DNA from: Defluviicoccus sp.
GTDB lineage: Bacteria > Pseudomonadota > Alphaproteobacteria > MPNO01
Reading direction: 5' to 3'
NCBI GenBank assembly: GCA_028820505.1
Contig: JAPPIT010000078.1
Location: 1 to 50,188 of the forward strand
DNA: 50,188 nucleotides
Position numbers and translations under genes: made by a program. The notes under the pieces are model-generated. The model had not been told where the DNA came from. It saw nothing but the letters and a program-made list of their open reading frames with translations, and ran no database searches. Shown piece after piece: positions 1-50,188 of this stretch. The number at the start of each line of letters is the position of its first letter. Position 1 is the first letter of the stretch.

Positions 1-103
1 CGGACTTGTTCCGGGCATCCACGTCTTGCGGCATCGCGGTGCGAGCCGGGCGCGGGCGAGGCGGCGGAACCACGTGGATGCCCGGAACAGGTCCGGGCAT
101 GAC
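1..103. repeat. Palindromic intergenic repeat, copy 1 (truncated by window start)
   Basis: Arms at 1-24 and 72-95 are inverted complements of each other with one mismatch. Each arm also contains its own small palindrome (CCCGGA ... TCCGGG type). The right arm runs on to about 103. The reverse complement of this copy matches 50136-50188, including the GCCGCCTCGCCC interior. This is a dispersed REP-like intergenic element. The first bases of the left arm are missing because the window begins inside it. Confidence 0.85.
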
Positions 104-160
104 GGAAAAAGTGTCGTGGCCCTCCCACCTTCCAAGTCGTCGATATAAGCCCCTTCTTTT

Positions 161-198
161 CCCTCACCCTGAGTAGCCGCGAAGCGGCCTATCGAAGG
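161..198. repeat. Short palindromic intergenic element / possible terminator
   Basis: A GCCGC-GAA-GCGGC hairpin at 176-188 sits inside a longer motif beginning CCCTCACCCTGAG and ending ATCGAAGGG. This resembles a REP-like sequence common in proteobacterial intergenic regions. It lies just past the stop of the FemAB-like gene at 206, so it could end that transcript, though there is no T-run. Confidence 0.5.
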
Positions 199-205
199 GC
201 GCGCC

Positions 206-1378
206 CTACCCCGGGTCGTTGTCGGTGCGGCGGTAGGGGCCGGCTTCCGTAAGCTCGTGCATCTCGTGGCCGAGCAGCACGCGCTCGCGGTTGACGAAGT
301 TCGCCACCGCCTCGCGGAAGCGGGGCTCGCGGATCCAGTGGACGCTGTAGGTCGGGCTCGGCAGGTAGCCGCGCTGGATCTTGTGCGGGCCCTGCGCCCC
401 GGCCTCGACGCGGGCGAGCCCGTGCTCGATCGCATAGTCGATCGCGCGGTAGAAGCAGGCCTCGAAATAGAGCATCCGGTAGCGCCGCTCCGCGCCCCAG
501 TTGCGGCCGTAGAGCGTATCTCTGCCGAGCAGGTTGAGAGCTCCCCCGACCAGGCGCCCGCCGCGGAAGGCGGCGACCAGAACCACCTTGTCCGACAGCT
601 CCGTGGCCAGCCGGAGGAAAAACTCTTCCGTCAGGTAGGCGTTCGACCATTTCTTGTCGACGGTGTTCAGATAGAAGCCGTAGAAGGCCTCCATGTGGCG
701 TTCTTCCAGCGCGTCGCCGGTCAGCGCGCGGATCTCCATGCCGCCCGCGTTCGCCTCGCGGCGCTCCTTGCGAATCGACTTGCGCTTGCGCGAGGACAGC
801 CCGGCCAGGAAGTCGTCGAACGACCCGTAGCCCCGGTTGTGCCAGTGGAACTGCTGGCCCATGCGCTGCAGAAGCCCAGCGTCGCCGAGCGTCTTCCACT
901 CCTCCTCCGGGCAGAAGGTGATGTGGAACGAGGAGACCCCGTGGCTCTTGGCGAGTTCCATGAGGCCGGCCGCCAGCATCAGACGGGTCTGTTCCCGCTC
1001 GGCGCCCGGGCGGACCATGAGGCGGGGCCCCGAGACCGGGGTGAACGGCACCGAGATCTGGAGCTTCGGGTAATACTGTCCGCCGGCGCGCTCGAACGCG
1101 TCCGCCCAGCCCCAGTCGAACACGTACTCGCCGTAGGAATGGCTCTTCAGGTAGCAGGGAACGACGCCGACGAGCCGGCCGTCGTCATCCTCGATCGCGA
1201 GGTGCTGCGGCAGCCATCCCGTGCGGCCGGAAACCGAGCCGCTCTGTTCCAGGATCCGCAGGAAGCCGTGCGATACGAACGGGTTGCCGAACCCGGCGCA
1301 GGCGTCCCATTCGGCCGGATCGACCTCCGCTATATCGTTGAGAACCTTTACCTTTACCGGCTCGCCGCCGTCGGGCAT
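206..1378 (-). CDS. FemAB-like / GNAT-fold protein (DUF482 family)
   Basis: The predicted protein has 390 residues, a normal length for the FemAB-like DUF482 group often labelled peptidoglycan biosynthesis/recognition. These proteins have a GNAT-type fold and are thought to transfer aminoacyl or acyl groups, but the substrate is unknown. I recognise the family from the central basic stretch SSRKRKSIRKERR, the later GALNLLG and the C-terminal segment GAQGPHKIQRGYLP. The ATG at 1376-1378 begins MPDGGEPVKVK, where family similarity starts; longer upstream starts would only add low-complexity residues. It is transcribed away from the NDUFA12 operon, with 164 bases between the two starts. No signal peptide or membrane segment is visible, so it is probably cytoplasmic. 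Confidence 0.82.
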   Translation of the reverse strand: MPDGGEPVKVKVLNDIAEVDPAEWDACAGFGNPFVSHGFLRILEQSGSVSGRTGWLPQHLAIEDDDGRLVGVVPCYLKSHSYGEYVFDWGWADAFERAGGQYYPKLQISVPFTPVSGPRLMVRPGAEREQTRLMLAAGLMELAKSHGVSSFHITFCPEEEWKTLGDAGLLQRMGQQFHWHNRGYGSFDDFLAGLSSRKRKSIRKERREANAGGMEIRALTGDALEERHMEAFYGFYLNTVDKKWSNAYLTEEFFLRLATELSDKVVLVAAFRGGRLVGGALNLLGRDTLYGRNWGAERRYRMLYFEACFYRAIDYAIEHGLARVEAGAQGPHKIQRGYLPSPTYSVHWIREPRFREAVANFVNRERVLLGHEMHELTEAGPYRRTDNDPG

Positions 1379-1411
1379 GTCCGCCTCGGGGACCGATCGG
1401 ATGGACGCCCA

Positions 1412-1439
1412 TTGTGCGGGGCGGCGGCATTCCGCACAA
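1412..1439. promoter_or_regulatory. Inverted repeat in the divergent intergenic region
   Basis: TTGTGCGG (1412-1419) and CCGCACAA (1432-1439) are perfect 8-base inverted complements separated by 12 bases. The repeat lies between two divergent genes, where an operator would be placed. Function is inferred from location only. Confidence 0.35.
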
Positions 1440-1462
1440 GCGGAGGGGTTCGATCGCGGCGC

Positions 1463-1491
1463 TGGACGGTGGGCCGGACAAGTGCGATATT
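1463..1491 (+). promoter_or_regulatory. Candidate sigma-70-type promoter for the NDUFA12 operon
   Basis: TGGACG (1463-1468) and GATATT (1486-1491) are separated by exactly 17 bases and match four of six consensus positions each. The start codon is about 50 bases downstream. Found by eye only. Confidence 0.35.
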
Positions 1492-1542
1492 CGCGGCCCT
1501 TCGATGACCGCCCGGCGGGGTCCGCCGGCGGCCGGGAAAACG

Positions 1543-1902
1543 ATGACGATCGCCACACGGATATTCACTTGGTGGAAGGGCGAGCCGGTCGGAACCGACG
1601 ACACCGGCAATCGCTACTACCGCGAGAAATCGCCGCCCAGGGGGCGGCGGGAGCGCCGCTGGGTGATCTACGACGGCGAGGCCGAAGCCTCGCGCGTGCC
1701 GCCCGAATGGCATGCCTGGCTGCACTACACCACCGACGACATCCCGCCCGAGGGCGGATCGCCCCGGCGGCCCTGGCAGAAGCCTCACCGCCCCAACGCC
1801 ACCGGAACGCCCGACGCCTACCGTCCGCCAGGCCATGTCCTGAGCGGAACCGGGCGCGAACGCGGCCGCAGCGAGTACGAGCCATGGAAGCCGCCCGCCT
1901 GA
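1543..1902 (+). CDS. NADH:ubiquinone oxidoreductase subunit NDUFA12 family protein
   Basis: This 119-residue protein belongs to the NDUFA12 (B17.2) family, an accessory subunit of respiratory complex I shared by mitochondria and alphaproteobacteria. Visible family features are the N-terminal FTWWKGEPVGTDDTGNRYY segment and the core RRWVIYDGEAEASRVP followed by EWHAWLHY. The C-terminal half is rich in Pro and Arg. The ATG at 1543 starts the conserved region; earlier in-frame starts add sequence unlike the family. It is first in an apparent operon with mlaD (24-base gap), the methyltransferase and the DUF2155 gene. It probably sits on the matrix-arm side of complex I, on the cytoplasmic face of the membrane. 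Confidence 0.9.
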   Translation: MTIATRIFTWWKGEPVGTDDTGNRYYREKSPPRGRRERRWVIYDGEAEASRVPPEWHAWLHYTTDDIPPEGGSPRRPWQKPHRPNATGTPDAYRPPGHVLSGTGRERGRSEYEPWKPPA

Positions 1903-1926
1903 TCCGCCGCCCCGGAGGCCGGTTCC

Positions 1927-2394
1927 GTGCGTAGGAGCCCCATCGAGACTCTGGTCGGCGCCCTGGTCATCGCGGTCGCGGTGCTGTTTTTCGTCTTCGC
2001 CTACAACACCGCGCAGGTCGAGACGGTGGAGGGCTACTCGATATCCGCGAAGTTCGACCGGATCGACGGCATCCAGCGGGGCAGCGACGTGCGGATGAGC
2101 GGTATCAAGGTCGGCACCGTTCTCGACCATCGAATCGATCCCGAGACCTTTCTCGCGGTGGTCTCGATGAGCATCGAGTCGGCCATCAAGCTGCCCGCCG
2201 ACAGTTCGGTCTCGATCACCTCCGACGGGCTCCTCGGCGACAAGTATCTGTCGCTCACGCCCGGCGGAGACGAGGAGACGATCCCCGACGGCGGCGAGAT
2301 CGAAATCACCCAGGGCGCGATCGATCTCATCTCGATGCTCGGGCAGTTGATTTTCAGCCAGACCGGCAGTGAGGGCGGTGGCGCCACCAAATAG
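1927..2394 (+). CDS. mlaD: Outer-membrane lipid asymmetry protein MlaD (MCE domain)
   Basis: The protein has 155 residues. One N-terminal membrane anchor spans about residues 6-27. A single MCE domain follows, with typical segments such as GIQRGSDVRMSGIKVG and DGLLGDKYLSL. MlaD forms the periplasmic substrate-binding hexamer of the MlaFEDB phospholipid transporter, which maintains outer-membrane lipid asymmetry. The start is a GTG, 24 bases after NDUFA12. The partner genes mlaE and mlaF are not in the window, so mlaD is detached from them here. The length is normal for short alphaproteobacterial MlaD proteins. The next gene begins inside its last codons. Confidence 0.92.
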   Translation: MRRSPIETLVGALVIAVAVLFFVFAYNTAQVETVEGYSISAKFDRIDGIQRGSDVRMSGIKVGTVLDHRIDPETFLAVVSMSIESAIKLPADSSVSITSDGLLGDKYLSLTPGGDEETIPDGGEIEITQGAIDLISMLGQLIFSQTGSEGGGATK

Positions 2395-3184
2395 GCCGTC
2401 CGAACGCGAGACGGATCCCGCCCGGGCGCAGCGCTGGGATCCGGCCCGCTATGCCGAGCACGGCCGCTTCGTGGCCGATCTCGCGGGACCGCTGGTCGCG
2501 CTGCTCGCGCCGCGGCCGGACGACGAGATTCTCGACCTCGGCTGCGGCGACGGGGCGCTCACCGCTTCCATCGCGCCGCGCTGCCGGCGCATCGTCGGCG
2601 TCGATGCCAGCCCCGATCAGGTGCAGGCGGCGCGGGCGCTCGGCCTCGATGCGCGGGTGGCCGACGGCCATGCGCTGCCCTTCGACTCCGAATTCGACGC
2701 GATCGTCACCAACGCCGCGCTCCACTGGATGACGCGCCCGGACGACGCGATCGACGGGATGTGGCGGGCGCTCCGTCCGGGCGGCCGTGTCGCCGGCGAA
2801 ATGGGCGGCGCGGGAAACGTCGCCAGGATTTCGGGGGCGCTCGTCGATGCGCTCGGACGCCGCGGAATCGACGGCGAGTCCCGTTTCCCCTGGTATTTCC
2901 CGACGCCCAGCGCTTACCGCCGCAAGCTCGCCGCGCGCGGGTTCGAGGTGACGGAGATGGCCCTCGTCGAGCGGCCGACGACCCTTCCGGGCGACATCTC
3001 GGGCTGGCTCGAGACATTCGCCGAACCGTTTCTCGGCGCGGTGGCCGCGGACCGACGCCCGGCGATGATCGCCGAGGTGCGGGATGCCCTCGAGCCCGTC
3101 CTCTACCGTCCCGGAACCGGATGGGTCGCGGATTACGTCCGGCTGCGTTTCCTCGCGGTCAAGCCGCGGGCGGCGGAAGGTTGA
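2369..3184 (+). CDS. Class I SAM-dependent methyltransferase
   Basis: This 271-residue protein has the Rossmann-type methyltransferase motif I, EILDLGCGDG at about residues 53-62, then GVDAS (motif II acidic residue) and TNAALHWM, as in the BioC / trans-aconitate methyltransferase type. The acceptor substrate cannot be told from sequence. The first possible start is a GTG at 2369, inside the end of mlaD (26-base overlap); another GTG lies at 2378, so the N-terminus is uncertain. The stop codon overlaps the TTG start of the DUF2155 gene. The tight packing suggests translational coupling in the NDUFA12-mlaD operon. Confidence 0.85.
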   Translation: MRAVAPPNRPSERETDPARAQRWDPARYAEHGRFVADLAGPLVALLAPRPDDEILDLGCGDGALTASIAPRCRRIVGVDASPDQVQAARALGLDARVADGHALPFDSEFDAIVTNAALHWMTRPDDAIDGMWRALRPGGRVAGEMGGAGNVARISGALVDALGRRGIDGESRFPWYFPTPSAYRRKLAARGFEVTEMALVERPTTLPGDISGWLETFAEPFLGAVAADRRPAMIAEVRDALEPVLYRPGTGWVADYVRLRFLAVKPRAAEG

Positions 3185-3567
3185 CCCCGAGGCTGGCCGC
3201 CGCCGCGGTTCTTCTCGCCGCCATGCCCGCGGCGGCGGAAGAGGCCCGTATCGCGGTGCTCCAGGGACTGGACAAGGTGACCGCCAGGATCTCGACCTTC
3301 GACGCCCCTGTCGGCCTCGCCGTCGGTTTCGGCACGCTCCGCATCGTCGCCCGCTACTGCCGCAAGCGGCCGCCCGAGGAGCCGCCCGAGACGACCGCGT
3401 TCCTGGAGATCGACGAGGTCCCGCGGGACGGGCCGCGGGTCAGGCTGTTCAGCGGCTGGATGTTCGCGTCCAGCCCCGCCCTCGCGAGCCTGGAGCACCC
3501 GATCTACGACGTCTGGGTGGTCGATTGCAGGACCGCTTCCACATCCGAGGGCGCGACCTCGCGCTGA
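3181..3567 (+). CDS. DUF2155 domain-containing exported protein
   Basis: The protein has 128 residues: an N-terminal signal peptide (about residues 1-19, ending AMPAAAE) and a DUF2155 domain. Domain landmarks are [19 protein letters not shown], a Cys in [18 protein letters not shown], and [19 protein letters not shown] with a final Cys in VVDCRT. The two conserved cysteines may form a disulfide in the periplasm. The function of the family is unknown. The start is a TTG whose last two bases belong to the TGA of the methyltransferase gene. The 3' end overlaps the convergent aat gene by 64 bases. Family members often lie next to aat in alphaproteobacteria, as here. Confidence 0.85.
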
Positions 3568-4154
3568 AACGACGCCGACTTGTCGAGCGCGTCCGCGAGC
3601 AGTTGCCGGTAGCCCGAACGGTGGATCTCGACGGCCCCGAAACGGGCGAGATGCGGCGTGACGAACTGAACGTCGAGGAGGGAGAAGCCGCCCGACTTCA
3701 GGAGGGCGACGAGATGGACCAGCGCCACCTTGGACGCATCGGTCTCGCGCGTGAACATGCTCTCGCCGAAGAACGCGGCGCCGAGCGCCACGCCGTAAAG
3801 GCCACCCACCAGTCTTCCGTCGCGCCAGCACTCGACGCTGTGCGCCCGCCCCATCGCGTGGAGCTCGCAATAGAGGTCGACGATCTCGCCGTTGATCCAG
3901 GTCTCGGCGCGACCCCGGCCCGGTTCCGCGCAGGCCGAGATGACGTCGCGGAACGCGGTGTCGACGCGCACCTCGAAGATGCCGCTCCGGACCCGGCGCG
4001 CGAGCCGGCGCTGCGTGCGGAACCGGTTGAGCGGCAGGATTCCGCGCTTCTCCGGATCTATCCAGTAGAGCGTCGGGTCGTCGCGCCGTTCCGCCATCGG
4101 GAACAGGCCGACGGCATAGGCGCGCAGCAGCGTCTCCGGGCTGAGCGTCGCCAT
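3504..4154 (-). CDS. aat: Leucyl/phenylalanyl-tRNA--protein transferase
   Basis: Aat transfers Leu or Phe from aminoacyl-tRNA to proteins with N-terminal Lys or Arg, marking them for ClpS/ClpAP degradation. The 216-residue protein has the family landmarks [14 protein letters not shown] near the N-terminus, WWIDP-like [16 protein letters not shown] (about 84-87), HSVECW, and FFGESMF with downstream DASK (about 129-142). It is slightly shorter than the E. coli enzyme, as is usual in alphaproteobacteria. It lies four bases after accC and is the last gene of the aroQ-accB-accC-aat operon. Its last 64 bases are antisense to the DUF2155 gene. Confidence 0.93.
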
Positions 4155-4158
4155 CGCC

Positions 4159-5502
4159 TCACCCCGCCTCCCCGACGAGGGCTTCCAGCCACTTGATGTC
4201 GTAGTCGCCGTTGATGAAATCGGCGTGCGAGATGATCCGGTCGTGCAGCGCGAGCGTCGTCTCGATACCCTCGATCACGCATTCCTGCAGCGCCCGCCTG
4301 AGGCGCATCAGGCATTCGTTGCGGGTCGCGCCGTGCACGATGAGCTTGGCGATCAGGCTGTCGTAGTTGGGCGGCACCGAATAGCCGGCGTAGAGCCCCG
4401 AATCGACGCGCACGCCGAGCCCGCCCGGCGGATGGTAGTCGGTGATCCGCCCGGGAGACGGCGCGAAGGTTTCCGAAGATTCCGCGTTGATCCGGCACTC
4501 GATCGCGTGGCCCGAAAAGACCACGTCGTCCTGGCGGAAACCCAGCGGCATGCCGGCCGCGATCCGGATCTGCTCGCGGACGATGTCGATCCCGGTGATC
4601 GCCTCGGTCACCGGATGCTCCACCTGGAGGCGGGTGTTCATCTCGATGAAATAGAACTCGCCGTCCTCGTAGAGGAACTCCAGCGTTCCGGCGTTGCGGT
4701 AACCCAGCCGCTCGATCGCGGCGCAGGCGATACGGCCGATTTCGTCGCGCCGGTCGTCGTTGAGCGCCGGCGAGCCGGCTTCCTCGAGCACCTTCTGGTG
4801 ACGGCGCTGGAGCGAGCAGTCGCGCTCGCCGAGATGGACGACATTGCCTTCGCCGTCGGCGAGGATCTGCACCTCGATGTGGCGCGGGCCGTGGAGGTAT
4901 TTCTCGATATAGACGGAATCGTCGCGGAATGCCGCTTTCGCCTCGCTGCGCGCCATGGCGAGCGCCGAGGGCAGATCGGCCTCGGTCTCCGCGACCTTCA
5001 TGCCGCGCCCCCCGCCGCCGCCGGCCGCCTTGATCAGCACCGGATAGCCGATCTCGCCGGCGATCCGCGCCGCCTCCGCATCCTCGCTCACCGGGCCGTC
5101 GGAACCCGGCACGGCCGGCACGCCGAGCGCGATCATCGCCCGCTTGGCCGCGATCTTGTCGCCCATCATCGCGATGTGATCCGCCGACGGGCCGATGAAG
5201 CAAAGCCCGTGTTCCTCGACGATGGAGGCGAACTTGTCGTCCTCCGAAAGGAAGCCGTATCCGGGATGGATGGCATCCGCGTTGGCGATCACCGCCGCCG
5301 AGACGATCGCCGGGACGTTGAGATAGCTCTGCCGCGCCGCCGGCGGTCCGATGCAGACGCTCTCGTCGGCGAGCCTGACATGCATCGCGTCCTCGTCCGC
5401 GGTCGAATGCACCGCGACGGTCTGGATGCCCATTTCCTTGCAGGCGCGGTGGATCCGGAGCGCGACCTCCCCCCGATTGGCGATCAGAACCTTGTCGAAC
5501 AT
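4159..5502 (-). CDS. accC: Acetyl-CoA carboxylase, biotin carboxylase subunit
   Basis: AccC uses ATP and bicarbonate to carboxylate biotin on AccB, the first half-reaction of malonyl-CoA synthesis for fatty acids. The 447 residues are full length. The N-terminal domain starts [17 protein letters not shown]. The ATP-grasp glycine loop is [12 protein letters not shown] (about 158-169). The metal/ATP site is around [16 protein letters not shown], and the biotin-carboxylase C-terminal domain follows. The start ATG is 11 bases after accB and only four bases separate its stop from aat, so the genes are co-transcribed. Confidence 0.97.
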
Positions 5503-5513
5503 GCGAAACGCGC

Positions 5514-5966
5514 CTATTCGAGGATCATCAGCACCTCGCCGTACTCGACCGGCGCGGCATCCGACACAAGGACGCGGGCCACCCTGCCGGCGCGCGGCGA
5601 GCGGACCGGGTTGAAGGTCTTCATCGCCTCGATCAGAACCAGCGTGTCCCCCGCGCCGACCGCGTCGCCGGGTTGCACGAAAGGCGCCGTGCCGGGTTCG
5701 GGAGACAGATAGACCGTCCCCACCATGGGCGCGAGGACGGCGCCTTCGGTCTCATTGTCCGGGTCTTCGGGAGTCTCCTCGGACGCCTCCGGGCGCGCCG
5801 GGGCAGGGGCCGCCGGTGCGGGCGCGGTCGGGTAGGCGGTCCCGCTCCGCCCGGTCACCCGAATCCTGCGTTCGCCCTCCGCATATTCGATCTCGCCGAG
5901 CCCGGTCTCTTCGAGGAGGGCCGCGAGCCGCCGGATCAGCGCCTCGTCGATCTCGAACGGGGGCAT
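5514..5966 (-). CDS. accB: Acetyl-CoA carboxylase, biotin carboxyl carrier protein
   Basis: The 150-residue carrier protein has an N-terminal helical domain, an Ala/Pro-rich flexible linker (about residues 45-65), and a C-terminal biotinyl domain. The biotin attachment lysine is K116 in IEAMKTFNP; the alphaproteobacterial-type Thr-Phe replaces the Met-Met of E. coli after the Lys. The thumb loop is APMVGTVYLSPEPGTAPFV. It carries carboxybiotin between AccC and the AccAD transferase, which is encoded elsewhere. The ATG overlaps the aroQ stop (ATGA), giving translational coupling. Confidence 0.96.
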   Translation of the reverse strand: MPPFEIDEALIRRLAALLEETGLGEIEYAEGERRIRVTGRSGTAYPTAPAPAAPAPARPEASEETPEDPDNETEGAVLAPMVGTVYLSPEPGTAPFVQPGDAVGAGDTLVLIEAMKTFNPVRSPRAGRVARVLVSDAAPVEYGEVLMILE

Positions 5967-6409
5967 CAGCCCCGTTCCGCCAGACGGACGGCGGCTTCGA
6001 CGGCGAGCGTATAGCCGTGGCTTCCAAGGCCGCAGATCACGCCCGCGGCGACCTTCGAGACGTAGCTGTCGTGGCGGAAGGCCTCACGCCGGTGCGGGTT
6101 GGACAGATGAAGCTCGATAACCGGGACCTCGCAGGCGATCAGCGCGTCCATCAGAGACAGCGAGGTATGGGTAAGCCCCGCCGGATTGATCACGATCGCG
6201 TCCTGCGTCCCGCGGGCCTCGTGGATCCAGCCGATCAGAACGCCTTCGTGATTCGACTGCCGGAACTCGATTTCGGCGCCCAGCGCGCGCGCTTTTTCGC
6301 GGCACAGCGCCTCTATCTCGGCCAGCGTCTCCCGGCCATAGATCTCCGGCTGGCGCGTGCCGAGCATGTTGAGGTTGGGGCCGTTCAGGACGAGGATGCG
6401 CGGGGCCAC
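5966..6409 (-). CDS. aroQ: Type II 3-dehydroquinate dehydratase
   Basis: AroQ dehydrates 3-dehydroquinate to 3-dehydroshikimate in the shikimate pathway. The protein has 147 residues, typical of the dodecameric type II enzyme. It shows the N-terminal [16 protein letters not shown] with the catalytic Tyr24 on the flexible lid, [18 protein letters not shown] and a conserved [14 protein letters not shown] substrate loop. It is first in the aroQ-accB-accC-aat operon, a common alphaproteobacterial order, with a good promoter directly upstream. Confidence 0.97.
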
Positions 6410-6441
6410 GCTCGTTCGCCTCCGCTGACAGGGTCCAGATG

Positions 6442-6470
6442 TTTATAGGGAGGCGGGATTCGATGTGCAA
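6442..6470 (-). promoter_or_regulatory. Candidate promoter for aroQ-accB-accC-aat
   Basis: On the minus strand TTGCAC (6470-6465) and TATAAA (6447-6442) are separated by 17 bases. The -10 box matches five of six consensus positions. It lies about 33 bases upstream of the aroQ ATG, giving a short leader. Confidence 0.5.
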
Positions 6471-6508
6471 TGACGGCGTCGCCGCGCGGGGGTCGGCGTG
6501 TCCGGGCC

Positions 6509-6529
6509 CGAAGCCCTTTACAGGCTTCG
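6509..6529. promoter_or_regulatory. Palindrome covering the decarboxylase -35 box (operator candidate)
   Basis: CGAAGCC (6509-6515) and GGCTTCG (6523-6529) are perfect 7-base inverted complements. The 7-base centre CTTTACA contains the predicted -35 hexamer TTTACA. A protein bound here would block the promoter. The regulator is unknown. Confidence 0.45.
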
Positions 6530-6545
6530 CACCGCCGTCTATCAC
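6517..6545 (+). promoter_or_regulatory. Candidate promoter for the PLP decarboxylase gene
   Basis: TTTACA (6517-6522) and TATCAC (6540-6545) are separated by 17 bases and match five and four of six consensus positions. The start codon is at 6587, giving a leader of roughly 35 bases. Confidence 0.5.
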
Positions 6546-6586
6546 CGGCGCCCCGCGTTTCCCGGGGACGGGAGCGGCCGCATCGG

Positions 6587-7717
6587 ATGACCGACAAGAT
6601 CCAACGCTATCTGGCGGCCCGACGGCCGCCGACGCCGTGCCTGGTGGTCGATCTCGACCTCGTCGAGGAGAATTACCGCAGGCTGTCGGACTCGCTGCCC
6701 GCGGCCGAGATTTACTACGCGGTGAAGGCCAACCCGGCCCGTCCGGTGATCGAGCGGCTCGATCGTCTGGGTTCCGGCTTCGATACCGCCAGCATCTACG
6801 AGATCGAACACTGCCGCGCGCTCGGGATCGCTCCGGAGCGCATGGCCTACGGGAGTACGGTCAAGAAGGAACGGGATATCGCCGCTGCGCACGGATACGG
6901 CGTGAGCCTGTTCGTATTCGACAGCGAGGCCGAGCTGGCCAAGCTCGCGCGCGCCGCCCCGGGGGCGCGGGTGCTGTGCCGAATCGCCATGGAGGGGGTC
7001 GGCGCCGATTGGCCGCTGTCGGCAAAGTTCGGCTGTCATCCCGACATGGCGGTCGATCTGCTCGAACGCGCGCGTGCCGTCGGACTCGACCCCTACGGAC
7101 TATCCTTCCATGTCGGTTCGCAGCAGCGCGACACGACCCAATGGGATATCGCAATCGGGCGCTCGGCGGTGGTTTTCGCCGCGCTCAACCGGCGCGGCAT
7201 CGACCTCAGGATGATCGATCTGGGCGGCGGGTTCCCGGCGCGATACCGGCGCGACGCACCGCCGGTCGAGCGCTACGCCGAGGCGATCTCGACGGCGCTG
7301 ACCCGTCACTTCGGCAACAGCCTGCCGCTGACGATGATCGAGCCCGGTCGCTGCATACCGGGAGACGCCGGCATCATCCAGACGGAAATCGTGCTGATCT
7401 CGCGCAAGTCCTACGGCGACGATACGCGCTGGATCTATCTCGACATCGGGCGCTTCGGCGGGTTGCCCGAGGTCCTCGACGAGGCGATCCAGTACCGGCT
7501 GCGGACCGGCCGCGACGGCGGGCCGGCCGGGCCGGTGATCATTGCCGGGCCGACCTGCGACGAGGTCGACATACTCTACGAGAACGCCGGATACGAATTG
7601 CCGCTCGCGCTCGAAGTGGGAGACCGGATCCAGATCCTGAGCGCCGGCGCGTATACCGCGACTTACGCCTCGGTCGGCTTCAACGGCTTTCCGCCGCTCG
7701 ACGAGCATTACATTTAG
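6587..7717 (+). CDS. PLP-dependent ornithine/lysine decarboxylase (type III fold)
   Basis: This 376-residue enzyme has the alanine-racemase-like (fold type III) barrel of eukaryotic-type ornithine decarboxylases. The PLP lysine is K47 in YYAVKANP. HVGSQ and the phosphate-binding glycines DLGGGFPA follow. The partner active-site Cys is C324 in GPTCDEVD. It probably makes putrescine from ornithine, or cadaverine from lysine, for polyamine synthesis; the two cannot be separated by eye. The ATG at 6587 starts the family-like region MTDKIQRYL. It stands alone, divergent from aroQ and convergent with the ScsC/DsbA-like gene. Confidence 0.9.
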   Translation: MTDKIQRYLAARRPPTPCLVVDLDLVEENYRRLSDSLPAAEIYYAVKANPARPVIERLDRLGSGFDTASIYEIEHCRALGIAPERMAYGSTVKKERDIAAAHGYGVSLFVFDSEAELAKLARAAPGARVLCRIAMEGVGADWPLSAKFGCHPDMAVDLLERARAVGLDPYGLSFHVGSQQRDTTQWDIAIGRSAVVFAALNRRGIDLRMIDLGGGFPARYRRDAPPVERYAEAISTALTRHFGNSLPLTMIEPGRCIPGDAGIIQTEIVLISRKSYGDDTRWIYLDIGRFGGLPEVLDEAIQYRLRTGRDGGPAGPVIIAGPTCDEVDILYENAGYELPLALEVGDRIQILSAGAYTATYASVGFNGFPPLDEHYI

Positions 7718-7726
7718 GCGGATCCG

Positions 7727-8476
7727 CTAGCGGGATCGGGCCGCCTCGCGCGCTTCCGCGACGATCCGGCGCATCCCGGCCAGGTCCCGCGCGCCCCGAA
7801 GCACCTTCTTGCCGATCACGAAGGACGGCGTCCCCTTGAGGCCGAGCGCATCCGCGATGGCGTAGTTGCGGGTGATGATCCGGGCGATTTCCGGCGCGCC
7901 CAGGTCGCGTTCCAGCCGTTTGCGATCCAGCCCGGCCCGCTCGGCGAGAGACAGCACCTTTCCCTGGTCGAGCCGTCCCCGCGCTTCCATCATCAGGTCG
8001 TGGAAGCGGAAATACTTGTCCTTGCCCTGGTGCCGGGCGGCGAGCGCCGCGCGGGCGGCGAAAACCGAATCGGGGCCGAGTATGGGCCACTCGACATAGA
8101 CCCGGCGGATCTTGCCGTCGGAGGAGACCAGCTTGCCGACGATCGGGTGGACGCGTCGGCAGACGCCGCACCGGTAATCGAAGAACTCCGCCACCGTAAC
8201 GTCGCCGTCCGGATTGCCGCCGACGGGCGAAGCCGGCTTTTCGTACAGGTCCCGTCGGTATCTCTCGAGCGCGGCGACCGCCGCGCGCTCCTTGGCCGCT
8301 TCCCGCTTGGCCTCGAGGGCCTCGATCGCGCGCTCGATCACCTCCGGATTGCGCATCAGATAGTCTTCGATAACGCGTTCGATGGATTTGCGCTGCTCGG
8401 CCGGGATTTCGGCGGCGGCGGGGAGCGCGACCGGCATGGCGATCGCTAGGGCAGCTATCGTCTGGGAAAGGCGCAT
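7727..8476 (-). CDS. DsbA-family thiol:disulfide protein with ScsC-like N-terminus
   Basis: The protein has 249 residues. A signal peptide of about 22 residues ends ALPAAAE. A charged helical segment (about 23-75) resembles the N-terminal region that trimerises ScsC-type proteins. The thioredoxin fold carries C103-G-V-C106 in FFDYRCGVCRRVHP and the cis-proline loop GTPSF near the C-terminus. It should act in the periplasm as an oxidase or isomerase of protein disulfides. If trimeric like ScsC it would favour isomerisation, which is inference. The ATG at 8476 is chosen because the signal peptide starts there. It lies 72 bases downstream of the M48 protease gene on the same strand. Confidence 0.9.
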   Translation of the reverse strand: MRLSQTIAALAIAMPVALPAAAEIPAEQRKSIERVIEDYLMRNPEVIERAIEALEAKREAAKERAAVAALERYRRDLYEKPASPVGGNPDGDVTVAEFFDYRCGVCRRVHPIVGKLVSSDGKIRRVYVEWPILGPDSVFAARAALAARHQGKDKYFRFHDLMMEARGRLDQGKVLSLAERAGLDRKRLERDLGAPEIARIITRNYAIADALGLKGTPSFVIGKKVLRGARDLAGMRRIVAEAREAARSR

Positions 8477-8548
8477 CGTGCGTTTCCGACCCGCTGAGTC
8501 CGTGGGGCCGCCAATCCTACCACAGCCCGGGTGCGACATCGGGGGTCT

Positions 8549-9925
8549 CTACCGCTTTCGCTGGAGGCGCTTCAGCGTGGCCAGCATATCCTCTGCCCGC
8601 AAACGTCCCGTCGAGCCCTCCTCGAAGCCCCGCCGCGCGCGTTCGGCCATCAGCGCGGCGTCGTCGAGCCGCCCGGTTCGCATGGCGAACTCGGCCGACG
8701 CGAGCGCGGCGTCCGCGAGCCTTCCCGTTCTTCCGTAGGCGGTGGCGGCGAGACGCCAGGCGAGAGCGATCGTGTCGTCGTATCGAAGCGCTTCTTCCAG
8801 ATGCAACAGCGCCGGTTTGAGCAGCGCCTCGCGGTTGGTCTCGATCATGACATGGGCCAGCCCGATTCGAAGCAGGGGCGCCGCCGGCACTTTCTCGACC
8901 GCACGCCGGTAATAGGGCAGGGCATCGGCGATCTTGCCGGTCTCGAACAGGATCTGGCCCTTCAACTCCTGGAAATAGGGATCGTCGGGGAACTCCGCGA
9001 TCAGACCGGAAATCGTATCGAGGGCTTTTGCGAAATCCGATTGGCGGTAATGCGCGACCGCACGGGCGTATCGCGCGGCTACGGAGGTATCGCCGGCCGG
9101 ATATTTCCGAAGCGTCCTTGCCGGTAATTCGAGGAAGCCGTCCAGCTTGGCAATGGCGCGCTTGTGCGCGGCGACGAGTTCGGCCGGAACGGGGACATCC
9201 GAAAATTTCGACCTCTCGACATGGTTGCGGAGGAATTCGATCCGGTTTCGGGTCAACGGGTGGGTGACCCGGTAGCTCAGCTCCTTTTGTTCCTTCCGGC
9301 TGACGAACAGGCTCTGGTACTCGTCCAGCGTTTCCATGAACTCGAGCAGGCCGCGGCTCGATTGGCCCGAGCGATCGAGGAAGTCGACCGCGGCGCGATC
9401 CGCCGAGCGTTCCTGGGTGCGGCTGAACGAGAGAAGCTGCGACTGGGCGAGGTGCTGGCCCGCGCCCATCGTGGCGATGGCGGCGCCCGGGTCGCCGGCC
9501 AGCGTTCCGAGCACGACGCCGATGACCGCGCTCATCAGCATCGGCGTCTGCGCATCCCGAAGCATGGAATCGAGCCGTGCCAGATGGCCCCCCGCGATGT
9601 GACCTGCCTCGTGGGCGAGGACGCCGATCACCTGGCGCGGGTGGGTCGTCCTGCGCAGAAGCCCGGTGGTGAGAAACATGCGCTGTCCGCGCGAGACGAA
9701 TGCGTTGGGTGCGTCCGAGCGAATCAGGTGGACGCGCACCGCCCCGCGTTCGATCCCGGCCGCATCCAGTATCGGTTCCAGATAGGAACGGATTAAGTTC
9801 TCGATCTCGGTGTCGTAGATATGTACGGTTTGCGCGGCGAATGCAGGCGGTGCGGTTGCAACCGCCAGCGCGACGCCAACCGCCTTCACCCACGCGGCGA
9901 GGCGAATGAAGAGACTCGGAAACAT
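8549..9925 (-). CDS. M48 family periplasmic metalloprotease with TPR repeats (BepA-like)
   Basis: The 458-residue protein has a signal peptide ending APPAFA, then an M48 peptidase domain with the zinc motif HEAGH (H105, E106, H109) and a third ligand expected near RSADRAAVDFLD. About 200 C-terminal residues form TPR-like helical repeats, for example DFAKALDTISGLIAEFPDDP. This architecture matches BepA/YfgC, which degrades or helps assemble outer-membrane proteins such as LptD. The role here is inferred from that architecture. Its start is only 25 bases from the divergent lipoprotein gene, so each promoter must lie in the neighbour's coding sequence. Confidence 0.92.
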   Translation of the reverse strand: MFPSLFIRLAAWVKAVGVALAVATAPPAFAAQTVHIYDTEIENLIRSYLEPILDAAGIERGAVRVHLIRSDAPNAFVSRGQRMFLTTGLLRRTTHPRQVIGVLAHEAGHIAGGHLARLDSMLRDAQTPMLMSAVIGVVLGTLAGDPGAAIATMGAGQHLAQSQLLSFSRTQERSADRAAVDFLDRSGQSSRGLLEFMETLDEYQSLFVSRKEQKELSYRVTHPLTRNRIEFLRNHVERSKFSDVPVPAELVAAHKRAIAKLDGFLELPARTLRKYPAGDTSVAARYARAVAHYRQSDFAKALDTISGLIAEFPDDPYFQELKGQILFETGKIADALPYYRRAVEKVPAAPLLRIGLAHVMIETNREALLKPALLHLEEALRYDDTIALAWRLAATAYGRTGRLADAALASAEFAMRTGRLDDAALMAERARRGFEEGSTGRLRAEDMLATLKRLQRKR

Positions 9926-9950
9926 CGAATTCCTTGGCTTGTGTGAGCGT

Positions 9951-11417
9951 ATGTGGGGTCGATTCCGCCGTCAAACAATCATCGCCGCGACGATTCCCCT
10001 CTTGGCCGCGTGCGGCACGGATTCCAAACCGCTGGGGGTCGTGGGGCACATCACCCAGAGCTTCGGCGGTGCCGTGGCGGACGAGCCTGCCGCCGCTTTG
10101 GTCGCGCGCGACACCTTGTCCGCCGGGGGAAACGCGGCCGACGCAGCGGTGGCGCTCTATTTCGCGCTTTCCGCCACCTACCCCGCGGCGGCGGGGATCG
10201 GCGGCGGGGGCGTTTGCGTCGTCTATCGCGCCGCGGTCAACGAGAACGCGACGATCGACTTCCGCGCCCGCGGGACAGCCGCCGGAGCCGGTTTCGACGT
10301 CGCGCCGCCCGGCAACGTCAGGGGCATGGCCGCCCTGCATGCCCGATTCGGGCGTCTCCCATGGCCGCAGCTGGTGCAGCCGGGCGAGCGGCTGGCGCGG
10401 TTCGGCAATCGGATATCGCGGGCCCTCGCCCGCGCCATCGCCGCCAACGCCGAACGTCTGCGTCGCGACGAGCGGGCCCGTGCCCTGTTTTTCAGGCCGG
10501 ACGGTACCCCGCTCCGGGAAGGCGACCGGCTGGAACAGGTCGAGCTCGCCACCGTCCTCGGCCAGCTGCGGTTCAAGGGAGCGGGCGCTCTTCACAGCGG
10601 GTCCCTGGCGCGGCGCTACGCCGACGCGGCGCGGGCGCTCGGCGGGCGCCTGTCCCCGCAGGCGCTGCGCGACTGGACGCCAAGCCTCGGGAAGCCGGTG
10701 CAATTCTCTCTCGGCGATCACACCCTCAACACGGCTCCCTCCGCGTCCGCGGCGCGGTTGTTGCAGAGCCTGTTCGCGGAGGGCGCATATCGGAACGCGC
10801 CGGGCGATGCGAAAGCCGCCGCGATCGCAATGGCGGCGTTGTCCGTCGGCGGGAACGCTCCGGGCGCCGACGGCGCCGCGCCGGACAGGAGCGGGACAAC
10901 CGGTTTCGCGGTCACCGACCGGGCGGGCGGCGTCGTCGCCTGCTCGCTATCCATGAACGGACCCTTCGGCACCGGCAGGATGCTTCCCGGCACCGGCGTC
11001 TTCGCAGTGGCGGCCGCATCCGACGCGGTGAACGACGGCGCGTCCGTGGCGATCGTGAACAACGAGAACACCGGAAACACCTTTTTCGCGGCCGCGGCGT
11101 CCGGCGGGCCGGCTTCCGCCGCCGCGCTCGCCAGGGTCGCTGGAAGCGTGCTCCTCGACGGCAGTCCGCTCGCGGCCGCGCTCGCCCAACGGCGCCTTGC
11201 CTCGGACCCCCGCTCGCGCACGGTTTACGCCGAAGCGGGAAGTGTCGAATCGGCCGTCGCGCCGCTGCGCGGCCGGGGCTTGAGGATCGTCACCGGCGGG
11301 CCGCTCGGCCGGGTCAACGCAATTCATTGCCCGCGCGGCAACGTCCGGGATCAGGAGACCTGCCGATACGGCGTCGATCCGCGCGGATTCGGCCATGCCG
11401 TGAACGCGGGGCAGTAG
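9951..11417 (+). CDS. Gamma-glutamyltransferase-like lipoprotein, divergent
   Basis: The 488-residue protein has a lipoprotein signal (MWGRFRRQTIIAATIPLLAAC) with the lipobox Cys at about residue 21. An Ntn-hydrolase domain of the gamma-glutamyltransferase family follows, shown by GGNAADAAVALYFAL, AAGIGGGGVCV, DFRARGTAA, and the SGTTGFAVTD segment. Thr316-Thr317 align with the autoprocessing/catalytic Thr region. Several canonical sites differ: the His after the Thr pair is Gly, and the usual PSSMSP oxyanion segment and the Asn-Asn-x-Met-Asp-Asp-Phe loop are not recognisable. It is also shorter than typical enzymes (about 550-580). Activity is therefore doubtful. A start at 9906 is possible but would overlap the protease gene and bury the signal. 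The aminotransferase gene begins one base after its stop. Confidence 0.8.
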   Translation: MWGRFRRQTIIAATIPLLAACGTDSKPLGVVGHITQSFGGAVADEPAAALVARDTLSAGGNAADAAVALYFALSATYPAAAGIGGGGVCVVYRAAVNENATIDFRARGTAAGAGFDVAPPGNVRGMAALHARFGRLPWPQLVQPGERLARFGNRISRALARAIAANAERLRRDERARALFFRPDGTPLREGDRLEQVELATVLGQLRFKGAGALHSGSLARRYADAARALGGRLSPQALRDWTPSLGKPVQFSLGDHTLNTAPSASAARLLQSLFAEGAYRNAPGDAKAAAIAMAALSVGGNAPGADGAAPDRSGTTGFAVTDRAGGVVACSLSMNGPFGTGRMLPGTGVFAVAAASDAVNDGASVAIVNNENTGNTFFAAAASGGPASAAALARVAGSVLLDGSPLAAALAQRRLASDPRSRTVYAEAGSVESAVAPLRGRGLRIVTGGPLGRVNAIHCPRGNVRDQETCRYGVDPRGFGHAVNAGQ

Positions 11418-11418
11418 C

Positions 11419-12597
11419 GTGGCCCTGAAGCGCGCGGCCCGGGGATCGGTCCCCCCCTTTATCGTGATGGATGTCATGCGCGCGGCCAACGAGCGCGCCG
11501 CGGCGGGGGAGGACATCGTTCATCTCGAAGTCGGACAACCCGCGACCCCCGCGCCCGGCGCGGTGCTTGCCGCGGCAACCGCCGCGTTGCGGTCCGATCC
11601 GCTCGGCTACACCGATGCCACCGGGATCGCCGATCTAAGGCTCAGGATCGCCCGGCACTATGGCGAGGCCTACGGGATCGATGTGGATCCCGGCCGAATC
11701 TTCGTTACCACCGGTTCGTCCGGCGGGTTCATTCTCGCTTTCCTCGCCGCCTTCGACCCCGGCGACCGGGTGGCGCTGGCCGAACCCGGCTATCCGGCCT
11801 ACCGGAACATCCTCACCGCGCTCGGAATCGAGGCTGTCTGCATCGAGACGGGACCCGAGACCCGGTTTCAGCCGACGCCCGGGCTTCTGGAGGAGCATGG
11901 CCGCCTGGACGGGCTGATCGTCGCCAGCCCCGCCAACCCCACCGGGACGATGCTCGACCGGGATGCGCTCGGGGGGCTCGTCGACTATTGCGAGCGGCAG
12001 GAAATCCGGCTGGTGTCCGATGAGATCTATCACGGCATCGTCTACCGGGGCGCGGCGGACAGCGCGCTCCGCTTCACCGACCGCGCGGTTATCGTCAACA
12101 GCTTCTCGAAGTACTTCTCGATGACGGGCTGGCGGATCGGCTGGCTGGTGGTGCCTCCTGATCTCGATCGGTCGATCGAGTGCCTGGCCCAGAACCTGTT
12201 CATCTCTCCCCCGACGTTGGCGCAGCACGCGGCGCTCGCGGCGTTCGATTGCGCCGAAGAGCTCGACGGGAACGTCGCCCGGTACGCGGAAAACCGCGAA
12301 ATCCTGCTGGAAGGATTGCCACGCGTCGGTTTGACCCGTTTCGCCCCCGCCGACGGCGCCTTCTATCTCTATGCGGATGTCGGCGCCTTCGGGATGGACA
12401 GCCGGGAACTGAGCAACCGACTGCTCGCCGAGGCCGGCGTCGCCGTCGCGCCCGGGCTCGACTTCGACCGGCGCTGCGGCGGCGGCTATATAAGGATTTC
12501 CTTTGCCGGGTCGCAACAGGACATGCGCGAGGCGCTTTCGCGCCTCGACAGATGGGTCGCGGCGAACCGGCCCGTGGACGCGGCCCGGGCTATTTGA
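11419..12597 (+). CDS. PLP-dependent aminotransferase, class I/II
   Basis: The 392-residue protein has the fold type I layout. The N-terminal segment is LEVGQPATPAP, the PLP-phosphate region ends TTGSSGGF, ASPANPTGT is the conserved Asn-Pro-x-Gly segment, and the PLP lysine is K231 in NSFSKYFSMTGWRIGW. The final arginine motif is YIRISFAGS. It transaminates an amino acid with a keto acid; the substrate cannot be assigned. It starts with GTG one base after the GGT-like gene and shares its transcript. Its end overlaps the stop of the convergent rne gene by eight bases. Confidence 0.92.
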   Translation: MALKRAARGSVPPFIVMDVMRAANERAAAGEDIVHLEVGQPATPAPGAVLAAATAALRSDPLGYTDATGIADLRLRIARHYGEAYGIDVDPGRIFVTTGSSGGFILAFLAAFDPGDRVALAEPGYPAYRNILTALGIEAVCIETGPETRFQPTPGLLEEHGRLDGLIVASPANPTGTMLDRDALGGLVDYCERQEIRLVSDEIYHGIVYRGAADSALRFTDRAVIVNSFSKYFSMTGWRIGWLVVPPDLDRSIECLAQNLFISPPTLAQHAALAAFDCAEELDGNVARYAENREILLEGLPRVGLTRFAPADGAFYLYADVGAFGMDSRELSNRLLAEAGVAVAPGLDFDRRCGGGYIRISFAGSQQDMREALSRLDRWVAANRPVDAARAI

Positions 12598-15142
12598 CGA
12601 TCTTTTGCCACCAACCGCGCCGTTTCGGCCGGTCGGGATCCTCCGCCTCAGCGGCCGAAGTCTCGGCCCCGGGCGCGCCGGCGGAATCGTCCGCGGAGAG
12701 CGCCGCCATGACCGGAGCGGGCTGCGGCTCCGGTACCGAGACGGCCACTGGCTCCGGCTCGGGCGGAGGCGGCGCAACCGGCTCCGGCTCGGGTGCCGGC
12801 GGAGGTTCGGGAGCCGAATCCGCCGCCGGGCTCTCTTCGCCGGTGTCGGATCCCGCGGCCGCGGCGTCGTCCTGTTCCGCGACAGCTTCCGAATTTGCCG
12901 TCGATGCCTTCGAACCGCGGCCCGATCTCCGGCGTCCGCCGCGCCGCCCCGCACGTCGTCGGCTCGACCGCTTTTCGGACGCCGCCCCCTCGCCGTCACC
13001 GTCACCGGCCTCGGCGGCCGCGGTTTCCGGTTCGGTATCCGTCGTCTCTTCGGCGGTCGTCTCAACCGCGGCCTCGGGCGAGGATTTGCGGCGAGAGCGA
13101 CGCCGGCGCGACCGCTTCTTCTCTCCCTCCTCGCGCGATTCCGCGTCCTCGGCTTTCGCGGACTTCTCCCGGTCTTTGGGGGCCGGCGGTTTCTCGCCCG
13201 CATCCGGCGCCGGTGCCCGCACGCGCTCGATCCGCATGTCGGGCGATACCACGCTGTCGTCGCCCAGCAATGTGATGCGGAATCCGTGGCGATTTTCGAT
13301 GTCCGACAGCATCGCCCGCTTGTTGTTGAGCACGTAGAGCGCGACCGCGCCGGGAATCGAAACCGTCACCTCGCTCAGCTTGTGCCGGGTTCCTTCCTCC
13401 TCGAGCGCGCGCAGCACCTGCAGCGCCATCGATTCGGTGGATCGGATAAACCCTGCGCCGCGGCAATGGGGGCAGGTCTGGGTGCTGGCTTCCTGGAGGC
13501 TCGGACGCAGCCGCTGGCGTGACAGCTCCAGCAAACCGAAACCGCTGATCCGGCCGATCTGGATACGCGCGCGGTCCGATTTCATCGCCTCCTTGAGCCG
13601 GCGCTCCACCTGGCGCAGGTGGCGCGTTTCCTGCATGTCGATGAAATCGATGACCACCAGCCCGGCAAGGTCGCGCAGCCTGAGCTGGCGGGCGACCTCC
13701 TCCGCCGCCTCGACGTTGGTGTTGAGAGCGGTTTCCTCGATATTGCGCTCGCGCGTCGAGCGGCCCGAGTTCACGTCGATCGACACCAGGGCCTCGGTCG
13801 CCTGGATGACGATATAACCGCCCGACTTGAGCTGCACCTCCGCGCTGTGGATCGCGTCCAGCTGGCCCTCGATCTGATAGCGGTGGAATAGCGGGATGCC
13901 GGCTTCCCGGTAGCGCTGGACGCGCTTGGCGTGGCTCGGCATCAGCATCCGCATGAATTTCTTGGCCGTCTGATAGGCCTCCACCCCGTCCACCAGCACT
14001 TCCTCCACGTCCCGGGTGTAGAGGTCGCGGATCGCGCGCTTTATCAGGCTGGCATCCTCGTAGACCAGGGTCGGAGCGATCGAACTGAACGTTCGATCGC
14101 GCACGTCGTCCCAGTTACGGCTCAAATATTCGAAGTCGCGCCTGATTTCCGCCTTGCTTCGCTCGGTGCCGGCGGTGCGCATGATCACGCCCATGCCGTT
14201 CTGGATTTCCAGGTCGTCGATGATCTTCTTCAGCTTGCGGCGCGCGTTCGGGTTGGTGATCTTGCGGGAGATACCGCCGCCGCGCGCGGTGTTGGGCATC
14301 AGCACGCAGTAGCGGCCGGCAAGCGAAATATAGGTGGTCAGCGCGGCGCCCTTATTGCCCCGTTCCTCCTTGACCACCTGGACCAGGATGATCTGGTTCC
14401 GCTTGATGACTTCCTGGATCTTGTAGCGCCTCGACCGGCTGCTGACCGGCTGGGTTTCGCCGTCCGCGTCGGCATCGTTCCGCCTGCGCCCGCGGCGGCG
14501 CCTGCGCGACGAGGAAGGTTTCTTTTCCCCGGCCGCCTCTTCGCCCTCTCCGGATTCCGGCCCGGACCCGTCTTCGGCCGCTTCCGCCGCCGCGGCGTCG
14601 GCCTCTGCCGTGTCGTCGGCGTCGTCGGCTTCCGCGTCCGGATCCTCCGGGGCCGATTCGGGGGAGTCCTCTTCCGGCGGTTCGGTGGCGACGATCCCGG
14701 GTTCGGGCGCGCCCGCGGCCTCCGCTATTGCGCCTTCGGGTTCGCCCTCGACCGGATCTCCCTCATCGCCATCCGGGTCCTCGGTCTCCGAAATGTCCTC
14801 GACCGTGCTGTCGATCTCGTCGACGAGCGCCTGCGCCGTGAGCTCGTTCTCGCCTTCGGCGTTTTCCGCCGCGACCAGGGCCTCCCGGTCCTCGACCGGG
14901 ATCTGAAAATAGTCGGGGTGGATATCGTTGAACGCGAGGAAACCGTGCCGGTCGCCGCCGAAGTCGACGAACGCCGCCTGGAGCGACGGCTCGACCCGGG
15001 TGACCTTGGCTAGATAGATGTTTCCCTTGAGCTGGCGTTTCGTCGAAGTCTCGACGTCATACTCTTCCAGCCGGTTCGCGCTGGTGATCACGACACGCAC
15101 CTCTTCCGGGTGGGTGCCGTCGATCAGCATCCGTTTGGTCAT
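12590..15142 (-). CDS. rne: Ribonuclease E
   Basis: RNase E starts most mRNA decay and processes rRNA and tRNA precursors. The 850-residue protein begins MTKRMLIDGTHPEEVRVVI. The S1 domain is split by an acidic insertion at about residues 95-238 that ends in an Arg-rich patch. Catalytic aspartates lie in VSIDVNSGRS and VIDFIDM. The zinc link is C557-P-H-C560. A C-terminal tail of about 230 residues (from about 620) is low-complexity, rich in Arg, Ala, Pro and Glu, and likely scaffolds the degradosome. The insertion is typical of alphaproteobacterial RNase E. The ATG at 15142 starts the conserved N-terminus. Its 3' end overlaps the aminotransferase gene. Confidence 0.97.
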   Translation of the reverse strand: MTKRMLIDGTHPEEVRVVITSANRLEEYDVETSTKRQLKGNIYLAKVTRVEPSLQAAFVDFGGDRHGFLAFNDIHPDYFQIPVEDREALVAAENAEGENELTAQALVDEIDSTVEDISETEDPDGDEGDPVEGEPEGAIAEAAGAPEPGIVATEPPEEDSPESAPEDPDAEADDADDTAEADAAAAEAAEDGSGPESGEGEEAAGEKKPSSSRRRRRGRRRNDADADGETQPVSSRSRRYKIQEVIKRNQIILVQVVKEERGNKGAALTTYISLAGRYCVLMPNTARGGGISRKITNPNARRKLKKIIDDLEIQNGMGVIMRTAGTERSKAEIRRDFEYLSRNWDDVRDRTFSSIAPTLVYEDASLIKRAIRDLYTRDVEEVLVDGVEAYQTAKKFMRMLMPSHAKRVQRYREAGIPLFHRYQIEGQLDAIHSAEVQLKSGGYIVIQATEALVSIDVNSGRSTRERNIEETALNTNVEAAEEVARQLRLRDLAGLVVIDFIDMQETRHLRQVERRLKEAMKSDRARIQIGRISGFGLLELSRQRLRPSLQEASTQTCPHCRGAGFIRSTESMALQVLRALEEEGTRHKLSEVTVSIPGAVALYVLNNKRAMLSDIENRHGFRITLLGDDSVVSPDMRIERVRAPAPDAGEKPPAPKDREKSAKAEDAESREEGEKKRSRRRRSRRKSSPEAAVETTAEETTDTEPETAAAEAGDGDGEGAASEKRSSRRRAGRRGGRRRSGRGSKASTANSEAVAEQDDAAAAGSDTGEESPAADSAPEPPPAPEPEPVAPPPPEPEPVAVSVPEPQPAPVMAALSADDSAGAPGAETSAAEAEDPDRPKRRGWWQKIVK

Positions 15143-15340
15143 GAAATGCTCCGGGGCCGATGCGGCGCGACGCCGGGCGTCCCGGCGGCGCGATCGGCCA
15201 TGTTGCGGCCGCCCCGGCAAGCGGCGCCATGGAAAGCCGGCCGAACGGATTGCGCTCCGTCCGATCGCGGTCGATCCGGCCGCCGAATTCCTTGCTTACC
15301 CTGGGCGTGGCCGTCATTTTCTCCAAATTCCGACGTCAGC

Positions 15341-15368
15341 GTGCACCGCCGGCCTTCGCCGGGTGCAC
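15341..15368 (-). promoter_or_regulatory. Inverted repeat in the rne upstream region
   Basis: GTGCACC (15341-15347) pairs with GGTGCAC (15362-15368), with a short inner GGC/GCC pair. It lies about 200 bases upstream of the rne start and could be an operator or a leader hairpin of the rne mRNA. Confidence 0.35.
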
Positions 15369-15450
15369 TGCCGGGGCGACATCGCGGGAGCGTGCCGCGT
15401 TCGCGATCGACCCTTGCCGATCACGCCTGCAACATAATGACGCCGGGGCG

Positions 15451-15456
15451 TATACT
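15451..15456 (+). promoter_or_regulatory. Candidate -10 box for the three-domain RidA operon
   Basis: TATACT matches five of six -10 consensus positions. No good -35 is seen 16-18 bases upstream, so this may need an activator. The implied leader is about 97 bases and contains a GCGCC-TTCG-GGCGC hairpin at 15492-15505. Confidence 0.3.
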
Positions 15457-15559
15457 CAACCGGTATCCCGCGAGAGGAGTCCGGCCCGGTTGCGCCTTCG
15501 GGCGCGGGTCGATAGACAATCCGGTCAACGCTCGCGACAGGATCGCCAAGGAAGGACTC

Positions 15560-16810
15560 ATGCGCGTCGAGGCCGTCAAGTCGGATATCCCGCAGCCGCT
15601 CGCCAACTACACCGAGGCGTTTTGCGCGGGCGGGCTGGTTTTTGCCGCGGGCCAGCTTCCCACCGATTTCAAGACCGGCATTCCGCCCGAAGCGCGGACC
15701 GACCCGGCCTTTCCCTATTACGGCTCGGACATCAAGAAGCGCACGCACTATGTGCTGAAGAACCTCGCGAAAACCTTCGAAGCGGCGGGTTCCTCGCTCG
15801 ACCACATCGTCAAGGCCCAGGTGTTTCTCGAGGATCTTAACGATTTCAATGCCTTCGACGAGGTCTGGAAGGAGTATTTCAGCACCCCGCCCGCGCGCAC
15901 GACGGTCGGCACCAGCGGTCTCCTGGTCAGGGACGCGATGATCGAGATCGACCTGATCGGCTACGTCCCGGGCGAGCTCGACTGCATCCCGGTCACGTCC
16001 GATGCGCCGCAGCCTCTGGCGAACTACACCGAGGCCTACCGGGTCGGCGGACTGGTTTTCGCCGCCGGGCAACTGCCCAGCGACTTCAAAACCGGCATCC
16101 CCGCCGAGGCGCGAACCGACCCGGCCTTTCCCTATTACGGCTCGGACATCAAGAAGCGCACGCACTACGTGCTCAAGAATCTCGCCAGGACCTTCGAGGC
16201 CGCCGGGTCCTCGCTCGACCACGTCGTCAAGGCGCAGGTCTTCCTCGAGGACCTCAATGAGTTCGATGCTTTCGACGAGGTCTGGAAGGAATATTTCGGA
16301 ACTCCGCCCGCGCGCACGACGGTCGGCACCAGCGGTCTCCTGGTCAGGGACGCGATGATCGAGATCGACCTGATCGGCTATGTCCCGGGCGCGTTCGATT
16401 GCACCGCCGTCAGATCGGATGCGCCGCAGCCGCTCGCCAACTACACCGAGGCCTATCGGCTGGGCGACTATGTCTTCGCCGCCGGCCAGCTGCCGAGCGA
16501 CTTCAGGACCGGCATCCCGGCCGAGGCGCGCACCGATCCGGCCTTTCCCTATTACGGCTCCGACATCAAGAAGCGGACCCGCTATGTCCTCGACAATCTC
16601 GCGCGCACCTTCGCCGCCGCCGGAAGCTCGCTCGACGAGGTGATAAAGGCGCAGGTCTTCCTCGAAGATCTGAACGATTTCAATGCCTTCGACGAGGTCT
16701 GGAAGGAATATTTCCGGACACCGCCCGCCCGCACGACGGTGGGCACGACGGGTCTTCTGGTCAGGGATTCGATGATCGAGATCGACCTGATCGGGGCGAT
16801 CCGGAGCTGA
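15560..16810 (+). CDS. Three tandem RidA (YjgF/YER057c/UK114) domains in one polypeptide
   Basis: The 416-residue protein consists of three RidA domains at about 1-139, 140-278 and 279-416. The repeat period is exactly 139 codons (417 bases). By eye domains 1 and 2 differ at about 15 of 139 positions. Each domain keeps the Tyr of LANYTEA, the substrate-carboxylate Arg of PPARTTVGT and the Glu of MIEIDLIG. The Ser of the E. coli ITSGQ segment is Ala in all three (FAAGQLP). RidA hydrolyses reactive enamine/imine intermediates to keto acids, and classical members are homotrimers of about 130-residue chains with active sites between subunits. A one-chain trimer is the obvious inference. The ATG at 15560 is preceded by AAGGAAGGA. 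It heads an operon with the two small proteins that follow. Confidence 0.93.
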   Translation: MRVEAVKSDIPQPLANYTEAFCAGGLVFAAGQLPTDFKTGIPPEARTDPAFPYYGSDIKKRTHYVLKNLAKTFEAAGSSLDHIVKAQVFLEDLNDFNAFDEVWKEYFSTPPARTTVGTSGLLVRDAMIEIDLIGYVPGELDCIPVTSDAPQPLANYTEAYRVGGLVFAAGQLPSDFKTGIPAEARTDPAFPYYGSDIKKRTHYVLKNLARTFEAAGSSLDHVVKAQVFLEDLNEFDAFDEVWKEYFGTPPARTTVGTSGLLVRDAMIEIDLIGYVPGAFDCTAVRSDAPQPLANYTEAYRLGDYVFAAGQLPSDFRTGIPAEARTDPAFPYYGSDIKKRTRYVLDNLARTFAAAGSSLDEVIKAQVFLEDLNDFNAFDEVWKEYFRTPPARTTVGTTGLLVRDSMIEIDLIGAIRS

Positions 16811-16819
16811 GGAGCGACG

Positions 16820-17116
16820 ATGGCCAAGTTTCTGGTTCTGGCGCGACCCAAGAAACCGTTGCCGCAAAAGGCCAACGTGGAGGGCGCGCGCGCCCAGTGG
16901 CGGGCGCTGCGCGACGAGGGCAGGGCCGAGGTCTATGAGATCGTCGAGGACAACGGCGCGGGCTTCGCGGTTTTGGTCGACGTCGAGGACCATGACGAGC
17001 TGATGGCCCTGTTGTTCCGGAACCCGGGCGGGAGCTGGGGCTCCTACGAGGTCTATCCGCTCGGCACGCTGGAGGGCGAGACCCGGGCGATGCGCGAAGC
17101 CGGAATCATCCCGTAG
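16820..17116 (+). CDS. Small protein, YCII / muconolactone-isomerase-like fold candidate (98 aa)
   Basis: A 98-residue protein starting MAKFLVLARPKKPLPQ. The pattern of a first beta strand, a helix (GARAQWRALRDEGR), a strand pair (EVYEIVEDNGAGFAVLVDVEDHDELMALL) and a late SYEVYPLGTL strand suggests a dimeric alpha/beta ferredoxin-like barrel of the YCII or muconolactone-isomerase type. I do not recognise a named family with certainty. It starts nine bases after the RidA gene. It is related to the next protein: both begin MAKFL and share VDVEDH-E-L and a final Y-[AIV]-[AL] segment. A role beside RidA, such as handling the same reactive metabolite, is inference. Confidence 0.8.
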   Translation: MAKFLVLARPKKPLPQKANVEGARAQWRALRDEGRAEVYEIVEDNGAGFAVLVDVEDHDELMALLFRNPGGSWGSYEVYPLGTLEGETRAMREAGIIP

Positions 17117-17133
17117 CGCTCAAGGAACGAATC

Positions 17134-17388
17134 ATGGCCAAATTCCTGATCATCAACCGTCCGCCGCCGCACCGCACCAAGGACGCGCCCGTGGGCCAGT
17201 GCGTCAACCATTTCGTTTCGCTGGGACAAAGCAACCGCGCTTCGGTCTACCCGATCGCCGGGCTCAAGGGCTATGCGACCCTGGTCGATGTCGAAGACCA
17301 CGAGGAACTGCGCGAGGTGGTGGCGGGCAACGCCATGGGGAATATCGAGGAATACCGGATCATCGCGCTTGCCGATCTTCGCGACTGA
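17134..17388 (+). CDS. Small paralogue of the preceding protein (84 aa)
   Basis: An 84-residue protein starting MAKFLIINRPPPHR. It aligns with the preceding 98-residue protein over the MAKFL start, a helix, an S-V-Y-P-I strand, TLVDVEDHEEL and the final strand EYRIIALADL. It is shorter by the C-terminal tail. The likely fold is a small ferredoxin-like barrel; the function is unknown. It lies 17 bases downstream of its paralogue, with an AAGGAACG ribosome site, and ends the RidA unit. A 17-base palindrome directly follows its stop. Confidence 0.78.
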   Translation: MAKFLIINRPPPHRTKDAPVGQCVNHFVSLGQSNRASVYPIAGLKGYATLVDVEDHEELREVVAGNAMGNIEEYRIIALADLRD

Positions 17389-17395
17389 CCGAAGC

Positions 17396-17412
17396 CCGTC
17401 CGGACCGGACGG
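17396..17412 (+). terminator. Perfect palindrome after the RidA operon, possible terminator
   Basis: CCGTCCGG-A-CCGGACGG begins eight bases after the stop of the 84-residue gene. It can form a six-pair GC stem with a GGACC loop. There is no T-run, so intrinsic termination is uncertain; a transcription-factor site is the alternative. Confidence 0.35.
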
Positions 17413-17500
17413 CAACCGATTCGGCCAGGATACCGTTCGCATCGTGTACTAAGTCCTTCTCCCCGCGTATAGATGCGGACGGGGATTTGGGGCCGGCCAT

Positions 17501-18703
17501 ATGTTCCTGAGACGATCGCAACTCTTGACATGGGTCGGGGTTGCGGTGGCGTTGGCGGTGCCCGCGATGTCCGCCGCCCAGGCCGCCACCGAGGTGCTGG
17601 GCGCGCGAATCGGTCCCGGCAAGACCAGCACGCGATTTGTCCTGGACCTGAACGCCTCGGTCTCGTTCAACGCCTTTACCCTGGAAAAGCCCTACCGGGT
17701 GGTCATCGACCTGCCGGCCGTCACGTGGCGGCTCGACCCGTTGAGGACGCCCAGGGGCGGACTGGTCCGGGCGTTCCGGTACGGGCATTTCCGGGACGAT
17801 GTCTCGCGCGTCGTGCTCGACGTCTCGCGGCCCGTGGCAATCGCAAGGTCCTTCGTGCTGCCGCCCAAGCGCGGCCGGATCCACCGGCTGGTCGTCGATT
17901 TGCGCCCCATCAGCGCGGCGGAGTTCGCGCGCGGGGCCAAACCCAAGCCCGCGGCCGTGCCGCAGACCGCAACCGCCTCGATACCGCTGCCCAAGCGCCG
18001 CGTCCCGCGAAGCGTGAAGACGGTTGCCATCGATCCCGGACATGGCGGCGTCGATCCGGGCGCTATCGGAGTGCGCGGCACGCGGGAAAAGCGGGTGACG
18101 CTGAGCCACGCTCTGGCTCTGGCGAGAAAGCTCCGCGCGTCGGGGCGCTACCGGGTGGTTTTGACCCGGGCGCGGGACGTGTTCGTGCCGCTGCGGGTGC
18201 GCGTCGCGATCGCGCGCCGCCGGGCCGCGGACCTCTTCATTTCTCTCCACGCCGATTCGATCCCCAGGTCCAGCGTGCGGGGCGCCTCCATCTACACCCT
18301 GTCCGAACGGGCCTCCGACCGTCAGGCGGCGAGGCTGGCCGCCAAGGAGAACAAGGCCGATCTGATCGCGGGCATCGACCTCAACGAGCAGACTTCCGAC
18401 GTCGCCAGCTTTCTCATCGACCTTGCCCAACGCCAGACCATGAACGATTCGGCGGACTTCGCGCGGATCCTCACCAACGAGATCGGCAAGGTCCGGCCGC
18501 TGCTTCGCAACACCCACCGTTTCGCGGGGTTCGCGGTCCTCAAGGCGCCCGACGTTCCCTCGGTTCTGGTGGAGCTCGGGTATCTCTCCAACCCCTCGGA
18601 CGAGCGCCGTCTCAACCAGGCGCGGGAGCGGAATCGCGTCGTCGCCGCGATAGCGCGGGCCGTCGATCGATATTTTGCCCGCGAACAGGCTTTTAAACGG
18701 TAA
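17501..18703 (+). CDS. amiC: N-acetylmuramoyl-L-alanine amidase with AMIN domain (AmiC-like)
   Basis: This 400-residue periplasmic enzyme cleaves the amide between MurNAc and the stem peptide of peptidoglycan, helping daughter cells separate. A signal peptide ends MSAAQAA (about residue 29). An AMIN domain (about 35-140) normally targets the septum, with the segment PYRVVIDLPAVTW. A basic Pro/Lys linker follows, then an Amidase_3 domain. Zinc-site residues are H181 in IDPGHGG, H250 in ISLHADS and the catalytic E358 in VLVELGYLSNP. The gene lies directly before the PBP1A gene and prfB, a conserved alphaproteobacterial arrangement. Confidence 0.94.
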   Translation: MFLRRSQLLTWVGVAVALAVPAMSAAQAATEVLGARIGPGKTSTRFVLDLNASVSFNAFTLEKPYRVVIDLPAVTWRLDPLRTPRGGLVRAFRYGHFRDDVSRVVLDVSRPVAIARSFVLPPKRGRIHRLVVDLRPISAAEFARGAKPKPAAVPQTATASIPLPKRRVPRSVKTVAIDPGHGGVDPGAIGVRGTREKRVTLSHALALARKLRASGRYRVVLTRARDVFVPLRVRVAIARRRAADLFISLHADSIPRSSVRGASIYTLSERASDRQAARLAAKENKADLIAGIDLNEQTSDVASFLIDLAQRQTMNDSADFARILTNEIGKVRPLLRNTHRFAGFAVLKAPDVPSVLVELGYLSNPSDERRLNQARERNRVVAAIARAVDRYFAREQAFKR

Positions 18704-18741
18704 TGTCCGTGTCCATATTCACTTGAGCGGTTCCAGTGACT

Positions 18742-18775
18742 CCGCCCTTCGGCGGATGGGGCGGTCGCACCGCCC
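18742..18775 (+). promoter_or_regulatory. Two adjacent hairpins in the PBP1A upstream region
   Basis: CCGCC-CTTC-GGCGG (18742-18755) is followed by GGGCGG-TCGCA-CCGCCC (18759-18775). They lie in the 99-base gap between the amidase gene and the PBP1A start. They could weaken read-through or structure the leader. Confidence 0.35.
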
Positions 18776-18802
18776 GGAAGCGGTCGGTTCATTGCGGTCG
18801 AC

Positions 18803-21223
18803 ATGCGCGTTCTGAAGACGGTCGGCGTACTGGCTTTGCTGCTCATCGTCGTCGGGCTTCTCGCCGGCGGCGGCGTGGTCTGGCTGCTCCACAGCTATGG
18901 CCGCGATCTCCCGGACCATGCCCAGCTCGCCGACTACGAACCCCCGATGGTGAGCCGGGTCCATGCCGGAGACGGTCGGCTTCTCGCCGAATTCGCCACC
19001 GAAAAGCGGGTCTTCGTTCCGGTCTCGGCCATGCCCCGGCGGGTCATCGGCGCCTTCGTCTCCGCCGAGGACAAGACGTTCTTCGAACATCCCGGCATCG
19101 ACCTCCCCGGCATCGCGACGGCGGCGGTCAAGAACGTCATGCGGATCGGCACCGACCGGCGGCCCGTCGGAGCGTCCACCATTACCCAGCAGGTGACGAA
19201 GAACTTCCTCCTGACCGACGCCGTTTCCTACCGGCGCAAGATCCGCGAGATCGTTCTCGCCCTCCGGATCGAACGAGCGTTGTCCAAGGAGCGCATCCTC
19301 GAACTCTATCTCAACCAGATCTATCTCGGTTTCGGCTCCTACGGCGTCGCGGCGGCGGCGATAAACTATTTCAACAAATCCCTCGACGAGCTCACGCTGG
19401 CCGAGGCGGCCTTTATGGCCGGACTTCCCAAGGCGCCCAACAACTACGACCCGACGCGCCGGCCTGAGGCCGCGCGGGCGAGGCGGGACTACGTGATCCG
19501 CCGGATGCTGGAGGACGGCCGCATCGGCGAGGCCGAGGCGGCGCTGGCCCGGTCCGGCCCGGTGGAAGTGCGGACCCCCGACGAGGTGCTGGTCGCCAAG
19601 GCCGAATATTTCGTCGAGGAGGTCCGCCGCGAACTCGCCGACCGGTTCGGCGAAGCCAAGCTATACGGCGGCGGGCTGTCGGTACGGACGACGCTCGATC
19701 CCCGTTTGCAGGTCGAGGCCGACCGGGCGCTGCGGAACGGGCTGCTCGCCTATGATCGGCGGCACGGCTGGCGCGGCCCGGTCGCCCGGATCGATCCGGA
19801 TCGACCCATCGCCCCCCAGCTCGCGCCGCTGGAGGCGGCGGGCCTGCCCGATGGCTGGCGGGCGGCGGCCGTCGAATCGGTCACCGCGACCGCCGCCCGG
19901 ATCCGTCTGGCTTCCGGAGCGACGGGGACGATCCCGCTGGAGCGGTTGCGCTGGGCCCGGAAACGGCTCAAGGGCCAGAAGCGGGGTCCTGCGGTCAAGC
20001 GGGTTTCCGATGTGCTCGCCTCCGGCGACGCGATCCTCGTTGAGCGCGAGACCGGGCAGGACGGCGCGCCGGGCGAGGGTTTCGCGCTCTGCCAGATCCC
20101 CGACGTCGATGGCGCGCTGGTCGCGCTCGATCCCCATACCGGCCGGGTGCTGGCGCTGACCGGCGGCTTCAGCTTCGAGGCGAGCGAGTTCAACCGCGCG
20201 ACCCAGGCCAGGCGCCAGCCCGGTTCGGCGTTCAAGCCCTTCGTCTATCTCGCCGCGCTCGACAGCGGGCTTACCCCATCGAGCCTCGTTCTCGATGCGC
20301 CGTTCGTCATCGACCAGGGGCCGGGCGTCGGAAAGTGGAAGCCGGCGAACTACACGAGGCGGTTCTACGGTCCGACCCCGATGCGGATCGGCGTCGAGAA
20401 GTCCCGCAACCTGATGACGGTGCGCGTGGCCCAACGCGTCGGCATGGAGGCGGTGGCGCGCCAGGCGGAACGTTTCGGCGTGGTCGACCGCCTGCCGCGG
20501 ATGCTGTCGATGGCGCTGGGTGCGGGCGAGACTACCCTGCTTCGCCTGACGACGGCCTATGCCATGCTGGTCAATGGCGGCAGGAAGATCGTCCCGACAT
20601 TCCTCGACCGCATCCAGGACCGCAACGGCAACACCGTCTTTCGGCACGACCGCCGGACGTGCCCCGACTGCGTCGAAATTGCCTGGACCGGCCAGGAGGA
20701 ACCCGAGGTGCCGGACACGCGGGAGCGGGTCGCCGATCCGGGAAGCGCCTACCAGGTGGTTTCCATGCTGGAAGGCGTGGTCGAGCGCGGCACGGGGCGC
20801 CGGGTCCGCGCGGTGGGGAAACCGCTCGCCGGAAAGACCGGAACCACGAATGACAGCCTGGACACCTGGTTCATCGGGTTTTCGCCCGATCTCGCGGTGG
20901 GTGTCTTCGTGGGCTTCGACGCGCCGAAGACCCTCGGTCTTGGGGAAAGCGGCTCTTCGGTCGCGGCGCCGATCTTCCGCGATTTCATGAAAGCGGCGCT
21001 CGAGGACAAGCCGGCGATACCGTTTCGTATTCCGCCCGGCATCCGGCTGGTCCGGGTGGACGCGGAAACCGGCCTGGTTGCCCGGGGCTCGGGCAAGGGC
21101 GTCATTCTCGAAGCGTTCAAGCCGGGCACCGAACCCGTCCAGGCCGGTCCGGTGGTCGATTCCGGCGCGGCGCCCAGCGCGGAGAAGCCCGCTACCCCGG
21201 CGCGCCGGCGCGATCTATATTGA
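18803..21223 (+). CDS. mrcA: Class A penicillin-binding protein 1A
   Basis: The 806-residue bifunctional cell-wall synthase polymerises lipid II and cross-links the glycan strands. There is one N-terminal membrane helix (about residues 8-30). The GT51 glycosyltransferase domain shows the catalytic Glu in SAEDKTFFEHPGID and GASTITQQVTKN. An OB-like insert domain lies in the middle. The transpeptidase domain has the nucleophile S475 and K478 in QPGSAFKPF, and K678-T-G-T. A Pro/Ala-rich tail ends the chain. Length and order are typical of PBP1A. It follows the amidase gene and precedes prfB. Confidence 0.97.
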   Translation: MRVLKTVGVLALLLIVVGLLAGGGVVWLLHSYGRDLPDHAQLADYEPPMVSRVHAGDGRLLAEFATEKRVFVPVSAMPRRVIGAFVSAEDKTFFEHPGIDLPGIATAAVKNVMRIGTDRRPVGASTITQQVTKNFLLTDAVSYRRKIREIVLALRIERALSKERILELYLNQIYLGFGSYGVAAAAINYFNKSLDELTLAEAAFMAGLPKAPNNYDPTRRPEAARARRDYVIRRMLEDGRIGEAEAALARSGPVEVRTPDEVLVAKAEYFVEEVRRELADRFGEAKLYGGGLSVRTTLDPRLQVEADRALRNGLLAYDRRHGWRGPVARIDPDRPIAPQLAPLEAAGLPDGWRAAAVESVTATAARIRLASGATGTIPLERLRWARKRLKGQKRGPAVKRVSDVLASGDAILVERETGQDGAPGEGFALCQIPDVDGALVALDPHTGRVLALTGGFSFEASEFNRATQARRQPGSAFKPFVYLAALDSGLTPSSLVLDAPFVIDQGPGVGKWKPANYTRRFYGPTPMRIGVEKSRNLMTVRVAQRVGMEAVARQAERFGVVDRLPRMLSMALGAGETTLLRLTTAYAMLVNGGRKIVPTFLDRIQDRNGNTVFRHDRRTCPDCVEIAWTGQEEPEVPDTRERVADPGSAYQVVSMLEGVVERGTGRRVRAVGKPLAGKTGTTNDSLDTWFIGFSPDLAVGVFVGFDAPKTLGLGESGSSVAAPIFRDFMKAALEDKPAIPFRIPPGIRLVRVDAETGLVARGSGKGVILEAFKPGTEPVQAGPVVDSGAAPSAEKPATPARRRDLY

Positions 21224-21265
21224 CCCCGCCCGCCACGGCATCCACAGGCCCCTGAGTCGGAAGAC

Positions 21266-22382
21266 ATGCGCGCGGAGATCGAATCCGTTCTCGGAGAAAT
21301 CGAGCAGTCCCTGGCGCTGCTGAGGAGGCATCTTTGACCCGGACCGGTCGGAGGCCCGCCTCGCGGAACTGAACGCCCTGGTGGAGGATCCGGCGTTCTG
21401 GGAGAACCCGGAACGCGCCCGCGAGACGATGCGCGAGCGCACGCGGATCGAGAACGCGCTCGGCGGCTACCGCGCTCTCGCCCGCGAGATGCAGGACCAT
21501 CGGGATCTCATAGAACTCGGCGAAGCGGAAGAGGACGAGGAGGTCGTCGGCGAGGCCGAGGCCGCGCTGCTCGCGCTTCGCGCCCGCGCGGCCCGCATGG
21601 AGACCGAGAGCCTGCTGTCCGGCGAGGCCGATTCCAACGACAGCTTTGTCGAGATCCACGCCGGGGCAGGCGGCACCGAATCGCAGGACTGGGCGGAAAT
21701 GCTGGCCCGGATGTACACGCGCTGGGCCGAAGCGCACGGCTATTCCGTCGAGTTGCTTGAGGAAAGCCCCGGCGAGGAGGCGGGTCTCAAGTCGGTCACG
21801 ATGCGCGTCAAGGGCGAGAACGCCTATGGCTGGCTCAAGACGGAGAGCGGCGTCCACCGCCTGGTCCGTATCTCCCCCTTCGACGCGAGCTCGAGGCGGC
21901 ATACCAGCTTCGCGTCGGTCTGGGCCTATCCGGTGATCGAGGACGACATCGAGATCGAGATCGAGGACAAGGACATCCGCATCGACACCTATCGCGCGTC
22001 CGGCGCCGGCGGCCAGCACGTCAACCGCACCGACAGCGCGGTGCGGATCACCCACATTCCGACCAATATCGTCGTCCAGTGCCAGAACGACCGCTCGCAG
22101 CACCGCAACCGGGCGGCGGCCTTCGCGATGCTGCGCGCGCGCCTCTACGAGCTCGAACTGCAGAAGCGCGAGGCCGAGGCCCAGGCCGAGCACGCCGCCA
22201 AGAGCGACATCGGCTGGGGCCACCAGATCCGCTCCTACGTCCTCCAGCCCTACCAGATGGTCAAGGACCTGCGCACCAATATCGAGAAGGGAAACCCCCA
22301 GGCGGTGCTCGACGGCGATCTCGACGCCTTCATGTCGGCTGCGCTCGCCGCGAGGCTCGGCGCCGGCTCGGCCGGGTCGTAG
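21266..22382 (+). CDS. prfB: Peptide chain release factor 2, made by programmed +1 frameshift
   Basis: RF2 releases finished proteins at UGA and UAA codons. The ATG at 21266 opens a 23-codon frame ending at TGA (21335-21337). The rest continues in the +1 frame from GAC at 21336, giving about 371 residues. The shift site matches the classical one: an AGGAGG Shine-Dalgarno-like block (21323-21328), three bases, then CTT TGA C. The stop specificity motif is ISPFD and the peptidyl-hydrolysis motif is GAGGQHVN. In-frame UGA makes RF2 control its own level. An ATG at 21381 would give a truncated protein and is not the real start. Confidence 0.95.
21323..21338 (+). promoter_or_regulatory. prfB +1 programmed frameshift signal
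   Basis: AGGAGG, three spacer bases, then CTTTGAC. The ribosome pauses at the UGA, the internal Shine-Dalgarno-like block pulls the mRNA, and the peptidyl-tRNA at CTT slips forward one base. Spacing is the same as in E. coli prfB. Confidence 0.95.
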
Positions 22383-22400
22383 GCTTCCGGCCCCCGGGCG

Positions 22401-23465
22401 TCACAACCCTTCGATCACGTCCGCCCATTCCTCGAGCGTTTCCTCGTGCCCGAAACGGATGTGGCACGAGAACTGGGTGAAGCCGGCCTCTTCCAGCGCC
22501 CGGATCTTCTCGCGCAGCGCGGCCTTCGTGCCGGTGATCGTCGCGTTGCGGATCAGGTCGGCGGTGATCAGCGGCGCTTCGTCCGGCCTGAGGAACAGCA
22601 GATGACCGCGGTGGAGCGTCAGGTAGCGTGCGTCCTCCGGCGTGTAGCTCCGGTACAGCCCCCGGTAGCGCTCCAGAAGCGGGGCGAGGGTGTCCGGAAG
22701 GTCGAGCCGGATCGTGCCGAACCGCTCCTGCTCGACAAGGTTGTGCAGGACGACGGCGGCGGCCGGCCCGGCGAGCGCCTTCGCGCGGTCGCTGTCGAAG
22801 GCCTCCCCCTCGGCGAGCACGCAGCCGCCGGTGATCGCGGTGGCGTAGAGGCCGGCCGGATCGCGGCCCTCTTCGCGCATGGCTTCCCGCATGTCCGCGG
22901 CATCGGCGGCCGCGCGGTCGAGATTGCCCACCGCCGACATCCAGCCCGCCCCGATCCGGGCCGTCAGCCGCCGCCCTCTCGGTCCGAACGCCGAGACGTG
23001 AAATCGGACCGGATCGTCGATGTTGATCAGCCCGTGCTCGGGGTTGAGGAACCGGATTTTCTGTGTGCCCGTATCGTCGCTCCATTCGATCGTCTCGCCG
23101 TCGAGCAGGCCCCTGACCGCCTCGATATATTCCGCCATCTCCGCCAGGGGGACCGCGCCCCGGCCCATCGTGCGGCGCGCGGTAAACCCGGTGGAAATAC
23201 CGAAATCGATCCGGCCCGGGGCGAGCTTGTTGAGCGAGGCGAGCGCGTTGGCGGCGACCGGGGCGATCCGGTTCGACGGCACCGCCACCGCGGTGCCGAG
23301 ACGGATTCGCGCGGTCTCCACGGCCGCTGCCGCCATGGCGACGAACACGTCGGCGTTCAGCAGCTGGGTATCGGAAAACCAAGCATAGTCGAAGCCGAGC
23401 GCCTCGGCGCGTTTGACGGTCTTCCAGTGTTCCGCCGCCGTCGCGAAACTGACGCCGAAATCCAT
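22401..23465 (-). CDS. LLM-class flavin-dependent oxidoreductase
   Basis: This 354-residue protein has a luciferase-like TIM-barrel. It begins MDFGVSFATAAEHWKTVKRAEALGFDYAWFSDTQLL, with FVAMAAAAVETARIRLGTAV and RIDFGISTGFTARRTMG, which are typical of this family. Members use FMN (or F420 in actinobacteria) to oxidise or oxygenate small molecules. The substrate is not evident. The gene is convergent with prfB, with only 18 bases between the stops, and divergent from the thioesterase gene. No flavin reductase gene is adjacent. Confidence 0.9.
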   Translation of the reverse strand: MDFGVSFATAAEHWKTVKRAEALGFDYAWFSDTQLLNADVFVAMAAAAVETARIRLGTAVAVPSNRIAPVAANALASLNKLAPGRIDFGISTGFTARRTMGRGAVPLAEMAEYIEAVRGLLDGETIEWSDDTGTQKIRFLNPEHGLINIDDPVRFHVSAFGPRGRRLTARIGAGWMSAVGNLDRAAADAADMREAMREEGRDPAGLYATAITGGCVLAEGEAFDSDRAKALAGPAAAVVLHNLVEQERFGTIRLDLPDTLAPLLERYRGLYRSYTPEDARYLTLHRGHLLFLRPDEAPLITADLIRNATITGTKAALREKIRALEEAGFTQFSCHIRFGHEETLEEWADVIEGL

Positions 23466-23541
23466 GACCCGACCTCCACCCGTTGCGCGTCGATAATGGG
23501 CGGGCCGGGCCGCGCTCCGTCAACCCCGTGCGGGCGGCCGC

Positions 23542-23570
23542 TTGACACCCCGCCCCCCCATCGACAAAGA
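23542..23570 (+). promoter_or_regulatory. Weak promoter candidate for the thioesterase gene
   Basis: A perfect TTGACA (23542-23547) is followed after 17 bases by CAAAGA, a poor -10 box. The thioesterase start at 23601 is downstream in the expected range. Confidence 0.25.
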
Positions 23571-23600
23571 GAGCTGCAGGTTTCCGCGGGGAGATATAGG

Positions 23601-24032
23601 TTGGGACGCTGGCACGAAACGCACCGGGCGGTCGTTCATCCTTGGTATTGCGACCAGTTCGGGCATATGAACGTCCGCCATTACTGCAACTTCTTCGACG
23701 ACGCCGGGTTCCACATCTGGAGCCATATCGGCTGTCCGCATTCGGCAATGAAGGCGCGCGGGGTCATGCTGGTCGTCGCTCGCAACACGCTGAATTTCAT
23801 CCACGAGATGAAGGCCGGCGAGCTGCTGCGGATCGAGACCGCATTCATCCGCGTCGGCGAGAAGAGCTGCACCCATCTCAACCGCATGTACAACGTCGAC
23901 ACCGGAACCCTGACCGCGACGCTCGAATCGGTGGAGGTGTTCTTCGATCCGGTCGCTCGGGTCTCCGCACCCATGCCCGACGATATAAGGGCGCTGCTGA
24001 CCGAGGCCCTGGTGACGGTCGACGACGGCTAG
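23601..24032 (+). CDS. Acyl-CoA thioesterase, 4HBT hotdog fold
   Basis: A 143-residue hotdog-fold protein. The segment VVHPWYCDQFGHMNVRHY contains the catalytic-type Asp18 of 4-hydroxybenzoyl-CoA thioesterase-like enzymes, with ESVEVFFDP near the C-terminus. It should hydrolyse an acyl- or aroyl-CoA ester. The start is taken as the TTG at 23601 because GGGGAGA stands seven bases upstream and the family match begins at once (GRWHETHRAVV); no suitable ATG or GTG exists nearby. It is divergent from the flavin enzyme and followed by the HtrA-like gene after an 80-base gap. Confidence 0.85.
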   Translation: MGRWHETHRAVVHPWYCDQFGHMNVRHYCNFFDDAGFHIWSHIGCPHSAMKARGVMLVVARNTLNFIHEMKAGELLRIETAFIRVGEKSCTHLNRMYNVDTGTLTATLESVEVFFDPVARVSAPMPDDIRALLTEALVTVDDG

Positions 24033-24050
24033 GCCGCGTCGGCGTCCCGT

Positions 24051-24079
24051 TTGTGTCGATCACGGCGAGCGGTTAGCCT
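24051..24079 (+). promoter_or_regulatory. Weak promoter candidate for the HtrA-like gene
   Basis: TTGTGT (24051-24056) and TAGCCT (24074-24079) with a 17-base spacer lie just upstream of the start at 24113. Each box matches three consensus positions. Confidence 0.25.
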
Positions 24080-24112
24080 CGCCCCGGAACGCCGCCAATC
24101 GATCGGAGCATC

Positions 24113-25132
24113 ATGTCAGGTATCCAGCACGCCAACGGGCATCGGCCCGACGGCGTTCTCGACATCGTCCATCCCGCGCTGATGGGCGCGTCCCGCCCGG
24201 ATCCCGAGGCGCTTTCCTACGATCTCGATCGGGTGCTGGGCGCCGTCTTCCGGCTGCGCGCCGAGGTTCCGCCGACCGCGTTCACCGCGACGATCCTCGG
24301 CACCGAACGCGAAGGCAACGGCGTTATGATCGACGAGGACGGGCTGGTTCTCACCATCGGCTACCTGATCACCGAGGCGGAGAAGATCTCCCTCATCGAC
24401 AATGCCGGCCGCACGATCTCAGCGAGTCCGGCGGCCTACGACCACGAGACCGGCTTCGGCCTCGTGCGCGCCGACGAAGCGGTGGACGCTTCGCCCGTCC
24501 CGATCGGCCGCTCCGAGGGCTTGTCGGCCAAGGATCCGGTCGTCGTCGCCTCGTTCGGCGGCATCAAGCATGCGATCCAGGGCGAAGTCGCGACCGTGCG
24601 GGAGTTCGCCGGATCGTGGGAGTACATGCTGGACGAGGCGATCTGCACTGTCCCCGTCCACCCCTTCTGGGGCGGCGCGGCGCTGATCGACCGGTCGGGC
24701 AGTCTGGTCGGCTGCGGGTCGCTCTACGTGGAGCATTCCGTCGACGGCGGGGAATCCGTCCCCGGCAACCTGTTCGTGCCGATCGACCTGCTGGCGCCGA
24801 TCCGCGACGACATGGTTCGGACCGGACGCGCGCGCCGCGTCCCGCGACCCTGGCTCGGCGTCTATGTCAGCGAAGCCGACGACCGGCTGGTGGTGACCGG
24901 CGTCGCCGAGAACGCGCCCGGCGACCAGTGCGGCGTGCAGCCGGGCGACGTGATCCTGTCGGCCGAAGGCGTGGCCGTTTCCGGCCTGCCCGAATACTAC
25001 CGGACGATATGGTCGGCCGGAGAGCCGGGCGCGGAAATCCGCCTCACCGTGCTGAGGGACGACGACGTGCTCTCGATCCGAGTGCGTTCGGGCGACCGGT
25101 ACAGCTATCTCAAGCTGCCGCGCCCGCACTGA
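24113..25132 (+). CDS. HtrA/S1C-like protein without catalytic triad, with PDZ domain
   Basis: The 339-residue protein aligns with DegP-type trypsin domains followed by one PDZ domain (about 235-335: PRPWLGVYVSEADDRLVVTGV and GDVILSAEGVAVSGLPEYY). All three catalytic positions are changed. The His segment TNNHVV is TIGYLI, the Asp segment SDIAL is TGFGL, and the GNSGGAL segment is FWGGAAL. The glycine-rich GNGVMIDEDGLVLT framework is kept, so the fold is probably intact but not proteolytic. No signal peptide is visible, suggesting a cytoplasmic location. A peptide-binding or scaffold role through the PDZ domain is inference. It stands apart from other protease genes and is convergent with bcp. 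Confidence 0.85.
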   Translation: MSGIQHANGHRPDGVLDIVHPALMGASRPDPEALSYDLDRVLGAVFRLRAEVPPTAFTATILGTEREGNGVMIDEDGLVLTIGYLITEAEKISLIDNAGRTISASPAAYDHETGFGLVRADEAVDASPVPIGRSEGLSAKDPVVVASFGGIKHAIQGEVATVREFAGSWEYMLDEAICTVPVHPFWGGAALIDRSGSLVGCGSLYVEHSVDGGESVPGNLFVPIDLLAPIRDDMVRTGRARRVPRPWLGVYVSEADDRLVVTGVAENAPGDQCGVQPGDVILSAEGVAVSGLPEYYRTIWSAGEPGAEIRLTVLRDDDVLSIRVRSGDRYSYLKLPRPH

Positions 25133-25147
25133 GCGGCCGCGCGCCGG

Positions 25148-25612
25148 TCACAGCGAACCGACGGCTTCCAGAACGTTGTCGACGTGCCCGTTGACCCTGA
25201 CCTTGCGCCAGATATGACGGATGACCCCGACCTCGTCGATCAGGAAGGTCGTGCGTTCGATCCCCATGAACTTGCGCCCGTACATCGATTTCTCGACCCA
25301 GGTGCCGTAGCTCTCGCACACGCCGCCGTCGGAGTCCGAGGCCAGGGTGAAGGGCAGATCGTACTTCGCCTTGAACTTGTCGTGCCTGGCGACGCTGTCC
25401 CTGGAGACCCCGACGACGATTGCGTCGAGCCCCGAGAAATCCGGATGGGAATCGCGGAAGCCGCAGGCTTCCCTGGTGCAGCCCGGCGTGTCGTCCTTGG
25501 GATAGAAGTAGAGCACGACCTTCCTGCCGGCGAGGCCGGCGAGCGAGACCGTGTCCCCGCCGTCCGTCGCCATCTCGAAGTCCGGTGCGCGCTGTCCGAT
25601 TTCGAGCGTCAT
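25148..25612 (-). CDS. bcp: Thioredoxin-dependent thiol peroxidase (BCP/PrxQ)
   Basis: This 154-residue peroxiredoxin reduces hydrogen peroxide and organic hydroperoxides using thioredoxin. The peroxidatic Cys is C45 and the resolving Cys is C50 in DDTPGCTREACGFRD, the same spacing and numbering as E. coli BCP. The ATG at 25612 overlaps the stop of glnE (ATGA), so it is translationally coupled to glnE, a common pairing in alphaproteobacteria. Upstream in-frame starts lie inside glnE and add unrelated sequence. Confidence 0.96.
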   Translation of the reverse strand: MTLEIGQRAPDFEMATDGGDTVSLAGLAGRKVVLYFYPKDDTPGCTREACGFRDSHPDFSGLDAIVVGVSRDSVARHDKFKAKYDLPFTLASDSDGGVCESYGTWVEKSMYGRKFMGIERTTFLIDEVGVIRHIWRKVRVNGHVDNVLEAVGSL

Positions 25613-28608
25613 CAGCGATCCTTTCCTGTCGTGGCGAGGCCTTGGGCCGCCAGAGCCGCGGCCGGCCCGGCGATGATTTCGTCGAAATGCCGGCGGGAGC
25701 GCGTTGCGAGAGTCAGGCACATCTCCTCCAACGCCGCGTAGTCTGCCGCGCCCAGCGCGCTGGCCACGAATTCCTGCAGGGCCGGCGATTCATGACGGCC
25801 CGCCACACCCGCGCCGAAGGCGAGGCGAACGATCCCCTGCAGCCGGCGCCACATGGTCATCGCCTCGATCAGCTCGCCGGCCACGGACGGTTCCAGGCAG
25901 CCCGCCGCGGCGAGCCGTTCGAGCGCGTCGGTGGTGTCGGTCGACAAAACCTCGGGATGCCTGTTGGCGTGGCGAAGCTGGAGATACTGGGCGATGAACT
26001 CGATGTCGATCATGCCGCCGCGAAATCGCTTGATGGACCAGAAGTCGTCGACCGCGAGCTCCCGCTCCATTCTCTCCCGCATGTCGGCCACCGCGCAGAC
26101 CAGCCGGTCGGGGTCGCGCTCCCGGGTGAGCACGGAGGCGATGGTCTCCTCGATGCGCGCGGCGAACGCTTCCGGCGCGGCGATCGCCCTGGCGCGGGTC
26201 AGCGCCAGATGCTCCCAGGTCCAGGCGTCCTCGTTCTGATAGCGGGTGAACGCGGCGAGCGAGGTGGCGATCGGTCCCGATACGCCGGCCGGCCGCAGCC
26301 GCATGTCGACCTCGTACAGCTTCCCTTCGTTGGTCGGCGCGGACATGGCGGCGATGAAACGCTGGCACAGCCGGGCAAAGTAGGTCTGGCAGGGCAGCGG
26401 GCGCGAACCGTCCGATTCGGCATGCTCGTCCCGCGTCTCGTAGAGGAAGAGGAGATCGAGGTCCGACTCCGTGGTGAGCTCCCGTCCGCCGAGCTTGCCG
26501 AAACCGAGCACGGCGAAGGCGCTGTCCGGCACCGCCCCGTGTCTGCGCGAGAATTCGCGCGCGGTGGCGGGCAACAGGGCACGCACGCAGGCCGTCGCGA
26601 GATCGGCCAGCGGCCGGCCCGCATCCGCCCCGTCGATGCGGCCGTTGAGCATTTGCACGCCGATCTCGAACACGTGGGCGTTGTTCCAGTAGCGGCAGAT
26701 GTCGAGCTTTTCCTCGAAATAGTAGACCTCGTCGAGCGCCCGCATGAGGTCGGCGGCGAGCCGGTCGCTGCCCGCCTTGAAGTCCAGCGCCTCAGGCTGC
26801 AGCACGCCTTCGAGCATGACGGGATGACGGCTGAGCCAGTCCGCGAGCCGCGGGGCGCTTCCCATGATCCTGGCGAGCAGCCCGAGCAGGGCCGGATTGT
26901 TGGTGAAAAGGGAAAGGATATGCACCCCCGCCGGCAGCGTCCGCAGGAAATCGTCGAAGCGGAGCAGCGCGGCGTCCGGGTCGTTGGTGGTCGAAAGGGT
27001 CTCCAGCACGGTCGGGATGAGCTCGGTCAAGAGCTCGCGCGCCCGCGCACTGCGGGTCGAGCTGTACCGGCCGTGATGCCAGATGCGGATGCGCTCGGCG
27101 ACCCGGCGAGGTTCCCGGAAGCCCAGCCGCGCCAGGGTTTCCAGCGTTTCCGGGTCGTCGTCGGCGCCGGTAAAGACCAGGTTTCCCGGACCCGACAAAT
27201 CGGGGGTTTTCTCGAACAGGACGGCGTAGTGCGATTCGACGGCGCGCAACTCCTCCAGCAGCGCCGCCTCGAACGCCGCCCGGCCCTCATACCCCATCAG
27301 AAGGGCGATGCGTTCCAGTTCCGCCTCGTCCTCCGGCAAGGTGTGGGTCTGCTGGTCGTCGATCATCTGCAGGCGATTCTCGAGCCGGCGGTGAAACCGG
27401 TACGCCTGGATCAGCCGGCTGCTGACGATCGATTCGAGCAGGCCCGCCTGGGCCAGCGCGCGCAGCGCCGCGCAGGTGTCCTGGACCCTCAGCGAGGGAT
27501 CGCGACCGCCCCAGATGAGCTGCTGGGTCTGGGCGAAGAATTCGATCTCCCGGATGCCGCCGCGGCCGAGCTTGATGTCGTGCCCGGCGGCCAGGGTCGT
27601 CGAGCCGCCGCGCTGGGCGTTGATCTGTCGCTTGATCGAATGGATGTCCTGGATCGCAAAGAAATCGAGGCTCTTGCGCCAGACGAACGGCCGCAGCAGT
27701 TCGAGGAACGCCTCCCCCGCCACGATGTCCCCGGCGACCGGGCGGGCCTTGATCATCGCCGCCCGTTCCCAGTTCTGGCCGGCGCTCTCGTAATAGATTT
27801 CGGCCGCCCGGGTGGCGACCGCGACCGGCGTGGATCCCGGGTCGGGGCGCAGCCTCAGATCGGTGCGGAAGACATAGCCGTCGCTGGTGCGTTCGGCCAT
27901 CACCTTGACGAGGCTCTGGGTGAGGCGGATCATGCATTGCTGAAGGCTGGTCCTGCCCGTGTATTCGATCAGCGCTCCGTCATAGAGCACGATCAGGTCG
28001 ATATCGCTCGAATAGTTGAGCTCCCGCCCGCCGAGCTTCCCCATGCCGAGCACGATCCAACCGGAGGCGAGCGACGGATCGTCCGGTACGGGCAGCGCGA
28101 TGTCGCCCGCCGCCGCCGCCCCGACGAGCAGGTGGTCGGCGGCGATCGCGAGCGCCCGCTGGGCGAAGTCGGAGAGGCAGGTGCACACGACCTCCACCGG
28201 CCACGCGCCGCTGAGGTCGGCGAGCGCGGTTGCGAGCGAGGTTCTTCTCTTGGCGATCCGCAATGCCGACATTATCTCTTCGGTGCCGACATCGTGCGGC
28301 TCGATGCGATCGAGCGCCGTCATCGTCCGATCCCATGCCGCCTGCACGCCATCGGAAAGCAAGTCACAGGCGAACGCGATATCGCGGATGGCACAATGGG
28401 TGAGGAAGGGGCTGTTTCCGAACACTGCCGATAGAACCGATCTTGCGGCCGGATCGGCAGCGAGCGCGCGGGCGAGCCGTGCGGTCTCCGGCGGAGCCTC
28501 GGTCGCGGCCTCCTCCCAGCGTTCGAAGGCGAGATCCGCCGCCGCCCGGTTCGCGGGCCGAGGCAGGGATTCGATATCGGCCGTCAGCTCTGCCGCGATC
28601 CGCGTCAC
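25612..28608 (-). CDS. glnE: Bifunctional glutamine synthetase adenylyltransferase/deadenylase
   Basis: GlnE adds and removes AMP on glutamine synthetase in response to PII signalling, setting nitrogen assimilation. The 998-residue protein has two nucleotidyltransferase domains. The first, GMGKLGGRELNYSSDIDL, is near residues 187-205 (deadenylating). The second, GFGKLGGRELTTESDLDL, is near residues 695-715 (adenylating). The length is full. It is followed by the coupled bcp gene and is divergent from the AsmA-like gene. Confidence 0.97.
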   Translation of the reverse strand: MTRIAAELTADIESLPRPANRAAADLAFERWEEAATEAPPETARLARALAADPAARSVLSAVFGNSPFLTHCAIRDIAFACDLLSDGVQAAWDRTMTALDRIEPHDVGTEEIMSALRIAKRRTSLATALADLSGAWPVEVVCTCLSDFAQRALAIAADHLLVGAAAAGDIALPVPDDPSLASGWIVLGMGKLGGRELNYSSDIDLIVLYDGALIEYTGRTSLQQCMIRLTQSLVKVMAERTSDGYVFRTDLRLRPDPGSTPVAVATRAAEIYYESAGQNWERAAMIKARPVAGDIVAGEAFLELLRPFVWRKSLDFFAIQDIHSIKRQINAQRGGSTTLAAGHDIKLGRGGIREIEFFAQTQQLIWGGRDPSLRVQDTCAALRALAQAGLLESIVSSRLIQAYRFHRRLENRLQMIDDQQTHTLPEDEAELERIALLMGYEGRAAFEAALLEELRAVESHYAVLFEKTPDLSGPGNLVFTGADDDPETLETLARLGFREPRRVAERIRIWHHGRYSSTRSARARELLTELIPTVLETLSTTNDPDAALLRFDDFLRTLPAGVHILSLFTNNPALLGLLARIMGSAPRLADWLSRHPVMLEGVLQPEALDFKAGSDRLAADLMRALDEVYYFEEKLDICRYWNNAHVFEIGVQMLNGRIDGADAGRPLADLATACVRALLPATAREFSRRHGAVPDSAFAVLGFGKLGGRELTTESDLDLLFLYETRDEHAESDGSRPLPCQTYFARLCQRFIAAMSAPTNEGKLYEVDMRLRPAGVSGPIATSLAAFTRYQNEDAWTWEHLALTRARAIAAPEAFAARIEETIASVLTRERDPDRLVCAVADMRERMERELAVDDFWSIKRFRGGMIDIEFIAQYLQLRHANRHPEVLSTDTTDALERLAAAGCLEPSVAGELIEAMTMWRRLQGIVRLAFGAGVAGRHESPALQEFVASALGAADYAALEEMCLTLATRSRRHFDEIIAGPAAALAAQGLATTGKDR

Positions 28609-28640
28609 GCGCGCTTCTCCGGTTGCGGGGACGGAGGCCG

Positions 28641-28669
28641 AAATTGTGCCGCCAACCGTTTCCGGTCAA
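28641..28669 (-). promoter_or_regulatory. Candidate glnE promoter
   Basis: On the minus strand TTGACC (28669-28664) is followed after 17 bases by CAATTT (28646-28641), the only AT-rich spot in the intergenic gap. The -35 matches five of six positions; the -10 is poor. Confidence 0.35.
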
Positions 28670-28686
28670 GCGGGCGGGGCCGCACG

Positions 28687-31600
28687 ATGATACGCCGCCT
28701 GTCGCGCATCGCGCTCGGAATCGTCGCCGTCGGTGCGGTCTCGATGGTTTTGCTCGGCCTGTTCGGCGCCTGGAGACTGTCTCAGGGTCCGGTCTCGCTC
28801 GGCGTTCTCAAGCCCTACCTGGAGGAGCGGCTCGAAGCTCTGGGCTTGCCTTACAGCGTCGCGTTCTCCGATCTCGTTCTGAACTGGGGCGGAACCGAGC
28901 GTCCTCTGGACCTGGTGATCTCCGATGCCGAGCTGCGCGGCGAAGACAAGCGCGTCGTGGCCCGGATTTCCGAAATCTCCATGGGTTTGTCGCTTCCCGC
29001 GCTGCTCGACGGCGCGCTGGTGGTAAAGACGATCAGGCTCGCGGACGCCGATGTTACCGCGGTCCGGAGAAAGGACGGTTCGCTCAGCATCGGTCTGGCC
29101 GGAGCTAGCCGCGATTCCCTCACGCTGTTCGAGTCCGGCAACGGAGAGCGCTCCAGCAGGTCCCTTCTGGGCAAGCTCGATCGTATCGCCATCCATCGCG
29201 CCTCGATCTCGCTCGACGACCGGCTGCTCGGCCTTCGCATGAGCCCGGAGCGCGTGTCGATCGACCTGGAACGCACGCAACACGGGGTCATCGGCATATT
29301 CGACATCGATTCGTGGTCGGGCGACCGGCGGCTTTCCCTGGGCGGTACCGCGGAATACCGGCTGAAGGACCGGACGACGCATGTCGCTCTCGATTTCCGG
29401 GGCCTCGACCCCAGCCGCCTCGCCCCCATCCTCTCCGGCTGGTTCCCTCATCTCCCCGACCCGGCGGGCATCGCGGTGCCTCTGCAAGGTCGTCTGGAGG
29501 CGTCCTCCGATGCCGACGGGGGGCTGCGGAAAGCAAGTTTCACCCTCAGCGGCGGGGCGGGTTCGCTGAACCCCGCTGCGTTCGGCGGCCATCGCTACGC
29601 CGTCCGGTCGCTCGTGCTCGACGGCAGTTACCGCGGTGCCGACGACGCGGTCGCGATCGACCGGCTGGACATCGACTTCGGCGCGCCGAAGCTGTCGCTC
29701 ACCGGCAGGATCGCCGGTGTCGGAAAGACGCCCCGCCTCCGGGCGCGCGCCAGGCTCGAAGGGATGTCGATGTCGGCGCTCGGGCGTTACTGGCCCGAGG
29801 GAATCGCCACGGGTGCGAGGCGCTGGCTGACCGCCAACCTGAACCAGGGCGATGTCCGCGACGTGGACGCCCGTCTGGTCGCGTCTTTCCCCGACGCCGG
29901 CGCCAGGATCGAGCGCGTCAAGGTGACGCTCGGTCTCGAACGGGCCACCGTGCACTACCTGAAACCGCTTCCGCCCGTTACGCACGCGAAGGGTGCGGTC
30001 ACGATCGACCGGGATCGCGTGCAGATCGCGGTCAAGGAGGGGCGGGTGGGCGATCTCCGGATCGCCTCCGGACGAATCGATATCGCGGGACTCTCGGTCG
30101 ACCGGGCGCATCTCACGCTGGAGACCGAAGTATCCGGGCCGGTCGCCGCCGCGCTTTCGGTACTGGATCATCCGCGTCTCCGCTACGCGTCCAGGGTCGG
30201 GCTGGTTCCCGAACAGCTCCGCGGCACGCTCGTGACAAGGATAAAAGGTAGCTTCCCCCTGATCGATGCGCTGGCGTTGGAGGATACCGCGCTCAACGCT
30301 TCCGGAACCCTGGACGGCGCCGCTGCGGAAGGCGTGTTCCTGGGCCAGGACCTGACCGCGGGTGCGCTGCGCTTCGCTCTCGACACCAGGGGAATGAAGA
30401 TCGAGGGAGACGCGCGGCTCTCCGGGATTCCCGCCGCAGTCGGCTGGCAGGAGGATTTCACCGGTACGGCCGAGACATCGCGCCGGTATACGGTCCGCGC
30501 CCGACTTACCGAACCCGACAGAATGCGCCTGGGTGTCTCCCTCGCACCCGTGGTCAAGGGTCCGCTCTCGATCGACGCCGCGTACGAAGTGACTTCCGAC
30601 AAGAACGAGCGCGTGGCGGGTACGCTGGACATCGCCGAGGCCGAGCTCTCGCTGGTGCCGGTGGAGTGGTGGAAGCCGTCCGGCGTGGCGGGCAGGGCGG
30701 CGTTCGGAATTGCGTTCGAGAACGGCGAGCCCCGCACGATCCGGATCGCCAGCCTTGCCGCGGGCGACCTCCGGGCGGCGGGGCGGTTGAGGCTGGATCG
30801 CGGCGGCATCGACAAGGTGGAAGTCGACAACTTCTCCGTGCCGAACCGCTTCGATCTCGCGGGCGCACTCGCCTTCGACCGAGACCGCGGCTGGGTCGTC
30901 GATGTGCGCGGCGCCTTATTCGATGCCGCGCCGATCCAGCGGCTCATGCAGGGCAAGAGCGGGGCATCGTTGCCGCCGCTGCGCCTCGCCGCGAAGTTCG
31001 ACCGTGCAAAGCTGACCCAGGGCCGGGAGATCCGGGACACGTCGGTGAAGGCCGATCGGGGGGACGATGGGTGGCGCGAGATCGAGCTCGCAGGGCGCTT
31101 CGATAACGGAAAGCGGTTCGACCTCGGCTACCGGCCGGACGAAGCGACCGGGCAGTTCCGCTTGAACAGCGAGGACGCCGGCGAAATATTCGGCCTCCTG
31201 GGCGATACCAAATGGGTACGCGGCGGCCGCGCGGTCATGTCGGCGGAGCGCGGGACGGGCGACGAAGCCCGACTGTGGAAAGGCGAGCTCGTCGTTCGCG
31301 ACTTCGTCCTTACCGGCGCACCGCGGCTGGTCGAAGCGCTTCGCGTCGCGTCCCTGGGTTCGCTGTCGGAAGAGTTCGGCGGGCGCGGGGTCGGTGTGGA
31401 CAAGCTCGCCCTTCCCTTCGCCTACGACGGATCCACGATCCGGATCTCGGGAGGCCGCGCGTTCGGAGCCGGCTTCGGCGCGACCGGCCGAGGCACGATC
31501 GAGGTCGACGAAGAGACACTGAATATCGACGGCACGCTGGTACCCGCCTACAAGCTGAACGCGGCGCTCGGCGAACTGCCGGGTATCGGCATCCTGTTTA

Positions 31601-31767
31601 CCGGGGAAAAGCATAGCGGCGTGTTCGCCGCTCCCTACGCCATCCGGGGCAAGATCGAAAAGCCGGCTTTCTCGGTCAATCCGCTCGGCGTGCTGACGCC
31701 CGGCGTGTTCCGCAACATCTTCCGGATTTTCGACGCGGAGCGGCAGGAACCGCCGCTTACCGAATGA
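28687..31767 (+). CDS. AsmA/YhdP-like envelope protein (DUF3971 and AsmA-like C-terminus)
   Basis: The 1026-residue protein has one N-terminal membrane anchor (about residues 7-30) and a long beta-rich region. DUF3971-type sequence lies in the middle (for example GARRWLTANLNQGDVRDVDA). The C-terminal AsmA-like region includes EETLNIDGTLVPAYKLN and GIGILFTGEKHSGVFAAPY. Large AsmA-like proteins such as YhdP and TamB are thought to form periplasmic grooves carrying phospholipids to the outer membrane. That role is assigned by family. It is divergent from glnE, with 78 bases between starts, and ends 21 bases from the convergent tyrS stop. Confidence 0.9.
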   Translation: MIRRLSRIALGIVAVGAVSMVLLGLFGAWRLSQGPVSLGVLKPYLEERLEALGLPYSVAFSDLVLNWGGTERPLDLVISDAELRGEDKRVVARISEISMGLSLPALLDGALVVKTIRLADADVTAVRRKDGSLSIGLAGASRDSLTLFESGNGERSSRSLLGKLDRIAIHRASISLDDRLLGLRMSPERVSIDLERTQHGVIGIFDIDSWSGDRRLSLGGTAEYRLKDRTTHVALDFRGLDPSRLAPILSGWFPHLPDPAGIAVPLQGRLEASSDADGGLRKASFTLSGGAGSLNPAAFGGHRYAVRSLVLDGSYRGADDAVAIDRLDIDFGAPKLSLTGRIAGVGKTPRLRARARLEGMSMSALGRYWPEGIATGARRWLTANLNQGDVRDVDARLVASFPDAGARIERVKVTLGLERATVHYLKPLPPVTHAKGAVTIDRDRVQIAVKEGRVGDLRIASGRIDIAGLSVDRAHLTLETEVSGPVAAALSVLDHPRLRYASRVGLVPEQLRGTLVTRIKGSFPLIDALALEDTALNASGTLDGAAAEGVFLGQDLTAGALRFALDTRGMKIEGDARLSGIPAAVGWQEDFTGTAETSRRYTVRARLTEPDRMRLGVSLAPVVKGPLSIDAAYEVTSDKNERVAGTLDIAEAELSLVPVEWWKPSGVAGRAAFGIAFENGEPRTIRIASLAAGDLRAAGRLRLDRGGIDKVEVDNFSVPNRFDLAGALAFDRDRGWVVDVRGALFDAAPIQRLMQGKSGASLPPLRLAAKFDRAKLTQGREIRDTSVKADRGDDGWREIELAGRFDNGKRFDLGYRPDEATGQFRLNSEDAGEIFGLLGDTKWVRGGRAVMSAERGTGDEARLWKGELVVRDFVLTGAPRLVEALRVASLGSLSEEFGGRGVGVDKLALPFAYDGSTIRISGGRAFGAGFGATGRGTIEVDEETLNIDGTLVPAYKLNAALGELPGIGILFTGEKHSGVFAAPYAIRGKIEKPAFSVNPLGVLTPGVFRNIFRIFDAERQEPPLTE

Positions 31768-31788
31768 CCGGAAGAACCGGATCCCGTC

Positions 31789-33045
31789 TCACACCGGGGT
31801 TACGATCACATGCCTCTTGCGGCCCGCGGAGAGCTTGATGATGCCGTCCGCCGTCAGATCGCCCAGCGTGACCGTCTGCATCTCGTTTTCGAAGGCGCGG
31901 TCGTTCAGCCGTCCGCCCCCGCCCCTGATAAGCCGGCGCGCATCCGCTTTCGATGCGGCAAGCCCGGCGCGGGCGATCAGCTCGAAGGCCGCGATCCCGG
32001 CCTCCAGTTCCGCGCGGTCGAGCGGGTAGCGCGGAAGGTCGGCGCCGAGCGCCCCCTCCTCGAAGGTGGTGCGGGCGGTGCCTTCGGCGCGCGCCGCCTC
32101 ATCGGCGCCGTGGCAGAGAGCCGTCGCCTCGCGGGCGAGCACCTTCTTGGCTTCGTTGATCTCCGCGTCGCGAAGCGCTTCCAGCCGGACGATTTCGTCG
32201 AGCGGCAATGTCGTGAACAGCCGCAGGAAGCGACCCACATCGTCGTCCGCCGCGTTGCGCCAGAACTGGTAGTAGTCGTAGGGACTCACGCGGTCGGCGT
32301 TGAGCCACACGGCGCCGCCCGCTGTCTTGCCCATCTTCTCGCCCGAGGCGGTCGTGATCAGCGGCGAGGTCAGCCCGAACAGGGCCGCGCCGTCGGTGCG
32401 GCGCCCCAGCTCGATCCCGGAAACGATGTTCCCCCACTGGTCCGACCCGCCCATCTGAAGGATGCAGCCGGTCCGGCGGTAAAGTTCCAGGAAGTCGTAG
32501 GCCTGGAGCACCATGTAGTTGAATTCGAGGAAGCTCAGCGGCTGTTCGCGGTCGAGCCGGAGCCTCACGGAGTCGAAGCCCAGCATGCGATTGACCGAGA
32601 AGTGACGCCCGAACTCCCGCAGGAACGGGATATAGGAGAGCCCGTCCAGCCAGTCCGCGTTGTTCATCATCGCCGCGTCGGTCGGACCGTCGCCGAAGGC
32701 AAGGAACTGCGAAAAGACCCGCTTGATCCCCTCCATATTGGCGGCGATGCGCTCTTCCGAAAGGAGCTGTCGGGATTCGTCCTTGCCCGAAGGATCGCCG
32801 ACCTTGGTGGTCCCGCCGCCCATCAGCACGATCGGCTTGTGGCCGGACCGCTGCCACCAGCGCAGCAGCATGATCGGCATCAGCGAGCCGACATGGAGGC
32901 TGTCGGCGGTGCAGTCGAAGCCGATATAGCAGAGCTTCGGCACGCCTTCCGAAAGCGCCGCGTCGAGCCCGTCGGCGTCAGTGCACTGGTGCAGGAACCC
33001 GCGCTCGGCGACGGTCCTCAGAAATTCCGAGCGGTGGCCAGTCAT
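31789..33045 (-). CDS. tyrS: Tyrosyl-tRNA synthetase
   Basis: TyrS charges tRNA-Tyr. The 418-residue class I synthetase shows the HIGH-type H51-V-G-S54 signature in [11 protein letters not shown], the tyrosine pocket [12 protein letters not shown], and the KMSKS-type K237-M-G-K-T loop. A C-terminal S4-like RNA-binding domain ([18 protein letters not shown]) follows. The ATG at 33045 starts the family-like region; a longer frame upstream is arginine-rich and unlike TyrS. It is convergent with the AsmA-like gene. Confidence 0.97.
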
Positions 33046-33181
33046 TGCAGTCTCCCAGGCGCGCGGTCCGGCGCGGCGCGGCGACGCTCTAGCACAGGTG
33101 CGGCGCGTTCGGAAACCGTTAGCGCCCGCTTCCCCAGCCGGTTTAACATTCCGCCGTCCACGAACCTGCCGGAGATCGACG

Positions 33182-34051
33182 ATGCAGCCGAGCCGCACCG
33201 GGCCCTTTCCCTACGTCCCCATCAACCGCCGGCCCAAGCTCTCCTGGCCCGGCGGCGCCCGCCTCGCGGTCTGGGTGATCCCGAACATCGAGATTTTCCC
33301 GCTCAACGAGCCGGTGCCGACCGGTACCGGGATGGCGCCCGACATCATCAACTGGGCGCCCAGGGATTACGGCGCCAGGGTCGGCGTCTTCCGCATCATG
33401 GAAGTGCTGGAACGTCACGGCGTGCGCGGCACCGTGGCGTTGAACAGCGAGGTCTGCGACGACTACCCCCAGATTATCGAGGACGCCAAGGCGCTCGACT
33501 GGGAGTTCATGGGGCACAACGAGAGCAACTCCCGCTACCTCCACCTCATGGAGCCCGAAGCCGAGCGCGAGACCGTGAAGCGCGTCTTCGACCGGATCGA
33601 AGAGGCGACCGGCGCCAGGCCGCGCGGCTGGCTGTCGTCGGGGCTGCAGGAGAGCTGGCACACGCTCGACTACCTGATCGACAACGGCGCCGACTATGTC
33701 GCCGACTGGATCAACGACGACCAGCCCTACCGGATGGACGTCGACGGCCGCCCGATCTGCTCGATCCCCTATTCCGGCGAGATCAACGACCTGCCGGCGA
33801 TGATCCGCATGGGACGCACCGCCGAGGAGTTCGAAACCATGATCAAGCGCCAGTTCGACGTGCTCTACCGCGAGGGCGCCGAATCGGGCCGGGTCATGGC
33901 GATCTGCCTCCACCCGTTCGTCATCGGCATGCCGCACAGGATCGGCGCGCTCGACGGCGGGCTCGAATATATCTGCGCCCACGACGGCGTCTGGCTCGCC
34001 ACCGGTTCGGAGATCGTCGACCACTACCTCGCCAACGTCCCCGCGGGCTGA
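33182..34051 (+). CDS. Polysaccharide deacetylase family protein (NodB/PuuE-like)
   Basis: The 289-residue protein has the NodB homology barrel of the PuuE/peptidoglycan-deacetylase subgroup: [54 protein letters not shown], and a late [13 protein letters not shown]. PuuE-type proteins act as metal-independent allantoinases or amide hydrolases, while other members deacetylate sugars. The substrate is undetermined. There is no signal peptide, which favours a cytoplasmic amide substrate. The ATG at 33182 begins [13 protein letters not shown]. The anmK gene follows within 17 bases and is probably co-transcribed. Confidence 0.88.
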
Positions 34052-34067
34052 CCGCCGGGTCGTGGGC

Positions 34068-35147
34068 ATGGCCGTCCCGGAGGGCCCCGTCTGGGTCGTC
34101 GGGCTGATGAGCGGAACATCCCTCGACGGGATCGACGCGGCGCTGATCGAGACCGACGGAGAGACGGTCAGCGCCTTCGGGCCGTCCGCCACTTTTCCCT
34201 ATCCCGCGGATTTCCGCGCCCGCCTTGCCGCGTCGCTCGGCCGTCCGTCCGGGCACGATGCGGTCGAGGCGGAGCTCACCCGCCGCCATGCCGACGCGGT
34301 CCGCGACCTCCTTTCGCGGCTTCCCGCCGGCCATCCCTCGCCGGAACTGGCGGGCTTTCACGGTCACACTGTCTACCACCGCCCCGCCGACGGGATATCC
34401 GTGCAGATCGGCGACGGCGGGGCGCTTGCGCGCTCGCTCGGCATCCCGGTGGTTAGCGACTTCCGCGGCGCGGACGTTGCCGCGGGCGGGCAGGGGGCGC
34501 CGCTCGCGCCTCTCTACCACGTCGCCCTGCTGGCCGATGTCGAGCTTCCCGTCGCGGTGCTCAATCTCGGCGGCATGGCGAACCTGACCTGGGTCGTCCG
34601 CGGCCGACCGCCGATCGCCTTCGATACCGGTCCCGGCAACGCGCTGATCGACCGATGGGTCGAACGCCATACCGGACGGCCGTTCGACGAAGGCGGCGCG
34701 TTGGCGGCGAAAGGACGTGTCTCCAAGGAGTTGGTGGCGGGCTACCTCGCCGATCCCTTCTTCCACCGCCCGCCGCCGAAATCCGTCGACCGGCTCGACT
34801 TCTCGCTCGTCGGCGCCGCCGGGCTCTCCGTCGAGGACGGCGCGGCGACGCTGGTCGAGGTCACCGCTGCCGCGGTGGCGCAGGCGGTCGCGCACCTGCC
34901 CGAAGCGCCCGCGCGCTGGTACGTCACCGGCGGAGGGCGCCGCAACCGTTTCATGATGGCGCGGCTCTCCGCGCGGATGGGCGTTCCCTGCGATCCGGTC
35001 GAGGCGCTCGGCTGGCAGGGCGACTCGCTGGAGGCGCAGGCCTTCGCCTTCCTCGCCATGCGAAGCCGCCGCGGACTGCCGCTCAGCCTGCCGACGACGA
35101 CCGGCGTGGCCGAGCCGGCAACCGGCGGCAGGCTGCATCTGCCCTGA
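34068..35147 (+). CDS. anmK: Anhydro-N-acetylmuramic acid kinase
   Basis: AnmK opens the 1,6-anhydro ring of anhydroMurNAc with ATP and phosphorylates it, recycling peptidoglycan. The protein has 359 residues from the ATG at 34068; a GTG six bases earlier (34062) is also possible. Family signatures are GLMSGTSLDGIDAALIE at the N-terminus, GFHGHTVYH, LNLGGMANLT and the ATP-site AFDTGPGNALID. The C-terminus has VTGGGRRN. It follows the deacetylase gene closely and is convergent with the AbrB-like gene. Confidence 0.95.
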   Translation: MAVPEGPVWVVGLMSGTSLDGIDAALIETDGETVSAFGPSATFPYPADFRARLAASLGRPSGHDAVEAELTRRHADAVRDLLSRLPAGHPSPELAGFHGHTVYHRPADGISVQIGDGGALARSLGIPVVSDFRGADVAAGGQGAPLAPLYHVALLADVELPVAVLNLGGMANLTWVVRGRPPIAFDTGPGNALIDRWVERHTGRPFDEGGALAAKGRVSKELVAGYLADPFFHRPPPKSVDRLDFSLVGAAGLSVEDGAATLVEVTAAAVAQAVAHLPEAPARWYVTGGGRRNRFMMARLSARMGVPCDPVEALGWQGDSLEAQAFAFLAMRSRRGLPLSLPTTTGVAEPATGGRLHLP

Positions 35148-35254
35148 TCCGGACTTCCCGCGAGGCAGCGATCCGCCGCGCACCCCGTCCTTCACACGTC
35201 ATGGTCGGCGGAGGGGGACCGGCCGGTAACGCTTCAAACTAAAACGGACAGGCT

Positions 35255-35575
35255 TTAGCGTCCCGCCTCGCGGCGCCGGTCCTCGATCAGCGAGTCCGAC
35301 AGGCTGACTTCGCCGGGGATTGCCTCGGACACGATGCGCCGAGCCATGCGGAGGGCCGCCGAAGCGCTGGTGAGTTGGACGACGCCGTCGCCGTCGATCA
35401 CCGCGACCAGCGTATCGCCTTCTCCCGCTTCCATCGCTTCGCGAAACGCCTCCGGGATCGCGATGCGGCCGCCGGGACCGATCTTCACATCGACCCGGCG
35501 GTCCTTGTGTGTGCGGTCCTGGTCCACGCCTGCTGTGGGTCGAGCGTTCCATAGCCTTTTCCCGGGTTCGTTCAT
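35255..35575 (-). CDS. AbrB/MazE-type (VapB-like) DNA-binding protein, no toxin partner
   Basis: The 106-residue protein has an extended N-terminus, then a swapped-hairpin AbrB domain at about 32-75: VDVKIGPGGRIAIPEAFREAM and GDTLVAVIDGDGVVQL. The C-terminal tail SLSDSLIEDRRREA resembles VapB antitoxins that wrap around VapC toxins. The VapC/PIN gene would be expected directly downstream, but only 107 bases separate this stop from the convergent anmK gene and no PIN gene fits there. The ATG at 35575 overlaps the stop of the alpha/beta hydrolase gene (ATGA), supporting this start and translational coupling. It may be a stand-alone regulator. Confidence 0.85.
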   Translation of the reverse strand: MNEPGKRLWNARPTAGVDQDRTHKDRRVDVKIGPGGRIAIPEAFREAMEAGEGDTLVAVIDGDGVVQLTSASAALRMARRIVSEAIPGEVSLSDSLIEDRRREAGR

Positions 35576-36228
35576 TCGTCCTCGTCCTCGAGCACGAAAT
35601 GCTCGTCGAGATAATCGTCGATGTGCCCGGTCAGCACGTCGAGATGGTCGTTGAAGAAGTGGTCCGCGCCTCCGATGACCCGGTAGTCGATGGTGACGCT
35701 GCGCTGGTTCGACAGGTGTTCGGCGAGCTGGGCGACCGATTCTTCCGGCACCTGCTGGTCGGCGTCTCCGTGCACGAAGAGCCCCGAGCACGGGCAAGGC
35801 GCCAGGAAGGTGAAATCGTACAGGCTCGCAGGGGGCGCGATGGAGATGAAGCTGGTGATCTCCGGCCGTCTCATCAGCAGCTGCATGCCGATCCACGCGC
35901 CGAACGAAAACCCGCCGATCCAGCATTGCGGCGCGTCCGGGTTGCAGGATTGCAGCCAGTCGAGCGCCGCGGCCGCGTCGCTCAGCTCGCCCAGCCCCTC
36001 GTCATAGACGCCGCGCGACCGCCCGACCCCGCGAAAGTTGAACCTGAGCGCCGAAAAGCCCCGCCTGGTGAACGCCTGGTAGGCCTGGAACACCACCCGG
36101 TTGTTCATCGTTCCGCCGTATTGCGGGTGCGGGTGCAGCAGGATCGCGATCGGCGCGTTGGTGAGCTTGCTGTGGTGGTAGCGGCCTTCGAGCCGTCCCT
36201 CGGGGCCGTTGAAAATGACCTCGGGCAT
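35572..36228 (-). CDS. Alpha/beta hydrolase
   Basis: The 218-residue protein has the short alpha/beta hydrolase fold of the dienelactone-hydrolase-like alphaproteobacterial group. LHPHPQYGGTMNNRVV is an early loop. The nucleophile elbow is G-F-S108-F-G in WIGGFSFGAWIG, the Asp is in VHGDADQQVP, and the His is in GADHFFNDH. The tail is acidic. The ATG at 36228 has AGGAGG upstream and begins the conserved region. It is divergent from the cysteine desulfurase gene, a neighbourhood seen near suf/isc genes in alphaproteobacteria, and its stop overlaps the AbrB-like gene. The substrate is unknown. Confidence 0.92.
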   Translation of the reverse strand: MPEVIFNGPEGRLEGRYHHSKLTNAPIAILLHPHPQYGGTMNNRVVFQAYQAFTRRGFSALRFNFRGVGRSRGVYDEGLGELSDAAAALDWLQSCNPDAPQCWIGGFSFGAWIGMQLLMRRPEITSFISIAPPASLYDFTFLAPCPCSGLFVHGDADQQVPEESVAQLAEHLSNQRSVTIDYRVIGGADHFFNDHLDVLTGHIDDYLDEHFVLEDEDE

Positions 36229-36273
36229 GGCCGGAAATTCCTCCTTGCCGCGAAACCGACGGAAAGCCCGTGC

Positions 36274-36325
36274 GGTTGACAGGTCGGGACGCGCAACTAG
36301 GGTTGCGGCGCCGCGGGTTGACAGG
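36274..36325. repeat. 10-base direct repeat containing TTGACA, spaced 42 bases
   Basis: GGTTGACAGG occurs at 36274-36283 and again at 36316-36325. The 42-base spacing is four helical turns, so bound proteins would face the same side. Each copy contains a consensus -35 hexamer. Confidence 0.5.
36276..36303 (+). promoter_or_regulatory. Candidate promoter for the cysteine desulfurase operon
   Basis: TTGACA (36276-36281) and TAGGGT (36298-36303) are separated by 16 bases. The desulfurase ATG is at 36431, implying a leader of about 120 bases. Confidence 0.4.
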
Positions 36326-36430
36326 CTGGCGCGGGCGGCGGATGACGGGCCCGCGAAAGCGTCGGCGTTTATAGCACAGCGGCGGCGGCGGACTCCAAGC
36401 CTGTCGCGGCGCGGCCACGGAAGACGAGCC

Positions 36431-37543
36431 ATGAGCGCCAGGGTCTATCTGGACTACAACGCGAGCGCGCCGGTCTGGCCGGAAGCGGCCTCCGCGGTGG
36501 ACGAAGCCTTGCGCGCCGGCGCCAACGCGTCGTCCATCCACGCCCCCGGCCGCGCCGCGCGCACGCGCATCGAGGACGCGCGGGAGGCGGTCGCCCGGCT
36601 CGTCGGGGCCGATCCCGCCGGGATCGTGCTCACCGGCGGCGGCACCGAGGCCAACAATCAGGCGGTCCGCTGCTCCGGCGCGGAGCGGGTGTTGGTCTCG
36701 GCGATCGAGCACGAATCCGTTCTGGCGGCCGACGAGGCGGCCGAAATCCTGCCGGTCACCCCGGGCGGCACCGTGGACCCGGCGGCGCTGGCCCACGCGT
36801 TCTCCGCAGATGCGCGTCCGGCCCTGGTCGCGGTCATGCTTGCCAACAACGAGACCGGCGTCATCCAGCCGGTGGCCGAAATCGCGGAGATCGCCCACCG
36901 CCACGGCGCCCGTGTCCATTGCGACGCGGTCCAGGCGGCCGGCAAGATCCCGGTCGACACGGCGTCGCTGGGCGCGGACAGCTACGCCCTTTCCGCCCAC
37001 AAGACGGGCGGGCCGCAGGGCGTCGGCGCGCTGGTCCTGCGCGATCCGGACGCGGCCGGACGGCTGATCCACGGCGGCGGGCAGGAGCGCGGGCGCCGCG
37101 CCGGCACCGAGAACGTCGCCGGGATCGCCGGTTTCGGGCGCGCGGCCGAAATCGTGGGAGAGAGGCTGGAGGATTTCGCCGGACTGGCGGCTCTCCGCGA
37201 TAGGATGGAAGAAGAAATCCGCGCGGTCGACCCCGAAGCATGGATCGTCGGCGCCGATGCGCCACGGCTTCCGAACACCTCGATGGTCGTCATGCCGGGC
37301 TGCGAGAGCGCGGCGCAGGTGATCGCCCTGGACCTCGATGGCATCGCAGTCAGCGCGGGCTCGGCGTGCTCGTCCGGGCAGGTCCGGATTCCCTACGTGC
37401 TCGATGCGATGGGTGTGGACGATGCCGAGGCACGGTGCGCCCTCAGGGTCAGCCTTGGCTGGCGGACGACATCGCATGAGATCGACCGTTTCGTCGTATC
37501 CTGGGCGAACCTCAGGCGGCGCACCGCCCGGCGGGTCGCCTGA
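36431..37543 (+). CDS. Cysteine desulfurase (NifS/IscS family)
   Basis: The enzyme takes sulfur from cysteine as a persulfide for iron-sulfur clusters and tRNA thiolation. The 370-residue protein begins MSARVYLDYNASAPVWPEA. The PLP lysine is K191 in SAHKTGGPQG and the persulfide Cys is C313 in SAGSACSSGQ. HGGGQERGRRAGTEN is the conserved loop. The ATG at 36431 starts the conserved region. It is followed by a 2Fe-2S ferredoxin and mnmA, so it could serve both cluster assembly and MnmA. Scaffold genes (iscU or sufBCD) are not in the window. Confidence 0.94.
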   Translation: MSARVYLDYNASAPVWPEAASAVDEALRAGANASSIHAPGRAARTRIEDAREAVARLVGADPAGIVLTGGGTEANNQAVRCSGAERVLVSAIEHESVLAADEAAEILPVTPGGTVDPAALAHAFSADARPALVAVMLANNETGVIQPVAEIAEIAHRHGARVHCDAVQAAGKIPVDTASLGADSYALSAHKTGGPQGVGALVLRDPDAAGRLIHGGGQERGRRAGTENVAGIAGFGRAAEIVGERLEDFAGLAALRDRMEEEIRAVDPEAWIVGADAPRLPNTSMVVMPGCESAAQVIALDLDGIAVSAGSACSSGQVRIPYVLDAMGVDDAEARCALRVSLGWRTTSHEIDRFVVSWANLRRRTARRVA

Positions 37544-37554
37544 GGGGCTTGCCC

Positions 37555-37887
37555 GTGCCGCGCGTCGCATTCATATCCGCCGACGGGGCACGGCGCGAAA
37601 TCGACGCCCAAGCCGGACGGTCGGTGCTGGAGACCGCCTGGGAGCACGGGATCGGGATCGAAGGCGCGTGCGAGGGCTCGATGGCGTGCTCGACCTGCCA
37701 CGTGATCCTGAGCGATGTCGATTACGACCGGCTGCCTCCCTCGTGCGAGGACGAGGAGGACATGCTCGACCTGGCCTGGGGGGTGACGCCCAATTCCCGC
37801 CTCGGCTGCCAGATCCTGCTCACCGACGGGCTCGACGGGATGGAATTCAACCTGCCCTCCGAGACCGTCAACCACCTGGACGACTGA
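37555..37887 (+). CDS. 2Fe-2S ferredoxin, adrenodoxin/ISC type
   Basis: The 110-residue ferredoxin has cluster ligands C39, C45, C48 and C85 (spacing C-x5-C-x2-C ... C) in ACEGSMACSTCHV and RLGCQILL, as in ISC ferredoxin and adrenodoxin. It supplies electrons for cluster assembly or to oxygenases. The start is taken as GTG at 37555 because GAGGGG stands seven bases upstream; a TTG at 37549 would be too close to it. It lies 11 bases after the cysteine desulfurase gene and 9 before mnmA. Confidence 0.93.
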   Translation: MPRVAFISADGARREIDAQAGRSVLETAWEHGIGIEGACEGSMACSTCHVILSDVDYDRLPPSCEDEEDMLDLAWGVTPNSRLGCQILLTDGLDGMEFNLPSETVNHLDD

Positions 37888-37896
37888 GCCACCGCC

Positions 37897-39021
37897 ATGA
37901 TCTCGCTCGACATCGACAAGCCGCGCGCGGACACCCGCGTCGTGGTCGCCATGTCGGGCGGCGTCGACAGCGCGGTGACCGCGGCCCTCGTCGCCGAGGC
38001 GGGCTACGATGCGGTCGGGGTGACGCTCCAGCTCTACGACGACGGCGCGGCCTCGGCGCGAAAGGGGGCGTGCTGTGCGGGGCAGGACATCTACGACGCG
38101 CGTCGGGTCGCCGACGCGATCGGCATCCCGCACTACGTGCTCGACTACCGCACCCGGTTCCGCGAGAGCGTGATCGAACCCTTCGCGGACTCATACGTCG
38201 CCGGCGAGACGCCGATCCCCTGCGTGACCTGCAACCGGACGGTCAAGTTCCGCGACCTGATGGGGCTCGCGCGCGACCTGGGCGCCGATGCGCTGGCGAC
38301 CGGCCACTATGTGCGCCGCCTGCCGGGGCCGGACGGGCCGGAGCTGCACCGCGCCGTCGATGCCGACCGCGACCAGAGCTATTTCCTCTTCGCGACCACC
38401 CGCGAACAGCTTGACTATCTGCGCTTCCCGCTTGGCGGGATGACCAAGGACGCGGTCCGCGAAGAGGCCGAGCGACGCGCCTTGCCGGTGGCCGACAAGC
38501 CGGACAGCCAGGACATCTGCTTCGTTCCGGACGGCGGTTACGCGCGCGTCGTCGAACGGCTCCGCCCCGGCGCGGCGGAACCGGGCGAGATCGTCGACCT
38601 CGACGGAAGGCGTCTCGGCAGCCACGACGGGACGATCGCCTTCACCGTCGGGCAGCGCCGCGGGCTCAGGGTCGGGGGCGCCGGCGAGCCGCTCTACGTG
38701 ATCCGCACCGAGCCCGAGGCGCGCCGCGTCGTGGTCGGACCCCGCGCGGCGCTCGCCCGCAGCGAGATCGCGGTCGGCGGGCTCAACTGGCTTGCCGGCG
38801 CCGAACCGCCGCGCCGCCCAATCCCGGTCCGGGCGAAGATCCGCTCCATGCGTCCACCGGCGGCAGCGACACTCAGCGCCACCGCCGACGGCACCGCCAC
38901 AGTCGCGCTGGACGCGCCGGAGCACGGCGTCGCCCCCGGCCAGGCCTGCGTTCTCTACGACGGAGAGCGCGTGCTCGGCGGCGGCTGGATCCGTCGCGCG
39001 GCGGCCGCCGTTCGTCCTTGA
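37897..39021 (+). CDS. mnmA: tRNA-specific 2-thiouridylase
   Basis: MnmA thiolates position 2 of U34 in tRNAs for Lys, Glu and Gln, using sulfur relayed from cysteine desulfurase. The 374-residue protein has a PP-loop S20-G-G-V-D-S25, a catalytic Cys at C112 in [11 protein letters not shown], and the partner persulfide Cys C208 in [12 protein letters not shown]. The C-terminal beta-barrel domain follows. It is the third gene of the desulfurase-ferredoxin-mnmA operon. Its stop overlaps the predicted promoter of the tRNA gene. Confidence 0.97.
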
Positions 39022-39046
39022 CTCCGTTCCGGGCCGGTCGTAAAGC
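39018..39046 (+). promoter_or_regulatory. Promoter of the tRNA-Met gene, overlapping the mnmA stop codon
   Basis: TTGACT (39018-39023) and TAAAGC (39041-39046) are separated by exactly 17 bases. The tRNA begins 14 bases after the -10 box. The TGA stop of mnmA lies inside the -35 hexamer. Confidence 0.5.
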
Positions 39047-39059
39047 GTCCCCTTCCGGT

Positions 39060-39135
39060 GGCGGAGTAGCTCAGTTGGTAGAGCAGCGGAATCATAATCC
39101 GTGGGTCGCTGGTTCGAGTCCGGCCTCCGCTACCA
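39060..39135 (+). tRNA. tRNA-Met (anticodon CAT)
   Basis: The 76-base gene folds as a full cloverleaf. The acceptor stem GGCGGAG pairs with CTCCGCT (first pair G-T), the D arm contains AGCTCAGTTGGTAGAGC, and the anticodon CAT is at 39093-39095 in loop ATCATAA. The T arm contains GGTTCGAGTCC, and CCA is encoded at the 3' end. Features fit elongator Met; tRNA-Ile with lysidine-modified CAT is the alternative to exclude. Confidence 0.95.
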
Positions 39136-39152
39136 ATCTTTCCCGCCTCTAG

Positions 39153-40229
39153 ATGGACCTTCTCCTCTCCGAAGAGCAGCGCATGCTGCGGGAAAGCGCG
39201 GCCCGGCTCCTCGCCGGGGCCGGCGGCGCGAAGCGGCTGCGGCGGCTGCGCGAGAGCGGGGACGGGTTCGACCGCGGCGTGCTGCGGGAAATGGCGGCCG
39301 AGGGCTGGCTCGGCGTCCTCGTGCCGGCGGATCGCGGCGGGCTCGGCCTCGGAATGACCGAGGCGGCGCTCCTGCTGGAACAGGCCGGGCGCACGCTCGC
39401 CCCCGAACCGGTCGGAGCGTCGATGATGGCCGCCGCCGCGCTCGCCGCGTGCGAGGGGAACGATGCGCTGCTTGCCCGCGCGGTTTCGGGAGACGCTCTC
39501 GTGGTCCCGGCCGTCGATGCGGTTGACGGCGCCGGCGAGGTCCGCGCGGCCCGGATCGCGGGAGGCGCGACGGTGCTCGAAGGTTCCCGCCTCGGCGTGC
39601 CCGCCGCGGCGGCGGCGGATTCGATGCTGGTCGCGACGTCGGGTCCCGACGGGCCGGTGCTCTGCCTTGTCGAGGCGGGCGCGAAGGGGCTCCGCATCGA
39701 AACGCGGCGCACGGTGGACGGCGCGTCCTTCGGCGACGTCGCGTTCGACGGCGTCGCCGCCGCCCCGCTGGCCGCGCGCCAGAACCGGGGTTTCGGGCGC
39801 CCGGGATCGCTCCGGGACGGGCTGCTCGTCGCGGTGTCCGCCGAACTGCTGGGCGCGATGGACGCGGCGCTCGAGATGACGCTCAAATATCTCAGGACGC
39901 GCGAGCAGTTCGGCCGGCCGCTCGGCGCCTTTCAGGCCCTCCAGCACCGCGCGGTCGACGATTTCACCCGTATCGTGGGCACAAGGTCGCTCCTCTTCCG
40001 GGTCGCGGGCGGGGAGGGGGAAATCGCCCCGGCGATGGCGGCGGCGCTCAAGGCGCACGCATCCGAGTCGGCGCTCCGGGTGACCAAGTCGACGATCCAG
40101 ATGCACGGCGCCATCGCGTTTACCGACGAGCACGATGCCGGGCTCCATCTCAAGCGCGCGATGACGCTCTCCGCCTGGCTCGGCAATGCCGCCGCGCAGC
40201 GCGAACGCTATGCCGAGGCGATGCTCTGA
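39153..40229 (+). CDS. Acyl-CoA dehydrogenase family protein
   Basis: A 358-residue flavoprotein of the acyl-CoA dehydrogenase family. It begins MDLLLSEEQRMLRESAARL. VPADRGGLGLGMTEAALLLEQAGRTL is typical of the N-terminal helical domain. The C-terminal helical domain has YLRTREQFGRPLGAFQALQHR and the late motif IQMHGAIAFTDEHDAGLHLKR, whose Glu fits the catalytic base position. It is slightly short (usual about 380). The substrate is unknown. The ATG lies 18 bases after the tRNA and four bases separate its stop from the convergent lactonase gene. Confidence 0.92.
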   Translation: MDLLLSEEQRMLRESAARLLAGAGGAKRLRRLRESGDGFDRGVLREMAAEGWLGVLVPADRGGLGLGMTEAALLLEQAGRTLAPEPVGASMMAAAALAACEGNDALLARAVSGDALVVPAVDAVDGAGEVRAARIAGGATVLEGSRLGVPAAAAADSMLVATSGPDGPVLCLVEAGAKGLRIETRRTVDGASFGDVAFDGVAAAPLAARQNRGFGRPGSLRDGLLVAVSAELLGAMDAALEMTLKYLRTREQFGRPLGAFQALQHRAVDDFTRIVGTRSLLFRVAGGEGEIAPAMAAALKAHASESALRVTKSTIQMHGAIAFTDEHDAGLHLKRAMTLSAWLGNAAAQRERYAEAML

Positions 40230-40233
40230 AAGG

Positions 40234-41106
40234 TCAGGCCCCGAATCGCGGCTCGGGCAGGCCGCTTACGCCGGCGTCAAGCGCGAACACCGCCCCGGCG
40301 AGCGGTTGCTTCCACAGCGCCTCGTCCGACAGAGGAAACGTCGCCGTGGTGATGTAGAGCGTGCCCAGGTCAGGGCCGCCGAAGGTGCAGGCGGTCGGCC
40401 GCTGCACCGGCACGCCGACGACACGGTCGATCCTGCCGTCCGGTGCGTATCGGGCGACCCGCCAGGCGCCGACGCAGCAGATCCAGTAATGGCCCTCCGC
40501 GTCCACCGCCGCCCCGTCGGGCCTTCCCTCCGTCGGGTCGTTGGCGGCGAACACCCGGCGGCCGGAGATGTCGCCCGTGGCCGGGTCGAGGTCCCACGCC
40601 CAGACGAAGTCCCGCCGGCTGTCGGAGTGGTAGAGGATCGCCCCGTCCGGGCTGAAGGCGAGCCCGTTCGGGCAGATCAGCCCGTCCACCATCGCCCGGC
40701 AGGTCCCGTCCGGATCGTAGCGGTAGAGCGCGTTGGTCTCGCGGTCCATGGTCTCGATCATGCCGCCCGCCCAAAAGCGCCCCTGCCGGTCCGCGCGCCC
40801 GTCGTTGAAGCGGATCTCCGGGTTGTCCGGCTCGAGATCGAAGACACGGTCGACGGCGCCGGTCGCGAGGTCGACGAAGGCGATGCCCGACTGCATGCCG
40901 GCGATCAGGCGGCCGTCCTCGCAGAACGAGAAGCAGCCGATGCGTTCCGGCATCGGCCAGGTCCGGCGCGCGCCGGTGGCGGGCTCCAGGCGTTCGATGG
41001 AGGGCCGGTAGATGTCGACCCAGTAGAGCGCCTGCTCGCCCTCGTGCCAGCGCGGCGACTCGCCGACGATGAATCGCTCGTCGACTACGCAGCGAAGTTT
41101 GGACAC
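40234..41106 (-). CDS. SMP-30/gluconolactonase family lactonase
   Basis: The 290-residue six-bladed beta-propeller enzyme hydrolyses sugar or related lactones with a divalent metal. Expected metal and active-site residues are E16 (VGESPRW), N101 (IRFNDGR), N147 (CPNGLA) and D197 (GRPDGA). It lies 17 bases downstream of the Rieske oxygenase gene on the same strand, so it is probably the last gene of the ThDP enzyme - oxygenase - lactonase unit. A lactone intermediate in that pathway is an inference. Confidence 0.93.
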   Translation of the reverse strand: MSKLRCVVDERFIVGESPRWHEGEQALYWVDIYRPSIERLEPATGARRTWPMPERIGCFSFCEDGRLIAGMQSGIAFVDLATGAVDRVFDLEPDNPEIRFNDGRADRQGRFWAGGMIETMDRETNALYRYDPDGTCRAMVDGLICPNGLAFSPDGAILYHSDSRRDFVWAWDLDPATGDISGRRVFAANDPTEGRPDGAAVDAEGHYWICCVGAWRVARYAPDGRIDRVVGVPVQRPTACTFGGPDLGTLYITTATFPLSDEALWKQPLAGAVFALDAGVSGLPEPRFGA

Positions 41107-41123
41107 GGCGGGCCCGCCCGGGA

Positions 41124-42473
41124 TCAGGAGAACTCTTCGGCGATCATCGCATCGACGCGGGCTTTCGCCGTTTCCCGGCGGATGCCGGGCGGCAGGTCGC
41201 CGCTCTCGATGACGATCTCGGCGACGCGCCTGCCGAAGCGGCGGACCGTCGCCTCGTCGTCGGTCCCGGGTTTCCTCGGCACGCGCGAGACCAGCTCGAT
41301 ATTGTAGGTCGGCAAGGGGTCGGCGCCCGCGCGCGCGGGCCAGTCGAGCGGCTTGCCCTGCTTCACCGCGCGGATTCCCTTGCGGATCTGGCGCCGCGCC
41401 ATGATGACGCCCTCGTCGGTGACGCCGCGGGTCTCGTTGGCGTGGATCGTGACCGGGCCCTGGGCGACCTGCGCCTCGAAGTCGCCGGGGTTGCGCTGGC
41501 CCTCCTCGTGGGTGGGCGCGGCCACCTGGCCCGGAAAGTCGACCTTGCCGAGACCGATGCCGTCGGGATCGCCGGTTCCGTGCGGATCGATCACCGGGTT
41601 GAAGTGGCGGAGCCCGATCGCGTAGGCGTTGGTGGTGTCGATCGGGACGATCCAGCGCGAGACCCAGGCGCAGAGCGCGAACTTCTCCTCGGACGCGACC
41701 TCTGCGAGGCCGAACTGCGCCGCGTTGGGCAGGATCACGTCGCTCGCCCGGACCCAGAGATAGTCGTCCCAGCGGCGCGTGCCGAGGGAGAGGAGCCCGA
41801 TCGGCGTTTCGAAGAACGAAAGCGTGGGGAGCGCCGTGTATTGCTCGCTGAACTGCAGCTCGTTGCCGCGCGCGTGCAGGAAGCAGGTGTGGATGGGATC
41901 GGCCCCGTTCTCGTGCGATTGCAGCCAGTTGCAGGGGTTGTGGATCTTGTAGGGCAAGAGTCGGTTGCCCTCGGGATAGACCCAGCTGTCGTAGACCGGG
42001 AATGCCGGCATCTCCTCGGGCGGGCCCATATAGGCGAAGACGAGGTCGGCATATTCACGGGTCGGATAGGCGCCGTGGCAGAGCTTGTCCTCGATCCGGC
42101 TGCGCGGTGGCTCGCCCGGCGTGTCCAGGATCGTCCCGTCCACGTCGTAGTGCCAGCCGTGATAGCAGCAACGGATGCCGCGCGGCTGGATGAAGCCGTA
42201 TTCGAGCGAGGTGTTGCGGTGGCTGCAGCGGAGATGCAGCAGCCCGACCCGCCCGCCGAGGTCGCGGAACAGCACCAGTTCCTCGTCCAGGATACGGATC
42301 GCCAGCGGCAGATCGCCGAGCTCGGAGGACAGCGCGATCGGGTGCCAGAACCGCCGCAGATACTCCCCGCCCGGCGTGCCCGGCCCGACATGGGTGAGCT
42401 CGGCATCCTCCCTGGCGCTACGGCGGCGGTGATAGCCGCCGAATTTCGTGGTTCGCGCGTTCGCCGTCGCCAT
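41124..42473 (-). CDS. Rieske aromatic-ring oxygenase large subunit (phthalate-dioxygenase-like)
   Basis: The 449-residue protein has an N-terminal Rieske domain with cluster ligands C83 and H85 (CSHRNTSLEYG) and C102 and H105 (IRCCYHGWHYD). The C-terminal catalytic domain shows a mononuclear-iron site around ENGADPIHTCFLHAR. The length and FWHPIALSSELGDLPLAIRILDE resemble the phthalate 4,5-dioxygenase group. It should hydroxylate or demethylate an aromatic acid but needs an electron-donor reductase, which is not in the window. It lies 61 bases after the ThDP enzyme gene and 17 bases before the lactonase gene. Confidence 0.92.
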   Translation of the reverse strand: MATANARTTKFGGYHRRRSAREDAELTHVGPGTPGGEYLRRFWHPIALSSELGDLPLAIRILDEELVLFRDLGGRVGLLHLRCSHRNTSLEYGFIQPRGIRCCYHGWHYDVDGTILDTPGEPPRSRIEDKLCHGAYPTREYADLVFAYMGPPEEMPAFPVYDSWVYPEGNRLLPYKIHNPCNWLQSHENGADPIHTCFLHARGNELQFSEQYTALPTLSFFETPIGLLSLGTRRWDDYLWVRASDVILPNAAQFGLAEVASEEKFALCAWVSRWIVPIDTTNAYAIGLRHFNPVIDPHGTGDPDGIGLGKVDFPGQVAAPTHEEGQRNPGDFEAQVAQGPVTIHANETRGVTDEGVIMARRQIRKGIRAVKQGKPLDWPARAGADPLPTYNIELVSRVPRKPGTDDEATVRRFGRRVAEIVIESGDLPPGIRRETAKARVDAMIAEEFS

Positions 42474-42534
42474 CCCAGTTCCTCCGCCGTCAGTCTATGG
42501 GGCGGCCCGGGGTGCGGACAAGACGGCGCGGGTC

Positions 42535-44220
42535 CTACCGCCCCTCGTTGCCGAAGCCGTCGTCGAGGACGATGTCGAGCAGCGTCGGCCCGTTCCGTCC
42601 CGTCGACTCCGCGATGGCGGGTCCGATGTCGTCGGGATCCTCGATCCGGTGCGCCGCCACCCCCATGGAGCAGGCGAGGCCGGTGAAGTCGATCGGCGGG
42701 TCCTTGAACTCCATGCCGGTATAGTCCTCGACGCCGTGGAATGCCTTCAGCCGCTCCTTGATGATGCGGTAGCCGCCATTGTTGGCGATGACGTAGGTGA
42801 TCGGGAGGTTCGCGTTGGCGGCGGTCCAGAGCGCCTGGATGCTGTACATCGCGCTGCCGTCGCCGACGACCGCGACCACGGGCCGGTCCCGGAGCGCGAG
42901 CTGCACCCCGACCGCGCCCGCCATCGCGAAGCCGATTCCGCCGCTGCCGAGGCCGAACAGCGCCTTCGAATCGCGGAAGGGGTAGAGCGCGGGGATCGAG
43001 CGGCCGCTCAGGATTCCCTCCTCGACGATCACCGCGTCCTCTGGCAGGGCATCGCCGATGCGGAGCATCGCGAGCTCCGGAGGTATCGGCGCGGCGCCGG
43101 CGCGCGCCAGCGTCTTCGCGCGGAGGGCTTCGCGCTTCGCCGTCCAGTTGGCCGCCGCGAGCGCCGCGAGAGAGGCCTCCGCCCGCGCGGCCCCGTCGGC
43201 GCCTCGTTTGCGCCCGATGACGCCGGCGAGCGCGGCGAGCGTTTCCTTCACGTCGGCGCGGAGCGCGATCTCGGCGGGGTAGTTCTTCCCCATCTCCCAG
43301 TCGCGGAGGCCGACCTGGACCAGCGCCATGCCGTCCGGCAGCGGGTCGGTCTCGCTGAAGACCGACATGCGCAGCACGTCCGAGCCCATGCAGAACATCA
43401 AATCGTAGGGCGCGAGCGTCTCGCGGACGTCCCGCTGTTCGCGGCTGAGCCCGCCCATGAAGGCGGGATGCTCCGACAGGAAATGCGCCCCGTCGCACAC
43501 CGTCTGCTGGTAGACCGGCGCGCCGAGCGCCTCGGCGACCGCCGCCGCCTCTTCCAGCGCATCCGAAGTGGCGATCTCGTGCCCGGCCAGCAGCACCGGG
43601 CGCTTGGCGGCGAGCAGCCGGTCGGCGAGGCGGTCGAGCGCCGCGTCGCTCGGACGTCCGGCGGTGTCGACGCGGGTCGGCTGGCCGAGCTCGAGCGCAT
43701 CCTGCTCGTTGAGAACGTCGCCCGGCAGCGAGATGAACACCGGTCCGGTCGGCGGCGTCATCGCGACCTTGGCGGCGCGGCGCACGATGCGCGGCAGGTC
43801 CTGGAGCCGGTTGACCTCGACCGCCCATTTCACCAGCGGCTGGGCGATCGGCACCAGCGGCGCATACAGCATCGGCTCGGTCAGCCCGTGCCCCTGCTCC
43901 TGCTGACCGGCGGTGACGACGATCGGCGAGCCCATCCAGTTGGCGTTGAACAGCGAGCCCATGGCGTTGCCGAGCCCGGGCGCGACATGGACGTTGCAGG
44001 CACTCAGCGTGCCGGAGGCGCGCGAGAACCCGTCCGCCATCGCCACCACCAGCGCCTCCTGCAGCGCCATCACATAGGTCATCGCCGGCCGGTCCGGCAG
44101 CGCCGCCATGATCGGCAACTCGGTGGTGCCCGGATTGCCGAAGAGATGCGTCACCCCCTCGCTTTCCAGCAGGGCGAGGAAGGCTTCGCGGCCGAAGATG
44201 GTGTTCACGGTGTCGGGCAT
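42535..44220 (-). CDS. ThDP-dependent enzyme, benzoylformate-decarboxylase-like
   Basis: The 561-residue enzyme has three domains. The N-terminal Pyr domain has GNPGTTELP, the ThDP-activating E55 in MALQEA, and H78 in VHVAPGLGNAMG, the position of an active-site His in benzoylformate decarboxylase. A central Rossmann-like domain follows. The C-terminal PP domain carries the VGDGSAMYSIQAL and IANNGGYR metal/ThDP motif. It probably decarboxylates a 2-keto acid such as an aryl glyoxylate; acetolactate synthase-like activity is less likely. It is first in the unit with the Rieske oxygenase and lactonase and is divergent from the second oxygenase. Confidence 0.92.
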   Translation of the reverse strand: MPDTVNTIFGREAFLALLESEGVTHLFGNPGTTELPIMAALPDRPAMTYVMALQEALVVAMADGFSRASGTLSACNVHVAPGLGNAMGSLFNANWMGSPIVVTAGQQEQGHGLTEPMLYAPLVPIAQPLVKWAVEVNRLQDLPRIVRRAAKVAMTPPTGPVFISLPGDVLNEQDALELGQPTRVDTAGRPSDAALDRLADRLLAAKRPVLLAGHEIATSDALEEAAAVAEALGAPVYQQTVCDGAHFLSEHPAFMGGLSREQRDVRETLAPYDLMFCMGSDVLRMSVFSETDPLPDGMALVQVGLRDWEMGKNYPAEIALRADVKETLAALAGVIGRKRGADGAARAEASLAALAAANWTAKREALRAKTLARAGAAPIPPELAMLRIGDALPEDAVIVEEGILSGRSIPALYPFRDSKALFGLGSGGIGFAMAGAVGVQLALRDRPVVAVVGDGSAMYSIQALWTAANANLPITYVIANNGGYRIIKERLKAFHGVEDYTGMEFKDPPIDFTGLACSMGVAAHRIEDPDDIGPAIAESTGRNGPTLLDIVLDDGFGNEGR

Positions 44221-44340
44221 GGGGACTCCAGCGGAACGCGGCGCTCTCGCGCGGAAGGATGGAGATTACCCGCCGCCGCGGCAACCGCCCACCCGGGCCG
44301 CGCTTGCCCGCGGCGCCGCGCCGAGTCACCATCGCCGTCG

Positions 44341-45378
44341 ATGAACGCCTTCGTCCGAAACGCCTGGTACGTCGCCGCGTGGCAGCACGAGGTGGAGGTA
44401 GGCCGGGCTCTCTCGCGGGAGATCCTGGGAACGCCCGTCCTGCTCTACCGGACCCCGGACGGAGCCCCGGCGGCGCTGGAAGACCGCTGCTGCCACCGCG
44501 CGCTCCCGCTTTCGATGGGGAGGGTCGTGGGCGAGCGGATCGAATGCGGCTATCACGGGCTCCAGTTCGACCGCACGGGCGCGTGCGTCGCCGTCCCCGG
44601 CCAGAGCGCGATCCCGCCCGGCGCCCGCGTCCCGGCCTATCCGCTGATCGAGCGCGACCGGTTCGTCTGGATCTGGATGGGCGACGCCGACCGCATGGAC
44701 CCCGCCGACATCCCCGATTTCCACTGGCTCGACCACCCGGACTGGCGGGCCAAGCCGTCCTATCTCCATATCCGCTGCAACTACCAGCTGCTGATCGACA
44801 ATCTGCTCGACCTCTCGCACCTGCCCTTCGTTCACCCCACCACGCTGGGCGAGATGGGGGTGGCGGAGACGCCCGCCGCGACCGAGCGCACGGAGCGCGG
44901 CGTGCGGACCACCCGCTGGATCGTCGACCGCCCGCCGCCGCCGATGCTGGCGAAGCTCGGCGGGTTCACCGGCAATATCGACCGCTGGCAGATCGTCGAC
45001 TTCATCGCGCCGTCGGCGGTGATCCTCGACGTCGGCGGCGCGCCCACCGGGACCGGCGCGCCCGAGGGCGACCGCAGCCGGGGCATGTCGAACTGCAACC
45101 TCAACGCCATCACGCCCGAGACCGAGACCAGCCTGCACCAGTTCTGGGCCCAGGCGCACAGCGCGAAGCTCACCATGCCCGGCATCACCGAGGGCATGCA
45201 CGACCAGGTCCGGACGGCGTTCCTCGAGGACATCGCTTTCCTGGAGGCGCAGCAGAAGCGGAACGAAGCCGGGCGGGGCGCCGCCCGGATCGACATCGCC
45301 GCCGACGCGGCCCACCTCCAGGCGCACCGCCTGATGGACCGCCTGCGCGCGGAAGAGGCCGCGGCGGCGGCGGAGTAG
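44341..45378 (+). CDS. Rieske oxygenase, vanillate O-demethylase-like (VanA type)
   Basis: The 345-residue protein begins MNAFVRNAWYVAAWQHEV, the standard VanA-type start. Rieske ligands are C50 and H52 (CCHRALPL) and C69 and H72 (CGYHGLQF). The mononuclear iron region is LLDLSHLPFVHPTTLG. VanA-type enzymes remove O-methyl groups or hydroxylate aromatic acids with a VanB reductase, which is missing here. The start at 44341 lies 120 bases from the divergent ThDP enzyme start. It is convergent with the TRAP operon. The substrate is not determined. Confidence 0.9.
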   Translation: MNAFVRNAWYVAAWQHEVEVGRALSREILGTPVLLYRTPDGAPAALEDRCCHRALPLSMGRVVGERIECGYHGLQFDRTGACVAVPGQSAIPPGARVPAYPLIERDRFVWIWMGDADRMDPADIPDFHWLDHPDWRAKPSYLHIRCNYQLLIDNLLDLSHLPFVHPTTLGEMGVAETPAATERTERGVRTTRWIVDRPPPPMLAKLGGFTGNIDRWQIVDFIAPSAVILDVGGAPTGTGAPEGDRSRGMSNCNLNAITPETETSLHQFWAQAHSAKLTMPGITEGMHDQVRTAFLEDIAFLEAQQKRNEAGRGAARIDIAADAAHLQAHRLMDRLRAEEAAAAAE

Positions 45379-45393
45379 CGGGCGGCGGCCCGT

Positions 45394-46677
45394 TCACTGC
45401 AGCAGGCGGGGAATCGCGAGGGTGACAGCGGGAAAGTAGGTAACCGCCAGCAGCACCAGTATCTCCACCAACAGCATCGGCCAGATTGCCTTGGCGATCG
45501 CCTCGACGCGCAATCCCGAGATGGCGGCGCCGACGAACAGGTTGATGCCGAAGGGCGGCGTGAGAAAGCCGATCGCGAGATTGATCACGATGATCGCGCC
45601 CAGATGAACCGGATCGAGCCCTAGCTGCCGGCCGATGGCGATCAGCACGGTCGCCAGAATGACCATCGCCGAGATGGTGTCCATGAAGGCGCCGATGATC
45701 AGCAGCAACAAATTGAGCATCAGGAGCACGACCACCGGATCGTCGGAAATCCCGAACAGCACCTGCGTGACCCTGGCCGGCAGGTCCTCCAACGCGATCA
45801 GGAAGCCGAAGGACAGCGCCGTGGTCAGGATGAAGATGGCGATCGCCGTCGTCCGCATCGACTTCAACAGGATCCCCGGCAGATCGGACAGCTTCATCTC
45901 GCGATGCACGAAGACTCCGATTACCAGGCTGTAGGCGACCGCGACCGCGCCCGCCTCGGTCGGGGTGAACACCCCGCCATAGATCCCGCCGAGGATGATC
46001 AGGGGGGTCAGCAGCGCCCACTTGCCATCGGCGACCGCAGCGACCAGCTCGCGCGCGCTGGCGCGATGCTCGTCGCCCAGGACGCCCTGCGCGCGGGCGA
46101 CCCAGTAGCACACCACCATCAGCCCGAACGACGTCAGCAGGCCCGGTATGATGCCGGCGAAGAACAGGGCGGTAATCGAGGTCTCGGAGATTACCCCCCA
46201 GATCACCATCGGGATCGACGGCGGGATCATCTGGCCCAGCGGACCGGCCGAGGCCGCCAGCGCGGTCGAGAAGTCGCGCCGGTAGCCGCGCTTTTCCATC
46301 TCCGGAATCATGATGCTGCCGATTGCCGCCGTGGTCGCGGGCGATGACCCCGACAGCGCCGCGAAGAACGTCGCGGACAACACGGTTACCATGCCGAGCC
46401 CGCCGGTCAGATGGCGCACCATGACCCGGGCGACATTGATCAGCCGCGAGGCCAGCCCCCCGGTTTGCATGATGTCGCCGGCCAGGATGAAGCAAGGCAC
46501 GGCGAGCAGGCTGAAGATCGTCGAGCCCTGGATCATCTTCTGGCCCAGGATCACGATGCCGACATCGGCCAGAATGAGCGCGCCGAGCGAGGCGATGCCG
46601 ATGGCGAAGACGATCGGCACGCCGAGGACGAACAGCGCGGCGGTGCCCAGCGTCAGAACCCAGGCGGCCTCGCTCAT
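45394..46677 (-). CDS. TRAP transporter large permease (DctM)
   Basis: The 427-residue membrane protein has about 12 hydrophobic segments. Typical DctM sequences are SLLAVPCFILAGDIMQTGGLA, AALSGSSPATTAAIGSIMIPEM, GPLGQMIPPSIPMVIWG, TPTEAGAVAVAYSLVIG and GFLTPPFGINLFV. It couples sodium entry to import of an organic acid delivered by the binding protein. Its ATG overlaps the DctQ stop (ATGA). It is the last gene of the amidohydrolase-DctP-DctQ-DctM operon. Confidence 0.95.
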   Translation of the reverse strand: MSEAAWVLTLGTAALFVLGVPIVFAIGIASLGALILADVGIVILGQKMIQGSTIFSLLAVPCFILAGDIMQTGGLASRLINVARVMVRHLTGGLGMVTVLSATFFAALSGSSPATTAAIGSIMIPEMEKRGYRRDFSTALAASAGPLGQMIPPSIPMVIWGVISETSITALFFAGIIPGLLTSFGLMVVCYWVARAQGVLGDEHRASARELVAAVADGKWALLTPLIILGGIYGGVFTPTEAGAVAVAYSLVIGVFVHREMKLSDLPGILLKSMRTTAIAIFILTTALSFGFLIALEDLPARVTQVLFGISDDPVVVLLMLNLLLLIIGAFMDTISAMVILATVLIAIGRQLGLDPVHLGAIIVINLAIGFLTPPFGINLFVGAAISGLRVEAIAKAIWPMLLVEILVLLAVTYFPAVTLAIPRLLQ

Positions 46678-47150
46678 GGCTCGCGCCCCCCGCCGAGCAG
46701 CCGCGCCGAGGCGTGGAGCACGATGAGCGCCCCGCACACCGGCGCCGCCAAATGAAGCGCCTCGATCGGGAACCCGATGGCGGCCGAGACCACGCCGAGC
46801 GTTCCCTCGACATAGTGATATCCGGCGATGGCCAGCAGCACGCCGAAGGCGAGGATGGCCGCCAGCGTCGCCCGTTCCACCCACAGCTGCGCGGAATCCG
46901 GAATGCGGTCGAGCAACAGCGTCAGACGGACGTGGAAATCCTCGCGCACGCCCAGGCTGCCCATCAGCATGACGATCCAGGCGAACATCAGCACCGCCAG
47001 CTCCTCGGTCCAGGTCAGCGGGCTCGACAGGGCGTAGCGGAAGAAGATCTGGAGCAGAAGGCAGACGACCATCACCGCCGCCATCGCCACGGCGAGGCCC
47101 CGGGTCAGCCGCGCGAACAGGTGCGAAACGGTTTCGAGGAGCCGGGTCAT
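46674..47150 (-). CDS. TRAP transporter small permease (DctQ)
   Basis: The 158-residue protein has four predicted membrane helices, near residues 20-42, 50-68, 89-110 and 130-150. The segment TWTEELAVLMFAWIVMLMGSLGVREDFHV is typical of DctQ. It forms the small subunit of the TRAP permease with DctM. I take the ATG at 47150; a GTG at 47159 is possible. It lies 60 bases after the DctP gene and overlaps the DctM start by four bases. Confidence 0.92.
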   Translation of the reverse strand: MTRLLETVSHLFARLTRGLAVAMAAVMVVCLLLQIFFRYALSSPLTWTEELAVLMFAWIVMLMGSLGVREDFHVRLTLLLDRIPDSAQLWVERATLAAILAFGVLLAIAGYHYVEGTLGVVSAAIGFPIEALHLAAPVCGALIVLHASARLLGGGREP

Positions 47151-47210
47151 GACCGGCACGCCGTGGAGGGCCGCGCGACAGGGATTTGCCGCGCGGCGCC
47201 GGACCGCCGG

Positions 47211-48212
47211 CTACTTCTTGACCGCGGCGAGCAGCGAATCCAGCAGCTCGGAGCCGATCCGCTCGCGGAACTGGTCATAGACCGGCGTCACCATCGTGCG
47301 GAATTCTGCCAGATCCTTGACCGGGTTGACCGTCATCCCGCGCTTCTTGAGCCCGTCGAGGGCGGCGGCTTCCCGCTTGGCGTTGTTGGCCCGCTGCACC
47401 TTGTTGGCCATCAGGGCGGCCTTGCGGAAGGCCTGCTGACGGTCCTTGTCGAGCTTGTTGAAAGCCCGTTTGGAGACCGTCATCACCAGCGCCGAATAGG
47501 TGTGCGAGGTGAGCGAGAGATACTTGGTCACCTCGTTCGCCTTGACTGCGAAGCCGGCGGTGATCGGCAGTTCCATGCCGTCGACCGTGCCCTGGCGCAA
47601 GGCAGTGAACAGATCGCCGAATGCCATCGGGATCGCGTTGCCGCCGAGCGAGTTGAACATGCCGATGAACACCGGGTTCTGCATCACCCGGTACTTCACC
47701 CCCTTCACGTCGGCCGGGGTAATCACCGGACGGGCGTTGTTCATCATGTGGCGGAAACCGCCTTCGAAGAACGCGAGCCCGATCAGGTTCTTGGATTCGA
47801 GCCTGGACAGCATCGACTGGCCGATCGGCCCGTCGAGCACCCGGTGCGCGGTCGGGGCGTCGGGGTAGAGGAACGGCAGGTCGTTGGCCAACAGGCTGGA
47901 CTCCACGTTGGCGACGACCGCGTTGGTGGTGATGTCCATGTCGAGCGTGCCGAAACGGACCTGCTCGAGCATCTCCTTCTCGTCGCCGAGCTGCCGGTTG
48001 GGGTAGACCTTGATCTTGAACTGGCCGGGCAGCAGCTTCTCCAGCGCCAGCGTGAACTGGTGCGGCGCGTCGGCATAGGGCCCGCGGTTGGGGTCCGGCT
48101 GCGAGGGTTGGCCGAACTTGAGCGATATCGTCGCCGCGGCGGCATTGCCGGCGACAACGACCGCCGCCGCCATCAACGCGGTACGCGAAAACAGCACGAT
48201 CGAAGACGACAT
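47211..48212 (-). CDS. TRAP transporter substrate-binding protein (DctP)
   Basis: The 333-residue periplasmic protein has a signal peptide ending GNAAAA (about residue 31). A DctP fold follows: LKFGQPSQPDPNRGPYADAP, LGDEKEMLEQVRFGTLDMDI, KYRVMQNPVFIGMFNSLGGNAIPM with the Arg that usually binds the substrate carboxylate, and LFTALRQGTVDGME. It captures an organic acid for DctQM. The ATG at 48212 has GGGAGGA upstream; longer starts add no signal peptide. It is preceded by the amidohydrolase gene (65-base gap). Confidence 0.95.
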   Translation of the reverse strand: MSSSIVLFSRTALMAAAVVVAGNAAAATISLKFGQPSQPDPNRGPYADAPHQFTLALEKLLPGQFKIKVYPNRQLGDEKEMLEQVRFGTLDMDITTNAVVANVESSLLANDLPFLYPDAPTAHRVLDGPIGQSMLSRLESKNLIGLAFFEGGFRHMMNNARPVITPADVKGVKYRVMQNPVFIGMFNSLGGNAIPMAFGDLFTALRQGTVDGMELPITAGFAVKANEVTKYLSLTSHTYSALVMTVSKRAFNKLDKDRQQAFRKAALMANKVQRANNAKREAAALDGLKKRGMTVNPVKDLAEFRTMVTPVYDQFRERIGSELLDSLLAAVKK

Positions 48213-48277
48213 TTGGTTTTCCTCCCTGATTGGTCGTTGCTCGCCCGCGATGCGCGGGTGGGCGTCGGCAAATGCGT

Positions 48278-49144
48278 CTATTCGAACCCGAAGAGGGCGG
48301 CCGGATTGTCGACCAGCATCATGTCGAGGATCTTCCGGTCGACGCCCCAGCCGGCGAGCCATTCGAGGAGGCCCGCGTCGTCCGGAACCGGCTGGTCCCA
48401 ATGTCCGACATGCGGCCAGTCGGTGGCCCACAGCATGCGGTCTGGCCTGGTATCGATGAGCGCCCTGGCGAGCGGCACCATGTCGTCATAGGGCGGGCCG
48501 GCCGCGCTCAGGCGGTCGGGGCAGGACAGCTTCACCCAACAGCGCCCGCCCGCGACCAGATCGAGCAACGCGGCGAATCCGGGATGATCGACACCGTCCG
48601 CGCCACCGAAATGGGCGAAATGGTCGAGCACCAGATCGATGTCGAGCGCCTTGAGTCCGGCCAGCATGCCGGTCATTTCCCGCGGCCCGTCGATGAACAG
48701 GTCGATGTGCCAGCCCAGCCGAGCGGCGCGCGGCGCGAAGGCCTGGACGATGGGCATCGGATCGCCGCCCAACAGGACCGGCGCGAAGCGGACGCCGCGA
48801 AATCCGAGCCCGTCGAGCCTGCGCAACTCCTCGTCGCCGATGTCGGGCTCGACCACCGCGACGGCCCGCGCCCCATCCCCAAGCCGGGCCAGCCCATCGG
48901 CGGTCGCCGACAGGTCGGTGGCGTAGCAGCTCGGCTGGACGATCACCGCGCGCTCGATGCCCAGCGCCTCCTGCAGGGCGGCATAGGCCTCCAGCGGCGA
49001 CTCGGGCGCGGTGTAGAACCGGCCGTCGTCGAGCGGGAACCGGTCGTACGGGCCGATAATGTGGGCATGGGTGTCGCAGGTCCCGGGCGGCGCCCGGGAA
49101 ACGGGTGGACGTGGCGGCAGCGGCCCGGGGCAAGGTCTGGTCAT
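48278..49144 (-). CDS. Amidohydrolase_2 family hydrolase (PDC-lactonase-like)
   Basis: This 288-residue TIM-barrel hydrolase has the N-terminal metal motif H26-A-H28 in TCDTHAHIIGP, LDHFAHFGG, VKLSCPDRLS and LWATDWPHVG near the C-terminus. It resembles 2-pyrone-4,6-dicarboxylate lactonase and related hydrolases from aromatic-acid catabolism. The start ATG at 49144 follows GGTGGGA. It is first in a four-gene operon with DctP, DctQ and DctM, suggesting that it hydrolyses the imported compound or a product of it. Confidence 0.88.
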   Translation of the reverse strand: MTRPCPGPLPPRPPVSRAPPGTCDTHAHIIGPYDRFPLDDGRFYTAPESPLEAYAALQEALGIERAVIVQPSCYATDLSATADGLARLGDGARAVAVVEPDIGDEELRRLDGLGFRGVRFAPVLLGGDPMPIVQAFAPRAARLGWHIDLFIDGPREMTGMLAGLKALDIDLVLDHFAHFGGADGVDHPGFAALLDLVAGGRCWVKLSCPDRLSAAGPPYDDMVPLARALIDTRPDRMLWATDWPHVGHWDQPVPDDAGLLEWLAGWGVDRKILDMMLVDNPAALFGFE

Positions 49145-49309
49145 CGTGGTCCCACCGTGGTGCCTCCCATGCAGTCCCGGCATCCTGGACCGTGAAGGAT
49201 TGTTGCACCTCCCCCCGGTTCTCCGCAAGCGGACCGTGAGGGCCGCCGGACGCCCCCGTGTTGACCGTCGACTTCGGCGGTGCCACCGTTCCGGCAGAGG
49301 CAAGCCGGC

Positions 49310-50089
49310 ATGGATCTCGGGATCGAGGGCAGGGTTGCGTTGCTGACCGGCGCGAGCCGGGGGATCGGGCGCGCCTGCGCGAGCGCGCTGGCGGCGGAGG
49401 GCGTGCGGGTCGCGATCTGCGCGCGCGGGCGCGAGGCGGTCGAGGCGGCGGCGCGCGATATCTCGGCGGAAACCGGCGGCGAGGCGGTCGCGTTCGTCGC
49501 CGACATGTCGCGGTCGGAGGATATCGACCGCCTGCTGTCCGGGGTCGCGGAGACCCTGGGACCGGTCGACATCCTTCTCGCCAACAACGGCGGTCCGCCG
49601 CGCGGCGGCTTCGACGCGCTGGACGACGCGGCGTGGCAGGCGGGTTTCGACGTCGCGATGATGTCGACGGTACGGCTGATCCGGGGCGTGCTGCCCGGCA
49701 TGCGGGAGCGGCGATGGGGCCGGGTGCTGACGGTCGTCTCGTCGTCGGTGCGCCAGCCGGTCGACCAGCTGGAGCTTTCCAACGCGCTCCGGCCCGGCAT
49801 CGTCGGCCTGTTCAAATCGCTCGCCGTGACGATGGGCAGGGACAACGTGCTGTTCAACTGCGTCGCGCCCGGCCGCATCATGACCGAGCGCTTCCTCGCC
49901 GGCTCGAAGAACGCCGGCGTGACCGAGGAGCAATACGCCGAGAAGCACCGCCTCACGGTCCCGCTCGGGCGGATCGGCAGGCCCGAGGAGATCGCCGACG
50001 TCGTCGCCTTCCTGGCCTCGGAGCGCGCGTCCTACATCACCGGCGCCACCGTCATCGTCGACGGCGGCATGATCCGCTCGCTGCACTAG
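49310..50089 (+). CDS. Short-chain dehydrogenase/reductase lacking the Tyr-x3-Lys pair
   Basis: The 259-residue SDR has the NAD(P) motif T13-GASRGIG in VALLTGASRGIG and a Rossmann core with ILLANNGGPPRGG. Near the usual catalytic site, VVSSSVRQPVDQLELSNALRPGIVGLFKS keeps the Ser, but the Tyr-x3-Lys pair is not visible: Leu-Glu-Leu-Ser-Asn occupies its place. Such SDRs form an atypical subgroup of unknown activity. The C-terminus has VPLGRIGRPEEIADVVAFLASERASYITGATVIVDGG. The ATG at 49310 starts the conserved region. It is divergent from the amidohydrolase gene and may share its regulation. Confidence 0.9.
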   Translation: MDLGIEGRVALLTGASRGIGRACASALAAEGVRVAICARGREAVEAAARDISAETGGEAVAFVADMSRSEDIDRLLSGVAETLGPVDILLANNGGPPRGGFDALDDAAWQAGFDVAMMSTVRLIRGVLPGMRERRWGRVLTVVSSSVRQPVDQLELSNALRPGIVGLFKSLAVTMGRDNVLFNCVAPGRIMTERFLAGSKNAGVTEEQYAEKHRLTVPLGRIGRPEEIADVVAFLASERASYITGATVIVDGGMIRSLH

Positions 50090-50135
50090 TGTGCCGGTTC
50101 AGAGGTTTCTATCCATCTGGACGGTGCCCCCACCG

Positions 50136-50188
50136 CGTCATGCCCGGACTTGTTCCGGGCATCCACGTCCCTCCGCCGCCTCGCCCGT
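50136..50188. repeat. Palindromic intergenic repeat, copy 2 (truncated by window end)
   Basis: The sequence GTCATGCCCGGACTTGTTCC and what follows matches the reverse complement of the repeat at 1-103, including the GCCGCCTCGCCC interior. It lies 47 bases past the SDR stop, so it is intergenic. The window stops inside it. Confidence 0.85.

What the first reader, a model, noticed from the sequence alone, without database searches (positions are those of the whole stretch)
15560..16810. One-chain RidA trimer: three nearly identical RidA domains in one protein
Three RidA domains follow one another with a strict 139-codon period and essentially no linker. All keep the Tyr, Arg and Glu expected at the RidA active site. 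RidA is known as a homotrimer with active sites at subunit interfaces, so a covalent three-domain chain may fold as a built-in trimer. All three have Ala where E. coli RidA has Ser in the ITSGQ strand, which hints at changed chemistry. Covalent fusion would also allow the three sites to diverge.
Basis: partly seen in the sequence, partly recalled or inferred. Interest (0 to 1): 0.82.

Follow-up and report, generated by a model that had tools for sequence, protein, structure and literature searches.

The report
Three-domain RidA protein, probable covalent trimer
This Defluviicoccus gene encodes three copies of a small imine-detoxifying enzyme joined in one chain, which probably folds into the three-part ring that the enzyme normally builds from separate pieces; the design was described in 2015, so this is a good, uncharacterised example and not a new kind of protein.

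Summary
The gene at 15560-16810 (+) encodes 416 aa with three RidA (PF01042) domains at an exact 139-residue period and 83-91% identity; Tyr, Lys, Arg and Glu of the RidA site and interface are present in all three. It is not an assembly artefact: orthologues occur in four other Defluviicoccus MAGs, the isolate Aquabacter spiritensis and MAGs of two phyla. The reading is largely right but already published: Niehaus et al. 2015 named such proteins '3x-RidA' and presumed them covalently linked trimers. Added here: an AlphaFold2 model (pTM 0.84) whose best full-length matches are chorismatases (Z about 22), one-chain relatives of the YjgF trimer fold; site and interface residues invariant in every domain of ten members; and domains that group by lineage rather than position (concerted evolution). 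Two other three-domain Rid proteins in the genome have lost the catalytic Arg in all domains. The Ser-to-Ala 'changed chemistry' idea is not supported: Ala is common in single-domain RidAs. The gene precedes two muconolactone-isomerase/YciI-like genes; relatives lie near Liv-type transporters. Likely role: imine/enamine deamination in nitrogen-compound catabolism. New member of a known kind; modest interest.

The parts
15548..15556 (+). Shine-Dalgarno-like AAGGAAGGA
   Evidence: read directly; 3 bases before the ATG
15560..16810 (+). 3x-RidA gene, 416 aa (ATG to TGA)
   Evidence: PF01042 x3; coding GC pattern
15575..15967 (+). RidA domain 1 (residues 6-136); Tyr17, Lys85, Arg113, Glu129
   Evidence: HMM envelope; residues
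15968..15991 (+). linker 1 (8 residues, GELDCIPV)
   Evidence: gap between HMM envelopes
15992..16384 (+). RidA domain 2 (residues 145-275); Tyr156, Lys224, Arg252, Glu268
   Evidence: HMM envelope; residues
16385..16408 (+). linker 2 (8 residues, GAFDCTAV)
   Evidence: gap between HMM envelopes
16409..16801 (+). RidA domain 3 (residues 284-414); Tyr295, Lys363, Arg391, Glu407
   Evidence: HMM envelope; residues
16820..17116 (+). downstream gene 1 (98 aa), muconolactone-isomerase/YciI-like, probable same operon (9-base gap with GGAG)
   Evidence: PF02426 at E 1.8e-4, below cut-off; AF2 model matches YciI HI0828, TftG and ClcF at Z 8.6-8.9; linked in all five Defluviicoccus and in the Rhizobium Q54 MAG
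17134..17388 (+). downstream gene 2 (84 aa), paralogue of gene 1 (about 36% identity)
   Evidence: alignment A2; linked in the same six genomes

Best explanation
The gene encodes a 3x-RidA: one chain whose three RidA domains close on each other as an intramolecular (pseudo-threefold) version of the RidA homotrimer, with three intact imine/enamine deaminase sites at the D1/D2, D2/D3 and D3/D1 interfaces. Shown here: architecture, conservation of all site and interface residues, wide but rare distribution, domain homogenisation, close linkage to two MIase/YciI-like genes. Predicted: the closed fold. Inferred: imine or enamine hydrolysis on an intermediate of a nitrogen-compound (perhaps N-heterocycle or aminoaromatic) catabolic pathway, with the small downstream proteins acting on a neighbouring intermediate.
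For: Three PF01042 domains. Tyr, Lys, Arg and Glu invariant in each of three domains in ten members; the Lys-Glu pair is the interface salt bridge needed for Arabidopsis RidA trimers (K136-E182), and the Arg is essential for activity (PMC4433059). AF2 model pTM 0.84, mean pLDDT 78; best matches over about 280 residues spanning all three domains are chorismatases 5a3k/5ag3/4bps (Z 21.7-22.3, rmsd 3.4), then FBXO22 (Z 14.8), against Z about 14-15 for single RidA chains. Chorismatases and the FIST domain are described as sharing a pseudo-threefold fold akin to YjgF trimers. Every multi-domain Rid ORF met here, in three distinct groups, has exactly three domains; the one apparent two-domain ORF was cut by a locus edge and is three in full (the sample was drawn with a three-domain query, so it is biased). 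Context: SD-linked small genes with conserved linkage; Liv-type ABC transporter genes near the relatives L059-L063 and the single-domain L042, and a molybdenum hydroxylase in L062/L063.
Against: No solved structure of any three-domain Rid was found by sequence. No biochemical data. A chain could also assemble further or swap domains between chains. The pathway is inferred from mixed neighbourhoods; in Defluviicoccus itself the gene cluster sits between RNase E and an N-acetylmuramoyl-alanine amidase gene, which says little.
Confidence: 0.72

Rival explanations
1. The three domains act as independent tethered RidA units that trimerise between chains (higher oligomers), and the tandem is only a dosage device.
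For: High identity between domains and concerted evolution would also suit dosage. Some Rid proteins form larger assemblies (AmnE hexamer, title of PMC6742747).
Against: The predicted single chain already matches one-chain pseudo-trimers across all three domains. The count is three in each of the three distinct groups seen here; dosage alone should give twos and fours too, which PMC4433059 calls rare.
Confidence: 0.12
2. The protein is a non-catalytic or repurposed Rid scaffold with a new reaction, like chorismatase or AtzD.
For: Best full-length structural matches are chorismatases; AtzD shows that concatenated YjgF units can gain new chemistry (PMC3758960); the G079 relative has lost Arg and Tyr in all three domains.
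Against: All four site and interface residues are invariant in every domain of ten members; Pfam gives no chorismatase or AtzD family among its hits.
Confidence: 0.1
3. Assembly artefact: a collapsed or expanded repeat in one MAG.
For: Near-identical tandem repeats are prone to misassembly.
Against: Copies differ at 14-19% of nucleotides; five Defluviicoccus assemblies and the isolate Aquabacter spiritensis DSM 9035 show the same three-domain layout.
Confidence: 0.01

Closest known systems
3x-RidA (EF_0115 type; Niehaus et al. 2015, PMC4433059)
   Same: Three RidA domains fused in tandem, presumed covalently linked trimer.
   Different: No structure or assay of a 3x-RidA was found in the held library. 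This family has an 11-residue insert per domain relative to most single-domain rows, homogenised domains and a conserved two-gene downstream partner in part of its range. EF_0115 itself was not compared here.
RidA/YjgF/UK114 homotrimers (TdcF, AtRidA)
   Same: Same domain, same Tyr/Lys/Arg/Glu residues at the intersubunit cleft.
   Different: Three separate chains instead of one; Ser instead of Ala before the Gly in many members, though Ala is common.
Chorismatases (5a3k, 5ag3, 4bps)
   Same: One chain with an overall fold like a concatenated YjgF trimer; best whole-chain structural match (Z about 22).
   Different: 15-18% identity, different chemistry, diverged repeats.
AtzD/barbiturase 'Toblerone' fold (PMC3758960)
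   Same: Proposed concatenation of three YjgF-family units.
   Different: One site in the central barrel, a metal site, four-stranded units; no Pfam hit to that family here.
2-aminomuconate deaminase (AmnE) and RutC
   Same: Rid-family deaminases in catabolic pathways; plausible model for the role.
   Different: Single-domain; the substrate of the present protein is unknown. The RutC model scores below its cut-off (135 against 169).

Membership tests
3x-RidA (PMC4433059) | Three RidA domains fused in tandem in one ORF | tested here: met
3x-RidA (PMC4433059) | Each unit belongs to the RidA subfamily rather than Rid1-7 | tested here: inconclusive
   TIGR00004 250 bits, but summed over three domains (cut-off 106); the single-domain relative scores 84.6, below the cut-off
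3x-RidA (PMC4433059) | Covalently linked trimer unit | tested here: inconclusive
   AF2 and structural matches support it; geometry not measured directly and no experiment
Active imine hydrolase Rid (RidA, Rid1-3) | Conserved Arg essential for imine hydrolysis | tested here: met
   Arg113, 252 and 391 invariant in ten members
Active imine hydrolase Rid (RidA, Rid1-3) | Imine hydrolysis in vitro | not testable with these tools
   needs a semicarbazide competition assay
RidA-type trimer | Interface salt bridge Lys-Glu (AtRidA K136-E182) | tested here: met
   Lys85/224/363 and Glu129/268/407 invariant; equivalence inferred from alignment spacing
Chorismatase | Recognised by sequence as chorismatase | tested here: not met
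   no such family among Pfam or NCBIfam hits at E <= 0.001
Chorismatase | Overall one-chain YjgF-trimer-like fold | tested here: met
   predicted model only, Z 21.7-22.3 over about 280 residues
AtzD/barbiturase (Toblerone) | Recognised by sequence as AtzD/TrzD family | tested here: not met
   no such hit at E <= 0.001
Muconolactone isomerase (downstream gene 1) | PF02426 above the gathering score | tested here: not met
   22.0 against 26.7 bits; the Rhizobium orthologue scores 26.2

The most novel reading that the evidence does not exclude
A distinct, horizontally spread 3x-RidA clade in which gene conversion keeps the three catalytic domains alike, so that a one-chain symmetric trimer with three equal sites is maintained, and which serves with a muconolactone-isomerase/YciI-like pair in an undescribed nitrogen-compound degradation pathway; in the same genomes, two other 3x-Rid groups have lost the catalytic Arg and become non-hydrolytic pseudo-trimers.
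Probability: 0.3. Interest if true: 0.5.

Novelty: new member of a known kind. Interest (0 to 1): 0.33.

Why it matters
No solved structure or assay of a 3x-RidA was found here. Because the three sites lie in one chain, single sites can be mutated one at a time, which homotrimers do not allow; that makes site cooperativity and which domain supplies which residue directly testable. The same genus also holds Arg-less 3x-Rid paralogues, a natural comparison for how concatenated Rid trimers drift towards new functions such as chorismatase and cyanuric acid hydrolase.

Tried and rejected
Antisense ORF 15314-16993: rejected as a shadow by codon GC pattern. Changed chemistry from Ala: rejected. Ala as an interface loss compensated by fusion: not supported, since the single-domain relative L042 also has Ala. 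Complementary loss of residues between neighbouring domains in the Arg-less groups, to infer interface order: no clean pattern. Plasmid-borne origin: only distant hits under 60% identity in the plasmid collection. Promoter and terminator scan around the operon: no promoter-like site, terminator-like sites at chance level. Synonymous divergence as a clock: fourfold sites look close to saturation, so only the 77-base identical run between D1 and D2 is suggestive. Literature for EF_0115 beyond PMC4433059: no further characterisation found. In the structural comparison of the small downstream protein, middling matches to many ferredoxin-like folds were not taken as evidence of function.

Full report
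Observation. The ORF at 15560-16810 (+) codes for 416 aa. Pfam finds three PF01042 stretches; HMM envelopes 6-136, 145-275 and 284-414 give an exact 139-residue period with 8-residue linkers. The domains share 83-91% aa and 81-86% nt identity. Further family members with the same layout are a Rhizobium sp. Q54 MAG (81%), a Hyphomicrobiales MAG (68%), the isolate Aquabacter spiritensis DSM 9035 (67%) and two Acidimicrobiia MAGs (62-63%). The finding is real and not an artefact.

Prior art. Niehaus et al. 2015 (PMC4433059) state that a subset of RidA proteins, termed 3x-RidA, has three RidA domains fused in tandem (EF_0115) and that these are presumably covalently linked trimer units; fusions of two or four are said to be rare. 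The finding is therefore a member of a named kind. No later characterisation turned up in the held library, and sequence searches found no solved chain longer than 165 residues.

Fold. An AlphaFold2 model from ten family members has mean pLDDT 78 and pTM 0.84. Its best whole-chain matches are chorismatases (5a3k, 5ag3, 4bps: Z 21.7-22.3, rmsd 3.4 over about 280 residues spanning all domains), followed among whole-chain matches by the FIST protein FBXO22 (Z 14.8); single RidA chains reach Z about 14-15 over about 115 residues. Foldseek ranks chorismatases first as well. The FIST domain of FBXO22 has been described as pseudo-threefold, with chorismatases and cyanuric acid hydrolases sharing that overall fold and possibly derived from YjgF trimer subunits; AtzD is described as a concatenation of three YjgF units. 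This supports a closed intramolecular trimer.

Active site. Tyr17/156/295, Lys85/224/363, Arg113/252/391 and Glu129/268/407 are invariant in ten members. Arg is essential for imine hydrolysis, while replacing Tyr or Glu with Ala had little effect in Salmonella RidA; the Lys-Glu pair is the trimer-interface salt bridge in Arabidopsis RidA. By spacing it matches Arabidopsis S92, which bonds to the backbone nitrogen of the active-site Arg across the interface and whose Ala mutant was prone to precipitate; that equivalence is my inference.

Evolution. On a domain tree the three domains of Hyphomicrobiales, Aquabacter and Rhizobium each group by genome, not by position (support 96/97, 87/96 and 100/99). 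In Defluviicoccus the D3s form one group and the D1s cluster together, so the triplication is older than the genus; D1 and D2 of the window share a 77-base identical stretch. The three Rhizobium domains nest among the Defluviicoccus D1s. Together this points to concerted evolution (or repeated re-triplication) with horizontal spread; the tree has long branches and weak deep forks. A single-domain relative (60% identity) exists in genome G033 (L042).

Paralogues. The same genome has two more three-domain Rid ORFs (L039 and L040); relatives of both were seen in the other members of the genus and, sporadically, in other genomes (G022, G008, G051). In both groups, and in the eroded relative of G079, the catalytic Arg is replaced in all three domains. 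The window family is the only one of the three in this genome that keeps it. It is also rare: 1 of 398 genomes drawn from the phylum, the window's own.

Context and function. Nine bases after the stop, with a GGAG site, lies a 98-aa gene and then an 84-aa paralogue; both follow the 3x-RidA in all five Defluviicoccus and in Rhizobium Q54. The first resembles muconolactone isomerase below cut-off, and its model matches YciI, TftG and ClcF modestly (Z 8.6-8.9). Other family members lie near Liv-type ABC transporter genes, an amidase, an FMN monooxygenase or a molybdenum hydroxylase. RidA-family enzymes are known from catabolic pathways (RutC, AmnE; PMC8113886 and PMC6742747, abstracts). The most likely role is imine or enamine deamination of a catabolic intermediate; the substrate is unknown.

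Verdict. Confirmed observation, mostly correct interpretation, known kind. Interest is modest: a tractable, uncharacterised protein with intact sites, next to Arg-less paralogues in the same genome.

Noticed in passing
L039:4840-6276 (-) (own genome C116): Second three-domain Rid ORF (period 132); catalytic Arg replaced by Ser in all domains, interface Lys lost in domain 1; next to an alpha/beta hydrolase gene and what look by eye like ABC-transporter genes. G051 (L044) carries two such genes in tandem.
   Followed up: partly
L040:2406-3698 (+) (own genome C159): Third three-domain Rid ORF, strongly diverged domains without the catalytic Arg; relatives in G022 and G008.
   Followed up: partly
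L041:6572-7804 (G079:C48): Full three-domain relative of the window protein (42-43%) that has lost Tyr and Arg in all domains and Glu in two: an eroded member of the same family.
   Followed up: partly
own genome G000: 35 PF01042 matches in one genome, a large Rid complement by general knowledge; not compared systematically.
   Followed up: no
window 16820-17388: Tandem pair of MIase/YciI-like small genes (about 36% identical to each other) tied to the 3x-RidA in Defluviicoccus and Rhizobium Q54; a third copy lies at G000:C56:4803-5078. Among 289 genomes sampled from the class only one weak match outside the window's own genome.
   Followed up: partly
L042:6833-7246 (-) (G033:C603): Single-domain relative (60%) with the same 11-residue insert, near LivK/LivH-type genes: candidate for the pre-fusion form.
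   Followed up: partly
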